Shown here one piece after another: positions 1-64,000 of a stretch of DNA of 64,000 bases. The stretch lies in contig NC_014166.1 of assembly GCF_000092245.1 (NCBI RefSeq), forward strand, positions 2,914,001-2,978,000, given 5' to 3'. The position numbers and the translations under genes were made by a program. Source of the stretch: Arcobacter nitrofigilis DSM 7299. Lineage in GTDB: Bacteria; Campylobacterota; Campylobacteria; Campylobacterales; Arcobacteraceae. The first letter of the stretch is position 1, and each line of letters starts with the position of its first letter. Under the pieces are notes generated by a model. The model was not told the origin of the DNA. It searched no databases and saw only the letters and a list, made by a program, of their open reading frames with translations.

Positions 1-166
1 CTTTATTGGCATATAAATATATCTCTTTACCTAAATCAAGATTTATATTTAAACTGTTATTTCTAGTTTCAAAACTCTCTTTAAATGCTTCACTAGGAGA
101 TAAAAAAGCCTCTTGAGCAGCAAAAAGGTAAATAAAACTAAAAAGTAAAAAAACTAGTTTTTTCAT
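1..166 (-). CDS. dsbD: DsbD-type thiol:disulfide interchange protein, N-terminal fragment
   Basis: The first 55 codons of a gene that runs off the left edge of the window. The ATG is at 166, preceded by AGGAT. The translation starts with a signal peptide (MKKLVFLLFSFIYLFA), followed by a segment containing FLSPSEAF and LDLGKEIYLY. That is typical of the periplasmic N-terminal domain of DsbD, which passes electrons from cytoplasmic thioredoxin to periplasmic thiol proteins. The thioredoxin-like gene 11 bp upstream on the same strand fits a shared thiol-redox operon. Only the N-terminus is visible, so the membrane domain and C-terminal thioredoxin domain are inferred. Confidence 0.75.
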   Translation of the reverse strand, partial: MKKLVFLLFSFIYLFAAQEAFLSPSEAFKESFETRNNSLNINLDLGKEIYLYANK

Positions 167-177
167 CTAATATCCTA

Positions 178-543
178 TTATTTTAATAAATATTTATTAA
201 CATTACTATTTATATCACTAACACTTTGTATACCAACGATAGATTTTACTATCTTACCATTTTTGATATATAAAACAGTAGGAATACTTTCAACTCCATA
301 TTTAGTTACAAGTTCTCTTTGTGCATCAATATCTACTTTATAAATAGTTACTTCATCTGGTTTAGTATCAGCATATTCATTTATATTTTTACCAACAATT
401 TTACAAGGTGGACACCATGAAGCATAAAAATCCACAATAACATTTTTATCTTTTATTTTTTCTGCCATATTATCTACTGTTAAATGTTCAAATGCAAATA
501 AACTAGTAACAAATAGAGATAATACAATTATAAATTTTTTCAT
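178..543 (-). CDS. Periplasmic thioredoxin-like protein (CPPC active site)
   Basis: A 121-residue single-domain thioredoxin fold with an N-terminal signal peptide (residues 1 to about 17, ending SLFA). The redox motif is WCPPCK with Cys44 and Cys47, and the cis-proline loop is ESIPT further on. The CPPC dipeptide and export signal argue for a periplasmic reductase or oxidase rather than the cytoplasmic CGPC thioredoxin. It lies directly upstream of the dsbD-like gene on the same strand, so it may receive electrons from that protein. The exact substrate, such as cytochrome c maturation or general disulfide repair, cannot be read from the sequence. Confidence 0.85.
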   Translation of the reverse strand: MKKFIIVLSLFVTSLFAFEHLTVDNMAEKIKDKNVIVDFYASWCPPCKIVGKNINEYADTKPDEVTIYKVDIDAQRELVTKYGVESIPTVLYIKNGKIVKSIVGIQSVSDINSNVNKYLLK

Positions 544-668
544 ATCAATTCCTTTTGTGCAATTATAGTAAAAAAGTGTGTAAATATTGTTTAGTCAATT
601 AACTTTTATATAATACTTTATTATAAGAATTCTTTATGTAAGATTGAAAAAAATTATTAGGATTTATA

Positions 669-1025
669 ATGAATAACATTTTAAAAAATGTCCATCCACA
701 AGACATAGAACCTTTCATAGATGAAAATACACCAATCATAGATATTAGAAGAGAAGATGAATTTATAGCAACTGGAATAATAAAAGGTGCACATAAATTA
801 ACTTTTTTTAATGAATATGGACAACATGATTTAGAAAAATGGCTAAAAGAGTTTAAAGAAATTGTAAAAGACAAAAAAGATAAGTTTATTTTAGTTTGTG
901 CCCATGCAAATAGAACAAAAACTGTAGGTGATTTTTTAGCAAATAAATTATCTTATGAAAATGCTTACCACTTAGAAGGTGGAATGGCCTTGTGGTTATC
1001 ACAAGGTAAAGAAGTAGTTTTTTAA
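669..1025 (+). CDS. Rhodanese-like sulfurtransferase domain protein
   Basis: A 118-residue single rhodanese domain. It has the N-terminal IDIRRE motif at residues 24-29, the G-H-K substrate loop (GAHKLTF), and an active-site loop CAHANRT with Cys77 and Arg82, which fits the C-x4-R cradle of active rhodaneses. The HLEGGM(A)LW signature lies near the C-terminus. Such proteins carry a persulfide on the loop cysteine and move sulfane sulfur in the cytoplasm. There is no signal peptide. The start at 669 has an AGGAT ribosome-binding site 7 bases upstream. The gene is monocistronic and convergent with the next gene, separated by a shared hairpin. Confidence 0.85.
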   Translation: MNNILKNVHPQDIEPFIDENTPIIDIRREDEFIATGIIKGAHKLTFFNEYGQHDLEKWLKEFKEIVKDKKDKFILVCAHANRTKTVGDFLANKLSYENAYHLEGGMALWLSQGKEVVF

Positions 1026-1051
1026 AAGAAGCCAAGAATTTTGGCTCTTTT
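1024..1051. terminator. Bidirectional hairpin terminator between convergent genes
   Basis: GAAGCCAA and TTGGCTC arms around a short loop, flanked by A-rich sequence on one side and T-rich sequence on the other. It lies between the stop codons of the rhodanese gene (plus) and the 71-residue protein gene (minus), so it can end transcription from both. Confidence 0.7.
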
Positions 1052-1052
1052 A

Positions 1053-1268
1053 TTATTTTTTAGCTTTTTGTAAAACTTCGATTACTTCTTCTAAGTTTGC
1101 ATAAGGAATATGAGATTTCCACTCAACATTTTCACCATTTAGTGAAATACCAATACTAACAACATCATCAGTACCTTTTCCATAAGGCTCAGTAATATTA
1201 GAAATAAATATCTTACCTTTTTTTGTTCCTGCCAATTGAATTTCAGCCAATTCTGTAGTTGTAGACAT
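1053..1268 (-). CDS. Small protein of unknown function, 71 residues
   Basis: A short acidic/basic soluble protein with no signal peptide, no membrane segment and no cysteine. Its ATG follows a good AAAGGA ribosome-binding site. The sequence suggests a small alpha/beta fold: a strand-rich middle (GKIFISNI, VVSIGISL, VEWKSHI) and a C-terminal helix (ANLEEVIEVLQKAKK). I do not recognise a family. It is a stand-alone gene between psd and the rhodanese gene. Coding status is supported by the ribosome-binding site, by ending exactly at a terminator hairpin, and by the absence of a competing frame. Confidence 0.7.
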   Translation of the reverse strand: MSTTTELAEIQLAGTKKGKIFISNITEPYGKGTDDVVSIGISLNGENVEWKSHIPYANLEEVIEVLQKAKK

Positions 1269-1350
1269 ATCTTTTCCTTTTGTTTGATTTATAACATTTT
1301 ACAAAAATAAACTTTTAGAATGTTAAACTTAGTTATTATAACTTAGTTTT

Positions 1351-2160
1351 TTATTTTTTACTAATACTAGACCCAAATAAGATTTTTTGATTTGTTAGGT
1401 TTTTTAGTTTGATACTACCTTTTTCCCAAATCATTACTACTGTTGAGCCCATTTTAAAGTAACCTAAACATTCACCTTTTTTAATATTTAAATCTTCATA
1501 TTCATAAACTTTTATCTCTTTTGCATCAACATTAGTTTCAACAGCACTTTCAAATTCAAATACCATTTGCCCTACATTTAAAGCCCCAACAAATACCATA
1601 TAAAAAAGTTTTTTGTTTTTATCAATACACTCTAAAATAACTCTTTCATTTTGACAAAACAGATCAATCTCTTTATTTAGATACTTTAAATTTACTGGAT
1701 ATAATTTACCAGGTACGTGAATAAGTTTACTTACATTAAAATCACATGGAGCATGATATCTGTGATAATCTTTTGGTGAAAGATAAAAGTTCATAAAACT
1801 TCCATCAATAACTTTTTCTAAATTATCTTTTTTTACATGATATGTTAATAACTCTTCAACATTATATTCCATACCTTTTATTTGTAATAAAGTATCTTTT
1901 TTCAAAGCCCCACACTCTGTTATTAAAGAATCAGTTGGTGAAATAATCAAATCATCATCCAACTCTATTTCCCTTTGAATTGCTAGTTCTCTTGTGAATA
2001 GATCATTTAAAGACTTATAATATTTAGGGTTTCTAAACTCACTCATATCTAAATGAAAACTCTTCACATAAATATTATTTATAATACTTTGAAAAAAAGA
2101 TGGAAACTCTTTTTTTGCAAACTTACCAAAATACTGTGAAATCAAATTTGTAATATGCAT
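1351..2160 (-). CDS. psd: Phosphatidylserine decarboxylase proenzyme
   Basis: A 269-residue proenzyme that makes phosphatidylethanolamine from phosphatidylserine at the inner membrane. Family features are visible in order: SLNDLFTRE near the N-terminus, the SPTDS segment, the HRYHAP histidine motif in the middle, and the C-terminal self-cleavage site FGSSIS. Cleavage at Gly263-Ser264 would turn Ser264 into the pyruvoyl cofactor and release a very short alpha chain. The usual LGST motif is here FGSS, as in some Campylobacterota. The length matches the short bacterial class. It appears to be transcribed alone. Confidence 0.93.
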   Translation of the reverse strand: MHITNLISQYFGKFAKKEFPSFFQSIINNIYVKSFHLDMSEFRNPKYYKSLNDLFTRELAIQREIELDDDLIISPTDSLITECGALKKDTLLQIKGMEYNVEELLTYHVKKDNLEKVIDGSFMNFYLSPKDYHRYHAPCDFNVSKLIHVPGKLYPVNLKYLNKEIDLFCQNERVILECIDKNKKLFYMVFVGALNVGQMVFEFESAVETNVDAKEIKVYEYEDLNIKKGECLGYFKMGSTVVMIWEKGSIKLKNLTNQKILFGSSISKK

Positions 2161-2291
2161 TTTAATCCTTATAAAAAATGTATTCTACCTAATTATCACT
2201 TGATTTTTAAAATTACCATTTAACTTAACTTCCTAAGAATAAAAAAATATTAATTTGATAATCTTCCATTATTAATTTAAAAAGGATAATA

Positions 2292-2546
2292 ATGCATACT
2301 ATACAAGTGGAACATGTTTGTGGTTGTTTTAAAAGAAGTGATTTACAAAACAATTTACAAATAGAAAACAAAGATGACGCTTTAGCAAAAGCTATGGCAA
2401 TGACAACAACTATGAACGAAGATTTCTGTGGTAAACATGATTTTCAATTAGTTGAAGATAAGAATAATTTTGTAATCTCTTTCAAACAAGAGGCTCCAAC
2501 TAATACTACAAGCGGATGCTGTGGTGGCGGATGTGGTTCACACTAA
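2292..2546 (+). CDS. Small cysteine-rich protein with CCGGGCGSH tail
   Basis: An 84-residue protein, start supported by AAAGGAT 6-7 bases upstream. It contains CGC at residues 10-12, an isolated Cys45, and a glycine-rich tail CCGGGCGSH at the very C-terminus. Such tails often bind a metal or Fe-S cluster, but I do not recognise the family and give no function. There is no signal peptide or membrane segment. The gene is convergent with mltA, and the two stop codons sit within one hairpin. Confidence 0.7.
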   Translation: MHTIQVEHVCGCFKRSDLQNNLQIENKDDALAKAMAMTTTMNEDFCGKHDFQLVEDKNNFVISFKQEAPTNTTSGCCGGGCGSH

Positions 2547-2563
2547 AGGCTTTGACCTTTAGT
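2542..2563. terminator. Hairpin spanning both stop codons of convergent genes
   Basis: A perfect 8-bp stem (ACTAAAGG / CCTTTAGT) with a 6-base loop. It overlaps the stop codons of both the 84-residue protein gene and mltA. There is no clear T tract on either side, so termination is a weak inference. Confidence 0.4.
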
Positions 2564-3647
2564 TGGGAACTAAAATATATAGTTCCCCAGGTTCTTTCAT
2601 CCTACCAGCATACTCTTCTGCTTCTTTTGCAAAGCCCCAAAAAAAATCAGCTCTTATTTCACCTTTAATAGCTCCACCAGTATCTGCTGCTACCATTAAT
2701 TGGTTTATCTCTTTATTTGTAACTGGATTTTTAGTATTTACAAAAACAGGCATTCCAAGTTGTATATATCTTGTATCAACAGCTAAAGTTCTCTCAGGAA
2801 CTAATTCAATTCCTAAACTTCCCGTTGCCCCTTGAGATCTTTTTTCAAAAAATACATAACTTGGATTTTTATTCATTACTTCATCAACTTTTGTAGGATT
2901 GTCATGAAACCACTTTTTCATACCTTGAATTGAAGCTTTATAGTTGGACTTACCACCTATATAGCCTTTATTTATCATGTATTTGCCAATAGATTTATAC
3001 TGTTGCCCATTTTGATTTGCATATCCTACATTTACTACATCACCATTTGGTAGTTCTACTTTTCCAGAACCTTGAATATGCAAAAAATATAAATCTATTT
3101 TATTATCAACATATAATAAAACATCATCTTCTCCATTTTTAGCTATTTTTTTTCTTGATTCATAAGGAACAACTCTATTACCTACAAGTTTTCCTCTTAA
3201 AGTATATTTTTTAAGTTGAGGATAAATACTTCTTAAATCAACAGTTATCAAATCATCTGGCACTTTATAAACTGGATATTTGTATTTATCTGTTTTAGTA
3301 AAACTTCCATGTAATAATGGTTCATAATAACCTGTTATTATTCCATTATCACTTCCGTCTTTATTATATAATTTATATGGTGTAAAATTCTTTTCAAAAA
3401 ATGCTTTAGGATTTGAGCTATCTTGTGCTTTTGAACAAACCTCTTCAAAAATCTCTTTTCTTGAACTTTTTGTACAAGCTTTTTTAAAAACATCAAAAGC
3501 TTCTTTTAAATCATCTTTCTCAAAATCTTTTATATCAGAAAAAGAGACCTTTTCTAAATTTGCCTTTGAATTATCAATCTTTTCAAATTTTGGAGCACAT
3601 CCAGAAAAAATAGCGATTAAAATAGTAATAAATATTAGATTTTTCAT
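2559..3647 (-). CDS. mltA: Membrane-bound lytic murein transglycosylase A
   Basis: A 362-residue lipoprotein. The N-terminus (MKNLIFITILIAIFSGC) ends in a lipobox with Cys17 as the acylated residue. The MltA domain follows (GYYEPLL, then DLYFLHIQGSG), and the C-terminal 3D domain carries the conserved aspartates in VDTRYIQLG and VAADTGGAIKG. The enzyme cleaves the glycan strands of peptidoglycan to give 1,6-anhydromuropeptides and acts at the outer membrane. Catalysis depends on an aspartate in the AADTGGAIKG region, which is intact. It is probably transcribed with the small membrane protein gene just upstream on the same strand. Confidence 0.92.
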   Translation of the reverse strand: MKNLIFITILIAIFSGCAPKFEKIDNSKANLEKVSFSDIKDFEKDDLKEAFDVFKKACTKSSRKEIFEEVCSKAQDSSNPKAFFEKNFTPYKLYNKDGSDNGIITGYYEPLLHGSFTKTDKYKYPVYKVPDDLITVDLRSIYPQLKKYTLRGKLVGNRVVPYESRKKIAKNGEDDVLLYVDNKIDLYFLHIQGSGKVELPNGDVVNVGYANQNGQQYKSIGKYMINKGYIGGKSNYKASIQGMKKWFHDNPTKVDEVMNKNPSYVFFEKRSQGATGSLGIELVPERTLAVDTRYIQLGMPVFVNTKNPVTNKEINQLMVAADTGGAIKGEIRADFFWGFAKEAEEYAGRMKEPGELYILVPN

Positions 3648-3709
3648 AGTTTTAACTCCTGTCTTGGGATTTTAGCACTTTTTGGTTAATAGTAATTTAA
3701 TTAAAATAT

Positions 3710-3991
3710 TTAATTGATAGAGTGGACTTCTTTTAAACCACAAGATTTACATACATACTCAATCTCTTTTATTCCAGAGCATCCATGATCTTTTAACAAT
3801 CTTGAAGTTATTACTTCATATTTAAATTTTGTATTTGTTTTTGTATCAAAAAACTCTTTTGTTTTTTCATTACAAGCGGGGCATTGACCACTATTTAGTT
3901 TTTGCAATCTTGAAGTTTTAGTTTTAAAGTAAAGTAAGATAGAGAAAGATACTATTAAAAATAGTATCAGAAGGAAAAGAATAGTTTGCAT
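3710..3991 (-). CDS. Small membrane-anchored zinc-ribbon-like protein
   Basis: A 93-residue protein with one N-terminal membrane segment (residues about 3-22, rich in Leu/Ile) followed by a short basic linker. The soluble part has CPAC in the middle, an isolated Cys in HGCSG, and CKSCG near the C-terminus, consistent with a zinc ribbon. The family is not recognised. It lies 11 bases downstream of the dnaK stop on the same strand, so it could be transcribed at the end of the hrcA-grpE-dnaK operon. No chaperone role can be claimed from the sequence. Confidence 0.65.
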   Translation of the reverse strand: MQTILFLLILFLIVSFSILLYFKTKTSRLQKLNSGQCPACNEKTKEFFDTKTNTKFKYEVITSRLLKDHGCSGIKEIEYVCKSCGLKEVHSIN

Positions 3992-4002
3992 GAAGTAGAG
4001 AT

Positions 4003-5886
4003 TTACTCTACTTCAGCATCAATAACGTCATCGTCATCTTTTTTAGCTTTTGCATCTGGTTTTGCTCCAGCTTGGTCACCTTCTTTTTTGTACATTGCTT
4101 CTGCAAGTTTATGAGAAACTTCAGTTAAAGCTTTAACTTTTTCTTCAATTTGCTCTTTTGTAGAATTTTCATCTTTTAATTGCTCTTCTAATGCAGCAGC
4201 TGCATCAACAATTTTTTTGCTCTCTTCTTCAGAAACAGCATCACCATTTTCTTCTAAAGTTTTTCTTGTAGTATGTAATAGGGCGTCAGCTTGATTTCTG
4301 ATTTCAATTACTTCTTTTTTCTTAGCATCAGTCTCTTTATTTGCTTCTGCTTCTTGTACCATTTTTTCGATTTCTTCATCAGATAACCCAGATGAACCAG
4401 AAATAGTAATTTTATTTTCTTTACCAGTTCCTTTATCTTTAGCACTTACATTTAAAACACCATTTGCGTCAATATCAAATGTTACCTCAATTTGTGGCAC
4501 ACCTCTTGGAGCTGCTGGAATGTCAGATAATTCAAACATACCTAAAGATTTATTATCTCTTGCAAATTCTCTCTCACCTTGTCCTACATGAATAGAAACA
4601 GCAGGTTGATTATCATCAGCTGTTGAGAATACTTGAGATTTTTTAACTGGAATTGTTGTACCTTTTTCAATAAGTTTAGTCATAACTCCACCTAAAGTTT
4701 CAATTCCAAGTGATAAAGGAGTAACATCTAGTAATAATACATCTTTAACATCACCTTTTAATACACCAGCTTGAACAGCAGCACCAGCAGCAACTACTTC
4801 ATCAGGGTTAACACCTTTATTTAAATCTTTTCCAAAGAACTCTTTAACAACTGAATTTGCTTTTGGTAATCTTGTAGATCCACCAACCATGATGATTTCT
4901 TGGATTTCACCTTTTTCTAAACCAGCATCTTTAAGAGCAACTTTAATATGATCTAGAGTTTCTTTGATTAAATCTTCAGTCATAGACTCAAATTTTGCTC
5001 TTGTTAATGATTTAACTAAGTGAACAGGTCCTGCATTTCCCATAGAGATAAATGGTAAATTGATTTCTGTTGATTCAGCAGAAGATAGTTCTTTTTTTGC
5101 ATTTTCAGCAGCATCTTTTAATCTTTGTAATGCCATTTTGTCAGTTTTGATATCAAAACCATTTTCATCTTTGAACTCTTTTGCTAACCAATCAATAATT
5201 CTATTATCGAAGTCATCTCCACCTAAGAATGCATTACCATCAGTTGAAAGTACTTCAAATGTACCATCACCAATTTCTAATACAGTAACGTCAAATGTAC
5301 CACCACCTAAATCGTATACAAGAACTTTTTCTTCACCTTTTTTATCTAAACCATAAGCTAAAGATGCAGCTGTTGGCTCATTGATGATTCTTAGTACATT
5401 AAGTCCTGCAATTGTTCCTGCTTCTTGAGTTGCTTTTCTTTGTGCATCATTGAAGTATGCAGGTACTGTAATAACAGCATCAGTTACAGCTTGTCCTAAA
5501 TACTCTTCAGCATCAGTTTTTAATTTACCAAGAATTTTAGCTGAGATTTCTTGTGGAGTATAAACTTTTCCACCAATTTCAACAGCAGCAGCGCCACTTC
5601 TATTTACAATTTTATATCCAACTTTTTCTTGTGCTTCTTTAGCGTTTTCTTCATCCATCATAAGACCCATAATTCTTTTAATAGAATAAATAGTTTTCTC
5701 TGGATTTGTGATAGCTTGTCTTTTTGCAGAATCACCTACTAAAACTTCACCTTTATCTGTAAATGCAACAATTGAAGGAGTTGTATTTTTCCCTTCTTTG
5801 TTAGAGATAATTTTTGCTTCACCATTTTCGTAAACTGCCATACAAGAGTTTGTAGTCCCTAAATCTATTCCAATAACTTTTCCCAT
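4003..5886 (-). CDS. dnaK: Chaperone protein DnaK (Hsp70)
   Basis: A 627-residue cytoplasmic Hsp70. The ATPase domain shows the phosphate-1 motif [10 protein letters not shown] at the N-terminus, the phosphate-2 motif [12 protein letters not shown] and the adenosine motif [12 protein letters not shown]. The linker [13 protein letters not shown] joins the substrate-binding domain, and the helical lid ends in an acidic tail ([11 protein letters not shown]). It refolds client proteins in cycles driven by DnaJ and GrpE. It is the last core gene of the hrcA-grpE-dnaK operon, 137 bases after grpE. dnaJ is not in the window. Regulation is expected through HrcA and the CIRCE sites upstream of hrcA. 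Confidence 0.98.
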
Positions 5887-6023
5887 TTTATATCCTTATC
5901 ATTTTATTATTAAATTTTAAATTCAATTAATAGTTTTTTGACATTACGGTCAGTGATGCTTTGCATCAAATGAAAAATGAATAGTGAAAAATGAAAAATT
6001 TTCTCACTACTATTTTTCTTAGT
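5887..6023 (-). other. Structured grpE-dnaK intergenic spacer
   Basis: A 137-base gap inside the operon. It holds a perfect small hairpin (GATGC/GCATC, 5955-5967) and a larger imperfect pairing between about 5971-5985 and 6004-6016 (AATAGTGA against TCACTACT). No promoter was identified with confidence. Possible uses are mRNA processing or attenuation between grpE and dnaK, which is inference only. Confidence 0.4.
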
Positions 6024-6626
6024 CTAATTAGCGATGCTTACCATTGCAGGTCTTAGCAATCTCTCTTTTAACATATAACCTTTTTGCATAACTTGCACAA
6101 TTTCACCTGTTTGTTTATCTTCACTATCCACTTGCATAATTGCATTGTGGAAATTTGGATCAAACTCACCGTCAGTCTCTACAACTGTGATATTGTGTTT
6201 ATCAAAAGCTGTATAGAAGTTCTTGATTGTAAGTTCTACACCCTCTTTTAGTTTTGCAAGTAAATCTTCACTGCTTAAATTTGAAGCTGCTTCTTCAGCT
6301 GCTAATGCCATTTCTAGTGTATCAATTGGTGAAAGTAAATCTTTTGCAAACTTTTCACTTGCATAATCAATTGCTTGATATTTTTCTTTTTCCAATCTTT
6401 TTTTGATATTTTCAAAATCCGCATGAACTCTTAAATACTTCTCTTCTGTCTCTTTTAATTTAGCTTCAAGTTCAGCAATTTTATCTTCTGCTGTTGTTTC
6501 TTTTGATTCTTCACTTGCAGCTTTTTCATTACAACATGAAGACTCATCTTTACAACACTCTTCGTTTGTCTCAACTTCTTCTTGTATTATTTCTTCATTA
6601 TTTGTATTTTCTGTATCTTTACTCAA
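6024..6626 (-). CDS. grpE: Nucleotide exchange factor GrpE
   Basis: A 200-residue DnaK exchange factor. A long coiled-coil helix runs from about residue 48 to 100 ([20 protein letters not shown], then [11 protein letters not shown]) and is followed by the C-terminal beta-wing domain with the typical FDPNFHNAI and [12 protein letters not shown] motifs. It releases ADP from DnaK and acts as a heat sensor through its helix. The first 45 residues are very acidic and contain two cysteine pairs ([12 protein letters not shown]), which I would not expect in a standard GrpE. It lies between hrcA and dnaK in the heat-shock operon. Confidence 0.96.
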
Positions 6627-6636
6627 AATAACTCTC

Positions 6637-7428
6637 CTAATTCATACTTATTTTATTATAAAAAAATTCATAATCTTTTGACAATTCTCCAACCACCAAA
6701 AGCTTAGATTCTTTGCTGTTTATTACACAATCATGACAAATACCAATATACCCCTCAGGGACTATTGTGTCAAAATATATAGCATTTTCAATGCTCTCAA
6801 AAATAGTTCCTTTTAGAAACTTTTCAATAGTATTTTCATCATAATTAAATCTTAATACCAATGAAAAAAACTCTTTAGTATTAAAAATCCTAAAGTCTCT
6901 ATTTTTTAAAAATTGGTTTACTGATTCATATACTTCAAAAGCACCAACTTGCTTAGAAATATTTACTATATGTACCAGTTCTAAACCTATCATATCACTT
7001 AAAAATCTATAAAGAGCATCTGTAAACTTTACAGTTACAGTAAAAGTTGAAAACTCTAATATCATATATCGATTTTCTACATTAAGTATATTTTTTAAAA
7101 CATCGCTAGTTTGTTCTAATACAAATGCTGTCAATCCAACTTGAGAAGAATAAAAATCAACTGCTTTTTCATCTACAAAATTGAGTTTAAAGTTTAACTT
7201 TGAACTCCAATATTGTCTCAAGGCTTCTGTTGTAGGTGTTCTACCTGAACTAACATGTTCTTGAGCCAAATATCCCTCATCACCCAACTTTTTAAAGTAT
7301 CCTCTAATAGTAGCTGGTGAATATGTGATATCATACATACTTTTAAGCTGTGAAGAACCAATAGGCTCTAAATGCTCAATATATGCTTTGATAATAGATT
7401 GTAATAAAAACTCTTTTTTGTCAATCAT
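6637..7428 (-). CDS. hrcA: Heat-inducible transcription repressor HrcA
   Basis: A DNA-binding repressor of class I heat-shock genes that recognises CIRCE operators and needs GroEL for activity in known systems. The N-terminal winged helix is visible ([10 protein letters not shown], then [13 protein letters not shown] and [10 protein letters not shown], close to the family motif SGRIPTDKG). The rest is the GAF-like dimer domain. I chose the ATG at 7428 (263 residues, [11 protein letters not shown]). The longer frame begins with a GTG at 7455 inside the CIRCE inverted repeat and adds nine residues that the family does not have. It is the first gene of the hrcA-grpE-dnaK operon, 10 bases before grpE. 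Confidence 0.94.
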
Positions 7429-7448
7429 TTCCAACCAATTTTGTTTAT

Positions 7449-7475
7449 TTAGCACTCATAATCTTAAACTGCTAA
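7449..7475. promoter_or_regulatory. CIRCE operator 1 (HrcA binding site)
   Basis: TTAGCACTC, 9 bases, then AACTGCTAA. The left arm is a perfect match to the CIRCE consensus TTAGCACTC-N9-GAGTGCTAA and the right arm matches 7 of 9. It covers the region just downstream of the predicted transcription start and lies 21 bases upstream of the chosen hrcA start. Confidence 0.85.
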
Positions 7476-7478
7476 ATA

Positions 7479-7508
7479 ATTATACTCAATTGAGTGTTTA
7501 TTTGTCAA
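7479..7508 (-). promoter_or_regulatory. Sigma-70 promoter of the hrcA-grpE-dnaK operon
   Basis: On the minus strand TTGACA (7508-7503) is followed after 18 bases by TATAAT (7484-7479), a perfect match to both consensus hexamers. The start point is predicted near 7471, inside the right arm of CIRCE operator 1. The spacer contains the 12-bp palindrome ACTCAATTGAGT. Confidence 0.88.
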
Positions 7509-7515
7509 GTATTTT

Positions 7516-7542
7516 TTAGCAATTAATTAATAAAAGTGCTAA
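7516..7542. promoter_or_regulatory. CIRCE-like operator 2, upstream of the promoter
   Basis: TTAGCAATT, 9 bases, then AAGTGCTAA: 7 of 9 and 8 of 9 matches to the CIRCE arms with the exact N9 spacing. It sits just upstream of the -35 box, so the promoter lies between two HrcA sites whose centres are 67 bases apart. Confidence 0.75.
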
Positions 7543-7633
7543 TTTGTTATTTAGACTTGAGTTAGAGGGGTTTATAGAAACTTAATTTTAAGTAAATTTG
7601 GAATAAAAAGATACATGAGAAATGAATTTTTGC

Positions 7634-8196
7634 TCTCTTGAAGACTTAGCAGTCTTCGCTTTCTTACTTTTGTATTGACGAAAAGTAAGCAAAAACAACT
7701 ACGGCTGCGAAGCCAAAGGTTCCCTCCCTTATTATTTTTATTTTTTCTACTTGCTAAAACTCATTTATTAAAACTTGCGTTTAGCAACTTTTAAACATTC
7801 AGACAGTTAGCAAGCTTGTCTAGAAAAAAGAAAAATAAACATTCGGCTTCTGTAGATGTAGAAAGAAATCTCTTCGGTTGTTAGTTTATCTGTAAAGTCG
7901 CATATTAGGTAGAGTAAGTAAAAGTAAGAACAAAAGACAATCAAAAATGCAAATGTCCTTATCCCACCTTTGATTCCAACATTTACAAAAGCCGAATGTT
8001 TATTTCTCTTTTCGGAAAAGAGTTACAACTGTTTGAGTAAATAAATGTGCTAAATGCACATTTATTTATGAGTTTTGTAACTTAGAAAAGATAAATAATA
8101 AATGAGGGAACCCAAAGGGCTTTGATACGGTTGGTGGTTTTGTTTACTTTGTCCACACAAAGTAAGAGAAGCGGAGAGGTTTACCTCTTCAAGAGA
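7634..8196. repeat. Long imperfect palindrome built of nested hairpins, non-coding
   Basis: The 659 bases between operator 2 and the HNH gene contain no credible gene. Almost all of it folds back on itself. Outer ends TCTCTTGAAGA (7634-7644) and TCTTCAAGAGA (8186-8196) are exact complements. Inner arms 7833-7859 and 7979-8005 pair at 24 of 27 positions. The segments between them pair imperfectly in register. The unpaired centre is about 7860-7978. Local hairpins lie within each arm: 7663-7689 (9-bp stem), 8144-8165 (8-bp stem) and 8038-8068 (13-bp perfect stem, 5-base loop). It looks like two inverted copies of a roughly 230-base element. It could be a MITE-like or REP-like repeat, or a structured RNA. 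No transposase is present. Confidence 0.75.
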
Positions 8197-8201
8197 AAGT
8201 A

Positions 8202-9128
8202 TTATATTAAATTCAATTCTTCACTAATATCTTTTATCAACTTTGAAAGTGGTCGTTTATTTATATCTTTATCTTCTATATATCCACCAGTTATATGGCG
8301 TAAAACATCTTCACGATTTTTAAACAGAGTTCCCTCATATTTTTGAAAAAGTTCATCAACATAACTTTCATTATAAACTTGTGCTTTTTGGATAAGTTCT
8401 AGGGCGATGTCTTTGTGATTAGAATATAAATCTTTCAATTCAAAAACTTTTCTATTATTGACTATTCTCTTTTTTTCTTCGTAACTCACATCTTTAGTAA
8501 ATTTATATTTTAAATCAAAACCTTTTTGCGAATAAATAAAAGAAGCGTCATTAATTTTAAATGTAAATTTAGCATTTTTATTAAAATCAAATCTATCATC
8601 ATATGGATTGATATATTGTTTATCTTCATCAGATTTAAGCTGATTACACACTTTACAAGAGGGAATAAGATTATAAAAACTCATTGCAAAAAAAGGATAT
8701 TTACTTTGTGCATAAAAATGGTCTAATTCACTCGTTCTTTTTTTTGAGTTTTTAATGTTATAAATTCCATTTCTATTGCAATATGGACAAGTCGAAATAT
8801 TTAATGATTTTACCAATTCAAAGGCATTATAATATTCATTTTCATATTTGAATTTATCTTTTTTATTAAAATAACCATACAAGGTTTGGAAAAATTTAAA
8901 ACCATTACAACACTTTGATTTATATATTTTTGAAAGATATTCCAGTTCATTTGGTTTTGCCAATATTAGCTTTTTAAAATCCCAATTATCATTAAAACAG
9001 ATTTTAACTTGACTATCTAGTAACTCAATTGTATATTTGCTGCTTTTTGTTTTTTTAATATACTCAGCTATGGCTTCATAATGTTTATTGGCTAATTCTT
9101 CTAAATTATCTTTTTGGATTCTAATCAT
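8202..9128 (-). CDS. HNH endonuclease, PtuB-like (Septu-type defence effector)
   Basis: A 308-residue protein with an HNH/zinc-finger nuclease core: Cys114-x2-Cys117, the metal-binding Asp136-His137, Asn153 and Cys158-x2-Cys161 followed by Asn162. This is the arrangement found in PtuB of Septu and in the HNH effector paired with type I retrons. It would cut DNA once released or activated by its ATPase partner. Its ATG overlaps the stop codon of the HEPN gene (TAATG), so it is translationally coupled as the last gene of the operon. The split ATPase of the same operon is the expected partner. The target and trigger are unknown. Confidence 0.8.
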   Translation of the reverse strand: MIRIQKDNLEELANKHYEAIAEYIKKTKSSKYTIELLDSQVKICFNDNWDFKKLILAKPNELEYLSKIYKSKCCNGFKFFQTLYGYFNKKDKFKYENEYYNAFELVKSLNISTCPYCNRNGIYNIKNSKKRTSELDHFYAQSKYPFFAMSFYNLIPSCKVCNQLKSDEDKQYINPYDDRFDFNKNAKFTFKINDASFIYSQKGFDLKYKFTKDVSYEEKKRIVNNRKVFELKDLYSNHKDIALELIQKAQVYNESYVDELFQKYEGTLFKNREDVLRHITGGYIEDKDINKRPLSKLIKDISEELNLI

Positions 9129-9481
9129 TACTCAAAATCAGCACTAAGTTTTAGAATCTTTGTTTCAAGTTCTTCTAGGCTATCTCTTAAAATATCTTCC
9201 ACAATTGCTAATCTAACTCTTTCATAATCATGAGCTATAAAATTTCTTACATCATAAGAACCTTTAGCTTCTTGTGTCAAATTATATTTATCTATAATTT
9301 CTTTATCAATTTTATTTAGACTTTCTCCAATTTGAAGTAAAGCCATCAATATTGCAGGTTGGGCTTCTAATTCATCTTCAAGTGCTTTTACTATTCCACC
9401 ATGTTTTAAAATAATTCTTTTTATATTATCTATCATCTTTAAGATAAATTTTGTTTTTGCATAAGTTGAGATATTAGACAT
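9128..9481 (-). CDS. HEPN-domain RNase toxin, HepT-like (DUF86)
   Basis: A 117-residue all-helical protein with the HepT catalytic signature R-x4-H-x-Y, here Arg79, His84 and Tyr86 in RNFIAHDY. HepT toxins are RNases neutralised by a neighbouring MNT nucleotidyltransferase that AMPylates the tyrosine of this motif. The MNT gene lies directly upstream and overlaps by 8 bases, as expected for such a pair. What is unusual is its position between the ATPase and the HNH gene of a Septu-like operon. All key residues are intact, so the toxin is probably active. Confidence 0.85.
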   Translation of the reverse strand: MSNISTYAKTKFILKMIDNIKRIILKHGGIVKALEDELEAQPAILMALLQIGESLNKIDKEIIDKYNLTQEAKGSYDVRNFIAHDYERVRLAIVEDILRDSLEELETKILKLSADFE

Positions 9482-9791
9482 ATTTTACTTCTTTTAAAAT
9501 AAACTCTTTTCCAATCTCATTTAAAGTATCTTTATCTACAAAATCAACCTCTTTTTGCAACTCTTTTTTTAAAAATTCTTTTGTATCCGCAAGTTTTGAG
9601 AAAGCAGTAAATCCTTTATATTTTTGCATAAAGGCTTTTATATCTTGTATTTCATAGAGAATATCAATATCACTATTATGAGTATAATCTCCCCTTGCAT
9701 AAGAGCCAAATACACCTAAAATATTTATTCCATCACAATTAAGCATAGGTTTGATGAGTTTTAATTTTTCATAAATATCATTGGCACTCAT
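9474..9791 (-). CDS. MNT-domain nucleotidyltransferase antitoxin, MntA-like
   Basis: A 105-residue minimal nucleotidyltransferase. The motif GS-x10-D-x-D is exact (Gly29-Ser30, Asp41 and Asp43, in GSYARGDYTHNSDIDIL). MntA enzymes transfer AMP to the tyrosine of the HEPN toxin and so block it. It begins two bases after the stop codon of the ATPase C-terminal frame and overlaps the HEPN gene, so all five frames of the operon are coupled. The pair could be an independent addiction module that joined the operon, or a regulatory layer of the defence system. The sequence cannot decide between these. Confidence 0.85.
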   Translation of the reverse strand: MSANDIYEKLKLIKPMLNCDGINILGVFGSYARGDYTHNSDIDILYEIQDIKAFMQKYKGFTAFSKLADTKEFLKKELQKEVDFVDKDTLNEIGKEFILKEVKYV

Positions 9792-9792
9792 T

Positions 9793-11112
9793 TTATTTTT
9801 TCCCTTCTAATTTTTCTAGTTTTTCTGTTAATTCTTTAATTTCTTCTTTTATTGTATCAATTTCTTCTTTATTTGACAACTCCATTTTATTTTTTAGCAT
9901 TCTTTGTAATTCTCTTTTTATAATAGGTTCACCTATTATAGAGATAATATTTTCACAATAATCCAATTCTTCTTTTGAAATCGCTTTTTGATTTAAGTAT
10001 TTTATAGCTTTATCAATTTTATCTTTCGCAAACTCACCCATAAGCCCATCTTTCATAAAAAAACCATGGGAAAGTAAAGTGTGGATATTTGCTCCAAAAG
10101 TTTGTTGATTATCTTCAAACGGATAAACTTGTTTTCCTTTTTCTAAAAATATTACATTTTCTTTTGGCAAATCAGAAAGGATGAATGGTGAATGTGTTGT
10201 TATAATAAAATGTATATTAATTGAATATGCACTTGATATATCTATTAAAACACTTAGTAATTTTTTTTGCCAATTTGGATTTAAATTATTTTCTATTTCA
10301 TCTAATAATATAAATATATTTCTTGATAGTCCATCCTTTTCTCTCAAATTAATAATATCAATTATAGAATAAGTAATTTCTAGTAAAGATTTTTCTCCTG
10401 TACTTAATTCAGAATAATAATCTACTCCTGAACTATAAAAATCTAATTCTAGGAATTTAGGTAAATTTTTTATTAACTCTATATATTTATGATTTTCTTT
10501 TAATCTATTTATTGATATTGAACACAATTCATCATATGTGTAGTTTAATAGATATAATAAATCATCAATCTTTTTTAATAGATTTAGTGATTTTTTAGCT
10601 TCTATTAGAATTTCAACTTTTTCATTATATCTATTTGTTTGTGTAGCTTTTTTTTCTTCTTCTTCTTTTATTTGATTAAGATATTTATTATCGAATAATT
10701 GTTTATAGAGGTTTACTATTATTTCTTTTATATTAGGATTAATAAAATCTTCTTCAGAAATTTCTTTTACATCCTCAAATTTATAGATAGATTGTAGATA
10801 TATAAAGGTATCTAAAAGTAATAATTCTTTAGGGCTTAAAGTCTTTTTTAGTTTGCTTCTATATTGTTGAAAATATTTTACATAACATTTATGTTTAATA
10901 TTTTTGTTAAAACTAATTGATATATGTCTAGGAACAAAAAATTTTTTATTATTAATTTTTTCATAAAATTTATCTATGGTTAATGAAATTAATTTTTTTT
11001 TAATTTTTTTTTCTTTTTCTTTTATATATAAAATATTTTTACCTTTATTTGGTTCAGTTAATATATTTTCATATTCATTATAGATTCCAAATCGATTTTC
11101 TAAAATCGGCAT
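9793..11112 (-). CDS. PtuA-like ATPase, C-terminal frame (Walker B half)
   Basis: A 439-residue frame that lacks an N-terminal Walker A. It carries the ABC-type signature LSTGEKSLL, Walker B with catalytic glutamate (FILLDEIENNLNP), an H-loop (ITTHSPF) and a C-terminal coiled coil (KEEIDTIKEEIKELTEKLEK). These features match the OLD/PtuA-like AAA ATPases of Septu. The missing N-terminal part is the frame at 11100-11531. A -1 shift at 11136-11142 joins them, adding eight codons before this frame's ATG, into one 579-residue ATPase. The ATG at 11112 is an internal methionine of the fused protein and has no strong ribosome-binding site, so separate translation is less likely. Confidence 0.8.
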   Translation of the reverse strand: MPILENRFGIYNEYENILTEPNKGKNILYIKEKEKKIKKKLISLTIDKFYEKINNKKFFVPRHISISFNKNIKHKCYVKYFQQYRSKLKKTLSPKELLLLDTFIYLQSIYKFEDVKEISEEDFINPNIKEIIVNLYKQLFDNKYLNQIKEEEEKKATQTNRYNEKVEILIEAKKSLNLLKKIDDLLYLLNYTYDELCSISINRLKENHKYIELIKNLPKFLELDFYSSGVDYYSELSTGEKSLLEITYSIIDIINLREKDGLSRNIFILLDEIENNLNPNWQKKLLSVLIDISSAYSINIHFIITTHSPFILSDLPKENVIFLEKGKQVYPFEDNQQTFGANIHTLLSHGFFMKDGLMGEFAKDKIDKAIKYLNQKAISKEELDYCENIISIIGEPIIKRELQRMLKNKMELSNKEEIDTIKEEIKELTEKLEKLEGKK

Positions 11113-11531
11113 ATCAACATCATTCTTATAATGATAAAAAAAGAATTGTTTGTTATCTCATTTGGTAGTTGTACGGTTGAGAAATTATAGTTTATAGTTA
11201 GTTTTGAATCTTTACTTTTGGGGATATTTGAATAAAGTTGTTTAGTTTTATTATCATATAGACATATTTTATAATCAAATTGTTTTAAAGGAAAATCTAA
11301 TATTTTTCCCAATAACTTACTCTTTCCACTTCCATTCTCACCAACTATAGCAGTAACATTTATATTATCACAAAAAAAGTTTTTGGGATAAACTTCTCCA
11401 ATTTCTTCTTTATCAATAATTTTTAATTCATTCTTATCTTCATCATACGTACACTTAAATCTAGGAGAAAAATTAAACCCTTGATGATATATATTCTTAT
11501 AATCCTCAACCCACAAATAAACCAATTCCAT
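11100..11531 (-). CDS. PtuA-like ATPase, N-terminal frame (Walker A half)
   Basis: A 143-residue frame starting MELVYLWVEDYKNI with an AAAGAG ribosome-binding site. It holds the Walker A P-loop GENGSGKS (residues 64-71) typical of SMC/ABC-like ATPases. Homology to the ATPase core ends at about residue 132, after which the frame runs into eleven unrelated residues and a stop. The rest of the ATPase continues in the -1 frame. It is the first gene of the defence-like operon. A product ending here would have a P-loop but no Walker B, so it could not hydrolyse ATP alone. Confidence 0.8.
   Translation of the reverse strand: MELVYLWVEDYKNIYHQGFNFSPRFKCTYDEDKNELKIIDKEEIGEVYPKNFFCDNINVTAIVGENGSGKSKLLGKILDFPLKQFDYKICLYDNKTKQLYSNIPKSKDSKLTINYNFSTVQLPNEITNNSFFIIIRMMLICRF
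11136..11142 (-). other. U7 slippery tract / homopolymer at the ATPase frame change
   Basis: Seven As on the plus strand (seven Us in the mRNA) lie exactly where the two ATPase frames must be joined. In the zero frame they are read as UCU UUU UUU AUC. A -1 slip on UUU UUU continues as UAU CAU UAU AAG and enters the C-terminal frame. One extra base in the tract would give the same result. This fits programmed -1 frameshifting, slipped-strand phase variation, or a sequencing error in a homopolymer. Confidence 0.65.
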
Positions 11532-11708
11532 AATAACTCTTTAAATAAAATATTTATAGATATGTTACAAGAATATAATTTAAAAGTTTCAGTACATAAT
11601 TTATAATACAATCTTTTTCTTGACATATTGACGATATTCGCCTACGATTATAAAAAATAAATTTAAACAAATACGACCCAAGAAATAAGACAATTCCCTA
11701 TAAAAGCC

Positions 11709-12527
11709 TTATTCCTTAGCTTTTAAATACTCAATATTCTTATCATCAACTAATATCTTCATTTGATTAATTGCTACTTGATTTAGCTTAATCAACCTTT
11801 TAGCTTGACTCAAACCTTCTTCAATAAATAAAGCATTTAAACTCTCTAAATTTGCCAAGCATACCAACTGTGAAACATCTGCATAATCTCTTATATTACC
11901 TTTATTTGTAGGATTAGATTCTTTAAACTCTTTGGCTGTTTGTCCAAATAGTGCAATATTTAATATATCGGCTTCACTTGCATATACATAGTTAATTTGT
12001 GATTGATTTACAATATTAGGAATAATATTGTTTTTTATGGCATCCGTATGTATTCTATAATTTATTTTTGTTAGATTTCTTTTTATATCCCAACCTAACT
12101 GTTTATATTCTTCCTCTTTTAATCTTTGAAACTCTTTTATAAGATAGAGTTTCAACTCAACAGATACCCATGAAGCAAATTCAAATGCTATATCTTTATG
12201 GGCATAAGTTCCACCATATCTTCCTGATTTAGAAATTACACCAATGGCACCAGTTTTTTCACACCATTTTTTAGCACTCATTGTAAAACTATTAAGTCCT
12301 GCATCATTTTTAATAAGGTCGAATTCGACGGGTTTAAAATCTGCATTATTTAATTTTTCCCAAAGTCCTAAAAACTCTATTGTGTTTCTATTCCTAAACC
12401 AATTCTTTATTATATCATTAGCATCAACTTCATCTTTGTATTTTGCAATATCAGTGATACTAATATAATCATCTTGATTTATTTTCTTTGTTGATATACT
12501 TTTGTTCAATACTGTTATATTATCCAT
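11709..12527 (-). CDS. KilA-N domain protein
   Basis: A 272-residue protein from the ATG at 12527, which has AAGG 9 bases upstream. The longer frame from 12578 adds a hydrophobic leader without a ribosome-binding site, and I reject it. The N-terminal 120 residues form a KilA-N DNA-binding domain (DYISITDIAKYKD, then ISKSGRYGGTYAHKDIAFEF and ASWVSVELKLYLIKEFQRL). A helical C-terminal region follows. KilA-N proteins occur in phages and in bacterial chromosomes near mobile or defence genes. It stands alone upstream of the defence-like operon on the same strand, 177 bases away, and may regulate it or be unrelated. Confidence 0.8.
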   Translation of the reverse strand: MDNITVLNKSISTKKINQDDYISITDIAKYKDEVDANDIIKNWFRNRNTIEFLGLWEKLNNADFKPVEFDLIKNDAGLNSFTMSAKKWCEKTGAIGVISKSGRYGGTYAHKDIAFEFASWVSVELKLYLIKEFQRLKEEEYKQLGWDIKRNLTKINYRIHTDAIKNNIIPNIVNQSQINYVYASEADILNIALFGQTAKEFKESNPTNKGNIRDYADVSQLVCLANLESLNALFIEEGLSQAKRLIKLNQVAINQMKILVDDKNIEYLKAKE

Positions 12528-12662
12528 TTTATACAACCTTATTATTTTTATGCAGTTTAACAAAAAAATAAAAAACACTTTAAAAATATTTCATTTTGTT
12601 ATATCTATTGTATTAAAAGAATGTTATTTAAAAATTAGCATTTTGCCATTTTAATAAAAAAC

Positions 12663-12786
12663 AAAAAAGCCATATTTTTAGTAAGGTCAAGGAAGAGGAA
12701 TCAATTTGGGAAGGAACATACAAGTAGTATGTGACTGAGTAAATTTATTATTCTGACGCAGAAATTGCTAAAAAGATGGCTTTTTT
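12663..12786. repeat. Short element bounded by 19-base inverted repeats
   Basis: Left arm 12663-12681 and right arm 12768-12786 match at 18 of 19 positions as inverted repeats (AAAAAAGCCAT, one mismatch, then TTTTTAG). The 86-base interior contains a smaller hairpin, ACATAC-AAGTA-GTATGT (12715-12731). Read on the minus strand it starts at the stop codon of the 118-residue protein gene and ends in GGCTTTTTT, so it could work as an elaborate terminator. A structured RNA or a small mobile repeat is also possible. The gap 12528-12784 holds no gene. Confidence 0.6.
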
Positions 12787-13141
12787 ATTCGGTGTCAATG
12801 TCCCAGAGGACTGACACTCCGTACTCTTGACTTAGCGTTATATACTTCTGATAAGAAACCTTATCTTTATATTTCTTCGAATGAAAAGTAACAACAACAT
12901 CTTCTCCATTTAATAAAGCTCTTACTTCTCTTTGCTTTAAATACTTCCCATACTTCCTCAAAGAATTTTGCCAAATCTTAAAATCACAAGTTGCATCAGG
13001 GGTGAGTTCGAAGAGTTCTCCATCTTCGCTGTACCATTTGGCGTTGGAGCAGGCATAAAGTTCTACTTTCTTGCCATTTATCTCTTTTTTTCGTACTTCT
13101 ATTTGTCCATTTTCACAATAAGGACATTTTCCTAGAATCAA
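12785..13141 (-). CDS. Zinc-finger protein related to topoisomerase C-terminal zinc ribbons
   Basis: A 118-residue soluble protein. CPYC at the N-terminus, Cys in YACSN and Cys in ATCDF form a likely four-cysteine zinc ribbon like the DNA-binding fingers at the end of bacterial topoisomerase I. The segment QREVRALLNGEDVVV resembles the repeats found in the same topoisomerase tails. A DNA-binding or DNA-repair role is inferred, not shown. Its start overlaps the stop of the MFS gene (ATGA), so the two are translationally coupled, though a functional link is not obvious. Confidence 0.6.
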   Translation of the reverse strand: MILGKCPYCENGQIEVRKKEINGKKVELYACSNAKWYSEDGELFELTPDATCDFKIWQNSLRKYGKYLKQREVRALLNGEDVVVTFHSKKYKDKVSYQKYITLSQEYGVSVLWDIDTE

Positions 13142-14286
13142 TTATACGCCTTAAATATTTTTCTATTTGTATATACAAAAATAAAAATTACACAAAGTAA
13201 AAACATACAAAGATATATTGTGTTGTTCCAACCATATAATTGATAGAACATTGGAGGAATAATTGAACCAACTGTTCCACCTATGTAATAGAAACTTAAA
13301 TACATACCTGATGTTAGTGATTTTTGTGACTCTTTTAGGGAGTTTGCCATTCTAGTACTAACCGTATGAACTGTAAACATTCCTAAACAAAATAAAAATA
13401 CATTTAGAAATATAATAAGTGGATTTTCTACTATATATAGTGCTGTTGAGATTAAAAAGATTATTATTCCAAAAAGTATAGTTTTCATCTCTTTATCAAA
13501 GAATTTTATAATCTTATGAATGAAAAGTGAAACAACTATTCCAACCCCATATCCTAAATATAAAAGTCCTATCTGGCTCTCACTTGTACTTGGGTCTAAC
13601 TCTTTAAGTCTAAATGGTAAGATATTTAAAACCCCTGCAAATACAAAAAATATAGAAAACATCAGAAGATATATTACAAAAAATCTTTTATCTTTTAATA
13701 TTTGAGAGATATCTTTTATTGTGGCTTTTGTTAAGTGAGCTTGGGCATCGTAATTTAATCTTGTGATTAAAAAAAGTCCAATAAGTGAAGCAAAAGATAG
13801 AGATAAAAAAACCATTTGCCAAGAAAAGTATGTGGCAATATATCCTGAAAATACCCTTCCAACTAAACCACCAAAAACTGTTGATGCCACATAAATTGAC
13901 ATATTTAGTTTCACATTTACTTTATCTATGTTTGCTAAAATACTCATAGATGCAGTTAAAATTGCTGGTATTACTATTGCTTCTATTGTTCTTATTGTTA
14001 AAAACATCTCATATGATGTGGAAAATGATAAAAAAGTATTTGTAACAGCTAAGATAAGTGAAGCTGTTAATAAAACTCTTTTTGCATTTACTCGTTCTAA
14101 TATATAACCATAAATAATAGGTGCGATTGCTAAAAAAAGCATAATTACTGCTGTAAATTGTGAGGATTTTACAATTGATACTTCAAACTCTTTTGCAAGT
14201 AGTGGCTGAAGTGGTTGAGTAGCATACATAACAGATAACACTACTACAATGTTGTATATAATTATAAAGAGTTCTTTTGTTTTCAA
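13138..14286 (-). CDS. MFS transporter (drug/sugar efflux type, 12 membrane segments)
   Basis: A 382-residue membrane protein with about 12 hydrophobic helices in two halves and a short cytoplasmic loop near the middle (RLNYDAQAHLTKATIKD). The sequence resembles the YnfM/arabinose-efflux group of the major facilitator superfamily. It opens with a first helix followed by PLQPLLAKEFEVS, has a cytoplasmic loop after helix 2 (ILERVNAKRVLL) and an R-x-x-x motif in helix 4. It would export a small molecule with the proton gradient across the inner membrane. The substrate cannot be predicted. The downstream zinc-finger gene overlaps its stop codon. Confidence 0.88.
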   Translation of the reverse strand: MKTKELFIIIYNIVVVLSVMYATQPLQPLLAKEFEVSIVKSSQFTAVIMLFLAIAPIIYGYILERVNAKRVLLTASLILAVTNTFLSFSTSYEMFLTIRTIEAIVIPAILTASMSILANIDKVNVKLNMSIYVASTVFGGLVGRVFSGYIATYFSWQMVFLSLSFASLIGLFLITRLNYDAQAHLTKATIKDISQILKDKRFFVIYLLMFSIFFVFAGVLNILPFRLKELDPSTSESQIGLLYLGYGVGIVVSLFIHKIIKFFDKEMKTILFGIIIFLISTALYIVENPLIIFLNVFLFCLGMFTVHTVSTRMANSLKESQKSLTSGMYLSFYYIGGTVGSIIPPMFYQLYGWNNTIYLCMFLLCVIFIFVYTNRKIFKAYN

Positions 14287-14312
14287 TTTTATCCGATTTT
14301 AATATAAATAAA

Positions 14313-14340
14313 AAAAGGTGAGAAATACATCTCACCTTTT
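14313..14340 (-). terminator. Rho-independent terminator after the response regulator gene
   Basis: A perfect 10-bp stem (AAAAGGTGAG / CTCACCTTTT) with an 8-base loop, followed on the minus strand by a run of Ts. It lies 20 bases beyond the stop codon of the response regulator gene and just before the start of the MFS gene, so it separates the two. Confidence 0.88.
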
Positions 14341-14359
14341 AAAAGTTTAAAAACATAAA

Positions 14360-15076
14360 TTACATATATGGTAATTCTATAATATAACCGTAACCTTTTT
14401 GAGAGATAATAAAATCGTCATCAATAATTTTATCTTTTAGTCTTTTCATTACTGTTCTAAATGCAGAATCATTTGTTGTCAAATCACCCCAAACATCTTC
14501 TTTAAATCTTTCAACAGAAACTACTTCACCAAGATTTTTAATTAGAACTTCTAAGATCTGAGACTCTTTTTTAGATAGTTTTACACTTAATCCATCTTTG
14601 TATAATAAACTTCTAGCTCTATTATACGTATACGTATTATTTAAAACCAATGGTGAATCATCTTCTTTACTATCTTTTTTAGCACTTATTAATTCATCAT
14701 TTGCTTTTTGCAACATATCCATCATATCATCAACATTTAATGGTTTAACAAAATATCCTAACACTTTTAAGTTAATAAGTTTTAGTAAATCTTCTTCATT
14801 TTTATGTGCAGAAACTATAATAAACTTTTGGTCAGGAACGATTTCTAAAATTTCATCAATCATTTCTATACCATCTTTATTTGGCATTTTAATATCTGTT
14901 AAAACTAAATCAAAACATCTATCATTATTAAAACTTTCTTTATAAAAATTAATTCCTTCTTGTCCATCACTTGCTACGACTACTTCGTCAAAGATTGTGT
15001 TTAAATAAAAAGATAAAGTTTTTCTAGCAACTTCTTCGTCTTCTACTAGTAAAACTCTAGTTGTATATGTACTCAT
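14360..15076 (-). CDS. Two-component response regulator, OmpR/PhoB type
   Basis: A 238-residue regulator starting at the ATG at 15076 (MSTYTTRVLLVEDEE) behind AGGAG. An upstream in-frame ATG at 15154 adds 26 residues unlike any receiver domain. The receiver domain has the acidic pocket VEDEE, the phosphoacceptor Asp in LVLTDIKMPNKDG, and Lys in GYFVKPL. The C-terminal winged-helix domain (DSAFRTVMKRLKDKI, then ISQKGYGYII) binds DNA. No histidine kinase gene is adjacent, so it is an orphan in this window. Its targets are unknown. Confidence 0.9.
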   Translation of the reverse strand: MSTYTTRVLLVEDEEVARKTLSFYLNTIFDEVVVASDGQEGINFYKESFNNDRCFDLVLTDIKMPNKDGIEMIDEILEIVPDQKFIIVSAHKNEEDLLKLINLKVLGYFVKPLNVDDMMDMLQKANDELISAKKDSKEDDSPLVLNNTYTYNRARSLLYKDGLSVKLSKKESQILEVLIKNLGEVVSVERFKEDVWGDLTTNDSAFRTVMKRLKDKIIDDDFIISQKGYGYIIELPYM

Positions 15077-15190
15077 ATAGAGCTCCTGTATTTTTTTATA
15101 ATTATTGATTATTCTTTCTATTATACCATTTTTTTGCTTTTTTTCATTAAACATTAAAATTATAAAAAATAATTTAATTTATATTTATAT

Positions 15191-15916
15191 TTAGTACTTA
15201 ACTTGCGATAAATACAAGCCATTGGGAAGGGCTGGGGTTTTGTAAATATATTTTTCCCTTGAAAGTTGAGCTTTTAAATCATTTTTTGAAAGTTTTCCTT
15301 CTGAAATTTTTAATAAAAACCCAACCATAATTCTAATTTGAGATCTTAAATATGAATTTGCTTCAAATCTAAAAATATAAAAATCTTTATATTTATAAAA
15401 TTTTGCATCAAAAATTTCTCTTACTTTATTATCCTTTTCACTACCACTTTTATGAAAATATTCAAAATCATGAACTCCAATAAAAAGTTTTATTGCCTCT
15501 TTTATTTTCTCTTCATTTATTTCTTTTACAAAGGTAACATAATTTGCTAAAAAAGGGCTTACTTCTTTTGTAGAAATTACATATCTATATACTCTTTTTT
15601 TAGCATGGAATCTTGCATGAAACTCATCATTTACTTTTTGAATCTTTCTTATTCTAATAGAACTTGGTAGCTTATAATTCATAACTTGCTTTAGTTTTAA
15701 AAAGTTTGACCAATAAGCAGGAATAACTATATTAAAGACTTGCCCTGTAGCATGAACTTGTTTATCAGTTCTTCCACTAAGAGTTATTTTAGGTTCGATG
15801 TTTAATATCTTAAATACTTCAATTAATCTATCTTCTACACTTTTTTTATTTGTCTGTCTTTGTGAACCTTGATAAGAAAATCCATCATAAGAGATTGTCA
15901 TTTTTACATTCATCAA
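15191..15916 (-). CDS. truA: tRNA pseudouridine(38-40) synthase TruA
   Basis: A 241-residue enzyme that isomerises uridines 38-40 of the tRNA anticodon arm. The catalytic aspartate is Asp51 in SGRTDKQVHA, the invariant TruA motif. YRY in RVYRYVIS and the FLANYV and FEYF segments match the core fold. The length fits the family. Its start overlaps the stop of the LptF/G-type permease gene (ATGA), so the genes form an operon that continues upstream through the prepilin peptidase, uppS, coaBC and glmU genes. Confidence 0.95.
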   Translation of the reverse strand: MMNVKMTISYDGFSYQGSQRQTNKKSVEDRLIEVFKILNIEPKITLSGRTDKQVHATGQVFNIVIPAYWSNFLKLKQVMNYKLPSSIRIRKIQKVNDEFHARFHAKKRVYRYVISTKEVSPFLANYVTFVKEINEEKIKEAIKLFIGVHDFEYFHKSGSEKDNKVREIFDAKFYKYKDFYIFRFEANSYLRSQIRIMVGFLLKISEGKLSKNDLKAQLSREKYIYKTPALPNGLYLSQVKY

Positions 15917-16932
15917 TAAACTTTTTTTACAGTTAACTTATAAATAAAATATGACATAATTGTCCAAAAAACAATTATTGAAGGAATTGACAAAAGGCCA
16001 ATTGATTTAGTTAAGGGATCAGAAATTAAATAATACATTACAACACTAATAACGGCATATGCAACTGATCTATTCTTTTCATATCTTGGATTAAAATATC
16101 CAAAAGCAACTACTAAATAAATAGAAATAAAAGGGAAAATTGAAGTTAATACATAAAAAGAAAATTTAGCAATATCTCCGTCACTATTAATTCTCTCTTT
16201 CCAATACTCATAAGCATTTGTAAAAGGAGTGATTTGCGACTCACTTAGAGTATCGTTTATGTGCATAACCTTGTAATCTATTTGATTGATTTTATCTTGT
16301 TCAAAATAGAAAGCTTTTCCATCTTTTAAAATAAAACTTAAATTTCCAGCATCATTATTCAACCTTGCATTTTTAGCAATAATAAACTGATCTGTGCCTT
16401 TATTTTCTGTTTTAAATAGTTTAACTTCTTCATAAAGTTTATCATCTTTTTTACTTATATATATAAGCCAATCACCGAATTTTTGTCCAAACTCTGAGGC
16501 TTTTATATTAAAGTTTGCTTCTTTAGTTTTTTGATTTATCATCTGTTGCGATAAATATTTTGTTTTAGGAATCAAACCTATTGAAAGAATCAATAAAGAT
16601 AAAGAAATAAGAAAAGTAATAGGTAAAAATACTTTTAAGATATTTGATGGATTTAAACCAAAAGAAGTCACAACTATCAGTTCGTATTCGCTTGATAATT
16701 TAGACAAGGTAATTACCATAGCTACAAAAAAAGATATTGGCATCGTATAAAAAATGATATTAGGTAAGTTGTATGCATATAAAGTACCTAATTCAAATAT
16801 ATTTAATGTAATGACTGACGTTATAGAGGCTATTCTTACTAAAAATATAATTGATGTAATAAAAAAAAGTACTAAAAATATAGGAAAAAATGTATTTGAA
16901 AATTGTGATAATAAATATTGTTTTAACTTCAC
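15913..16932 (-). CDS. LptF/LptG-family lipopolysaccharide export permease
   Basis: A 339-residue inner-membrane protein of the YjgP/YjgQ family. Three helices lie at the N-terminus (residues about 12-120) and three at the C-terminus, flanking a periplasmic beta-jellyroll domain. The typical LSKLSSEYELIVVTSFGLNP cytoplasmic coupling segment is present. In the Lpt system this subunit helps extract LPS or LOS from the inner membrane for transport to the outer membrane. Its start overlaps the prepilin peptidase stop. Whether it is LptF or LptG cannot be settled here, because the partner gene is not in the window. Confidence 0.88.
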   Translation of the reverse strand: MKLKQYLLSQFSNTFFPIFLVLFFITSIIFLVRIASITSVITLNIFELGTLYAYNLPNIIFYTMPISFFVAMVITLSKLSSEYELIVVTSFGLNPSNILKVFLPITFLISLSLLILSIGLIPKTKYLSQQMINQKTKEANFNIKASEFGQKFGDWLIYISKKDDKLYEEVKLFKTENKGTDQFIIAKNARLNNDAGNLSFILKDGKAFYFEQDKINQIDYKVMHINDTLSESQITPFTNAYEYWKERINSDGDIAKFSFYVLTSIFPFISIYLVVAFGYFNPRYEKNRSVAYAVISVVMYYLISDPLTKSIGLLSIPSIIVFWTIMSYFIYKLTVKKVY

Positions 16933-17726
16933 AAAATAACCTTTGAAATTTGAAATATATACTCAACAAAAAAACCTAAAGACAAATATGGAATAAAGGC
17001 TGTTTGCTTTTCACTGTTTTTGATATTATTATAAATTGAGGGAATTATAGCAAAAAGTGCTGCTAAAAATATAGCTACCATACCAGAAGTTAAACCTAAA
17101 AGTGCTCCAATCACAGCAATAATAGGTAAATCTCCCTCTCCTAAAGCTCTTTGTGTTTTTAAAGTCTCATCTTTTAATATCTTTGATTTAATATTTTGAA
17201 TATAAAAAGTTATGAAAAAATCCAACATAACAAAAGCTCCAACAAAAATAAAACTATTTTTTATAGAGTCTAAGAAATCATTATAAACACAAGAAAAACC
17301 TAAAACAACTACAACTAATAAAATCCAATCGGGAACAGCTTTATACTCTAAATCAATAAATGATAATATAAGCAAAGTATAAAACATCGCTAATATTAAA
17401 AAATATTCCAATGAAAAACCAATTTTCATAAAAAGTACTAAAGCAATGATTGCAGATAAAACCTCTACTAAAAAATAGTTTATAGAATATTTTTCATCGC
17501 AATATTTGCATTTTCCTCCAAGAATAAGATATGAAATAATAGGAATATTATAGTACCAAGCTATTGTTTTTCCACATTTAGTACAATGACTTCTTGGAGT
17601 AATAATAGATTCACCCCTAGGAACTCTATAAATCACTACATTTAAAAACGAGCCAATAACTGCACCAAAAATGAAAATAATAGCACTAAACAGAACCAAA
17701 TCTTCTCTCTCTATTTTTAAAATCAC
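16929..17726 (-). CDS. Prepilin peptidase / N-methyltransferase (type IV leader peptidase)
   Basis: A 265-residue polytopic membrane protein. The N-terminal domain has GSFLNVVIYR and two CxxC pairs (HCTKC and KCKYC) that bind zinc. The two catalytic aspartates of the aspartic protease are in SFIDLEYKAVPD and in GEGDLPI (family motif GxGD). It cleaves and N-methylates type IV pilin-like or type II secretion pseudopilin precursors. Its 5' end overlaps uppS by 41 bases. A TTG at 17699 behind GAGAGA is a plausible alternative start giving a protein nine residues shorter. Confidence 0.9.
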   Translation of the reverse strand: MILKIEREDLVLFSAIIFIFGAVIGSFLNVVIYRVPRGESIITPRSHCTKCGKTIAWYYNIPIISYLILGGKCKYCDEKYSINYFLVEVLSAIIALVLFMKIGFSLEYFLILAMFYTLLILSFIDLEYKAVPDWILLVVVVLGFSCVYNDFLDSIKNSFIFVGAFVMLDFFITFYIQNIKSKILKDETLKTQRALGEGDLPIIAVIGALLGLTSGMVAIFLAALFAIIPSIYNNIKNSEKQTAFIPYLSLGFFVEYIFQISKVIL

Positions 17727-18366
17727 TTAATAAATCATCAAATTCATTTTTAGAAAATTCAGGCCAATATGTTTTTGTAAAAAACATCTCTGCATAAGCA
17801 CATTGCCATAATAAATAGTTTGAAATTCTTATTTCTCCACTTGTCCTTATAAGCATATCAACATCAGGAATACCAGCTGTATCCAAACAAGACTCTATAT
17901 TTTCTTGATTTACTTCAAGTTTTTTATCAACTAGTTTTTTAACAGCTCTTGTAATCTCATCTCGTGAGCCATAATTTAAAGCAAGTATTTGGGTTAAACC
18001 TTTTGCATTTTTTGTTTTTTCTTGGGTATCACTTATAACTTTTTGCAAAGAGTTTGAAAACTTTGATAAATCCCCAATTGCTTTAAATTTAACTCCATTT
18101 TCTAAATATATTGGTAATTCATTTTTTAAATATCTCTCTAAAAGTTTCATCAAAAACTCAACTTCTAATTTTGGTCTTGACCAATTTTCAGTAGAAAAAG
18201 CATATAAGGTTAGATATTTTATACCTAAATTATTAGCATGTGTTGTTATCTCTCTTACGGTTTTAGCACCCTCTTCATGACCAGCAGTTCTATTTAAGCC
18301 TTGTTCTTTTGCCCATCTACCATTACCATCCATAATAATTGCAACATGTTGTGGTAAACTACTCAT
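17686..18366 (-). CDS. uppS: Isoprenyl (undecaprenyl) diphosphate synthase
   Basis: A 226-residue cis-prenyltransferase that makes the C55 lipid carrier for peptidoglycan, LPS and glycan assembly. The N-terminal signature IIMDGNGRWAKEQG carries the catalytic aspartate. YLTLYAFSTENWSRP follows, and the C-terminal motif RTSGEIRISNYLLWQCAYAE fits the family. The enzyme is cytoplasmic and membrane-associated. It overlaps coaBC by 8 bases upstream and the prepilin peptidase gene downstream. The family length of 220-250 residues is met. Confidence 0.96.
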   Translation of the reverse strand: MSSLPQHVAIIMDGNGRWAKEQGLNRTAGHEEGAKTVREITTHANNLGIKYLTLYAFSTENWSRPKLEVEFLMKLLERYLKNELPIYLENGVKFKAIGDLSKFSNSLQKVISDTQEKTKNAKGLTQILALNYGSRDEITRAVKKLVDKKLEVNQENIESCLDTAGIPDVDMLIRTSGEIRISNYLLWQCAYAEMFFTKTYWPEFSKNEFDDLLSDFKNRERRFGSV

Positions 18367-19621
18367 GAAACTCCAAAGATAGGGTATTTATAATATTTAA
18401 AGAAACATCAAACTTATCCCCATCGAAACTAACTATTTTATCATTTGCCATTAGTTCTATTTTATTTGAGTCTGAGCCAAAAGTATTATTTTCATCAATT
18501 ATATTTAGACAAACAGCATCAATGTTTTTTTGAACTTTCATATTTTTTGCATTTTCATATGCAACTATTTTATCCATCTCAGCTTTGAACCCAATTGTAT
18601 AAATATCATCTCTATTCAGACTTGATAAGATATCAATATTTTGTTTTAATTCTAAATTCCACTTCTCACCAAGCATAGATTTTTTTAGTTTTCCATTTTG
18701 AGGATATGAGGGAATATAATCACTAACAGCTGCCACCATAAATAAATAAGGTTTTTTTTGTATCAAGCTTGGATTTGAATCATCCATTAAAGTAGTAGAA
18801 CTAACTATTCCTTTTTTAGCAACATTGATTGACTTTTGTAAATATTCAAACATCTCTTGAGAACTTTTTACTTCTATTGTATGTATCTCTTTTGGTAACT
18901 CTTCATATCCCCTTGAACTTACCAAACAAACATCTGCACCTTTTAAATAAAGTGCCAAAGCTAAAGATGATGCCATTTTACCTGAAGAAAAATTTGAGAT
19001 ATATCGAACATCATCTATTTTTTCGACAGTTCCACCTCCACTTAAAACAACTTTTCTATTTTCCCAATAATCATCTTTTAAAAGCTCTTTTAATGTAGCA
19101 TAATAAATATCATCCACTTCACTTAAAGCACCTGTTCCTATATCTCTACAAGCTAACTCTTTTGAAACTGGTTCTATGATTTTATAATTACAAAGTTTTA
19201 ACATCTTCATACTGGCACTTGTCATTGGGTTTTGTATCATATTTGTATTTGCTGCTGGACACAGAAGTTTTACTCTTGGATATGCTAAAGCAGTTTGAGT
19301 TAAAATATTATCAGCTATTCCATGGCTTAATTTATTGATAGTATTCGCGCTCGCAGGGGCCAACACAAAAATATCAGCCCACTTCCCTATTGCAATATGA
19401 TTATAATCTGAATTCTTATCCCAAGACTCATTTGTATCATCTAAAACTTGCGATTGAGAAATAGTTTCAAAAGTCAAAGGGGTGATGAATTTTTTAGCAG
19501 AAGAGGTCATTATAACTTTTACATTTGCCCCAGCTTTTATATATAATCTTATAAGCTCTAAAGTTTTATAAATAGCAATTGAGCCTGTAACTCCTATTAA
19601 AATATTCCTATTTTTAAGCAT
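18359..19621 (-). CDS. coaBC: Bifunctional phosphopantothenoylcysteine synthetase/decarboxylase
   Basis: A coenzyme A biosynthesis enzyme of 420 residues from the ATG at 19621, which has GGAAG just upstream. The four extra residues of the longer frame are not needed. The N-terminal CoaC half binds FMN ([14 protein letters not shown]) and has the catalytic His in [11 protein letters not shown] and Cys in [12 protein letters not shown]. The C-terminal CoaB half has [18 protein letters not shown] and uses CTP to join cysteine to phosphopantothenate. The gene overlaps glmU by 8 bases at its start and uppS at its end, within a core operon. Confidence 0.95.
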
Positions 19622-20915
19622 TTTTTCTTCCAAAGAATTTGTAAAAATAGCCTTTTACTACTTTTGTAGCTGCTCTTGTTAAAACTAAATCACCTTTTTT
19701 TACATTCTTGGTAACTGTAGTTCCTGCTGCAATTAAAACATCATCTTCAATAGTTACAGGAGCCACAAGTTGTGTATCACTTCCTATAAATACATTTTTA
19801 CCTATTTTTGTTTGATATTTTTTTATTCCATCATAGTTACAAGTAATTGTTCCACAACCTATGTTTGTGCCAACATCTATTTCACAATCTCCAAGATAAG
19901 AAAGATGTCCAGCTTTGACACCTGTTAAGATAGCTTTTTTAGTCTCTACAAAATTTCCTATATGAGTATCTTTTATAATTGAACCTGGTCTTATTCTTGC
20001 CATTGGTCCAGCATCACTATTTATAAGAGTTGCATCTTCAATTACTGTATTTGTTTTTATATGAGAGTTTTCTATTTTTGTTTTTCCTAAAAGAGTAACT
20101 CCATTTTCTATAATACTCTCACCAATAATTTCAACATCAGACTCTATATAAATAGTCTCAGGTAATCTCATGATAACCCCAGCTTTCATAAAAGCCTCTT
20201 TTATTCTATTTTGATGAATAACCTCAGCACAAGCTAACTCATATTTTGAATTAACACCTTTAAAGTTTTCTTCATTTACAACTAAAGGTTTTAATGTTTT
20301 TTGATTATTAATTGCTATTTCTATTAAATCTGTGATGTAGTACTCTTCTTGAGCATTATCATTTGATAAAAGCGGCAAAGAGTTTAATAAAAACTCTGTA
20401 CAAAATTGATAAATCCCAGCATTTGCACTTGTGATTTGTAACTCTTTTTTTGTTGCATCTTTTTGTTCAACTATTTTTTTTACTTCACCCTTTTCTATAA
20501 CTACTCTTCCATATCCATCAGCATTTTTTAACTCTAATACTGACATCACAATAGTAGCATCAAGGTCAAATTTTTCAAGCTCACTTGCTTGAATTAATGG
20601 CATATCAGCATTTAAAACCAAAGTTTTTTCATACTTTGGTTTTATTCCCATAACTGCCCCACCAGTTCCAGGAAAATTTATATGGTCTTGTATTACAAAA
20701 CTAACTTTATCAGAAAAATACTCTTGCATAGTCTGTTTTACTAAATCAGCTTGATGATATAACACAACTGTAATATCATCACTTATTTCTAAAGCTTCTT
20801 TAATACTATAGTACAACATAGGTTTACCAGAAATTTTATGTAATACCTTTGGAGTTTCTGATTTCATTCTAGTTCCAGCTCCAGCTGCTAGAATAATAAT
20901 AGATTTATTAAACAT
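19614..20915 (-). CDS. glmU: Bifunctional UDP-N-acetylglucosamine pyrophosphorylase / GlcN-1-P acetyltransferase
   Basis: A 433-residue enzyme making UDP-GlcNAc. The N-terminal uridylyltransferase has [18 protein letters not shown]. The C-terminal left-handed beta-helix acetyltransferase has the hexapeptide repeats and the conserved [16 protein letters not shown] and GTITCNYDG motifs. UDP-GlcNAc feeds peptidoglycan, LPS and also the pseudaminic acid pathway encoded at the other end of the window, since PseB uses UDP-GlcNAc. It lies directly downstream of the ankyrin gene and upstream of coaBC. Confidence 0.97.
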
Positions 20916-20923
20916 TTATACCC

Positions 20924-22867
20924 TTATTTTAACGCTTCTGCTATTTCTTTTCTTAAATTATCTGCAACTTGTTGAAGTGAATTTCTCATCTTCTCATCAG
21001 TAATATTATTCTCAACCAATTTATCTAAATTGGCCTCTTTTTCTTTAAAAAAAGTAGCTACTGCTTTACTTTTTTTGGCTCTGTTATACATCAAAACTCC
21101 AGAAGCTATAAGTACCATCACAAGTTTTGCATGCCCTAAAATTGCAGCATAATTTAAAATAGTAAATCCTGCAAGATCAGGCTCGTTCATATCTGCACCT
21201 GCTGCTATTAAAAGTCTTGCAATTTTATAATTACCCTTCCATTGAGTATGATGTAAAACAGTTCTTCCTTGTTTGTCTTTGATATTTAAATCTGTTTTTT
21301 TAGATAAAAGTTTTTCCACAAGTTCATAATCATCTGCAATAACTGCTTTATGAAAAATTGTTCTTCCATCTTTATCTACACTATTTACATCAACTCTAAA
21401 TTTAAGCATAAAAACGATTCTCTCTAAGAACTGTTTTCTTTCATTTTTTGTTTTTGCTTTTAGTCCAGCATCTATCATGCATGAAAATGCGGTATTCCCT
21501 TCATTATCAACTTTATTAATATCTGCACCATTATTTAAAAGAGCTTTTATTAACTCAATATTATTATAATTTATTACATCAAAAAGAATAGTTTTCCCAT
21601 CACTTCTTGCTTGATTTAATTTTGGTCTTTTTATTATTATTCTTTTTAAAAGTTTAAAATAATCTCCATTTTCAACAATATCCAAAAATCTACGAGAATG
21701 AGCTCTCTTTCCATTTTCTTGGATTAAAATCATTTCAGCTAAGTCATCAACAATTGTTCTTTCATCAAAGTCTTGATGGTCTACATCTATACCTTTATCA
21801 AACAAATAATCAATCATTTCATAATTTGAATACCCTTTTAAACACTCTTGAAAAAGTACTGTTTTCCCATCTCTATCTTGGGTACTAATATCTGCTCCTG
21901 CATTTAAAAAGAATTCAATCAATTCAAAGTCTTTATTCTCTATAGCATAATAAAGAGCACTTTTCCCTTCCTCATCTTTTCTATCAATGTCTAAACCATT
22001 TTCAATCAATACTGTTAAAAGTTTTTGATAATCATTCTCTTTTTTTACATATTTATAATCTGTTTGTCTATATTTATCTAAGTTATTTTCTCTTACGATA
22101 TTAAATATTTTTAATATCTCATCTAAAACAGTTTTACCTTCAATATCTTTTTGATTTATATTTATATTTCGTTGTAATAAAGCATCAACAGTATCAAGAT
22201 GTTTAGCACCTTTTAAAACTATTTTAAATAAGACATTTCTTTTGTTGTTATTTAAGTGATTTATATCTAAACCAAATTCTATTAAATATTTCATAATGGT
22301 TTGGTCATCTTTTAATCCAGCTAAAAACAGGGCACTTTCACCTTCATTATCAGATACATTCACATCATCAATATTATTTAAAACTTCTCTTACAATTCGA
22401 ATATTACCACCTTCAACCGCATCAAAAAGTACTGTTTTTCCATAACTATCTTTGAAAGTCAAATCAGCACCATGTGCAAGCAAGAGTTGAAATACTTTTA
22501 AGTTTCCTTCTAAAGCTATATCTTGAATAAGTGTTCTTCCTGAAAAGTTTACGTAGTTTAAAGAGGCTTTTTTGTCAAGTAAAAATCTTATCATCATACC
22601 ATCAGCTGATGAAGCAGCAATTGATAATATTGTTTTTCCTAGTTTATCTTCATGGTCAATATTTGCACCATTTTCAATTAGAATTTTCATACCTTCTATT
22701 CGTCGCTTTTGTACAAGTTCAAAAAGAAGAGTTCTACCTTTTTCATCAGTTGCATTAATATTTAATCCACTATCAATAAGTTTTTGTATTTTTTCTTCAT
22801 TGACATAGTCTTTCATCAACTCTTTTTGTAAAGTTGTACTATCATCTGAACGAAATAGATTAAGCAT
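20924..22867 (-). CDS. Large ankyrin-repeat protein, cytoplasmic
   Basis: A protein of about 647 residues, with the start at 22867 chosen because GAGGAG lies just before that ATG. The upstream in-frame ATG at 22891 lacks such a site. Almost the whole length consists of ankyrin repeats with consensus pieces such as GRTLLFELV, GKTILSIAA, GKTVLFDAVEGGNI and GADINKVDNEGNT. I estimate about 15 repeats, some degenerate or interrupted. There is no signal peptide. The C-terminus is a short charged helical region. It would act as a protein-binding scaffold, partner unknown. It sits 9 bases before glmU on the same strand. Confidence 0.85.
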   Translation of the reverse strand: MLNLFRSDDSTTLQKELMKDYVNEEKIQKLIDSGLNINATDEKGRTLLFELVQKRRIEGMKILIENGANIDHEDKLGKTILSIAASSADGMMIRFLLDKKASLNYVNFSGRTLIQDIALEGNLKVFQLLLAHGADLTFKDSYGKTVLFDAVEGGNIRIVREVLNNIDDVNVSDNEGESALFLAGLKDDQTIMKYLIEFGLDINHLNNNKRNVLFKIVLKGAKHLDTVDALLQRNININQKDIEGKTVLDEILKIFNIVRENNLDKYRQTDYKYVKKENDYQKLLTVLIENGLDIDRKDEEGKSALYYAIENKDFELIEFFLNAGADISTQDRDGKTVLFQECLKGYSNYEMIDYLFDKGIDVDHQDFDERTIVDDLAEMILIQENGKRAHSRRFLDIVENGDYFKLLKRIIIKRPKLNQARSDGKTILFDVINYNNIELIKALLNNGADINKVDNEGNTAFSCMIDAGLKAKTKNERKQFLERIVFMLKFRVDVNSVDKDGRTIFHKAVIADDYELVEKLLSKKTDLNIKDKQGRTVLHHTQWKGNYKIARLLIAAGADMNEPDLAGFTILNYAAILGHAKLVMVLIASGVLMYNRAKKSKAVATFFKEKEANLDKLVENNITDEKMRNSLQQVADNLRKEIAEALK

Positions 22868-22918
22868 CAATTCTCCTCGGTAAAACTTCAATAATCCGCA
22901 ATTATATCTAAGGGAAGA

Positions 22919-24457
22919 TTAAAATCTTCTCCTTGGTCTGAACTCCCTTTTCTCTCTGGGAGGAAAGGGTCTTTTATTTTCTGGTGGTGCTAACTTGATA
23001 TCTTTTTTTAAGGAATTTTCCATAAATTGATTAAAAGAAGTTCTTGCAATAGTAGCTTTTATACTATCTGGAAACTGTTCTGGTAATTTGTAAGATAACC
23101 ATAAATAAAGAGATATTTTTTTAATCTCATCTTCTACTAATAACAAATCCTTTTGCGTTCTTGCAACTTTTGGTAGAGTGATTGAAGGTTTATATCGTAT
23201 TACTCTATTTTTTAAAACAGCTGAAATATAGATATCATATGCTTGCAAAATAATCTTTGATTTTACAGAAATAGGTGCTTGGGCAAGCATATATTTATCT
23301 TCAAGTTTTAAATTAAACTTTTGATCAACAATAGTTGAAGCACTAATCATTGAACCAATATTTGCAGCGATAAAAGGTCCTTCAAATACCATATTTGTAG
23401 AAAAAAACTTCAATACCTTTGTCAAAGATGTTGTTTTTAGATGCATTGCTAAACTTGTTAGTTGCTCATTGTTTATTTTTACTTTAAATGGAGGTTTAAT
23501 AGTTTTGATTGGTTGAGAATACTCTTCTTTTATATATTTTAAACTATCTTTTGTCGTAGCTCCAATAAAACCTTTTTCATGGTGTCCATAACGCCCTGCT
23601 CTTCCTGCTATTTGAACTATCTCATTTACACTAATTCCTCTCCTTGAAATACCATCAAATTTCATATGAGTTGTGAAAAGTATTGTTTTAATAGGAAGAT
23701 TCAATCCCATTGCAATAGCATCTGTTGCTATTAGAATATCTGTCTCTTTATCTCTAAATCTTCTTGCTTCATCCCGTCTTACTTCAGGAGACAAGTTTCC
23801 ATAGATGATTGAGATTTTATGTTTTTTTTGAAGTTTTTGTTTTAATTTCAAAACATCACTTCTTGAAAATGCAATCAAAGCTGTTCCACTTTCTAAGTTT
23901 CCCAAAGCTGTATGTTTATCTAAAAGCTCTAATTCATTTTTTCTTTTAAATTTTTCTATTATCAAATCTTCCTCTAAATACGCAGCTATTTTTTTAACTG
24001 CTTCTAGGGCATTTACACTTCCTGTCATAATTATCTTTTTAGCAGGACAACCAATGATTGCATTTACCCAAGCCCAACCTCTGTCATCATCATCGAGCAT
24101 TTGAACTTCATCAATAATAGCAACATCAACATCCATATTAAAATCAATCATTTCAATAGTTGAACAAACATGTGCTGCATCTTCATTTAGATTTTGCTCT
24201 TCCCCTGTGATTAGAGAAGCTGGGATTCCCTCTTTAGTCAAATCTTCATACCCTTCTAAAGCTAGTAGCCGTAATGGTGCTAAATAAAGTCCACAATCTG
24301 CTTTTTTAAGCTCAGTCATTGCTTTATATGTTTTACCAGAATTTGTGGGTCCCACAAAAAAATGCAACTCTCTTTTCATAGTTCTTGCAAGGGGATAAAG
24401 GGATTTTATATCACAATTTAAAAGTTCTTTTAGTTGATCTTGCCAATTTGTTTTCAT
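22919..24457 (-). CDS. Suv3-like superfamily 2 RNA helicase
   Basis: A 512-residue helicase. Motif I is GPTNSGKT, motif II is DEVQM (a DEVQ box, typical of the Suv3 group), motif III MTGS, motif IV/V around ILIATDAIAMGLNLP, and motif VI QIAGRAGRYG. The C-terminus is strongly basic (PFPPREKREFRPRRRF), suggesting RNA binding. Suv3 relatives work with nucleases in RNA turnover in mitochondria and are found in many Campylobacterota. The bacterial role is less clear. It is probably transcribed with the ankyrin gene downstream, and it is divergent from trmA. Confidence 0.88.
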   Translation of the reverse strand: MKTNWQDQLKELLNCDIKSLYPLARTMKRELHFFVGPTNSGKTYKAMTELKKADCGLYLAPLRLLALEGYEDLTKEGIPASLITGEEQNLNEDAAHVCSTIEMIDFNMDVDVAIIDEVQMLDDDDRGWAWVNAIIGCPAKKIIMTGSVNALEAVKKIAAYLEEDLIIEKFKRKNELELLDKHTALGNLESGTALIAFSRSDVLKLKQKLQKKHKISIIYGNLSPEVRRDEARRFRDKETDILIATDAIAMGLNLPIKTILFTTHMKFDGISRRGISVNEIVQIAGRAGRYGHHEKGFIGATTKDSLKYIKEEYSQPIKTIKPPFKVKINNEQLTSLAMHLKTTSLTKVLKFFSTNMVFEGPFIAANIGSMISASTIVDQKFNLKLEDKYMLAQAPISVKSKIILQAYDIYISAVLKNRVIRYKPSITLPKVARTQKDLLLVEDEIKKISLYLWLSYKLPEQFPDSIKATIARTSFNQFMENSLKKDIKLAPPENKRPFPPREKREFRPRRRF

Positions 24458-24540
24458 ATTATTCTTTTTAATTTTATAAGTATTAAATTCATTTTATCAT
24501 AAAATAATAATATTATTATAAAAGATTTTAAGGGATTTTG

Positions 24541-25662
24541 ATGACATGTGATTATTTTGGAAAATGTGGTAGCTGTACTTTATACCATATGAATTATGAA
24601 GAACAATTGGCTTATAAGCTATCTAGAGAAAAACAGAGATTTCAAGATATCACTACAATGGACTTTGAAATAATAAGAAGTGAGGAAGAGCACTTTAGAA
24701 ATAGAGCAGAATTTAGATTTTGGAAAAATTATGATGATGAAAAAAATCCAACATTATCTTATGGAATGACAAGCTTTGATAAAAATATTTTAGAAGTAGA
24801 CAAATGTTCAATTGTCTCAAAACAAATAGACGAACTCATGCCAAAACTATTAGATGAAATTTCACAAAGTGAAATATTAAACTATAAAATCTATTCAGTA
24901 GAGTTTTTAGGTTCAACTACAAATGATATGCTTGTTACTTTAATCTATCATAAAAAGTTAGATACTACTTGGGAAAAAGTTGCAAAAGAAGTTCAAGAAA
25001 GACTAAATATCAAAATCATAGGAAGAAGTCGTAAACAAAAGATAGTTTTAAAAGAAGATTTTATTAAAGAAGAGTTAAATATAAATGATAATGTTTTTAA
25101 ATTCCATTATAAAGAGGGTGGCTTTACCCAACCAAATACAAAAGTAAATATCAAAATGATAGAGTGGGTTTTAAATAATATTGAAACAAAAGATGATTTG
25201 TGTGAACTTTATTGTGGAGGTGGAAATTTTACTATCCCTTTATCTACAAAGTTTAACAAAGTCTTAGCAACAGAGATTTCAAAAACATCAATTAACTCTG
25301 CACTTTTAAATTGTGAATTAAATAATATTACAAATATAGACTTTATAAGAATGAGTGCCGAAGAGTTTGTAGAAGCTTTAAATAGTGTAAGAGAATTTAG
25401 AAGATTAAAAGACATAAATTTAAGTGATTACAACTTTTCAACTATATTTGTAGATCCACCACGTTCGGGATTAGATGATACTACAAGAGAGTTAGTTAAA
25501 AATTATGAACAAATAATATATATCTCATGTAATCCAGAAACTTTGCATAGAGATTTAAAAGAATTAATTAAATCTCACCAAATCTTAAATTTTTCTTTAT
25601 TTGACCAATTTTCCTATTCTGGGCATATCGAAACAGGAGTAATTCTCAAAAAATCTTGTTAA
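24541..25662 (+). CDS. trmA: tRNA (uracil-5-)-methyltransferase TrmA
   Basis: A 373-residue SAM-dependent enzyme that makes 5-methyluridine 54 in the T loop of tRNA. I start at the ATG at 24541, because AAGGGA lies 5 bases before it. A TTG codon three bases upstream is less likely. The SAM-binding motif ELYCGGGNFTIPLS, the FVDPPRSGL motif and the catalytic Cys in YISCNPETL are all present. CxxCGxC-like cysteines occur at the N-terminus (CDYFGKCGSC), as in related RNA methyltransferases. The gene ends 34 bases before the first flagellin gene. Confidence 0.94.
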   Translation: MTCDYFGKCGSCTLYHMNYEEQLAYKLSREKQRFQDITTMDFEIIRSEEEHFRNRAEFRFWKNYDDEKNPTLSYGMTSFDKNILEVDKCSIVSKQIDELMPKLLDEISQSEILNYKIYSVEFLGSTTNDMLVTLIYHKKLDTTWEKVAKEVQERLNIKIIGRSRKQKIVLKEDFIKEELNINDNVFKFHYKEGGFTQPNTKVNIKMIEWVLNNIETKDDLCELYCGGGNFTIPLSTKFNKVLATEISKTSINSALLNCELNNITNIDFIRMSAEEFVEALNSVREFRRLKDINLSDYNFSTIFVDPPRSGLDDTTRELVKNYEQIIYISCNPETLHRDLKELIKSHQILNFSLFDQFSYSGHIETGVILKKSC

Positions 25663-25696
25663 AATTTAGTATAAAAGCTCTAACAAGGTAAATAAC

Positions 25697-27193
25697 ATGA
25701 GAATAAATACAAACATAGCTTCGCTTAATGCACAAGAAGCGGCAGCAAATACTAATAAGAAGATTGCTACTTCATTAGAAAGACTTTCTACTGGGTTAAA
25801 AGTTAATAAAGCTAGTGATGATGCTTCTGGTTTAGCAATTGCTGACAAACTTAGAACTCAAGCTTCATCAATTAGCCAAGGTATAGATAATGGGAATTCA
25901 GCTGTTGCTTTAATCCAAATCGCTGATAAATCTATGTCTGAACAATCAAATATCTTGGATACTGTTAAAGCTAAATTAATCCAAGCTAATACGGATACTA
26001 CTTCTCCTGATGGTAGAGAAGCTATTAGAAAAGATATTGTTAAACTATTGGAACAATTAGATAATATCGCTCAACAAACAAGTTATAATGGTATTACTCT
26101 ATTACAAGATAGTTATGACAGTATGTCTAGCTCAATTGAATTGAAATTTCAAATTGGTGGGAATAAAGATGATATTATGAAAAGTTCTTTTATCCAATCA
26201 AATACAGTTGGATTAGGTGGAGGGCAAGGAGCACTTGATCAAGTTTCTGGTTCAAGTACAAGAAATAATGTAATTTCTCAAGGCTTATCAACTGTTATAA
26301 GTGGAGATGGAACAAATCCTATTACTCTAGATGGTTATGCAACAGGAACTGCTATAAAAGTAAATATTACAGGGATACCTGGAGATATAACTGCAAATGG
26401 ACCAACAGAACTTAGTAAAGTAGATTCAACTACCCAATTAGTATTAGAGGCTTTAGCAAATGCAACAAGTGGTGTAAACGGAAGTCCAGCTACAGTTGAA
26501 GTAAAAGATATAAATGATAGAGTAATAGGAACTTTTACATTAGAAACACCTCCTGGTACATCAATTGCTAGTGGACTAGTTATGCACTCTACTCCTGGTT
26601 TAAATGGTGCAGAACCAATAGTGACTTTTTCTCTTGCATCTGGAGCAACCATAGGAATGGGTGGTAAGACAATAAATACAGTTGAAATTGCAGGTGATCC
26701 TTTAAATACTTTTACAATTGGAGCAATGACGATTAGTCAAACTTCAGCATCTGGAAATATTACTTTTGATGCAAATGCTCAAAATCTTAATATTCAAAAC
26801 CTTAATAGTGCTAACGGACAAGAGTTAAAAGTAACAACAGCAACTGGAAGCATAACAGGTGGTGGTACTTTAGCTGGACTAAAAGCTTTACAAGCTGGTC
26901 AATTAACACAAAAACAGGCTGTTAAATACCAAGGAATAGTCGATGCTGCTTTAAGTCAAATGAATATATATCGTTCTGATTTGGGTTCTACTCAAAATCA
27001 AGTTGAATCAGCGGTTAGAAACTTGATGACACAAAAAACAAATGTAACAGCAGCTGAATCAGTCATTCGTGATGTTGATTATGCACAAGAATCTGCAAAC
27101 TTCAATAAACAAAACATCATAGCACAAGCTGGAAATTATGCTATGTCTCAAGCAAATTCTGTGGCACAAAATGTACTTAGATTACTCCAATAA
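25697..27193 (+). CDS. Flagellin, first copy
   Basis: A 498-residue flagellin exported through the flagellar type III system without a signal peptide. The conserved N-terminal D0/D1 helices are visible (MRINTNIASLNAQEAAANTN, then ASDDASGLAIADKLR). So are the C-terminal ones (VIRDVDYAQESANFNKQNII and ending QNVLRLLQ). The central 250 residues (surface-exposed D2/D3) are rich in Thr, Ser and Gly and differ from the second copy. Those residues are the likely sites for O-linked nonulosonate glycosylation by the downstream Maf and pse gene products. The start follows AAGGTAAATAAC. Confidence 0.95.
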   Translation: MRINTNIASLNAQEAAANTNKKIATSLERLSTGLKVNKASDDASGLAIADKLRTQASSISQGIDNGNSAVALIQIADKSMSEQSNILDTVKAKLIQANTDTTSPDGREAIRKDIVKLLEQLDNIAQQTSYNGITLLQDSYDSMSSSIELKFQIGGNKDDIMKSSFIQSNTVGLGGGQGALDQVSGSSTRNNVISQGLSTVISGDGTNPITLDGYATGTAIKVNITGIPGDITANGPTELSKVDSTTQLVLEALANATSGVNGSPATVEVKDINDRVIGTFTLETPPGTSIASGLVMHSTPGLNGAEPIVTFSLASGATIGMGGKTINTVEIAGDPLNTFTIGAMTISQTSASGNITFDANAQNLNIQNLNSANGQELKVTTATGSITGGGTLAGLKALQAGQLTQKQAVKYQGIVDAALSQMNIYRSDLGSTQNQVESAVRNLMTQKTNVTAAESVIRDVDYAQESANFNKQNIIAQAGNYAMSQANSVAQNVLRLLQ

Positions 27194-27217
27194 ACCTAAT
27201 TTTTAATAAACAAATTT

Positions 27218-27246
27218 AAAGAGAGTTTAAAAGCTCTCTTTTTTTA
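27218..27246 (+). terminator. Rho-independent terminator after flagellin 1
   Basis: AAAGAGAG and CTCTCTTT form a stem around an 8-base loop, followed by a T run. It lies 25 bases after the flagellin stop codon. Confidence 0.9.
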
Positions 27247-27371
27247 TTGTCAAATAAATATTTAATCTATTTTTAAGAATTGGTATGTAATAATTCTCTT
27301 TACAAAGTAGGGATCGATTGATTCCAAAGAGTTGTTTTACTCTATGCTCATTCACCTGAGAATGTATTCGG

Positions 27372-27385
27372 TGTGATTTATCACA
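27372..27385. promoter_or_regulatory. Possible CRP/FNR-family operator upstream of flagellin 2
   Basis: TGTGA, 4 bases (TTTA), TCACA. The half-sites are perfect inverted repeats, 25 bases before the start codon of the second flagellin. The N4 spacing is FNR-like, while the half-sites are CRP-like. The assignment is tentative. Confidence 0.3.
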
Positions 27386-27410
27386 ATGTGTCATAATTAA
27401 AGGATTTATT

Positions 27411-28898
27411 ATGAGAATTAATACTAACGTTGCTTCATTAAATGCACAAGAAGCAGCAAAAAATACAAATAACAAAATTTCTAGTTCTTTAGAAAAACTT
27501 TCTACTGGATTAAAAATCAATAAAGCATCTGATGATGCATCTGGTTTAGCAATTGCCGATAAACTTAGAACTCAAGCAAATTCTATTGGTCAAGGTATTG
27601 ACAATGGTAATTCAGCTGTTTCATTAATTCAAATTGCTGATAAATCTATGTCTGAACAATCAAATATCTTAGATACTGTTAAAGCTAAATTAATTCAAGC
27701 TAATACTGATACTACTTCTGCTGATGGTAGAGAAGCTATTAGAAAAGATATTAATAAATTACTTGAGCAATTAGACAATATCGCAAAACAAACTAACTAT
27801 AATGGTACAACTTTGTTACAAAGTGGTTATGATAATGTTAGAGGTTCAGATCAATTAAGATTCCAAATTGGTGAAAACAAAGATGACATCATCCAATCAG
27901 CATCAATCCAATCTAATACTGTAGGTTTAGGTGGTGGAACTGAAAGAATCTTGCAAGATACTACTGGTTCAAAAGGTAATACAATTTCAGCTGAAACTTC
28001 AATTAGAGTAACAGCTGATGGAACAAATGCACTTAAACTTGAAAGTTTTGCGACAGGTGGTAGTGTAGGTAAAGTAAGTATTTCAGGTATAACTGGGGAT
28101 ATTACTTTTAAAGGGGAAGCTACACTTAGTGAATTAGATTCTAATACACAACTTATTTTAGATAAGTTATCAGCAGCTTCTGGTAAATCAGTAGAAGTAA
28201 AAGATGAGAATGGAAATATTTTAGGTACATTTAGTGCTAGTAGTACTACTGGTGTTACAAAAGTTGCTGCAACTGTCGTTAATGGAGTAGTAACTAAAGA
28301 AGCGACATATACTATTTCATCTGGTACTACAATTAAATTTGGTGGACAAACAACAGATACTGCAAATACAGCAAGCAGTGCACTAGCTACGTATAGTATT
28401 GAGTCTATGAAAATAGAACAATCAACTGCTTCTGGAAATGTGACATTCAGTGCTAATGCAGCTAATTTATCTATTTACAATGAAGAAAAAGGTTCTAGTA
28501 AAGAATTAAAAATCACTGATGGTGTTAAAGATACTAACACAGATGCAACAAAAGGTATGAGAGGTGGATTAACTCTTTCTGCATTGAAATCTTTACAAGC
28601 TGGTCAGTTAACAAAAGAGCAAACCGATAAATTCCAAGGTGTAGTTGATGCTGCTATTACTCAACTAAATACATTTAGAGCAGATTTAGGGTCATCTCAA
28701 AATCAAATTGAATCTGGGGTTAGAAACTTAATGACTCAACAAACAAATGTTAAAGCAGCAGAATCTATTATTAGAGATGTTGATTATGCACAAGAATCTG
28801 CAAACTTCAACAAACAAAATATTATATCTCAAGCTGGATCGTATGCTATGAGTCAAGCAAACTCAATCCAACAAAACGTTCTTAGATTACTTCAATAA
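27411..28898 (+). CDS. Flagellin, second copy
   Basis: A 495-residue paralogue of the preceding flagellin. The N-terminal 150 residues and C-terminal 95 residues are nearly identical to the first copy. The middle differs and is again Thr/Ser/Gly-rich. The start has AAAGGA upstream. Two non-identical flagellins in tandem are common in Campylobacterota, where both enter the filament and are heavily glycosylated. Each copy has its own upstream region and terminator, so they are probably separately regulated. I could not identify a convincing sigma-28 or sigma-54 promoter for either. Confidence 0.95.
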   Translation: MRINTNVASLNAQEAAKNTNNKISSSLEKLSTGLKINKASDDASGLAIADKLRTQANSIGQGIDNGNSAVSLIQIADKSMSEQSNILDTVKAKLIQANTDTTSADGREAIRKDINKLLEQLDNIAKQTNYNGTTLLQSGYDNVRGSDQLRFQIGENKDDIIQSASIQSNTVGLGGGTERILQDTTGSKGNTISAETSIRVTADGTNALKLESFATGGSVGKVSISGITGDITFKGEATLSELDSNTQLILDKLSAASGKSVEVKDENGNILGTFSASSTTGVTKVAATVVNGVVTKEATYTISSGTTIKFGGQTTDTANTASSALATYSIESMKIEQSTASGNVTFSANAANLSIYNEEKGSSKELKITDGVKDTNTDATKGMRGGLTLSALKSLQAGQLTKEQTDKFQGVVDAAITQLNTFRADLGSSQNQIESGVRNLMTQQTNVKAAESIIRDVDYAQESANFNKQNIISQAGSYAMSQANSIQQNVLRLLQ

Positions 28899-28943
28899 GG
28901 AGTAATCTAACGTAGCAAATTTATTTGCGAAGAATGTTTCCTC

Positions 28944-28970
28944 GAAAACGTATTAAGATTATTACAATAG
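28944..28970 (+). pseudogene. Remnant of a third flagellin 3' end
   Basis: Eight codons plus stop downstream of flagellin 2 read ENVLRLLQ-stop, where NVLRLLQ is the exact C-terminus of both intact flagellins. Codon choices differ from both copies (GTA TTA AGA TTA TTA CAA TAG), so it is not a fresh duplication. The sequence just upstream is not flagellin-like. It may be the scar of a deleted or recombined third flagellin gene. Confidence 0.6.
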
Positions 28971-28990
28971 TAATTAATCTTAGTCTTTTT

Positions 28991-29022
28991 AAAAGTAGTG
29001 CTCTTTGGGCACTACTTTTTTT
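28991..29022 (+). terminator. Rho-independent terminator after flagellin 2
   Basis: AAAGTAGTGC and GCACTACTTT form a 10-bp stem with a 7-base loop, followed by Ts. It separates the flagellin genes from the glycosylation operon. Confidence 0.92.
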
Positions 29023-29102
29023 ATTTAAATGTAAAAAAAAACCTTCTAAAATTCAGCTATCTTTAGAGCTATTATGATAAAATATTTATTAAAATAATAC
29101 TT

Positions 29103-29120
29103 TTTTTACTTAAGTAAAAA
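29103..29120. promoter_or_regulatory. 18-bp perfect palindrome before maf
   Basis: TTTTTACTTAAGTAAAAA reads the same on both strands and ends 19 bases before the maf start. It could be an operator for the glycosylation operon. It lacks a loop, so a terminator role is unlikely. Confidence 0.35.
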
Positions 29121-29139
29121 GATTTATATAAGGTATAAA

Positions 29140-32100
29140 ATGTCATTGGATCAAGTTCAACAATTAGCATTACAAACTTATAATGAAAATTTAAAGTTTT
29201 TTGAAGAAAATCATCCTGATTTATATAAAACTCTAGAACTTTATGCAACAGCAATTGAAATGGGGCAAATAACCCCACAATTTGAACTTCAATACTTAAA
29301 TACACATTTTGATATAGTAAATCCCAATACAAAAGAGTTTTTATATACACAAAACTCAAATGAGATATCTCAAAAGATAGCTGATGACATAAATTATGAT
29401 GCTACAGTTAATAGTTTTAAAACTTATTATGAATTATCATATAATGGCAAAAGAGCTCTTGACCAAGATATTTTAGCTCCATATTCTATAGGAAATGCTC
29501 CTGTTATAAATTTTGTAAACAAAAATCTATCAAATCCACAAAATGTAAAAGAGTTTCATAAATTTATAATTTTTGGAGTTTTACTTGGAATTCACATACC
29601 TTTGATACATGAGAAACTCAATTCAGATGTATATTTAATAATTGAACCCAATTTAGAATTTTTTAGATTATCTTTATTTGTAACAAACTATGCAAATCTA
29701 GCAACAAAAACAAAACTTTATTTTTCAATAGCCCAAAATGAGTATGAATTTAGAAAAACATTTGATAATTTTTATGGTGAAATTTTTATTTATAATCATT
29801 ATTTAAAATTTGTAAATATATCTTCTGGCTCAGATATGTATATGAAGGTGATCCAAAACTACTTAGTATCACAAGCACATTTATTATATGCATATGATAG
29901 AACATTTTTAAGTATAAGTAGAACAAACTCATATATTACTCAAAATTTCAAGTTACTAAATATAAGTAAAAAACAACCTTTAAAACCCTTTGAAAAACCT
30001 GTACTTTTCCTTGCAGCTGGTCCCTCACTGCAACATAATATTGATTTTGTTAAAGAGAATCAAGACAAATTTACCATAGTTGCAATATATGCGACCTTAC
30101 CTATTTTGGAAAAGAAGGGTATAAAACCAGATATTGTAACACAGTATGATGAACAAGATATTCAAGTACTTAATACCTTGGATAAATTAAACGATATAAA
30201 CTATTTCAAAGATACTATTTTCATATTTGCCTCACATGTAAATGCAAAACTAATGAATAGCTTTCCAAAAGAAAATATCTTTACTTTTCAAGCAATGTTT
30301 GAAGTAAAAGAGAACTTTGGAGTATTGACAAGCCCAAGTATTGGTGAATTGACCTACGCGTTATTACTTCTTTTCCAAACAAAAGAACTTTATCTTTTAG
30401 GTCTAGATTTTGCTATGGATGTTGAATCAGGAGCAACACATATTGAAGGTCACTCAGGAGCAGGAGCATTTAATAAAATAAAAGGTTTAGAAGAATCATC
30501 AGATAAAAATTACTCATTTAGAAAAAATACAATCATTGTAAAAGGTAACTTTTTGCCAGAAGTTAAATCAATACCTGTATTTAAAACAAATATTGACACC
30601 TTTGCCCAATTTACAGAATTCTACAAAGATGAAAGCCAAAAAGTATATAACTTATCAAATGGAGCGTATCTTTCTGGTGCAACTCCTTTAAAAATAGAAG
30701 ATATAGATTTTTCAACGTTTCCAAAGAAAGTTCAAGAATCAAACAAAAATGAAATTTATAACTCACTAGAAGGTATTAGTGAAAGTGGATACAATGAAAA
30801 AGATTTAGAAAAAATAAACTTAAAACTTAGTGGTGTTAAGAAAATGAAAAAACACCTTGAGCAATTTCAAAAAATAAAGAAATATAATAACTTTGATGAA
30901 TATAAAAATGCTCTCATCAATGTTATTCAAAGTGTTCTATTTGAAAAACAACATTGCGAAGATTTGCAATCTATATTATTAAACTACTCTTCTCATAATC
31001 TGCACTATATCTTTTATCTATTTGATTTAGACACTGAAAATGACAAGAAAAAGTATATTTATGAGATAAATAAAAACTTACTCACTCAACTAAATAAAAT
31101 AATTGATACTTATGTAATATCAATATCATATTCAAATGATGAAAATAGTATTTTACTAAAAAAACTGAATAAATATCTAAAAGAGTACTCTATAAAAAAT
31201 AGTATCTATTCTGAACCATTTTTTAAAGAACTAGTTGAAACCTCACAAAGAGGTTATCAATATGATTTCAAGCCAAATTCAATTGGCTTTTTTGCGATAG
31301 AAGATAACCTTACAAATAAAGATTTTATAAATTATGTGAAAGAAGTTCTCAAAAGATTTCCAGAAGTTGAACTAAAACTTTTCTACTTTTTTGAGTTTCA
31401 AAAAATACAAGCACAATTTGTATTTAAACAAGAGTTAAATAGAATCAAGCTTTCCATCCCAAATAATATTTCAAATATAACTTCAAGTGTAGAGCTATGG
31501 CTTGAGACATATGATAATACAATAAATGTAAAAAGAATAGATGACATTATTTTAAATAATTATGAAAATATCTATAGTGTAATGTTTGACAATAAAGAAA
31601 GAGCATTAAAAGAACTAGAGACTGAATTAATAGTACCAAAAAAGTTCACCCTTGCAAATAATCTAAAAGAGAATTTCACACTTTCAAATACTAGCTATTT
31701 TGAATTTGCAAACAGTCTAAAAGATGATATTGATAAAGATTTATTCAATGAAAAGTATCTAAAAGAACACATAGGATTCTTTGCAATAAAAGAGAATCTT
31801 CAACAAGAATTTGTAAATAAAATTATAGAGATTTCTAATAAATTTCCAAATGTAAAATTTTCTGCTTTTTATTTTGATGAAGAAGTTCTAAAAGAATATA
31901 TTAGTATCTTTAGTCCTATAATAAATAGATTCAAACTTATTTGTCCTAAAAATATTTATGATATTTTAGAAAATTGTGAAATTTTCGTCCAAGCGAACAT
32001 TAGAAATCAAAGTTTTTTTAACGAAAAAATTTCAATTTTATTATATAGTTTTAATATTCCAACCATAGTTTTAGATGAAACTATTAAAATAAATCCTCTT

Positions 32101-32799
32101 TTAGAATATAGAGAGCTACTTATTCCTAATAAAATATTAGAAGAAAGATTCAGAATTTCAATAAACTCAAATGAAGATACTAATGAAGAATATACAAAAG
32201 ATTCTATTGGATTTATGGGCGTTAAAAGATATCTTACTAATGATACATTTATATCTTACATAAAAGGTTTATATGTAAAATCTCCTAAAATTAATTTTAA
32301 AGTATTTTGTTTTAGTTCTTCACAAGAAGATTTAATTAAAGAAGTTTTCAAATCAGAACTTAATAGAATTAAAATTATTAGGCCAAAAAATCTTTTTGAT
32401 ATTTCAAAAGAAATTGAACTATTTATTTATCTACAAGGTTTTGACTTTTTATCTCCATTTTTAATTAAATTTACTTCTATATTGCCCTTAGCATTAAGAC
32501 CTGAATATAAAAATACTACTATTGGATCTGAAGAAATTAATAAATATTCAAAATACCCAATTTTTATTGAACCATCATATTTTGGATATACAAATGATTA
32601 TATTATTGATAAAAACTATAATCTTTATAGAATTTTATTTGAAAAATTTATTCCAGAAATTTTAGATGATGAAAATTTATATGATTTCTTAGCTTTTAAA
32701 TTAGTAGATCATATACTATCAAATCAATTACTTAAGGATTTTTTAGTAAATTATCGTAAAAAAGAGTTAATCTATGTTACAAAAACAAATCATAAATAA
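29140..32799 (+). CDS. maf: Motility-associated factor (Maf) glycosyltransferase with three C-terminal repeats
   Basis: A 1219-residue protein of the Maf/DUF115 family, which transfers nonulosonic acids such as pseudaminic acid to flagellin before export. The central DUF115 domain carries the nucleotide-binding segment LFLAAGPSLQHN and the acidic D-x-x-T-Q-Y-D motif (PDIVTQYDEQD), then LLGLDFAMD. Usual Maf proteins have about 600-750 residues. Here about 500 extra residues contain three related segments beginning near residues 716, 879 and 1023. Each has G-F-(F/M)-x-(I/V) at the start and R-(I/F)-K-(L/I) about 50 residues later. It is the first gene of the operon, directly after the flagellins, which strongly supports a flagellin glycosylation role. 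Confidence 0.88.
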   Translation: MSLDQVQQLALQTYNENLKFFEENHPDLYKTLELYATAIEMGQITPQFELQYLNTHFDIVNPNTKEFLYTQNSNEISQKIADDINYDATVNSFKTYYELSYNGKRALDQDILAPYSIGNAPVINFVNKNLSNPQNVKEFHKFIIFGVLLGIHIPLIHEKLNSDVYLIIEPNLEFFRLSLFVTNYANLATKTKLYFSIAQNEYEFRKTFDNFYGEIFIYNHYLKFVNISSGSDMYMKVIQNYLVSQAHLLYAYDRTFLSISRTNSYITQNFKLLNISKKQPLKPFEKPVLFLAAGPSLQHNIDFVKENQDKFTIVAIYATLPILEKKGIKPDIVTQYDEQDIQVLNTLDKLNDINYFKDTIFIFASHVNAKLMNSFPKENIFTFQAMFEVKENFGVLTSPSIGELTYALLLLFQTKELYLLGLDFAMDVESGATHIEGHSGAGAFNKIKGLEESSDKNYSFRKNTIIVKGNFLPEVKSIPVFKTNIDTFAQFTEFYKDESQKVYNLSNGAYLSGATPLKIEDIDFSTFPKKVQESNKNEIYNSLEGISESGYNEKDLEKINLKLSGVKKMKKHLEQFQKIKKYNNFDEYKNALINVIQSVLFEKQHCEDLQSILLNYSSHNLHYIFYLFDLDTENDKKKYIYEINKNLLTQLNKIIDTYVISISYSNDENSILLKKLNKYLKEYSIKNSIYSEPFFKELVETSQRGYQYDFKPNSIGFFAIEDNLTNKDFINYVKEVLKRFPEVELKLFYFFEFQKIQAQFVFKQELNRIKLSIPNNISNITSSVELWLETYDNTINVKRIDDIILNNYENIYSVMFDNKERALKELETELIVPKKFTLANNLKENFTLSNTSYFEFANSLKDDIDKDLFNEKYLKEHIGFFAIKENLQQEFVNKIIEISNKFPNVKFSAFYFDEEVLKEYISIFSPIINRFKLICPKNIYDILENCEIFVQANIRNQSFFNEKISILLYSFNIPTIVLDETIKINPLLEYRELLIPNKILEERFRISINSNEDTNEEYTKDSIGFMGVKRYLTNDTFISYIKGLYVKSPKINFKVFCFSSSQEDLIKEVFKSELNRIKIIRPKNLFDISKEIELFIYLQGFDFLSPFLIKFTSILPLALRPEYKNTTIGSEEINKYSKYPIFIEPSYFGYTNDYIIDKNYNLYRILFEKFIPEILDDENLYDFLAFKLVDHILSNQLLKDFLVNYRKKELIYVTKTNHK

Positions 32800-33403
32800 A
32801 AATAGCCATATTGTGAATAAATATATAAAAAATCATATTTTAGAATCAATAAAAACAAAAGAATTAATAATATCAAATAAAAAAATTATTGATTTAATAA
32901 CATATGCGGCAAAACAATGTATAAAAGCATATAAAAATAAGAATAAAGTTTTAATAGCAGGTAATGGAGGAAGTGCAGCAGATGCACAACATATAGCAGG
33001 TGAATTAGTTAGTAGATTTTATTTTGATAGACCAGGATTAGCTGCATTAGCATTAACTACAGATACTTCAATATTAACAGCAATTGGAAATGATTATGGC
33101 TATGAAAAATTATTTTCAAGACAAGTTCAAGCAAATGCTACAAAAGGTGATATTTTTATTGGTATATCAACATCAGGAAATTCTAAAAATATTATAGAAG
33201 CTTTTAATGAATGTAAAAGTAAAGAAATAATTACTATTGGACTTACAGGTAATAAAGATTGTTTAATGGATAAAATATGTGATATATGTATAAAAGTCCC
33301 ATCTTCTTCAACCCCAAGAATTCAAGAGTCACATATCTTAATAGGACATATAATCTGTTCAATTATTGAAGAAGAACTTTTTGGTAAAGGATTTGAAAAG
33401 TAA
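32774..33403 (+). CDS. gmhA: Sedoheptulose-7-phosphate isomerase
   Basis: A 209-residue SIS-domain enzyme that converts sedoheptulose 7-phosphate to D-glycero-D-manno-heptose 7-phosphate, the first step of heptose synthesis. GNGGSAADAQHIAGEL and GISTSGNSKN are the phosphate-binding signatures, and the catalytic Glu and His are in the former and in PRIQESHILIGH. It overlaps maf by 26 bases and has AAAGAG 8 bases upstream of its ATG. The overlap with hddC downstream is 1 base. Together with the next two genes it makes most of the GDP-heptose pathway. A GmhB phosphatase gene is not in the window. Confidence 0.93.
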   Translation: MLQKQIINKNSHIVNKYIKNHILESIKTKELIISNKKIIDLITYAAKQCIKAYKNKNKVLIAGNGGSAADAQHIAGELVSRFYFDRPGLAALALTTDTSILTAIGNDYGYEKLFSRQVQANATKGDIFIGISTSGNSKNIIEAFNECKSKEIITIGLTGNKDCLMDKICDICIKVPSSSTPRIQESHILIGHIICSIIEEELFGKGFEK

Positions 33404-34089
33404 TGGAAGCTATAATATTAGCAGGTGGATTTGGTACAAGATTACAAACTATAGTAAAAGATGTTCCAAAACCAATGGCACCTATTAACGAAAAACCTTT
33501 TCTTGAATATATATTTAATTACTTAAGTAAATATGCTATTAAACATATAATTTTAAGTGTAGGTTATAAAAAAGAAATAATACAAGAATACTTTAAAAAA
33601 GAATTTAATAATATCAAAATAACTTACTCAATAGAAGATGAACCACTAGGAACAGGTGGGGCTATTAAAAAAGCTTTAGAATGTGTAAAGGGAAATAAGT
33701 CATTTGTATTAAATGGAGATACTCTATTTAACATAGATTTAAATGAATTTACTGAAAGTTCTAAAAATAATAAAATTTCTATTGCATTAAAAGAAATGAA
33801 AAATATTGAAAGATATGGTTCTATTGAAGTTAATGAAAACAATACAATAACAAGTTTTAAAGAAAAACAATTTTTTAAGAAAGCTTTTATAAATGGGGGA
33901 ATATATTTGTTATATAAAGATATATTTATAAATTATAATAAAGATATATTTTCATTTGAGAATTTTTTAGAAAATAACTTTAAGAATTTAAATGCTAAAG
34001 GGATATTATTTAATGATTCCTATTTTATAGATATTGGTATTCCTACTGACTATAAAAAAGCAGAAATTGACTTTAAGGAATTGTTTTGA
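33403..34089 (+). CDS. hddC: D-glycero-D-manno-heptose 1-phosphate guanylyltransferase
   Basis: A 228-residue nucleotidyltransferase. The N-terminal signature is LAGGFGTRL followed by PKPMAPINEKPFLEYI. The metal-binding aspartate is in FVLNGDTLF and the second in FIDIGIPTDY. Given gmhA before it and the heptose kinase after it, the expected reaction is heptose-1-phosphate plus GTP giving GDP-heptose. Another sugar nucleotide cannot be excluded from sequence alone. The hddA start codon overlaps its stop codon. Confidence 0.88.
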   Translation: MEAIILAGGFGTRLQTIVKDVPKPMAPINEKPFLEYIFNYLSKYAIKHIILSVGYKKEIIQEYFKKEFNNIKITYSIEDEPLGTGGAIKKALECVKGNKSFVLNGDTLFNIDLNEFTESSKNNKISIALKEMKNIERYGSIEVNENNTITSFKEKQFFKKAFINGGIYLLYKDIFINYNKDIFSFENFLENNFKNLNAKGILFNDSYFIDIGIPTDYKKAEIDFKELF

Positions 34090-35087
34090 TAGTATCTAGA
34101 ACACCACATAGGATATCATTTTTTGGAGGAGGCACAGATTATCCTGAATATTATAAACAATATGGAGGTAAAACACTTGGTGTAGCAATAAATAAATACT
34201 CATACTTAAATGTAAGAAAACTACCTCCATTTTTTGATTATAAACATCGTATAGTTTACTCAAATCAGGAAAATGTTAATAGTCTTGATGATATAATTCA
34301 TCCATCAGTTCGAGAGACTTTAAAATTTTTAAATGTAAATTTAGGGTTAAGCATTCACCATGATGGGGATATTCCTGCAAGAAGTGGGATGGGTAGTAGT
34401 TCTGCTTTTACAGTAGGTTTATTAAATAGTATAAATGCATTAAATGGAAAGATTTGTTCTAAATATGACTTAACAAAAGATTCTATACATATAGAGCAGA
34501 ACTTAATAAAAGAAAATGTTGGTTCACAAGACCAAACTTTTGCAGCATACGGTGGATTAAATATTATAAACTTTTTGCAAAATGGTGAAATAAATGTAAA
34601 TCCAATAATAATGAAAAATAAAAAATTAAAAGAATTTCAAGATAATATAATGCTGTTTTTTAGTGGCTTATCTCGTACTGCCTCAGAAGTAGTAGAAGAA
34701 CAAATAAAAAAAACAAATATAAATGTACCAAATCTTAATAAAATGAAAGATTTAGTAGATGATGCATATGATATTTTAATTAATAAAAATAGAAATTTAC
34801 GAGAGTTTGGAGAATTACTGAATTATACTTGGGAGTTAAAAAAATCATTATCAAGTAAAGTTAGTAATAATAATATAGATAATATGTATGAAAAAGCTAT
34901 AAATGCAGGAGCTATTGGTGGTAAACTATTAGGCGCTGGAGGTGGTGGTTTTATGGCTTTTTATGTAGAAAAAGACAAACAACTTTCAGTGATTGATGCA
35001 TTAAAGGGATATTTACATATTCCATTTGATTTTGATTTTGAAGGATCAAAAATTATAGTATATGAACCAAATTATAAGGAAAAATAA
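34086..35087 (+). CDS. hddA: D-glycero-D-manno-heptose 7-phosphate kinase, GHMP family
   Basis: A 333-residue GHMP kinase starting with TTG at 34086, overlapping the hddC stop codon by four bases. The ATP-binding motif is PARSGMGSSSAFTVGLLN and motif 3 is KLLGAGGGGFMAFYV. It phosphorylates heptose 7-phosphate at C1 to give the 1,7-bisphosphate. The N-terminus RTPHRISFFGGGTDYPE matches the HddA subgroup. gmhA, hddC and hddA occur in the same order in Campylobacter capsule loci, where they supply GDP-heptose for modified heptoses. Confidence 0.9.
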   Translation: MIVSRTPHRISFFGGGTDYPEYYKQYGGKTLGVAINKYSYLNVRKLPPFFDYKHRIVYSNQENVNSLDDIIHPSVRETLKFLNVNLGLSIHHDGDIPARSGMGSSSAFTVGLLNSINALNGKICSKYDLTKDSIHIEQNLIKENVGSQDQTFAAYGGLNIINFLQNGEINVNPIIMKNKKLKEFQDNIMLFFSGLSRTASEVVEEQIKKTNINVPNLNKMKDLVDDAYDILINKNRNLREFGELLNYTWELKKSLSSKVSNNNIDNMYEKAINAGAIGGKLLGAGGGGFMAFYVEKDKQLSVIDALKGYLHIPFDFDFEGSKIIVYEPNYKEK

Positions 35088-35089
35088 AA

Positions 35090-36250
35090 ATGAATTATGA
35101 ATTAGCTTATTCAACATTTGATGAGAATGAAAAAAAAGCAATGTATGACGTGATAGAAAGTGACATGTTTACAATGGGTAAAAATGTAAAACAATTTGAA
35201 AATGAATTTGCAGAATTTTTTGGAAAAGAATATGCTGTGATGGTAAATTCAGGAAGTTCTGCTAATTTGGTAGGAGTAGCTGCATTATTTTTTAAAAAAG
35301 AGATGCCTTTACAAAAAGGAGATGAAGTAATAGTACCTTGTGTATCTTGGGCTACTACCTATTACCCTTTACACCAATATGGATTGAAATTAAAATTTGT
35401 TGATATTGAACTTGAAACTTTAAATTATGATATTGAAGAATTAAAAAAAGCAATTACGCCAAATACAAAAATGATTGTAACAGTTTCAGTATTAGGAAAT
35501 CCAAATTACTTTGATGAAATAGAAAAACTATGTAAAGAAAATAATATTATATTATTTGATGATAACTGTGAATCAATGGGAGCTAAATATAATGGTAAGT
35601 ATACAGGAACAAGTGGATTAGTAAATACATATTCTACATTCTTCTCTCATCATATTTCTACAATGGAAGGTGGACTTATATTAACAGATGACTTTGAGAT
35701 TTATTCTTTGTGTAAATCACTTAGAAATCATGGTTGGACAAGAGACCAAGATAAGAATAGTCCAATTTATGATAAAAAAGGTGACGATTTTTTTGAAGCA
35801 TATAGATTTATACTTCCTGGTTATAATGTAAGACCAGGTGAATTACAAGGAGCAATTGGTTTACAACAAATTAAAAAGCTTCCAGATATGCTTATTCAAA
35901 GAAGAAAGAATGCAACATACTTTCAAAGTAAATTTCAAGATGATAAAAGATTTATTATCCAAAAAGAAGTAGGAGAGAGTAGCTGGTTTGCATTTACCTT
36001 AATTATAAATCCCAAAAGTGACCTCAAAAGAGATGATGTGTTTAATGCACTGAAAAAAGCAGAAATAGGTTATAGAATAATTACAGGTGGAAACTTTTTA
36101 GAACATGATGTAATTAAATATTTTGATTATGAAGTAACAAAATCTGAAAATGCAAGTTATGCACATAATTATGGTCTTTTTGTAGGGAATGCTCCTCAAG
36201 ACATGACTAAAGAAATAGATTTATTAGTTGATAGTTTAAAAGATTTATAA
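35090..36250 (+). CDS. PLP-dependent sugar 3-dehydratase-like enzyme (lysine replaced by His)
   Basis: A 386-residue DegT/DnrJ/EryC1-fold enzyme. Where aminotransferases have the PLP lysine (SFHPxK), this protein has FFSHHISTMEGG, with His187 in the lysine position and His188 next to it. The same Lys-to-His swap defines ColD and the E1/RfbH group, which remove the 3-hydroxyl of NDP-4-keto sugars. The flanking segment LGNPNYFDEIE and FDDNCESMGAKYNGKYTGT also resembles that group. It sits in a GDP-heptose operon, so the likely product is a 3-deoxy-4-keto-heptose nucleotide. This is inference. An inactive aminotransferase is the alternative. Confidence 0.75.
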   Translation: MNYELAYSTFDENEKKAMYDVIESDMFTMGKNVKQFENEFAEFFGKEYAVMVNSGSSANLVGVAALFFKKEMPLQKGDEVIVPCVSWATTYYPLHQYGLKLKFVDIELETLNYDIEELKKAITPNTKMIVTVSVLGNPNYFDEIEKLCKENNIILFDDNCESMGAKYNGKYTGTSGLVNTYSTFFSHHISTMEGGLILTDDFEIYSLCKSLRNHGWTRDQDKNSPIYDKKGDDFFEAYRFILPGYNVRPGELQGAIGLQQIKKLPDMLIQRRKNATYFQSKFQDDKRFIIQKEVGESSWFAFTLIINPKSDLKRDDVFNALKKAEIGYRIITGGNFLEHDVIKYFDYEVTKSENASYAHNYGLFVGNAPQDMTKEIDLLVDSLKDL

Positions 36251-36264
36251 TAGGAGAAGAATAG

Positions 36265-37203
36265 ATGAGTTTAAGAATATTAGTAACAGGTGGAGCAGGA
36301 TATCTAGGTTCAATATTGATACCAGAATTATTAAAGGCTGGACATAAAGTAACAGTATTAGATACATTTATATTTGGACAAAATTCACTTGCAGATGTAT
36401 GTTATCTTGAGAATTTCAATGTAGTAAGAGGTGATACAAGAGATGAAGTACTTTTAAAAGAGTTAACAAAAGACAAAGACATAGTTATACCTCTAGCAGC
36501 ATTGGTAGGGGCTCCATTGTGTAATAGAGATATGATTGGTACAGTTACAATAAATAGAGATGCAATAAAAACATTATCAGAAGTATTATCTCCTAGTCAA
36601 AAAATATTAATGCCAGTTACAAATAGTGGTTATGGGATAGGTCAAGATGGTGTGTATTGTACAGAAGAGACACCTTTAAACCCAATATCTACTTATGGAA
36701 AGACTAAAGTTGAAGCAGAAGAGATTATTCTTCAAAGAGAAAACTCAATTAGCTTTAGACTAGCAACAGTATTTGGGATGAGTCCAAGAATGAGACTTGA
36801 TTTATTAGTTAATGATTTTACATATAGAGCTGTAAATGATGGTTTTATAGTTATTTTTGAAGGACATTTTAAAAGAAATTATGTTCATATTAGAGATGTT
36901 GCACGTGCGTTTCTTCATGGTATTGAGAATTTTGATAAAATGAAAGGTGAAGCATATAATGTTGGTCTTTCTGATGCAAATTTGTCAAAATTAGAATTAT
37001 GTGCAAAAATTAAAGAATATGTACCAAACTTTACAATCATGGAAGCCCAAATAGGTAAAGACCCAGATCAAAGAAATTATATTGTTTCAAATGAGAAAAT
37101 TGAAGCAACAGGGTTTAAACCAATTTATAATTTAGATGCAGGGATTAAAGAACTTATAAAAGGATATACTATTATAAAGAATAGTAAATTTAGTAATGTT
37201 TAA
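36265..37203 (+). CDS. GDP-heptose 4-dehydrogenase-like SDR (Cj1427-like)
   Basis: A 312-residue extended short-chain dehydrogenase. The NAD-binding motif is GGAGYLGS and the catalytic pair is Y-x3-K in STYGKTKVEAE. Segments such as PLAALVGAPLCNRD, NSGYGIGQDG, and RMRLDLLVNDFTYRAV recall C. jejuni Cj1427, which oxidises C4 of GDP-D-glycero-D-manno-heptose in capsule synthesis. I recognise this similarity from memory, not from a search. It has AGGAGAAG before its ATG. Its position after the heptose genes and the PLP dehydratase suggests it makes the 4-keto-heptose substrate. Confidence 0.78.
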   Translation: MSLRILVTGGAGYLGSILIPELLKAGHKVTVLDTFIFGQNSLADVCYLENFNVVRGDTRDEVLLKELTKDKDIVIPLAALVGAPLCNRDMIGTVTINRDAIKTLSEVLSPSQKILMPVTNSGYGIGQDGVYCTEETPLNPISTYGKTKVEAEEIILQRENSISFRLATVFGMSPRMRLDLLVNDFTYRAVNDGFIVIFEGHFKRNYVHIRDVARAFLHGIENFDKMKGEAYNVGLSDANLSKLELCAKIKEYVPNFTIMEAQIGKDPDQRNYIVSNEKIEATGFKPIYNLDAGIKELIKGYTIIKNSKFSNV

Positions 37204-38137
37204 TAAAAATTCTAAAATTTATATAGCGGGGCATACAGGATTATTAGGTTCTGCTATATTAAATATATTAACAAAAGATAATTATACGAATATAATAACT
37301 AAAACCCATAAAGAATTAGAATTAACAGATAAATTATCAGTAGAAAAATTTTTTGAAGAAAATAAGATTGATTATGTATTTCTTTGTGCAGGAAAAGTAG
37401 GTGGAATAATTGGTAATAAAACAAATCCTGCAACTTATTTACATGAAAATTTATTAATTCAAGATAATATATTTGAAATGGCAAATAAATATGCTGTGAA
37501 AAATGTAATTTTTTATGGTTCTTCTTGTACTTATCCAAAAGTTTGTCCACAACCTATGAAAGAAGAGTATTGGCTAACAGGAGCAATAGAAGAGACAAGT
37601 ATGGGATATGCAGCAGCAAAAATAGCAGGAATTATTGGATGTAAATCTTATAATACTCAATACAATACAAATCGATTTATCTGTGTTATTCCAAACTCAA
37701 TATATGGACCTAATGATAACTTTGATTTAGAAAACTCTCATGTATTCTCAGCGCTTATTAAAAAAATAGATACAGCAAAGCAAGAAAATCAAGAAAGCTT
37801 AACTTTATGGGGGAGTGGAAATCCAAGACGAGAATTTATATTTAGTGAAGATGTTGCAAATGCTTCAATATTTTTAATGCAAAATTCTAATAAATTAGAG
37901 AATAGTCATTATAACTTAGGTTCAGGAATAGATTATTCTATAAAAGAATTAGCAGAAGTAATTTCAAATGTTGTAGGATATAAAGGTAGTATAAAATGGG
38001 ATATAGAAAAACCAGATGGTACAATGCAAAAACTATTAGATAGTAGTAAATTTTTGAAACTTGGATGGAAACCTAAAATAACATTTGAAGAGGGATTAGA
38101 AAAAACTTATAAATGGTATAAGGGAAATTATGCATAA
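37196..38137 (+). CDS. GDP-L-fucose synthase-like SDR (epimerase/reductase)
   Basis: A 313-residue extended SDR of the WcaG/Fcl group. It has GHTGLLGSAI for NAD(P), FYGSSCTYPK, and Y-x3-K in MGYAAAKIAG with the conserved Cys in SSCTYP. In Campylobacter capsule loci, homologues carry out C3/C5 epimerisation and/or C4 reduction of GDP-6-deoxy-4-keto-heptoses. Here the substrate is likely the product of the two preceding enzymes. It overlaps both neighbours by 8 bases, indicating tight coupling. Whether it is an epimerase, a reductase or both cannot be read from the sequence. Confidence 0.82.
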   Translation: MFNKNSKIYIAGHTGLLGSAILNILTKDNYTNIITKTHKELELTDKLSVEKFFEENKIDYVFLCAGKVGGIIGNKTNPATYLHENLLIQDNIFEMANKYAVKNVIFYGSSCTYPKVCPQPMKEEYWLTGAIEETSMGYAAAKIAGIIGCKSYNTQYNTNRFICVIPNSIYGPNDNFDLENSHVFSALIKKIDTAKQENQESLTLWGSGNPRREFIFSEDVANASIFLMQNSNKLENSHYNLGSGIDYSIKELAEVISNVVGYKGSIKWDIEKPDGTMQKLLDSSKFLKLGWKPKITFEEGLEKTYKWYKGNYA

Positions 38138-38957
38138 TTTAAATTTATTAAAAGAGAAATCAAAGTTTATAAGAGTAGAAACTCTAAAAATACATAAGTT
38201 AGCTCCAGAGACAAGAGTTGCATCTTCTTTATCTCCTATAGAGATTTTTGTATCCCTATATTATGGAAACATATTAAAATATAATCCAAAAGACCCAAGA
38301 GATGAGAATAGAGATAGATTTATTATTTCAAAAGGTCATGGGTCTATTTCAATGTATCCACTTTTAGCAGATATCGGTTTCTTTGATAAAAATGAATTAA
38401 ATAATGTTTGTAAAGATGGTTCTTTTTTAGGAGGTATTCCAGATCCTATAATTCCTGGATATGAGACAGTAAATGGTTCTCTTGGGCATGGATTAGGGGT
38501 AGGTTCAGGGATAGCTGTTGCATTAAAAACAAAACAAAAAGAAGAAAATGTTGTCGTGTTAACAGGAGATGGAGAATTAAATGAAGGTTCAAATTGGGAA
38601 GCAATAATGTTTGCTCCACAACAAAAACTTGATAATTTTACATTAATAGTTGATTACAATAAAGTATCGATGCTTGATTTTAGTAAAAATATTATTAATT
38701 TAAATTCATTAAATGCTAAATTTGAAGCATTTAATTGGAAAGTCTATGAAGTACTAGATGGACATAATATAGAAGAAGTATATAATACGTTAAATGAAGC
38801 AATAAACAATAGAGATAATAAACCAAAAGTTGTAATAGTAAATACTATAAAAGGAAAAGGAGTTCCTTTTTTAGAAACTCATGCATTAAGTCATATACTA
38901 TCAGTAAAAACTGAAGATATTGATACTCTAATTGAGGAGATAGAAAATGGAAATTAA
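38130..38957 (+). CDS. Split transketolase, N-terminal subunit
   Basis: A 275-residue protein corresponding to the ThDP pyrophosphate-binding domain of transketolase. Visible are SKGHGSISMYP, the GSLGHGLGVG loop, and the ThDP motif GDGELNEGSNWEA ending in DYN. It is paired with the C-terminal subunit gene that overlaps it by 11 bases. Full-length transketolases have about 660 residues in one chain. Split forms are often found in secondary and glycan pathways, where they transfer a two-carbon ketol unit. It lies within a deoxyheptose operon, so it may add a branch or build a special sugar rather than serve the pentose phosphate pathway. Confidence 0.87.
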   Translation: MHNLNLLKEKSKFIRVETLKIHKLAPETRVASSLSPIEIFVSLYYGNILKYNPKDPRDENRDRFIISKGHGSISMYPLLADIGFFDKNELNNVCKDGSFLGGIPDPIIPGYETVNGSLGHGLGVGSGIAVALKTKQKEENVVVLTGDGELNEGSNWEAIMFAPQQKLDNFTLIVDYNKVSMLDFSKNIINLNSLNAKFEAFNWKVYEVLDGHNIEEVYNTLNEAINNRDNKPKVVIVNTIKGKGVPFLETHALSHILSVKTEDIDTLIEEIENGN

Positions 38958-39861
38958 GGCTATGAGAGATGTTTTTTTACTCTCTCTTTATGAAGAAATG
39001 GCAGAAGACACTACTATATTTTTTGTAACAGCTGACTTTGGTTCACCTATTTTAGATAAAATTAGAGCTGATTACCCAGAAAGATTTATGAATGTGGGAA
39101 TTGCAGAACAAAACTTAATAAATGTTTCTGTTGGATTAGCATTAGAAGGATTTACTGTATATGCTTATGCAATAGCTCCTTTTATTACGATGAGATGTTA
39201 TGAACAAATTAGAGTGAATATTTCAGTATTATCCCAAGTAAGAGAAATGAATATTAATATTATAGGTGTAGGTGCTGGAGTTAGTTATGCTATGAGTGGA
39301 CCTACACATCATTGTTTAGAAGATTTATCTATTATGAATACTTTACCTAACATAGAGATTTTTTCTCCTGCTGATTATATTACAGCACAAGCATATGCTA
39401 AAAGAACCTTAACAATAAAGAAACCTAAATATATAAGATTTGATGCTAAACCAATGGCTTCATTAGCAGAGAAGATTGATGATATTAGTCAAGGATTTAG
39501 AGTCTTACAAAAAGGTAAGAAGGTAGCTATTATATCAACTGGATATATGAGTCAAAAAGCTATGAATATAGTGAAAGAATTTGATATTACACTTATAGAT
39601 TTATACTTAATAAATAATTATAATAAAACTGCATTAATAGACTCTTTAAAAGATATAGACACGATTATTACAATAGAAGAAGGTTTTAAAGGTGTTGGTG
39701 GATTAGGAACTACGATAAATACCGACTTTGCAGATAAAAAAATGATTAATTTAGGATTTGATAAAAAATATACATTTGAAATTGGTTCTAGAGAGTTTGT
39801 TCATCAAGAGAATGGTATTGGTGAATCTGATATTATTGATGTAATTAAGAGAGCCATTTAG
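38947..39861 (+). CDS. Split transketolase, C-terminal subunit
   Basis: A 304-residue protein with the pyrimidine-binding domain of transketolase (FMNVGIAEQNLINVSVGLAL, containing the catalytic Glu) and the C-terminal domain. Motifs GPTHHCLEDLSIM and FSPADYIT are typical. It forms an active enzyme only with the N-terminal subunit encoded just before. Its stop codon overlaps the GTG start of the following permease gene by one base. The pair resembles the 1-deoxyxylulose and transketolase-like split proteins in glycan gene clusters. Donor and acceptor are unknown. Confidence 0.87.
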   Translation: MEIKAMRDVFLLSLYEEMAEDTTIFFVTADFGSPILDKIRADYPERFMNVGIAEQNLINVSVGLALEGFTVYAYAIAPFITMRCYEQIRVNISVLSQVREMNINIIGVGAGVSYAMSGPTHHCLEDLSIMNTLPNIEIFSPADYITAQAYAKRTLTIKKPKYIRFDAKPMASLAEKIDDISQGFRVLQKGKKVAIISTGYMSQKAMNIVKEFDITLIDLYLINNYNKTALIDSLKDIDTIITIEEGFKGVGGLGTTINTDFADKKMINLGFDKKYTFEIGSREFVHQENGIGESDIIDVIKRAI

Positions 39862-40583
39862 TGTTTAATTTGGATATTATATTAGTTGTAATATTAACAT
39901 CAATAATACAATCATTATTTGGTGTAGGAGTACTACTTTTTGGAACACCTCTTTTACTACTTTTTGATTATCCATTTAGTGAAATACTATTAATTCTATT
40001 ACCTATATCAGCTCTAATAAATCTTTTACAAATTATAAAATATCACCATGAAATAGACACTAATGTATATAAAAATATACTTTTTTTAACTATTCCCTTT
40101 ATTATTTTATCTTTAATATTTATATCAAAGAATAATGTCAACATTAATTTAATAATAGGCTTATTCTTAATTATAATTGCACTAAAAGAGCATATTAAAA
40201 CAATTGAAATTCTATTAAATCAAATACTTAATTTTAATAAAATATTCTATATTACAATGGGAATAATACATGGTATAACAAATCTTGGAGGAGCATTATT
40301 AACAGCAAAAATTTTTAGTTTAAATGCAAATAAGTATAAAAAAAGAACCACTAGTGCAATATCATATATGACATTTGCTATCTTTCAAATAATTACAATT
40401 ATATTTTTAGGAGTTGACTATAAATTTCATAATCTATTATATGTTTGTATTGGAATAATTACATATCTAATAATAAATAAATTTTTGTTCAATAAAATTC
40501 CTGAAAGTAATTATACTAAACTATTCTCAATATTTTTATTAGCTTCTGGAATATTGTTACTTACAAAAGAAAATATATGGTAA
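39861..40583 (+). CDS. TauE/SafE-family permease
   Basis: A 240-residue membrane protein with about seven to eight hydrophobic helices, starting at a GTG that overlaps the stop codon of the preceding gene. GVGVLLFGTPLLLL in helix 1 and GITNLGGALLTAK in the second half are the two inverted halves of a TauE/SafE permease. Members move sulfite, sulfonates or sulfoacetate. Its position just before the sulfate activation genes cysC and sat suggests sulfur anion transport for this pathway. The substrate and direction are inference. Confidence 0.82.
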   Translation: MFNLDIILVVILTSIIQSLFGVGVLLFGTPLLLLFDYPFSEILLILLPISALINLLQIIKYHHEIDTNVYKNILFLTIPFIILSLIFISKNNVNINLIIGLFLIIIALKEHIKTIEILLNQILNFNKIFYITMGIIHGITNLGGALLTAKIFSLNANKYKKRTTSAISYMTFAIFQIITIIFLGVDYKFHNLLYVCIGIITYLIINKFLFNKIPESNYTKLFSIFLLASGILLLTKENIW

Positions 40584-41074
40584 TTTGGTTAATAGGTATT
40601 TCAGGAGCAGGCAAGACTACCCTCGGTAATAAAATACATAATTATTATAAAGAAAAAAATATAAAGTCTTTTATCTTAGATGGTGACTTAATAAGAAACT
40701 TTTATGATAATGATTTGGGCTTTTCAAAAGAAGATAGAATAGCAAATATCAAAAGAATTATGCTATCTGCATATGTTTTAGAGCAAAATGGTATTATCCC
40801 TATTGTTTGTAATATATCACCTTTTGAATCCTTAAGAGATTTTGCTAGAAATAAATTTAATAACTATAAGGAAATTTATTTAAAAAAAGATTTAGATTTA
40901 GCAAAAGAAAAGGACATTAAAGGTGTATATAAAGAACATTTAGAAAAAACATCTTTAGTAGGTATTGATATAATATTTGAAAAACCTCTACATAACAATC
41001 TTATTATAGAAGTTGATAAAGAAAATATTAATACCTCATATAATAAAATAATTGACTATTTGGAGCAAAATTAA
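40577..41074 (+). CDS. cysC: Adenylylsulfate (APS) kinase
   Basis: A 165-residue kinase that phosphorylates APS to PAPS. The P-loop is GISGAGKTTL at residues 7-16 and the DGDLIRNF motif matches the family DGD-x-(I/L)-R. The GFSKEDRIANIKRI segment is the APS-binding lid. The protein is somewhat shorter than typical CysC (about 200 residues) and misses part of the C-terminal region, but key residues are present. It lies one base before sat and overlaps the permease gene by 7 bases. PAPS is the sulfate donor of sulfotransferases and may also be reduced in assimilation. Confidence 0.85.
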   Translation: MVIWLIGISGAGKTTLGNKIHNYYKEKNIKSFILDGDLIRNFYDNDLGFSKEDRIANIKRIMLSAYVLEQNGIIPIVCNISPFESLRDFARNKFNNYKEIYLKKDLDLAKEKDIKGVYKEHLEKTSLVGIDIIFEKPLHNNLIIEVDKENINTSYNKIIDYLEQN

Positions 41075-42145
41075 ATGAATATAAGTTATGAATTAAATCA
41101 AGAATTATTACAAGATTACATAAACATTGCAAATGGATTATTTTATCCATTAGAAGGATTTATGAATTCTTCAGATTATCATAGTGTAGTTGATAATATG
41201 ACTCTTGCAAATGGAGAAGTATGGACTATACCAATTTGCCTAGATATAGATTATGATACATATATGAAAGTTGTAGACAGTGAAAAATTAAATTTGACAT
41301 ATAACCATAAACTTATAGGATACATACTTATTGATGACTGTTATATGATAAAAAATGATGAAGTAATAATAAAAATATTTGGAACTAAAGATATAAATCA
41401 TCCTGGAGTGAAGAAAGAATTATTAAAGCACAAATATAGAATTGGTGGAAAAATTATTGTTAAAGATGAAACAATATTAGCAGATAATCTAAAACCAAAA
41501 GAAATAAAATCATATTTTAAAAATAAAGGCTGGAATACAATTGCTGGATTTCAAACAAGAAATCCAATTCATAAGGCACATGAACATTTGCAAAGAGTTG
41601 CTTTAGAAGTTTGTGATGCATTATTTATAAATCCATTAGTAGGATGGAAAAAAAAAGGTGATTTTAGTGAAGAAGCTGTTCTTACAGGTTATAAAACAAT
41701 GATAGAAGAATATTATACAGGTTTAAATATATATTTTGATACATTAAAAACCCCCATGAGATATGCTGGTCCAAAGGAAGCTATCTTTCATGCAATTATA
41801 CGAAGAAACCTAGGATGTACACATTTTATAATAGGAAGAGATCATGCAGGAGTTGGAGATTATTATGGGAGATATGAAGCTCAAGAATTAGCAAGATATC
41901 TTCAATCAAAATATAATCTAGGAATAGAATTATTACTTTTGAGTGAACCATATTATTGTAAAAAATGTTCTCAAATTGTATCAGATCATACATGTAAACA
42001 TACAAAAGACTTTATTCAAAAAATAAGTGGTACACAAATACGAAATATGTTAGCCAAGGGTAAAAGGCCCAGTGAAATATTCATGAGAAAAGAAATTGCA
42101 GATAGTATTATTCAATTAAAAGAAAATATATTTATTAAAGGATAA
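41075..42145 (+). CDS. sat: Sulfate adenylyltransferase (ATP sulfurylase)
   Basis: A 356-residue homo-oligomeric ATP sulfurylase making APS from sulfate and ATP. The ATP-binding motif QTRNPIHKAHE and the GRDHAGVGD motif are intact. Near the C-terminus CKKC and HTCKH form the zinc site seen in the bacterial and archaeal Sat class. It begins immediately after the cysC stop codon. An eight-A tract at 41648-41655 encodes WKKKGD and could be a slippage site. With cysC and cysQ it forms a PAPS module. Confidence 0.93.
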   Translation: MNISYELNQELLQDYINIANGLFYPLEGFMNSSDYHSVVDNMTLANGEVWTIPICLDIDYDTYMKVVDSEKLNLTYNHKLIGYILIDDCYMIKNDEVIIKIFGTKDINHPGVKKELLKHKYRIGGKIIVKDETILADNLKPKEIKSYFKNKGWNTIAGFQTRNPIHKAHEHLQRVALEVCDALFINPLVGWKKKGDFSEEAVLTGYKTMIEEYYTGLNIYFDTLKTPMRYAGPKEAIFHAIIRRNLGCTHFIIGRDHAGVGDYYGRYEAQELARYLQSKYNLGIELLLLSEPYYCKKCSQIVSDHTCKHTKDFIQKISGTQIRNMLAKGKRPSEIFMRKEIADSIIQLKENIFIKG

Positions 42146-42148
42146 AAC

Positions 42149-43114
42149 ATGAAAAAAATTATTGCAACTGTAGGACCAAGCCTTTTATACACCACTCCCA
42201 TAAAAGAAATACATACGGAACAAAATATTTATAGAATAAATGGTGCACATGGTACTATCGAGGAGTTAGAAAAATATATTCTAGAGATTAAATCTCAAAT
42301 AAAAGATGCAAATATACTTATGGATTTACCTGGGAATAAAGTAAGAACGTCAGGATTTGAAAATGGATATATTGATATTAAAGAAAATGAAGAATTTAAC
42401 TTATCTTTTAAACAAATGAACTATACTAATTTTTATTTTCATTTAAAAATAGGTGATACAGTATGGGCAAATGACTCTATTTTTAAATTTACAGTCCAAG
42501 ATATTGATAAAAAAAATGAAAAAATAAGTTTTTTATCCCATTCAACAGGAAAATTATTAAACAATAAAGGTATGCATGTAAGAGGGATACATGAAAACAT
42601 ACCCTTTTTATTTGAAAAAGACAAACTACTAATAGAACTAGCAAATAAACATAACTTATCATATATAGGTCTATCTTTTGTTAGAACTAAAAAGGATATA
42701 GAAGAAGCACAAAAATTAATTAATAAAGACTGTATAATTATTTCAAAAGTTGAAACTATAGCAGCTGTTAATAATCTTGTTGATATTTTAAGTATTGTAG
42801 ACTATATATTAATAGACAGAGGAGATTTATCTACTGAAGTGGGTTTAAATAAAATTCCATCATATCAAAAATATATAATTGATAAAGCTTTATTTTATAG
42901 TAAAAAAGTTTTTCTAGCAACTCAGTTTTTAAAATCTATGGAACATAATCCCATTCCAACTATCCCAGAAGTAATAGATATGTATAACACGTTAAAAAGT
43001 GGTATCTATGGAATACAAATGTCAGAAGAAACAGCTGTTGGGAAATATCCAAAGAACTGTTTAGATACAATCTCTGGATTAATGGAAGAGATAAATAATG
43101 AAAGAATGGCATGA
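42149..43114 (+). CDS. Pyruvate kinase-like catalytic core lacking the C-terminal domain
   Basis: A 321-residue protein covering the barrel and B domain of pyruvate kinase. I see ATVGPS at the N-terminus, RINGAHG (normally RxNFSHG), DLPGNKVRT, IISKVET with the catalytic Lys and metal-binding Glu, DRGDLSTEVG, and ATQFLKSM. The regulatory C-terminal domain of the usual 470-residue enzyme is absent. The S-to-A change in NFSHG affects a potassium/phosphate-site residue, so activity may be altered. It sits between sat and cysQ. It may link PEP and ATP to the sugar or phosphonate chemistry, but the role is unknown. Confidence 0.8.
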   Translation: MKKIIATVGPSLLYTTPIKEIHTEQNIYRINGAHGTIEELEKYILEIKSQIKDANILMDLPGNKVRTSGFENGYIDIKENEEFNLSFKQMNYTNFYFHLKIGDTVWANDSIFKFTVQDIDKKNEKISFLSHSTGKLLNNKGMHVRGIHENIPFLFEKDKLLIELANKHNLSYIGLSFVRTKKDIEEAQKLINKDCIIISKVETIAAVNNLVDILSIVDYILIDRGDLSTEVGLNKIPSYQKYIIDKALFYSKKVFLATQFLKSMEHNPIPTIPEVIDMYNTLKSGIYGIQMSEETAVGKYPKNCLDTISGLMEEINNERMA

Positions 43115-43854
43115 TAGATAAAGTTATAAAGATTGCCGAAAAAGCTTCCATTGAAATATTAAAAATATATGAAGATAATAATTTTAAAATAACGATTAAA
43201 GATGATGATTCACCCGTAACTAGGGCCGATTTAGCTTCTAATAAGCTTATAATTGAAGGATTGAATCAGATTTCTGATTATCCAATTATTACTGAAGAAA
43301 CACCTATCTCTTATGAAATTAGAAAAAATTGGAGAAAATTTTGGCTAGTAGATCCTCTTGATGGAACAAAGGATTTTATTTCTAAAAATGGTGAATTTAC
43401 AATAAATATTGCTCTAATTGAGAATAATAAACCTATTTTAGGAGTTGTATATATTCCTATAACTAATGATGTATATTATGCAAAAAAAGGGGGAGGTGCA
43501 TATAAAAATAATTCCAGAATTTTTAATAATTCTAAAAGAAAAGATTTAATAGGCAGTGATAGTAACTTTCATTCAACAGAAGAAACAAAAGAATTCTTTA
43601 TAAAACACAACATAACTCAAATAAATAAATATGGTTCTTCTATAAAAATATGTAAATTGGCAGAAGGATTGATTGATATTTATCCAAGATTTAATGGTAC
43701 AAAAGAGTGGGATATAGCAGCATCTCATATAATTGCAAATGAAGCAAATTGTAAAATAATAGATCTTAATACAAAAGAAGAATTGGTATATAATAAAAGA
43801 AACATTAAAAATAATTTCTTTATTGCCACTAGAAATAATTTAATACTATACTAA
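43111..43854 (+). CDS. cysQ: 3'(2'),5'-bisphosphate nucleotidase CysQ-like
   Basis: A 247-residue member of the inositol monophosphatase/CysQ family. Metal-binding motifs are in EETP, DPLDGTKDF and WDIAASHIIANEA. CysQ hydrolyses adenosine 3',5'-bisphosphate, the product left after a sulfotransferase or PAPS reductase uses PAPS. Its presence next to cysC and sat therefore implies PAPS is consumed in this strain. It overlaps the pyruvate-kinase-like gene by 4 bases. Inositol phosphatase activity cannot be excluded from sequence alone. Confidence 0.85.
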   Translation: MIDKVIKIAEKASIEILKIYEDNNFKITIKDDDSPVTRADLASNKLIIEGLNQISDYPIITEETPISYEIRKNWRKFWLVDPLDGTKDFISKNGEFTINIALIENNKPILGVVYIPITNDVYYAKKGGGAYKNNSRIFNNSKRKDLIGSDSNFHSTEETKEFFIKHNITQINKYGSSIKICKLAEGLIDIYPRFNGTKEWDIAASHIIANEANCKIIDLNTKEELVYNKRNIKNNFFIATRNNLILY

Positions 43855-43870
43855 ATAAAAAAGGTAAAAT

Positions 43871-45688
43871 ATGAGTATACTAACAATAATGAGCGATAAT
43901 CTATTAAAAGAAATACAAAAAACAAATAAATCTATTATTGGAAATTTATATCTAGAAATTCCAAATGGAGATATTGATATTGATATTGAAGAAATAAATA
44001 ATAATAATGTAACTACATTATATGTTGAACTTAATAGCAGTTATCTTTTCTTTCTATGGAGGCATTATGATAAATTATCATGCTTAGACATCATAATCAT
44101 AGAAGATATCAATAGTACACTTATATATCATAACTATCCAGCAAAAAAACTAATATTAAATTTAAATATATTTAAAAATAGCAACTTCTCAAAAGTCATA
44201 AAGAATATTTTCTTAATAGGAAATAAAAATAATACTATACCATTATATAACTTCCTTAATAACTATGCATATTCAGTTAAAGAAATTAATGGAGAAGAAA
44301 TTAATAACTATACTAATATAGAAGATTCAGTTTTTATAAACTGTTCAGAAAAAATAATTACTCAATTTAATTCATTAAATATAATTAATGAAAAGTATAT
44401 CTTTTGTGGAGAAATTCAAAATTTAATAATCCAATTATCTAAAACACAAAAAATTATTAAACCTGAAGAATTTATAAATTTTTTAATTATTTCTTATCCA
44501 AATAGTGCATATTCACCATTTGCTGCCATTTCTTATTTATATACAAATTCGATAGTAAAAGAACAAAAATATAAACAAAGTGTTGCATTCTATTCCCCTT
44601 CTTGTGCATATAGAAATAATTTATTGACTAATAAAATTTATGATGCGATAAGTCAAAAATATAATACATATTTTTTGTATGGAACAGAATGTAATGATAA
44701 GTTTGAAGAACTAAATAATAGTTATTATGTGGGTAATAGCATTATTGTATTTTTTGAATTTTTAGATGCCATAATTTATCCTTCCTTAACAACATTTTTA
44801 CCACTTAATGCTAAAAAAATTTATTTAGTACATGATATTTATGATTCACCAACAGGAAATGCAGAAAAAGAACAAAAAATTAAAAATAAGATTAAAAAAT
44901 CAAGATATGTAGATATAATTGATTATGAATTTATGCCCAGTGTTTCTGTACTTTCTTCAGTAAAAAAGAAGCATAATTATTCTAAAAATGTATGTCTTGT
45001 ACCTGGAGGATATTTTAAATTAGATGGTAACATAAAAAAACTCAATACACTATATTCAAATATTGAAATTGATAGTATTATATATGCACCTACGGTAATT
45101 GATAATATTTTTTTTAAACACCATTCTCAACCAAATTATGGAATAGAAATAATTGATATATTACTAAGTACTTTTAAAAACTTTAATATTATATTTAGAC
45201 CTCACCCTCATAGTATAAATCATCCAGATTCTATAAAAATAGTAAAAAAATTTGAAAAAAATTCTAGATTTATTTTTGACAATAATCCAAGTGAATATAT
45301 GCAAAGTTATGCAAGATCAAAATTAATGATTACGGATTTATCTGGAACAGCATTCACTTATGCTTTTACAACATTAAGACCTGTTATATTCTTCTCTCCT
45401 AATGAAAATACAATTCTAAATGACTTAGGTGAAATTTCTTATTTTGAAGATAGAAATAAACTTGGTGGTTCAATTGTAGAAACAATAAATGATTTAAGTG
45501 TAGAAATTAAAAAATGTTTTAATAATTATATTACTCAAAGTAAGGAAATAGAAAAATTTAGAGATAAATCAATATTTAATATTAATAATTCAGAGAATTA
45601 TTTTATTGATAATTTTGATTATATTTTAAACGATTTGAATAATAAAGAATGGTTATACATTAATTATTCAAAACAGGAGATATTTTAA
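43871..45688 (+). CDS. TagF/TagB-like CDP-glycerol glycerophosphotransferase-family protein
   Basis: A 605-residue protein. The C-terminal part (residues about 380-560) resembles CDP-glycerol:poly(glycerophosphate) transferases. It has a Y-A-P-T segment, the RPHPH motif, and ITDLSGTAFTYAF, the counterpart of the family I-T-D-Y-S-S motif. The N-terminal 370 residues are not recognised. Such enzymes move phosphate-linked groups or sugars from nucleotide donors. Because this region makes CMP-activated phosphonate, it is one of two candidates, with LicD, for the final transferase. No signal peptide is visible. Confidence 0.65.
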   Translation: MSILTIMSDNLLKEIQKTNKSIIGNLYLEIPNGDIDIDIEEINNNNVTTLYVELNSSYLFFLWRHYDKLSCLDIIIIEDINSTLIYHNYPAKKLILNLNIFKNSNFSKVIKNIFLIGNKNNTIPLYNFLNNYAYSVKEINGEEINNYTNIEDSVFINCSEKIITQFNSLNIINEKYIFCGEIQNLIIQLSKTQKIIKPEEFINFLIISYPNSAYSPFAAISYLYTNSIVKEQKYKQSVAFYSPSCAYRNNLLTNKIYDAISQKYNTYFLYGTECNDKFEELNNSYYVGNSIIVFFEFLDAIIYPSLTTFLPLNAKKIYLVHDIYDSPTGNAEKEQKIKNKIKKSRYVDIIDYEFMPSVSVLSSVKKKHNYSKNVCLVPGGYFKLDGNIKKLNTLYSNIEIDSIIYAPTVIDNIFFKHHSQPNYGIEIIDILLSTFKNFNIIFRPHPHSINHPDSIKIVKKFEKNSRFIFDNNPSEYMQSYARSKLMITDLSGTAFTYAFTTLRPVIFFSPNENTILNDLGEISYFEDRNKLGGSIVETINDLSVEIKKCFNNYITQSKEIEKFRDKSIFNINNSENYFIDNFDYILNDLNNKEWLYINYSKQEIF

Positions 45689-46992
45689 TGAAAAAAATAA
45701 CCTTACCTAACTTTGGTCTACCAAAAGCATTACAAATTGAACCTATTCAAAACTGTAACTTTAGATGTACAATGTGCCATGTTAGTACAATGGACTTAAA
45801 TAAAGAAGCACTTAATATAAATTTTTTAAATGATTTACCTTATATGAAAGATGCATATGTAAGAGTTGGGGCTTCATTTGAACCAACTTTACATAAAGAC
45901 TTTGCTAAAATAGTTAATATTCTTTCACAAAAAGGGATGAAAATTAATTTAACTACAAATGGCTCACTATTAACAAAAAAACTAATTGAAGAGATTAAAG
46001 ATGTACCTTTTAATAGAATAACTTTTTCTTTTGATACAATTAATAAACAGAACTATGAAAACATTAGAATAAATGCGAATTACAACAAAGTATTAAATCG
46101 ATTTCTCAATTTTAAAAACTCTCTTTTATCTAAAACAACAATTTTTAACGTTAATTCCACTATTCTAAAAGAAAACATGGAAGATATAATGAATACTGTA
46201 GAATTTTTTGAAAAAGAAGACTTTAATAGTATCACCTTAACAGCAGCTGTAAAAAGAAGTGATGATATATTAAATGATAATGATTTTATATATCCATTTC
46301 TAAAAAGATATAAAGAAATAATAATTAGTACCTTAAAAAAATCAATTAATGATAAGTATAATATTTCTATTATCTCTCCAATTATAAATGAAAATAATTT
46401 TTATAAAGAAAGTGAAAAAGAAATTTGCCAATATATACTAAAGAAAACTTCTTCTTCAATAAAAAAACAAGAGTATATTGAGATATTACAACGAGGAGAA
46501 ATAGAAGGAATGCCTTTAAATTGCACTTCTCCATTTACATTTGCAGAAATCATATATACAGGTGATGTAAGACTTTGTAATAAGTTTTATATTGGGAATA
46601 TTACAAATGAAAGTTTTGAAAATATTTGGTTTTCAAAAGAAGCAAATTATGTTAGAAAGAAAATAATGGAAAATAAAGAAATTTGTTATTCATGTAGTTT
46701 TTATAAATTCTGTATAAATTCTAAGAATTTAGATTATAAAAGTAGTGACAATCAAAGTGATATAAATAACAAAATGAAAGAACCTCCAATAATAAATATC
46801 AAACCAGAAAAAGTACAAACTATAAAAAATTTCAATATTATAAAGTGGCTAGATATATATTATGCTGTTCCTTCAAAAATATCAGAAATTTCAATAACTA
46901 CAAGTCCTAAGATATTAGAAGAAAATAAAGAGATAACAAGTAATATTGAATTAAACATATTACTAAATAACATAAAAAAAGGAATAAAATGA
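45688..46992 (+). CDS. Radical SAM protein with SPASM domain, copy 1
   Basis: A 434-residue radical SAM enzyme. The [4Fe-4S] motif is CNFRCTMC (Cys23, Cys27, Cys30) near the N-terminus. A SPASM-type auxiliary cluster region appears near the C-terminus with LNCTSPFTFAE, then VRLCNKFYIGN, and CYSCSFYKFC. It is translated from a TAATG overlap with the previous gene. A paralogue with the same layout is encoded in the opposing operon at 54790-55899. SPASM enzymes modify peptides or sugars. The substrate is unknown. The C-terminal 80 residues are extra and of low complexity. Confidence 0.85.
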   Translation: MKKITLPNFGLPKALQIEPIQNCNFRCTMCHVSTMDLNKEALNINFLNDLPYMKDAYVRVGASFEPTLHKDFAKIVNILSQKGMKINLTTNGSLLTKKLIEEIKDVPFNRITFSFDTINKQNYENIRINANYNKVLNRFLNFKNSLLSKTTIFNVNSTILKENMEDIMNTVEFFEKEDFNSITLTAAVKRSDDILNDNDFIYPFLKRYKEIIISTLKKSINDKYNISIISPIINENNFYKESEKEICQYILKKTSSSIKKQEYIEILQRGEIEGMPLNCTSPFTFAEIIYTGDVRLCNKFYIGNITNESFENIWFSKEANYVRKKIMENKEICYSCSFYKFCINSKNLDYKSSDNQSDINNKMKEPPIINIKPEKVQTIKNFNIIKWLDIYYAVPSKISEISITTSPKILEENKEITSNIELNILLNNIKKGIK

Positions 46993-48449
46993 TAGACATA
47001 ATATTCATAAACCCAGGAGATAGAAAAGTTATTTTTCAAGATTTAGGAAAAGATATAACAGCAATAGAACCTCCATATTTGACACTTTCATTTGCAACAT
47101 ATTTAAAAAATCAAAATATTAATGTAAAAATTTTAGATGCAAATGCTGAAAATATAACACCAGAAGAGACAGCTCAAAAAGTAAAAGAACTAAATCCAAA
47201 ACTTGTAGCATTAATTGTATATGGAAATCAGCCATCAGCTTCTACTCAAAACATGTCGATTTCAGGGAAAATTGCAACTACCATAAAATCAATAATAAAT
47301 GTACCAATTGTGATGGGAGGATTACATCCATCTGCATTACCAAAGCGAACATTAGAAGAGGAAGATATTGATTTTGTTATAGAAGGTGAAGAACAAATTC
47401 CTTTACAAGAGTTAATTAAAGAGATAAAAAACAATAAAGACTATTCAAAAGTTGAAGGACTTTGGTATTATGAGAGTAATGAAATAAAAAATAATCCCAA
47501 AGGAAAACTAATTAGTAATCTAGATGACTATATGCCTATTGCTGATTGGGATATGTTACCTATGGATAAATATAGAGCACATAATTGGCACTGTTTTGAT
47601 GATATTGAAAATAGAATGCCTTATGCCTCTATTTATACATCGTTAGGATGTCCTTATAAATGTACATTTTGCTGTATTAATGCACCATTTGGAAAATCTA
47701 CCATTAGATATAGAAGTCCTGAAATTATTGTAAATGAATTAGAATTATTAAATACGAAATATAAAATAAAAAATATAAAATTTATTGATGAAATGTTTGT
47801 TTTACATGAAGAACACTATATGAAAATAGTTGATTTAATTATTGAAAAAAATTTAGATTTAAATATTTGGTGTTATGCAAGAGTAGATACAATTAAACCT
47901 TATACTTTAAAAAGGATGAAACAAGCTGGTATTAATTGGTTAGCATTAGGTATTGAATCAGCAAATCCAAATGTTAGAGATGGTGCATCAAAAAAAATGC
48001 GAGTTAAAGATATAAAGCAACAAGTAAATGATATCCAAAGTGTAGGTATAAGAGTTATTGGAAATTATATTTTTGGATTACAAGATGATACAATTGAATC
48101 TATGCAAGAAACTCTTGATATGGCAAAAGAGTTAAATTGTGAATTTGCAAACTTTTATTGTGCAATGGCATATCCTGGGTCTCCCTTATATAATATAGCA
48201 TTAAAAGAAAGTTTAGAATTACCAGACGTATGGCATGGATATTCTCAACACTCATATGTTATGCAGCCTTTACCTTCAAAGTATGTAACGGCAAAAGAAA
48301 TTGTAAAGTTTAGAGATGAGGCTTTTCATGAATATTTTGAAAGTTCAACATATTTAAATATGCTTGAAAATAAGTTTGGAGTTGATGTTAAAAAGCATAT
48401 GGTGGAAATTACTCAAACTAGATTAAAGAGGAAAATCTTAGATGATTAA
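46989..48449 (+). CDS. Cobalamin-binding radical SAM enzyme (class B type)
   Basis: A 486-residue protein with an N-terminal B12-binding domain (residues 1-150; GGLHPSALP, then EGEEQIPLQ) and a radical SAM domain with CPYKCTFC (Cys221, Cys225, Cys228). The IESANPNVRDGASKKM segment and the PGSPLYN region fit the BchE/class B methyltransferase group. Fom3, which methylates cytidylyl-HEP in fosfomycin synthesis, belongs to the same class. This gene is the last of the plus-strand operon and ends 6 bases from the convergent operon that makes CMP-HEP. A role on that compound is only a hypothesis. Confidence 0.82.
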   Translation: MIDIIFINPGDRKVIFQDLGKDITAIEPPYLTLSFATYLKNQNINVKILDANAENITPEETAQKVKELNPKLVALIVYGNQPSASTQNMSISGKIATTIKSIINVPIVMGGLHPSALPKRTLEEEDIDFVIEGEEQIPLQELIKEIKNNKDYSKVEGLWYYESNEIKNNPKGKLISNLDDYMPIADWDMLPMDKYRAHNWHCFDDIENRMPYASIYTSLGCPYKCTFCCINAPFGKSTIRYRSPEIIVNELELLNTKYKIKNIKFIDEMFVLHEEHYMKIVDLIIEKNLDLNIWCYARVDTIKPYTLKRMKQAGINWLALGIESANPNVRDGASKKMRVKDIKQQVNDIQSVGIRVIGNYIFGLQDDTIESMQETLDMAKELNCEFANFYCAMAYPGSPLYNIALKESLELPDVWHGYSQHSYVMQPLPSKYVTAKEIVKFRDEAFHEYFESSTYLNMLENKFGVDVKKHMVEITQTRLKRKILDD

Positions 48450-48455
48450 TTTAAA

Positions 48456-50045
48456 TCACCTATTTACAAGACAATTTCTATAATTTTGATATGCATCTAA
48501 AGATAACATTGCATCTGCAGAAACCATATCATTGTTATACTTGTCCTGGTATAAATCATGAATAATTAAATCTTCCATACTATATTTTTTCTCTAACTCT
48601 TTTTTTATTTCATTATTATATTTATAACTAGAAATAATTATATGATTTCCATAATTTAAGATTTCTTCAGGAGAAACAATTAAAATTCCATTTATTTTCA
48701 TTCCCCACTTACTTTTATCTTTATCTACAATAATTCTAATATTAAGAGTTCTTAAAATTTTAAATTGTTTAAATAAAAGTAAAGTATGATTTCCTCCTCC
48801 ATATATAATAAGTTCTTTACCTTCTAAATTTCTAAATATTTCTAGTGATTCTTTTTTAAAGGTTCTTTTTACCTCTTTTTTATTTCTAAGTGCATATCTA
48901 ATAAAAATATACAAATCTTTATATATAACTTTTTTATATTTAAAAAAATATTTAATTTCTTCGATTGCAAATTTAAATCTTTTATTTATCAAAAATGTCA
49001 AAAAATAATACAGATGAAAAGTAGCATGAACTTTTAAAAATATTTCATCCAAAATTAAATCTTTTTTTATTTTAGGTTTAATTTGGTAAATTTTGTTAAA
49101 TATTATTTTAAATGCTTCAATTGAATCATAATTTTTAACTGCATGTTTATATGCTCTTTTCGCCATTTCTTCTCTTAAATTATGATTATTTAAATAAAAT
49201 TGTACTTTACATAATAGTTCCTCTTTTGTTAAAAAAGTATCTATATCTGCAGAATTGAATACTTTCTCTATTCCTGAAACATATTCAGTTAAAACAAAGC
49301 CTCCACACAAAGAAATTTCAATAGGTTTTCCTTTATTTTGACGAATTCTATTATTAATATTTAAACAATAAGAATAAACTTCATTCTCATACATTCCTGT
49401 AAAACTCAAATTAATCTTTGAATTATTAAATATTTCAACTACCTTTTCAAAACTTACTTTTCCATTTTTTGTTCCAACACCATAAGACTCAATATTTATC
49501 CCATTTTTTTCTAAATATTCTATATATTCTTTTCTCTTCCCTTTTGTAACTTCACCTACAAAAGAAACATCTATTTCTTTTTTACCTTTATTAAATGTTC
49601 TATATTTAGTACTATCAAAAAGGGAAAAAGGGCATATAGCATTTACACCCATTGATTCTAATTTATATACATATTCATAATTAGCAGGTAAAATTACTAA
49701 ATCAGCTAATTGTGCATAATATCTATCAATTTGTTCATAAAATTGTTCTACATCCCAAAAAACCATAACTATAAATTTATTTTTTGCAATATTTTGGATA
49801 AAATAAGGATCTAAAGTGGGATCTCCACTTACAAAAATAAAAAAGATAAGTTCTATTTCTTCTTTTTTTATCATATTCTCTATCTGAAGTTCAAAGCCTT
49901 TTTTCCCTAAAGCATGAATTTGGTCAAAATAATCTACAAATCTAATTATTCTACATTGAGATTGAATACCTCTTACATATGCATTATAAATCGGATTAGA
50001 AAAATCATCATGATATCTTGAAATAATAAGTGCTTTTTCGTACAT
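48456..50045 (-). CDS. CgeB-like glycosyltransferase with C-terminal Rossmann-like module
   Basis: A 529-residue protein. Residues 1 to about 330 resemble CgeB/YkvP-type family GT4-like transferases (SFVGEVTKGKRKEYIEYLEKNG and KPIEISLCGGFVLTEY). The C-terminal 130 residues form another Rossmann-like module with LIIYGGGNHTLLLF, then DKDKSKWG and SPEEI. A similar module is found at the N-terminus of the LicD-like protein at 55966. The preceding gene is a shorter paralogue without that module. Likely substrate is a sugar of the surface or flagellar glycan. It is the last gene of the minus-strand operon. Confidence 0.72.
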   Translation of the reverse strand: MYEKALIISRYHDDFSNPIYNAYVRGIQSQCRIIRFVDYFDQIHALGKKGFELQIENMIKKEEIELIFFIFVSGDPTLDPYFIQNIAKNKFIVMVFWDVEQFYEQIDRYYAQLADLVILPANYEYVYKLESMGVNAICPFSLFDSTKYRTFNKGKKEIDVSFVGEVTKGKRKEYIEYLEKNGINIESYGVGTKNGKVSFEKVVEIFNNSKINLSFTGMYENEVYSYCLNINNRIRQNKGKPIEISLCGGFVLTEYVSGIEKVFNSADIDTFLTKEELLCKVQFYLNNHNLREEMAKRAYKHAVKNYDSIEAFKIIFNKIYQIKPKIKKDLILDEIFLKVHATFHLYYFLTFLINKRFKFAIEEIKYFFKYKKVIYKDLYIFIRYALRNKKEVKRTFKKESLEIFRNLEGKELIIYGGGNHTLLLFKQFKILRTLNIRIIVDKDKSKWGMKINGILIVSPEEILNYGNHIIISSYKYNNEIKKELEKKYSMEDLIIHDLYQDKYNNDMVSADAMLSLDAYQNYRNCLVNR

Positions 50046-50047
50046 GA

Positions 50048-51253
50048 TTATTTCCTTTTAAATAATTTATTAATTATTTGATATTTAAACTGTTGCACGA
50101 AGTGATTAAAAGTTATAGTTAAATTTATTTTATTAAACTCTATAATTCTTACTTCTTCTAAAAACTTAGATATTTGTAGTTTAAATAAAAAATTAAAAAG
50201 ATATAAAGTATGATGACTCATATAATTTTCTAAAAATATTTTATCCATATATATTATTTTATTATTTCTCTTTTTTAAATCAATACTCTTAAAAAGTTCT
50301 TTAAATTTAATTGTTGCATCAAATTTATCCATTGCATTTATATGTGCAAGACTCGCCATTTTTTCTCTTATCTTTTCATTATCTAGATAATATTTAACTT
50401 TCTCTAGAAGTTCTTCTTTTGTATCAAATACACCTATTTCTTCTCTACTAAATATTTCATCTAAGCCATTAATACTTTGGGATAAAACGAAACCTTTACA
50501 GAGTGCAATCTCAATAACTCTACCCTTTAATTGTTTTATATATTTAACAATATTAGGAATAATTAAATAATTCATATTTGTATCTCTATTAAAAGTTCTT
50601 TGGTATGAACTATCAGTAAAATTTAAATTTATTTTACTTCTATTAATTATTTCTAACATATGTTCAAAATCTATTCTGCCATTTTTTGTTCCAAAACCAT
50701 ATGTTTCAACTTTATAACCATTACTTTCTAAATAACTAACGAACTCTTTTCTAAATTTTTTTGTCATATCTCCAATAAATGATATGTCAATATCTTTTTC
50801 TTTTTCAATACACTTATATATTTTACTATCATATAAAGAATAAGTTGTTATAGCATTTATTTCCAATAGTTTATAGCTATACAAAAAGTTTGAAGGTGTT
50901 GGAAGTAAAACTAAATCGGCACATTGTGCATAATATCTATCAATAGGCTCAAAAAACAACTCACTATCATAAAAATTTGTTATCAAAAAACATTTTTTTG
51001 ATAACTCTTGAAGAAAATATATATCAAAAGTCAAATCTCCACTTACAAAATTTATAAATACTACATCTATATTATTTACTTCTATTTCATTTAAAATTAT
51101 CTCTTCAAATCTTTTTTTACCATTATTAAAATATAAATCATAATAATCAAAAGATATACATTTATCTGAATTATTTTTTATTCCATTTGTATAAGAATTA
51201 TATATTGTATTATTATTCTGAGCCATAATTCTTGTTAATATAAGTATATTCAT
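50048..51253 (-). CDS. CgeB-like glycosyltransferase
   Basis: A 401-residue protein related to the N-terminal part of the following gene product. Shared landmarks are FVSGDLTFDIYFLQ, EPIDRYYAQCADLVLLP, ISFIGDMTKKFRKEFV, YGFGTKNGRIDFEHM and EIALCKGFVLSQ. It belongs to the CgeB/YkvP glycosyltransferase group by these features. It ends two bases before the next gene. The two tandem copies suggest that one sugar is added twice or that two related sugars are added in sequence. There is no signal peptide. Confidence 0.7.
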   Translation of the reverse strand: MNILILTRIMAQNNNTIYNSYTNGIKNNSDKCISFDYYDLYFNNGKKRFEEIILNEIEVNNIDVVFINFVSGDLTFDIYFLQELSKKCFLITNFYDSELFFEPIDRYYAQCADLVLLPTPSNFLYSYKLLEINAITTYSLYDSKIYKCIEKEKDIDISFIGDMTKKFRKEFVSYLESNGYKVETYGFGTKNGRIDFEHMLEIINRSKINLNFTDSSYQRTFNRDTNMNYLIIPNIVKYIKQLKGRVIEIALCKGFVLSQSINGLDEIFSREEIGVFDTKEELLEKVKYYLDNEKIREKMASLAHINAMDKFDATIKFKELFKSIDLKKRNNKIIYMDKIFLENYMSHHTLYLFNFLFKLQISKFLEEVRIIEFNKINLTITFNHFVQQFKYQIINKLFKRK

Positions 51254-51256
51254 AAT

Positions 51257-52354
51257 TCAATCCAAATTAAAATTTATTGTATTATAGCTTATTAAACTAT
51301 TGTCTAATCGTTGATTATTATTTAAAGAAAAAGTAAGTTTATTTAAATCATCCTTATTAATCTTATACTCTTTAAGTTCTACAGAGATATTAAGACTATT
51401 AAATAATTCTCTTATTTTTTTAGAGGAAATCTCATCAAAAATTTCCTCTAATGCCTTATCAATAAAATTATATTTTCCTATAATACTATCAATTAGTATA
51501 GGTAAAGTAAAACTACAAGCTATACCATGTGGAATACCTTTTTCAATAGTTATATAATAACTCATAGCATGAGCTATTGCTGTTTGTGTATTTGAAAAAG
51601 CAAGTCCAGCATACATACATGCCTTCATTATATTATTCCTATATTCTAAAGAATTCAAATTTTGTGATAATGGTAATAAATTATCCATAATTAATCTTGC
51701 TGACTTTACAGCATATTTTATTGTAATTTCATTTGCATTTTTATTCCAAATTGATTCTAGTGCATGAGATAAGGTATCAAGTCCAGTTTGAAGTGTTATG
51801 TCTTTTGGCATACTTAATGTTAAAGTAGGATCATATAACGCAACTTCAGGATATAATTCAGGCAAATACAATGAATTCTTTTTCTTTTCATCTTTATCCC
51901 AAATTGTTGCCCAAGATGTTAACTCACTTCCTGTCCCAGAGGTTGTTGGGATAGCAATCAAAGGAGTTACTTTATAATCTTTTTTTTCAATTAAATTCTT
52001 ACAAAGTTTTTTTACAAAAGAAAACTCTCTTAACTCATTTTTAACTGAAATAAATTTTGCAGTATCTAAAACACTACCTCCTCCAATTGCAACTATTAAT
52101 TCATAATCTAACTCTCTAGTTTTATTATAAATAAACTCTAAATCATTAAATTCAGGATGAGATTTAACATTACTCATAACATCTATAATAGAAGAAGTTA
52201 AAGACTTAATATATTTTATCAAACCTCTTGTTACAAAACCCTCTGATGTAATTAATAATGTTTTCCTTTTATTAATTAAACTATCAATCTTCTTTATTCC
52301 ATCTATTTCATAAACAATTTTAGTAGGCATATAGTAGGTAAAATTAGTCCTCAA
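51257..52354 (-). CDS. Iron-type alcohol dehydrogenase, probable phosphonoacetaldehyde reductase
   Basis: A 365-residue group III alcohol dehydrogenase. The NAD-binding site is GGGSVLDTAKF, followed by PTTSGTGSELTSWATI. The metal ligands are in GLDTLSHALES (Asp, His), AIAHAMSYY (His) and GIPHGIACS (His). This group contains the PhpC/FomC-type enzymes that reduce phosphonoacetaldehyde to 2-hydroxyethylphosphonate. The gene lies directly after ppd, overlapping it by 11 bases, so the substrate would be the product of that decarboxylase. Other aldehydes cannot be excluded. Confidence 0.83.
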   Translation of the reverse strand: MRTNFTYYMPTKIVYEIDGIKKIDSLINKRKTLLITSEGFVTRGLIKYIKSLTSSIIDVMSNVKSHPEFNDLEFIYNKTRELDYELIVAIGGGSVLDTAKFISVKNELREFSFVKKLCKNLIEKKDYKVTPLIAIPTTSGTGSELTSWATIWDKDEKKKNSLYLPELYPEVALYDPTLTLSMPKDITLQTGLDTLSHALESIWNKNANEITIKYAVKSARLIMDNLLPLSQNLNSLEYRNNIMKACMYAGLAFSNTQTAIAHAMSYYITIEKGIPHGIACSFTLPILIDSIIGKYNFIDKALEEIFDEISSKKIRELFNSLNISVELKEYKINKDDLNKLTFSLNNNQRLDNSLISYNTINFNLD

Positions 52355-53477
52355 CTATAAACTCCATTAATCTATCTTTTATTTTAAAAGGTTTTATATT
52401 AGGACGTCCTAAGTTTTCTTTAGTCCCTTTTTTTACTTTTATATAAATAAATGTTAGAACACTATTCTTCTTCCAACTTTTTAATTGTTCTTCTAACTCT
52501 TTTAAATCATGAACATATATACTATTTGTATATCCACAAGATTTAGCAATAGATACAAAATCTACATTATTTGAAACTGTAAATTGTCCACCTGTAGAAT
52601 CATGCATATTATTATCAATTAATATATGTAATAAGTTTTGAGGAGCATAAAATCCATTTATTGCTAAACTTCCCATTCTCATTAATAATGCACCATCTCC
52701 ATCTATAGCAATAACTTTTTTAGAAGTATTAAGAGAAAGTCCCAAGCCTATAGAACTTATACATCCCATTGATCCTACCATATAAAAATTATTCTTAGAA
52801 TCTCCAATTTCAAATAACTCTCTTCCACTTTTTCCTGTAGTCGCTAATAAAATAGTGTTATTATCTTTTAGTGTATTTAGAGTGTGTAAAACATCAAGTC
52901 TCATAGGTAATTCATCATTTTTTGTTTTTACTATAGTTAGTAAATTCTTATTCTCTTTTTTATTTCGTTTAATTAATTCAACTCTATTAAAAGTAGCTTT
53001 TTTTACAATGAAGAAAAAGTTTTTTTTATCATTTATACTATCATTAGCTCTACTTAATTGCTCTTTCATTTCACTTACATCTGAAGATAAATATTCCCAT
53101 CTTATTTCCATTAATTCTAATAATTTTTCAGTTATTGTTCCCATGAGTTCATGTTGTGGTTCATCACACAAACCTTTTTCTCCCCTTAAACTTACAAACC
53201 CCAATACAGGTAACTTAAAAGTATAATTTAATGAAGTCAAAGGTGATATAGCATTTGTAAGCCCACTATTTTGCATTAGTACTACTGATTTCTTACCCGT
53301 TAAATATGCCCCTGCACATGTTGCAACAGCATCACCTTCATTTGCACTCATTACAAAATTAGATTCATTTATAGCATAATTAATCAAATCGCTTAAAAAA
53401 CTACAAGGTACACCTGAATAAAAATTAAATCCTAGAGATTTTAATTCTTCACCTAAAGTATAAGCACCTAATTTCAT
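52344..53477 (-). CDS. ppd: Phosphonopyruvate decarboxylase
   Basis: A 377-residue ThDP enzyme that converts phosphonopyruvate to phosphonoacetaldehyde and makes the pathway irreversible. The catalytic glutamate is in SANEGDAV and the ThDP-binding motif GDG-x-(26-28)-N-N spans residues about 260-290 (GDGALLMRMGSLA to DNNMHDSTGGQ). These are characteristic of phosphonopyruvate decarboxylases and related sulfopyruvate decarboxylases. The gene starts at the stop codon of the pepM gene. The partner genes on either side fix its role as the second step of HEP synthesis. Confidence 0.92.
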   Translation of the reverse strand: MKLGAYTLGEELKSLGFNFYSGVPCSFLSDLINYAINESNFVMSANEGDAVATCAGAYLTGKKSVVLMQNSGLTNAISPLTSLNYTFKLPVLGFVSLRGEKGLCDEPQHELMGTITEKLLELMEIRWEYLSSDVSEMKEQLSRANDSINDKKNFFFIVKKATFNRVELIKRNKKENKNLLTIVKTKNDELPMRLDVLHTLNTLKDNNTILLATTGKSGRELFEIGDSKNNFYMVGSMGCISSIGLGLSLNTSKKVIAIDGDGALLMRMGSLAINGFYAPQNLLHILIDNNMHDSTGGQFTVSNNVDFVSIAKSCGYTNSIYVHDLKELEEQLKSWKKNSVLTFIYIKVKKGTKENLGRPNIKPFKIKDRLMEFIVED

Positions 53478-54763
53478 TATTTAGTTCCAGGAATTAAATT
53501 TAGAATATCTTTTATTGATAATAATGACTTCTCAACTTCATAACTTCTATCGTTTTCTAAAATAGTTTTTGCAACACTCATCATGCCTGGATATGCTGCT
53601 CTTAACATATGATTTGCATATATAACAATATTAACTCCCGCTTTACTAAGTTCCAATGCTGTAATTTTATTATAACTAGTTGGTACTGCAACTATTGGAA
53701 CAAACTCATTATATTCTCTTATTTTTTCACAAAACTCAATTACCTCATCTGGAGTTTTTTTTCTTGAATGAATCATAATTCCATCCGCACCAGCTTCTAT
53801 ATAAGACTTTGCTCTATGGATTGCATCATTAATACCTTTTTCTAAAATTAAACTCTCAATTCGTGCAATTATCATAAAATCATCAGTAATTTGTGCTCTT
53901 TTACCCATCTGTATTTTTTCACAAAAACTCTCTATAGTCTCCTGTTCTTGAAAAACATCTATACCAAATAATGAATTCTTTTTTAAACCTTTTTTATCTT
54001 CAATTATTACAGCACTAATACCTGTTCTTTCTAAAGTTCTAACTGTAAATACAAAATGTTCTGCCATGCCTCCTGTGTCTGCATCATAAATCATTGGTTT
54101 AGTAGTAACTTCAAAAATTTCATTTATAGTATTAATTCTAGTACTTAAATCGACAGCTTCAATGTCAGGTTTACCTTTAGATGTTGAATCAGTTAAAGAG
54201 CTTGACCACATTCCATCATATTCGATATTATTACTTTTTATATTTTCTATTATAAGTCCACTTAATGCATTATGAGTTTCCATTATTCTAATAAATGGTT
54301 TTACTGATAATAATCTTTTTAATCTTGACCTTCTAATATCAGGAGTAGTCCCTATATCTTTTAGTGTCTTATTTAATGCTGTAGAAGAAATGCCATCAGT
54401 GTAAGATGGTTCAATTAATTTGCCATTCCATTTCTCTAAAGTTTCAATAACTTGCTGTCTTGTCTTATTTTGAATACCTGCTCTCCAATCATCTCCATGT
54501 ACAACAAAATCAGGTCTTATTTTTTCTAAATTTGTTCTATAATCTAAAGTATCTTGCTTAATAACATTTTTAACACCTTTAATGTTTTCAATTACAGCTT
54601 TTCTTTGCTCATATGTCATATAAGGAAGTCTTTTATAACTTGCAATTGCTTTATCCGTTAAAAGTCCTACTGTAACTTCTCCTAATTCTGCTGCAATTTT
54701 CAATATATTCATATGCCCTGGATGAACAAGATCAGCACTCATTCCTACATATACTTTTTTCAT
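53477..54763 (-). CDS. pepM: Cytidylyltransferase-PEP mutase fusion (Fom1-like)
   Basis: A 428-residue fusion. Residues 1-130 form a cytidylyltransferase with H-P-G-H (residues 14-17) and ISSTALNK, like CTP:glycerol-3-phosphate and phosphonate cytidylyltransferases. Residues about 145-428 form PEP mutase, the isocitrate-lyase-like enzyme that rearranges PEP to phosphonopyruvate. Its diagnostic motif [10 protein letters not shown] (EDK-x5-NS) is complete, around residues 254-263. Fom1 of the fosfomycin pathway has the same order and activates 2-hydroxyethylphosphonate with CTP. The start has GGGGGAAA just upstream. The genes after it supply the decarboxylase and reductase. Confidence 0.93.
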
Positions 54764-54789
54764 ATTTCCCCCATATGCTTATATTTCAT

Positions 54790-55899
54790 TTAATTATCAG
54801 AAAATATTTCATCTGCTTTATTTAATAAGTTTCCAGAAAAAAAACTTTTTTTCGAATCTGTATCAATTGAAGCAGCGGATATACAAAACTTATAATAATC
54901 ACATGTTTGACAAGGACCTTTTGTTTCTAAAACATCCTTTCTAAATTTTTCTGCACTTTCTCCTATCCAAATATTTTCGAAACTTGATTCTACTATATTT
55001 CCAATATTTTCCTTATAACATAATTGTACATTTCCATTCCACATTATTTTTGCAAACGTCCAAGGAGAAGTACAATTTATATCCATTCCTGGATATTTTC
55101 CCTTTTGCAAATCTACTCTTATATTTTTATATAGTTTAGATTCTATATTTCCAGATAAAACATAATTACTATTAATATTATCAGGATATTTTTGTTTTAA
55201 TTTTGTTTTTTGCAAATAGGCAGATGTTAAAACTACTCTTAAAGAGTTTGCTATTACATACTCAACTGCTTCATCTATTTTAGACTCTGCATAGTCTTGA
55301 ATTGGATATAAAGAATCATCGATTAAATCTTGTGCAGATAAATTTCTAAGTACCATATATATAAGCCCTAAACCATTTATTCCTATATCTTCTGCAAAAT
55401 CTATTAATTCAATCAATTCATCTATATTACTTTTCATTAAAACTGCATTTATTCCAAAATATACATTTTTCCCTTCTAAAGCTTTTACAATTTTTCTTAT
55501 ATTGTTAGAAACTTTTTTAAACTTTCCACCTACCCTAATCTTTTCATAAGTATCTTCAACAGCTGAATCAACAGAAAAATCAATTGAGTATATATTATTT
55601 GATTCTTCTAATGTTTTAATTAAGTCATCATTAAGCATAGTAGCATTTGTTGTAATTAATATTTTATTTCCATTTTTAGAAAACATTCTAATTAACTGAG
55701 CAAATTGTTTGTGTATACTTGGTTCAAAAACTGCTCCAAACTGAATTACTGTATTATTAGTAGATGCTGCTACACTTTCTAAAGATTTAATATCTATCAT
55801 TTCTACTTGTTCAACCGACATAAAACGAACATGACACATTTTACATTTTAAATTACAATAGTTAGTTGGTTCTATTTCTAATACCAAAGGTGGTTTCAT
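54790..55899 (-). CDS. Radical SAM protein with SPASM domain, copy 2
   Basis: A 369-residue enzyme with the radical SAM motif CNLKCKMC (Cys15, Cys19, Cys22) and a C-terminal SPASM-type cluster site (INCTSPWTFAK, then VQLCYKENIGN and CQTCDYYKFC). It resembles copy 1 at 45688-46992 over its full length but lacks that protein's C-terminal extension. It lies between licD and pepM. Radical SAM/SPASM enzymes in glycan clusters can epimerise, dehydrogenate or deoxygenate sugars, and others modify peptides. No substrate can be assigned. Confidence 0.85.
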   Translation of the reverse strand: MKPPLVLEIEPTNYCNLKCKMCHVRFMSVEQVEMIDIKSLESVAASTNNTVIQFGAVFEPSIHKQFAQLIRMFSKNGNKILITTNATMLNDDLIKTLEESNNIYSIDFSVDSAVEDTYEKIRVGGKFKKVSNNIRKIVKALEGKNVYFGINAVLMKSNIDELIELIDFAEDIGINGLGLIYMVLRNLSAQDLIDDSLYPIQDYAESKIDEAVEYVIANSLRVVLTSAYLQKTKLKQKYPDNINSNYVLSGNIESKLYKNIRVDLQKGKYPGMDINCTSPWTFAKIMWNGNVQLCYKENIGNIVESSFENIWIGESAEKFRKDVLETKGPCQTCDYYKFCISAASIDTDSKKSFFSGNLLNKADEIFSDN

Positions 55900-55965
55900 T
55901 TTATTTTCCTTTTTTATTGCATACTATATAAACTTTCTTAAAACTATTATTAATTATTTTAAATA

Positions 55966-56844
55966 TCATTCAATATTATTATACTGAGAATATGTCCACT
56001 CTTTTTTAGGTATTTTCCAATTATCATATAAAACTTCTAAATATTTAGACTCATATTTAGGTATTTTAATTATTTTTTCTTTATATACATAATCTTTCAT
56101 AGGAAAGCAAATGCTTTTTCGAGCAGAAAGTTTTCTTGAGCCAACCATCCAATATAAAAAATTTTTTGATTCATATTTTAATTCAATATCTAAAGAAAAT
56201 GAACTTATACTTAAGTTATCAACTTCATTAAAAACTTTCACTACCATAGGATATAATTTTTCTTTGTTATCTAATGTCATTAATCTTTCATGTAATTTAA
56301 ATTTCCAATTATTTGTTTTACAAAAACTACTAGTAAATTTATTTAAATTCTTATCTAATAAAAATATCATTTCATCTAAATTATTAGATAAAACGGCAAT
56401 ATCTATATCAATATCCCAAGGTAATATTCTTTTTTCTCTAATTATACCAAGTAATGTACCATGATCAATATGATAATTTAATTTATATTTGTTAAACAAT
56501 TCACAAATAAAAAACATTAACTCTTCTGCCATAAATAAATTATTACTCCTACCTAATTGTACACTCTGTTCATTGCTATTTGAAACTTTTATTTTATCTA
56601 GAGGAATACCAATATTTATTAATTGATTACTAATCTCATCATCAAAAGAGCTACATATTATAATTTCATCAAAAGGCATACTTACTATTTCTTTAGGTGA
56701 TATTATATTAATACCATCAAGTTGTTTTCCATATTTAGATTTATCATTATCACAAAAAGCTAAAATATTATAATAACTATTTCTATAAAAAGGTAAAATT
56801 TTTTTCCCAAATTCACTTGCACCAAATAGAATTATATTTTTCAA
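55966..56844 (-). CDS. LicD-family phosphotransferase with N-terminal Rossmann-like module
   Basis: A 292-residue protein. Residues 1-90 are a Rossmann-like module (ILFGASEFGKKIL, then CDNDKSKYG and SPKEI). Residues about 105-290 are a LicD domain with DHGTLLGIIR at 127-136 and WDIDIDI at 143-149, the diagnostic motifs. LicD proteins transfer phosphocholine from CDP-choline to sugars in pneumococcus and Haemophilus, and related proteins move ribitol phosphate. CMP-HEP has the same cytidine-phosphoanhydride head, so transfer of HEP to a glycan is a plausible function. That is inference. The ATG overlaps the stop codon of the ATP-grasp gene. Confidence 0.8.
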   Translation of the reverse strand: MKNIILFGASEFGKKILPFYRNSYYNILAFCDNDKSKYGKQLDGINIISPKEIVSMPFDEIIICSSFDDEISNQLINIGIPLDKIKVSNSNEQSVQLGRSNNLFMAEELMFFICELFNKYKLNYHIDHGTLLGIIREKRILPWDIDIDIAVLSNNLDEMIFLLDKNLNKFTSSFCKTNNWKFKLHERLMTLDNKEKLYPMVVKVFNEVDNLSISSFSLDIELKYESKNFLYWMVGSRKLSARKSICFPMKDYVYKEKIIKIPKYESKYLEVLYDNWKIPKKEWTYSQYNNIE

Positions 56845-57950
56845 GAATTGTCCTTTGTATTTTGTAAAATAAAATAATACCCTTTTGATTCACCAAGATT
56901 TGTTGCAACAAAATCTTTTTCAACATTTTTAATACTATTTGGTTCAAAGATTAAAAACTCTTTATTTCTTTTCATATTCAAATATTCTTCATAAGCTCTA
57001 TAATCAATTATAAAATTACAATCTACTTCATTAGATTTTTCAATATTAAGCTTTAAATTCATACCTAACACACTTAATAAAAGTAATCTTGAATAACTTA
57101 CTCCAAAAGCAAGATTTATCATTTCACTTCGCATACCACCTGTTCTTGAAGCAAGTTCAACTATATATATTTCATCATTATCTGTAACACGAAGTTCAAT
57201 ATGCCCTGCTCCAAATTTTAAATCAAAAATATCTAAAAGTTTATATGTAACTTGTGAAATCTTTTCTTTTAAACTATCACTACACTTTGCTGGAATATGA
57301 TGACCAAGTTCTAAGATATCTGGTACTTCTCGAATAAACTCTTCATTTATAGTAATTATTTGGTGTTCTTTATTACTACTTATTGTCTCTACACTAAACT
57401 GTCTTCCTAAAATATACTCTTCGATTATAAGTTCACTTCTTTTTGAGTAAAGAAATGCCTTTTTTATTGACTCTTCTAAATCTTCTTTTTTAGAAATATA
57501 ACTTAAACCTCTTCCTCCAGAACTATCAACTGGTTTAACGATACAAGGAAAGTTCTTCCAATCTATTAAATCTTCTTTTTCAAAATATTTATAATTTGCA
57601 GTTTTAATATTGTGTTTTTTAAAAATCTCTTTCATTTTCATTTTATTTGTAGTATTTAATGCACACTCGTAGCTATTTGTATTTAAACCTAACTTTTCTC
57701 CAACATAACATGCTGTTATATTACCAAGTTCTGTTGCAGATGTTAAAATTGCATCTATTTTATACTCTATTGCTTTTTTTAAAACTGCTTCTTTATCACA
57801 AATATCAATATGCAAAAATTCATCACACCATCTTGAACCTACGCAATCTTTATCCATATCTAACACAATCACATAAAAAAAGAGTTTCTTAGCTTCTAAA
57901 ATCAAATCAAGCTGTAAAGCACTTCCACCTAAAATAAAAAGTTTTCTCAT
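56841..57950 (-). CDS. ATP-grasp ligase
   Basis: A 369-residue protein with three ATP-grasp regions: LFILGGSALQLDLI at the N-terminus (pre-ATP-grasp Rossmann fold), PCIVKPVDSSGGRGLSYI (ATP-binding loop) and an acidic metal site (IYIVELASRTGGMRSEM). Such enzymes join a carboxylate to an amine, as in carbamoyl phosphate synthase-like ligases and amino-acid ligases. I use the ATG at 57950, which overlaps the methyltransferase stop codon (TAATG). A longer frame from 57968 adds six residues. In glycan clusters these enzymes often attach amino acids to amino sugars. The substrate here is unknown. Confidence 0.82.
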   Translation of the reverse strand: MRKLFILGGSALQLDLILEAKKLFFYVIVLDMDKDCVGSRWCDEFLHIDICDKEAVLKKAIEYKIDAILTSATELGNITACYVGEKLGLNTNSYECALNTTNKMKMKEIFKKHNIKTANYKYFEKEDLIDWKNFPCIVKPVDSSGGRGLSYISKKEDLEESIKKAFLYSKRSELIIEEYILGRQFSVETISSNKEHQIITINEEFIREVPDILELGHHIPAKCSDSLKEKISQVTYKLLDIFDLKFGAGHIELRVTDNDEIYIVELASRTGGMRSEMINLAFGVSYSRLLLLSVLGMNLKLNIEKSNEVDCNFIIDYRAYEEYLNMKRNKEFLIFEPNSIKNVEKDFVATNLGESKGYYFILQNTKDNS

Positions 57951-58612
57951 TAGTTTATTTTTCCCCAAATAACAATATCACTATTATTTACTTTTATGTC
58001 ATTTTGAATATTCTCATACTCAATTTTCATAGACTGAAAATCTCTTAGATTTAGCTCATCTTTTAAAATAGTTATCATTTCATCTCCATTATAAAACTTA
58101 CAAAATATTCCATCTTCCCCTGTTACACCATTTCGCATAATATAGGCATTATCATCTATGTATTCGCCTTTTTTATTTCTAAAATCATTTGGTGTTCTAA
58201 ATCGTAAGAAAAGAGTGACAGATTTTTTTATTAGGGAATTCTTTTTTATATCTCTTAACATCTGAATAAAATCACCTTTTGGGATATAGTAAATTGAATT
58301 TGCTAAAACCAATACATCTGCATAAAGTTTTTCTTTATTTTTACAAAACTCTCTCATATCTTCATTATAAAATTTATAACTATTTTTTTCTTGAATTTTA
58401 AAATTTTCATTCGCATAATTTATTAAAGTGTCATTTAAATCTACTCCAAGAGCCTTATTATCAAATGAATATGGAAGCATCAAATTACAGCCATTTGAAC
58501 ATCCTATTTCTAAAAAAGTTAAATCTTTTTTAGTATGAAACTGATATTTAAAAAAGAACTTTATAAAATACTCATCAGGATATTTCAATCCTTTTATTTC
58601 TTTAATATCCAT
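57950..58612 (-). CDS. SAM-dependent methyltransferase, class I
   Basis: A 220-residue protein with the class I SAM-binding motif LEIGCSNGCNLMLP followed by GVDLND. The middle segment VLVLANSIYYIP is the usual motif IV position. It could methylate a sugar, an amine or a phosphonate oxygen. Phosphonoglycans with methyl phosphonate esters are known in actinomycetes, which makes the last option worth testing. Overlap with the PLP gene before it (11 bases) and the ATP-grasp gene after it marks one module of three genes inserted between pseG and licD. Confidence 0.75.
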   Translation of the reverse strand: MDIKEIKGLKYPDEYFIKFFFKYQFHTKKDLTFLEIGCSNGCNLMLPYSFDNKALGVDLNDTLINYANENFKIQEKNSYKFYNEDMREFCKNKEKLYADVLVLANSIYYIPKGDFIQMLRDIKKNSLIKKSVTLFLRFRTPNDFRNKKGEYIDDNAYIMRNGVTGEDGIFCKFYNGDEMITILKDELNLRDFQSMKIEYENIQNDIKVNNSDIVIWGKIN

Positions 58613-59579
58613 TTTTCACCTCATCAATATGTTTATTTACTATTTCAGTTACCTTTTTAGCTTTTTCTTCATCAAATCTAAAATCATTAAATAAATTTAC
58701 TATTTTAAAGTGTATAGCTTTAGCATTTGAATTTTCCAAAGAATCATTTTTGAACATATAATCAACCTCTTTATAATGAGAGCTTGCAAAAAGATTATTA
58801 TCAGAAATTTTACTTAACAATTCTTTTTTATCATTAACTAAAATTGAAAATCTCCAATTATTATACTCACTTCCCAATTGAATATTTTTAGGTAAATTTG
58901 ATTCATATATTGTATTTAAAATTTTTTTATGATTTATCATCGGATTAATTTTTTCTGAAATATTTTGTTTATACTCTTCATAATTTTTATATAAAACTCT
59001 TTCATCACCTAACCAAAGATTATCTACATATCTAAGTTTTGTATTAGTATCAATTGAGACTTGAACACTTTTTGTAAAATTTTCTAAGTCTTCTTTTTTA
59101 AAAATAACTTTTAGTTTTTCATATTTATACTTATCTTTTAAAAAGCCAAATCCACCCCAACCCATATCAATATATTTTGAATAACCTGTACTAAAAAGTG
59201 CCATATCAGCACTACTATTTTCAATATCATAATCAAAATCTGGAATTTTCAAACAACAATCATCAATAATAAATATTTCACTATTTATCTCTTTTATTTT
59301 TTTAAATATTTTACTTGCATCAAACTGTGTTCCAAAAGTTTTTACAAATAATACCCCACTAATATTTTCATCCCTACTTAGTTTTTCTATTAAAAGATTT
59401 TCATCCATGCATAAAGTGTCTAAAGAGATATCTATAAATTCAAAACTAACATTAGCCTTTATAAAAGTTGTTGGAACGATAGGACAAACATTAAGAGGTA
59501 ATAAAAACTTCTTTTTGATATCTAAAGAACATAATAAATTATATAAAATAGAAGAAGCTCTTACGTCAAACAGTATCAT
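58602..59579 (-). CDS. PLP-dependent DegT-like aminotransferase
   Basis: A 325-residue fold-type I PLP enzyme. The PLP lysine is probably in STGYSKYIDMGWGGFG, a variant of the DegT S-x-x-K motif, and an acidic pair is in IIDDCCLK. It is about 50 residues shorter than the pse aminotransferase PseC at 62348. A DegT/DnrJ-family sugar aminotransferase is the best guess. It overlaps pseG by 14 bases and the methyltransferase gene by 11 bases. Substrate is unknown. It could place an amino group on a sugar that the ATP-grasp enzyme then acylates. Confidence 0.68.
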   Translation of the reverse strand: MILFDVRASSILYNLLCSLDIKKKFLLPLNVCPIVPTTFIKANVSFEFIDISLDTLCMDENLLIEKLSRDENISGVLFVKTFGTQFDASKIFKKIKEINSEIFIIDDCCLKIPDFDYDIENSSADMALFSTGYSKYIDMGWGGFGFLKDKYKYEKLKVIFKKEDLENFTKSVQVSIDTNTKLRYVDNLWLGDERVLYKNYEEYKQNISEKINPMINHKKILNTIYESNLPKNIQLGSEYNNWRFSILVNDKKELLSKISDNNLFASSHYKEVDYMFKNDSLENSNAKAIHFKIVNLFNDFRFDEEKAKKVTEIVNKHIDEVKNGY

Positions 59580-60588
59580 TTTTTAGTCCTTTCATAACTT
59601 CTTCGAAAATAAATTCAGCACCATTTTTACTTATATATTTTTTTGCACTTTTTTGCATAAAAATTCTTTTTTCTTTACTTTTTAAAGAATCAACTGCATC
59701 AACTAACTTTTTATCTAAATCATTCTCATTCCACCAAGAAATATTTATTAAACTCCCAACACTCTCCCAACCAAGAGTATCATCAACTGCATTATCTATT
59801 AAAATTATTCCAATAGTTGGTGTACCTATCCTTGCTAATTCATAAAGAGTTTGCCCACCACTTGCAATTGATATATCGCTCTCTTGCATTATTCTAATCA
59901 TATCTTTCGTGTTTGCATTAAAAATCAAATTACAATTTCTATCTTGCATAGCTTTGATTTTTTCTATGTTTTTAAATCCTGCACCAATTATAATATTTTT
60001 TTGTAAAGATGGAAAATGTTTTATTAAAGTCTCAAGAATCTTTGGAGTTAAATCTCTTACATCACTACCACCAAAAGTAATCATTATACTTTTTATTTCA
60101 TCACTTATTATATTTCTTTTAGCTTTTGAAAACTCAGGTCTTAATGGTGTAAATTTACTTCCTAATAGATACTTTATTTTTTCTTTTTTAGGTAAGAAAT
60201 AATTCTTTTCATCACTTAAAACTGTCCAATCTATTACAAAACCTTTATTTAAAACATTTCTTCTTTTTTCATCATCAATATAAATTATTGGGATATTTGT
60301 TTGCTCTAATAATAAAAGTTCTTCATTTTTTATCTTCATCGAATCAACTAATACTAAATCACAAAGATTTACACTATTAAGTAACTTTTTAAAGCTCTTT
60401 TGCCAATCAAATAGCTCATAAGAGAAGCCTTGTAAAAGAGATAAGATAGAATTATCTCCATTAATAATAAATTCAATTTCATAATCATTTTCAGAAAACT
60501 TACTAGAAATTGAAATAGTTCTCGTTATATGTCCAAAGCCTACTTCTTCTCCACCTTCTGTTAATACAAGAAGCTTTTTCTTAATCAC
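59566..60588 (-). CDS. pseG: UDP-2,4-diacetamido-2,4,6-trideoxy-beta-L-altropyranose hydrolase
   Basis: A 340-residue UDP-sugar hydrolase of the MurG-like GT-B fold. The N-terminal motif GGEEVGFGHITRT contains the G-x-GHxxR signature. ITFGGSDVRDLTPKIL and SIASGGQTLYELARIGTPTI form the nucleotide site. It removes UDP from UDP-6-deoxy-AltdiNAc so that PseI can condense the free sugar. Overlaps with pseI (4 bases) and the following PLP gene place it in the pse operon. PseG enzymes usually have 270-350 residues, which fits. Confidence 0.92.
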   Translation of the reverse strand: MIKKKLLVLTEGGEEVGFGHITRTISISSKFSENDYEIEFIINGDNSILSLLQGFSYELFDWQKSFKKLLNSVNLCDLVLVDSMKIKNEELLLLEQTNIPIIYIDDEKRRNVLNKGFVIDWTVLSDEKNYFLPKKEKIKYLLGSKFTPLRPEFSKAKRNIISDEIKSIMITFGGSDVRDLTPKILETLIKHFPSLQKNIIIGAGFKNIEKIKAMQDRNCNLIFNANTKDMIRIMQESDISIASGGQTLYELARIGTPTIGIILIDNAVDDTLGWESVGSLINISWWNENDLDKKLVDAVDSLKSKEKRIFMQKSAKKYISKNGAEFIFEEVMKGLKNDTV

Positions 60589-61616
60589 AAGTCTAACCTA
60601 TCACCAAAAGTATAATCTTTTTTTGCTTTTGTACCTAAAATTTTTTCTAAATATTTTGGATGTGTTCCATATCCTGGTCTTACACTTTTTATATTATCTT
60701 CAGTAAAGGGTTCACCTTTTTTTATATCTTTTGATATATATAAACTTCTTGAATATGCTCTACTTTTTATTTTATTTTCAGTTAAAGCATAATCAATCTT
60801 TCCTTTTAATTTTTCACTTTCTCTAATAGCTTTAACCATAAAAGAAAACTCATCTTTCTCCATAGAAAATTCTGCATCAGCTCCGCCAACACTTTTATCT
60901 AAAATAAAATGTTTCTCTATAATTTTTGCTCCATAAGCCACCGCTATTATAGGGGCAGTACTACCTAAAGTATGATCAGAAAAACCAACTTCTACATTAA
61001 ACCTTTCTTTCATATCAGGTATTGTTTTTAAATTTGCTTCTTCAAGTGGAGCAGGATAAGAACTTGTACATTTTAATAAAATAATATCTTCATTACCCTC
61101 ATCCTCACAAATTTTAACAACATCATGAATCTCTTCAAGTGTTGCTATTCCTGTACTTATTATTATTGGTTTTTTCTTTTTTGCAACATATCTTATTAAA
61201 TTATAATCTGTAATTTCAAAAGAGGCTATCTTATAGGCACTAGGATTAAATTGTTCTAAAAAATCAACAGCACTCTTATCAAATGGAGTTGAAAAAATAT
61301 CTAGATCAATACTTCTTGCATAATCAAAAAGTTCTTTATGCCATTCCCAAGGAGTACTTGCCCATTCATAAAGTTCATATAGATTTTTTCCATCCCAAAG
61401 AGTTCCACCTTTGACCATAAAATCATCGTTTTTACAGTTCAAAGTTAATGTATCAGCTGTATAAGTTTGTAATTTTATTGCATTTGCCCCACACTCTTTA
61501 GCTGCTTTTATAGTATCCAAGGCAATTTGTAAAGAACCATTATGATTTGCACTTAATTCTGCTATTACATATACACCATCTTTTTGTAAATCAAAATTAC
61601 CTATTTTCAAAATCAA
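60585..61616 (-). CDS. pseI: Pseudaminic acid synthase
   Basis: A 343-residue NeuB-family enzyme. It condenses 6-deoxy-AltdiNAc with PEP to pseudaminic acid. The N-terminal TIM barrel has VIAELSANHNGS, LQTYTADTLTL, STPFDKSAVDFL and EVGFSDHTLGS. The C-terminal antifreeze-like (SAF) domain follows (RSLYISKDIKKGEP to SVRPGYGTHP). PEP is also the substrate of PEP mutase encoded downstream, so the two pathways use the same metabolite. It follows pseF at a distance of 25 bases. Confidence 0.94.
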   Translation of the reverse strand: MILKIGNFDLQKDGVYVIAELSANHNGSLQIALDTIKAAKECGANAIKLQTYTADTLTLNCKNDDFMVKGGTLWDGKNLYELYEWASTPWEWHKELFDYARSIDLDIFSTPFDKSAVDFLEQFNPSAYKIASFEITDYNLIRYVAKKKKPIIISTGIATLEEIHDVVKICEDEGNEDIILLKCTSSYPAPLEEANLKTIPDMKERFNVEVGFSDHTLGSTAPIIAVAYGAKIIEKHFILDKSVGGADAEFSMEKDEFSFMVKAIRESEKLKGKIDYALTENKIKSRAYSRSLYISKDIKKGEPFTEDNIKSVRPGYGTHPKYLEKILGTKAKKDYTFGDRLDL

Positions 61617-61641
61617 CCTTTTTATATTTAAATAATAAAAC

Positions 61642-62355
61642 CTATAATTGTTTTGCTAAAATCTCATCATAATTTATAACTTGATAAAGTTTTTCAGCCA
61701 TTTCCCAATCTTCCATTGTATCAATATCTTGAACTAAGTATCTAGGGAGAACAATAGGAATAGAATCTTTTCCAAACATAATTTCATTTGAAGTTTTAGA
61801 TAAATTTACCCACCAAAATTGTCCTGCATCTTGATATGCTTCCTCTAAATCTTGACTTCTTTTATAAAAGTTTTCAGGCCAAAACATTTCACATCTATTA
61901 TTTTGTGTAATTTTAAAAGTTCTCTGAATAGGGAAAGGCATAGATGTTGCACTAAAAGACTTCACCGCATCACTATCTTTTAACTTTTCAAAACCTTCGA
62001 CTAGATACTTTGATTGGAGTAAAGGTGCTGTTGCATATAAACCGCATACAAAATCATACTTTTCCCCTTGATTTTGTAAAAAAGATAAAGCATGACTTAC
62101 TACAGCTCCAGCTCCAGTAAAATCATCACTTAATTCTTTTGGTCTTAAAAAAGGAACTTCCGCTCCATATTCTCTTACTATTCTTGCTATTTCCTCATCA
62201 TCTGTTGAAACTACTACTTTTTCAAATAACTTTGACTCTATTGCTGTTTGAATACTATATGAAATAAGAGGTTTACCAAAAAAATCTTTTATGTTTTTTC
62301 TGGGAATTCTTTTGCTTCCACCTCTTGCTGGTATTATACAAATACATTTAGACAC
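61642..62355 (-). CDS. pseF: CMP-pseudaminic acid cytidylyltransferase
   Basis: A 237-residue CMP-sugar synthetase. The N-terminal signature IPARGGSKRIPRKN binds CTP, and VVVSTDDEEIA and RPKELSDDFTGAG are conserved in the NeuA/PseF group. It activates pseudaminic acid as CMP-Pse, the donor used by Maf. Its ATG overlaps the pseC stop codon. The window therefore encodes two cytidylyl-activated products, CMP-Pse and the inferred CMP-HEP. Confidence 0.94.
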   Translation of the reverse strand: MSKCICIIPARGGSKRIPRKNIKDFFGKPLISYSIQTAIESKLFEKVVVSTDDEEIARIVREYGAEVPFLRPKELSDDFTGAGAVVSHALSFLQNQGEKYDFVCGLYATAPLLQSKYLVEGFEKLKDSDAVKSFSATSMPFPIQRTFKITQNNRCEMFWPENFYKRSQDLEEAYQDAGQFWWVNLSKTSNEIMFGKDSIPIVLPRYLVQDIDTMEDWEMAEKLYQVINYDEILAKQL

Positions 62356-63478
62356 TTAAAACCTCCAAAATTGAATAAATCACATAATCTTGTTCTTCAT
62401 TTGTCAAAGTTGGATAAAGAGGTAAAGAAATAGCTTCTTTATAATACTTATCCATAATAGGAGTATTTTCTTCTCCGTAACCTAAATTTTTATAGTATGG
62501 TTGTTTATTTATAGGGATATAGTGAAACTGTAAACCAATATTTCTTTCTCTCATTTTAAGAACGAACTCTTTTTTATCGATATTAAATTTATCAAAATTT
62601 ATATTCACAACAAAAAGATGATATGCAGACTCTTGAGTAAAATCATATATTGATTTTATAAAATCATATTTTTCTAAAATCTCACAATATCTTTTAGCTA
62701 TTGCTCGTCTTTTATCTAAAAACTTATCAAGTCTTTTCAATTGTGAAATACCTAAAGCACAAGCAATATCAGTAAGTCGATAATTAAAACCTAATTCAGT
62801 CATATCATAATGCCAAGGTGCAATTTCACTATTTGCTTTCATGCCATGATTTCTCAAAAGCAAAAGTTTTTCATAAATCTCTTTAGAGTTTGTAGTAATA
62901 GCTCCACCCTCACCTGTAGTAAAGCCTTTTACAGGATGAAAAGAAAAAGTTGAAATATCACTATGTATACAAGAACCAGCTTTTACACTGTCATTTATTG
63001 CTCCAATAGAGTGTGCACAATCTTCTAATATCTTTATATTATATTTATCTTTTAACTCTTTTAATCTTTTTTGATTTACACTAAGTCCTGAAAAATGAAC
63101 CACATAAATTGCTTTAATAGAAGAGTCTTTTTTTAAGGCCTCTTCACAAAGGTCTAAATCAATATTTCCATCTTCACAAATATCCACAAAAATTGGCTTT
63201 GCATTTACATAAAGAATAGAATTGGATGTGGCTAAAAATGAGTTTACAGTTGTAATAACCTTATCATATTCATTTAAAAGTACAAGTGAAGCCAGATGTA
63301 AAGCCGCTGTCCCATTTGATACTGCCACACAATATTTAGCCCCAGTATATTTACAAAGAGCCTCTTCAAACTCTTTTATCTTTGGTCCAGTAGTTAAATA
63401 ATCACTTTTTAATGTTTCAACAACTACTTTTATATCTTCATTTGATATATTTTGTTTACTATAGGGAATAAAGTTCAT
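62348..63478 (-). CDS. pseC: UDP-4-amino-4,6-dideoxy-N-acetyl-beta-L-altrosamine transaminase
   Basis: A 376-residue DegT-family aminotransferase with the normal PLP lysine in FSFHPVKGFTTGEGGA. It uses glutamate to aminate the C4-keto sugar from PseB. N-terminal PYSKQNISNEDI and LTTGPKIKEFEE are typical of PseC. It follows pseB by 6 bases. It is a useful control for the plus-strand PLP protein at 35090, which has His in the lysine position. Confidence 0.94.
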   Translation of the reverse strand: MNFIPYSKQNISNEDIKVVVETLKSDYLTTGPKIKEFEEALCKYTGAKYCVAVSNGTAALHLASLVLLNEYDKVITTVNSFLATSNSILYVNAKPIFVDICEDGNIDLDLCEEALKKDSSIKAIYVVHFSGLSVNQKRLKELKDKYNIKILEDCAHSIGAINDSVKAGSCIHSDISTFSFHPVKGFTTGEGGAITTNSKEIYEKLLLLRNHGMKANSEIAPWHYDMTELGFNYRLTDIACALGISQLKRLDKFLDKRRAIAKRYCEILEKYDFIKSIYDFTQESAYHLFVVNINFDKFNIDKKEFVLKMRERNIGLQFHYIPINKQPYYKNLGYGEENTPIMDKYYKEAISLPLYPTLTNEEQDYVIYSILEVLSV

Positions 63479-63484
63479 TTATTA

Positions 63485-64000
<516 letters not shown>

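Follow-up and report, generated by a model that had tools for sequence, protein, structure and literature searches.

How did the Walker A and Walker B motifs of one ATPase come to lie in two reading frames, and is the break a means of control or an accident? The question is raised by a locus of DSM 7299T, type strain of the harmless salt-marsh species Arcobacter nitrofigilis; it lies in the window analysed here, a stretch of 64,000 nucleotides (NC_014166.1, positions 2,914,001 to 2,978,000) from a genome of 3,192,235 bases in one contig. Two minus-strand ORFs, one frame apart and overlapping by 13 bases, carry the two halves of the protein (Table 1), and their translations bear out the preliminary description in placing Walker A and Walker B in different frames. 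At the joint the minus strand reads TCTTTTTTTATC, with exactly seven T in the run. Since a single short stretch is open in both frames, limited upstream by a TGA (11160-11158) and at its other side by the TAG of ORF1, the frame change must fall inside it. Re-reading one base at T7 gives a single frame of 579 residues, which runs through the eight codons YHYKNDVD into the downstream methionine, so that the exact join at U UUU UUU proposed earlier also holds. The final 11 residues of ORF1 are out of frame. Longer runs within the same gene, A8 and A9, are in frame.

Table 1. Features of the ATPase locus, in window coordinates
Feature	Position	Strand	Description
Operon leader	11532-11588	minus	Kept in two sister species ahead of different cassettes
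ORF1	11100-11531	minus	143 aa, N-terminal part of PDC-M62A (PtuA-like) ATPase; Walker A GENGSGKS
Dual-open stretch	11103-11157	minus	Only part with both frames open, 55 bases; contains T7
T7 run	11136-11142	minus	Site of frame loss; T8 in nearest relative
ORF2	9793-11112	minus	439 aa, C-terminal part of the same ATPase; ABC signature STGEKS, Walker B LLDEIEN
MntA-like nucleotidyltransferase	9474-9791	minus	Intact; between ATPase and nuclease genes; Pfam NTP_transf_2 above cut-off
HepT-like HEPN protein	9128-9481	minus	RX4HXY motif intact; Pfam HepT-like above cut-off
PDC-M62B (PtuB-like) HNH nuclease	8202-9128	minus	Intact; PDC-M62B 2.5e-69

The ATPase is PADLOC PDC-M62A, a component of a Septu/PtuAB-like ATPase-HNH system. 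Both ORFs match this one profile of 601 positions, ORF1 over positions 1-107 (1.5e-33) and ORF2 over 194-595 (1.1e-74). The Walker A, signature and Walker B motifs expected of a PtuA-like protein are all present, shared out over the two ORFs. A Septu-type system is expected to have an uninterrupted ATPase, whereas the deposited sequence has it in two frames, so the claim made here is that of a broken or OFF Septu-type (PDC-M62) member. A published survey counted 203 PDC-M62 calls that duplicated Septu calls (PMC11811056). A PDB search with the family profile matched retron Ec83 and Ec78 PtuA among the first solved structures, as well as Rad50/SMC heads. The predicted model of an intact relative, which is weak (mean pLDDT 66), had Septu PtuAB as its first structure match. 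These results support the link to defence made in the preliminary description, the gene being the ATPase of a Septu-like operon.

The four genes of the operon (ATPase, MntA, HepT and HNH) directly adjoin one another or share a few bases. As in Septu (PtuA-PtuB) and in the PtuAB of retrons Ec78 and Ec83, an SMC/ABC-like ATPase and an HNH nuclease share one operon; the nuclease scores slightly under the cut-off of Pfam HNH. The A. nitrofigilis operon differs from Septu in its broken ATPase frame and in the MntA-HepT pair between the two genes, and, unlike retrons Ec78 and Ec83, it has no reverse transcriptase among the neighbouring ORFs. The pair resembles the type VII toxin-antitoxin MntA-HepT in its adjacent nucleotidyltransferase and HEPN genes and in the motifs GSX10DXD (MntA) and RX4HXY (HepT), read by eye in the translations. 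It differs in lying inside a Septu-like operon and in having NCBIfam scores below the curated cut-offs. The operon is thus Septu-like, with the frame of its ATPase broken. The gene order ATPase - MntA - HepT - HNH (window 9793-8202) is also found in three or more other genomes (L084 7108-9440; L030 5001-7276; L055 5001-7388; L042 5001-7057). Across these operons MntA/HepT identity is 88-91% in two genomes and 57-60% in L055; in L042, HepT is shortened and the HNH gene is frameshifted.

The ancestral state of the joint is indicated by the nearest relative (L029, from a marine biofilm MAG), which is 53% identical over the whole length and aligns over residues 1-576 in one frame. At the joint it reads SSFFYHYKNDLSLPIL; its run there is T8, against T7 in the window, and the surrounding sequence is the same. 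The single frame with T8 in this relative makes the unbroken state the ancestral one, and because L029 has the eight bridging residues at the corresponding place, YHYKNDVD belongs to the protein. It is the only relative with a good alignment over the tract. When the variable middle of the protein was used to search the whole phylum, one further genome gave a close match, identical in sequence to L029. Among about 39 distinct relatives with the gene start covered, 33 have the gene as one uninterrupted ORF, between about 480 and 680 residues long. One of these is the sister species G032, whose ATPase-HNH pair lies intact at the same locus, with flanks 90-92% identical. No ATPase relatives were found in viral contigs, by protein or by tract sequence, and a search of phages and plasmids returned distant ATPases only. 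The family alignment (A1, window 11600-10450) is conserved at its ends and highly variable in its middle, which is perhaps the part that senses phage.

Other members of the family are also broken: in G006 the break lies at a poly-A run, G020/L054 and L067 have frame changes, L027 has a stop, and a transposase gene has probably inserted into L058. These scattered breaks suggest that the defence gene is lost time and again, by any available route. The A. nitrofigilis protein, read through the joint, has no second frame break. Of the family-invariant positions it keeps 49 of 50, and of the near-invariant ones 91 of 92; this conservation indicates that the break is young. Decay of the read-through protein was considered and rejected, the only change in an invariant column being H406N, within the range of intact relatives, many of which show as much. 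The one-base event is therefore recent, or else an error.

Direct observations are the frame break, the nearest relative's in-frame T8, and a protein and operon that are otherwise intact. The explanation we favour, with a probability of about 0.62, is that this PtuA-like gene carries an accidental T8 to T7 OFF allele, revertible in principle and with trace leakage. An ancestral T8 would have lost one T, breaking the frame; ribosomes would then translate 143 residues and stop. Judging from the sequence, little or no working ATPase would be made and the ATPase-HNH arm would be off in DSM 7299T. Slow reversion through expansion of the tract may be expected by analogy with Listeria inlA, in which reversion of an A6 tract to A7 was measured at 5.5e-7 (PMC2831843). 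There too a short A/T run differs by one base in an otherwise intact gene; polymorphism between strains is a feature of inlA, the A. nitrofigilis tract having been read in one strain. Slippage of RNA polymerase or of the ribosome on the U run could yield a trace of full-length protein, probably below about 1%. For E. coli RNA polymerase, at least seven T are needed, and one T7 run gave insertions in 0.75% of transcripts (PMC6260861). The slippage-rescued genes of Citrobacter rodentium (tssM) and Blochmannia (poly-A genes) likewise combine a homopolymer frame break with an otherwise intact gene. Their tracts are longer than the T7 of A. nitrofigilis, whose ATPase, in contrast to these genes, gives no evidence of selection keeping the broken frame. 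No dedicated switch is proposed.

The main rival to an accidental OFF allele is a sequencing or assembly error, the chromosome having T8 and the gene being intact and normally expressed. The DSM 7299T assembly combined 454 reads, weak at homopolymers, with modest Illumina polishing (15.7x), and reports 28 pseudogenes and an error rate below 1 in 100,000 (PMC3035288). The change is one base inside a homopolymer and the remainder of the gene is free of decay, as an error would predict; but the stated error rate is low, the A8 and A9 runs of the same gene are read in frame, and further family members are also broken. Moreover, sister-species ORFs were compared with 444 kb of the DSM 7299T genome, read in stretches. 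They covered 193,222 unique bases, all conserved coding sequence, and no frameshift appeared. This sequence holds 309 A/T runs of at least seven bases, 57 of which reach at least eight. The rule of three then sets an upper limit to the error per run of about 1% for runs of at least seven and 5% for runs of at least eight. As a control, the L029 protein gave the expected two-frame match at the ATPase locus; 'split' flags raised by a first quality check proved to be neighbouring paralogues rather than frameshifts. The absence of frameshifts in 193 kb makes an assembly error less likely. True frame breaks at homopolymers are themselves uncommon, which is why error is still left at about a quarter. 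The gene thus has a recent one-base frame break that is probably a real OFF allele and possibly an error. It seems improbable that the T7/T8 difference truly serves as slow ON/OFF or leaky-dose control, with the intact MntA-HepT pair retaining the cassette while it is OFF and defence returning under phage attack. Equally doubtful is evolved phase variation, in which selection would keep high-frequency T7/T8 switching as ON/OFF control of the defence operon. The tract does lie near the 5' end of a gene whose remainder is intact, G006 of the same family is broken at a poly-A run, and the gene abounds in A/T runs of at least eight, unlike the other ORFs of the window. However, runs of seven are at background, contingency tracts are usually longer than T7 or T8, and elsewhere in the family the gene is disrupted by a stop, an insertion or other frame changes. 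The plus strand of the window holds 71 T runs and 55 A runs of seven or more; window ORFs have 117 A/T runs of at least seven against 119.4 expected from synonymous-codon shuffles, and the ATPase gene has 7 against 7.6. Enrichment of homopolymers in the gene was accordingly rejected as a candidate signal. Window ORFs contain fewer runs of at least eight than expected (21 against 40), a depletion that the ATPase gene escapes with four such runs as sequenced and five with T8. Such runs make the gene prone to indels; they do not show selection for this property. Of the phase switch suggested in the preliminary description, the one-base change in the tract stands, on the T8 of L029; the evolved switch does not, in view of the background frequency of T7 and the unrelated breaks elsewhere.

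Two explanations remain. In the first, a programmed event at U UUU UUU, either a -1 ribosomal frameshift or transcriptional slippage, would determine how much full-length ATPase is made. In its favour, the heptamer has the right phase, a -1 shift yields the full protein, and bacterial RNA polymerase is able to slip on T7 (PMC6260861). Against this, the RNA downstream of T7 folds no better than its shuffles (z 0.01, -0.76 and -0.66) and so offers no stimulatory structure, and T7 runs are common in this AT-rich genome. The split is conserved in no relative, and the same heptamer region in L029 is in frame with T8, where no shift is needed. Programmed frameshifting, as first suggested, is therefore unsupported and very unlikely. 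A search of Rfam gave no match. Least probable of all is a split enzyme, in which ORF1 and ORF2, coupled by their overlap, would both be made and would assemble like separately expressed halves of a Rad50 head. The 13-base overlap and the profile matches to Rad50/SMC heads are consistent with such an arrangement, and the model places the break at a predicted strand, with a poorly predicted insert after it, but the low confidence of that model weakens the argument. Furthermore, ORF2 lacks the strand FFYHYKND, ORF1 finishes it with unrelated residues, and no relative has such a split.

If the accidental OFF allele is real, the locus provides a clean case of a defence gene soon after its inactivation, in a family broken in several ways, and users of the type strain are warned that the Septu-like system of DSM 7299T is probably off. 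It also suggests caution, as homopolymer joins in AT-rich genomes are poor grounds for calling programmed frameshifts. The recurrent Septu-like operon with MntA-HepT between its two genes may be a more useful lead.

Next to hrcA lies a defence hotspot (window 7455-12785; L068 9016-12493; L069 9621-11930). The sister species G032 and G033 both retain the operon leader, and behind this common leader A. nitrofigilis and G032 have different ATPase-HNH alleles, while G033 has at the same spot a P-loop NTPase, called KAP-like by inspection. A KilA-N gene upstream of the operon (window 11589-12612; PADLOC PDC-S22, 3.7e-128) is missing there in both sisters and has about 24 bases of leader-like sequence on both sides. 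An inverted-repeat element (window 7630-8200), without a match in Rfam, has arms of about 230 bases that are 72% alike, and many related copies of it occur in both sister genomes.
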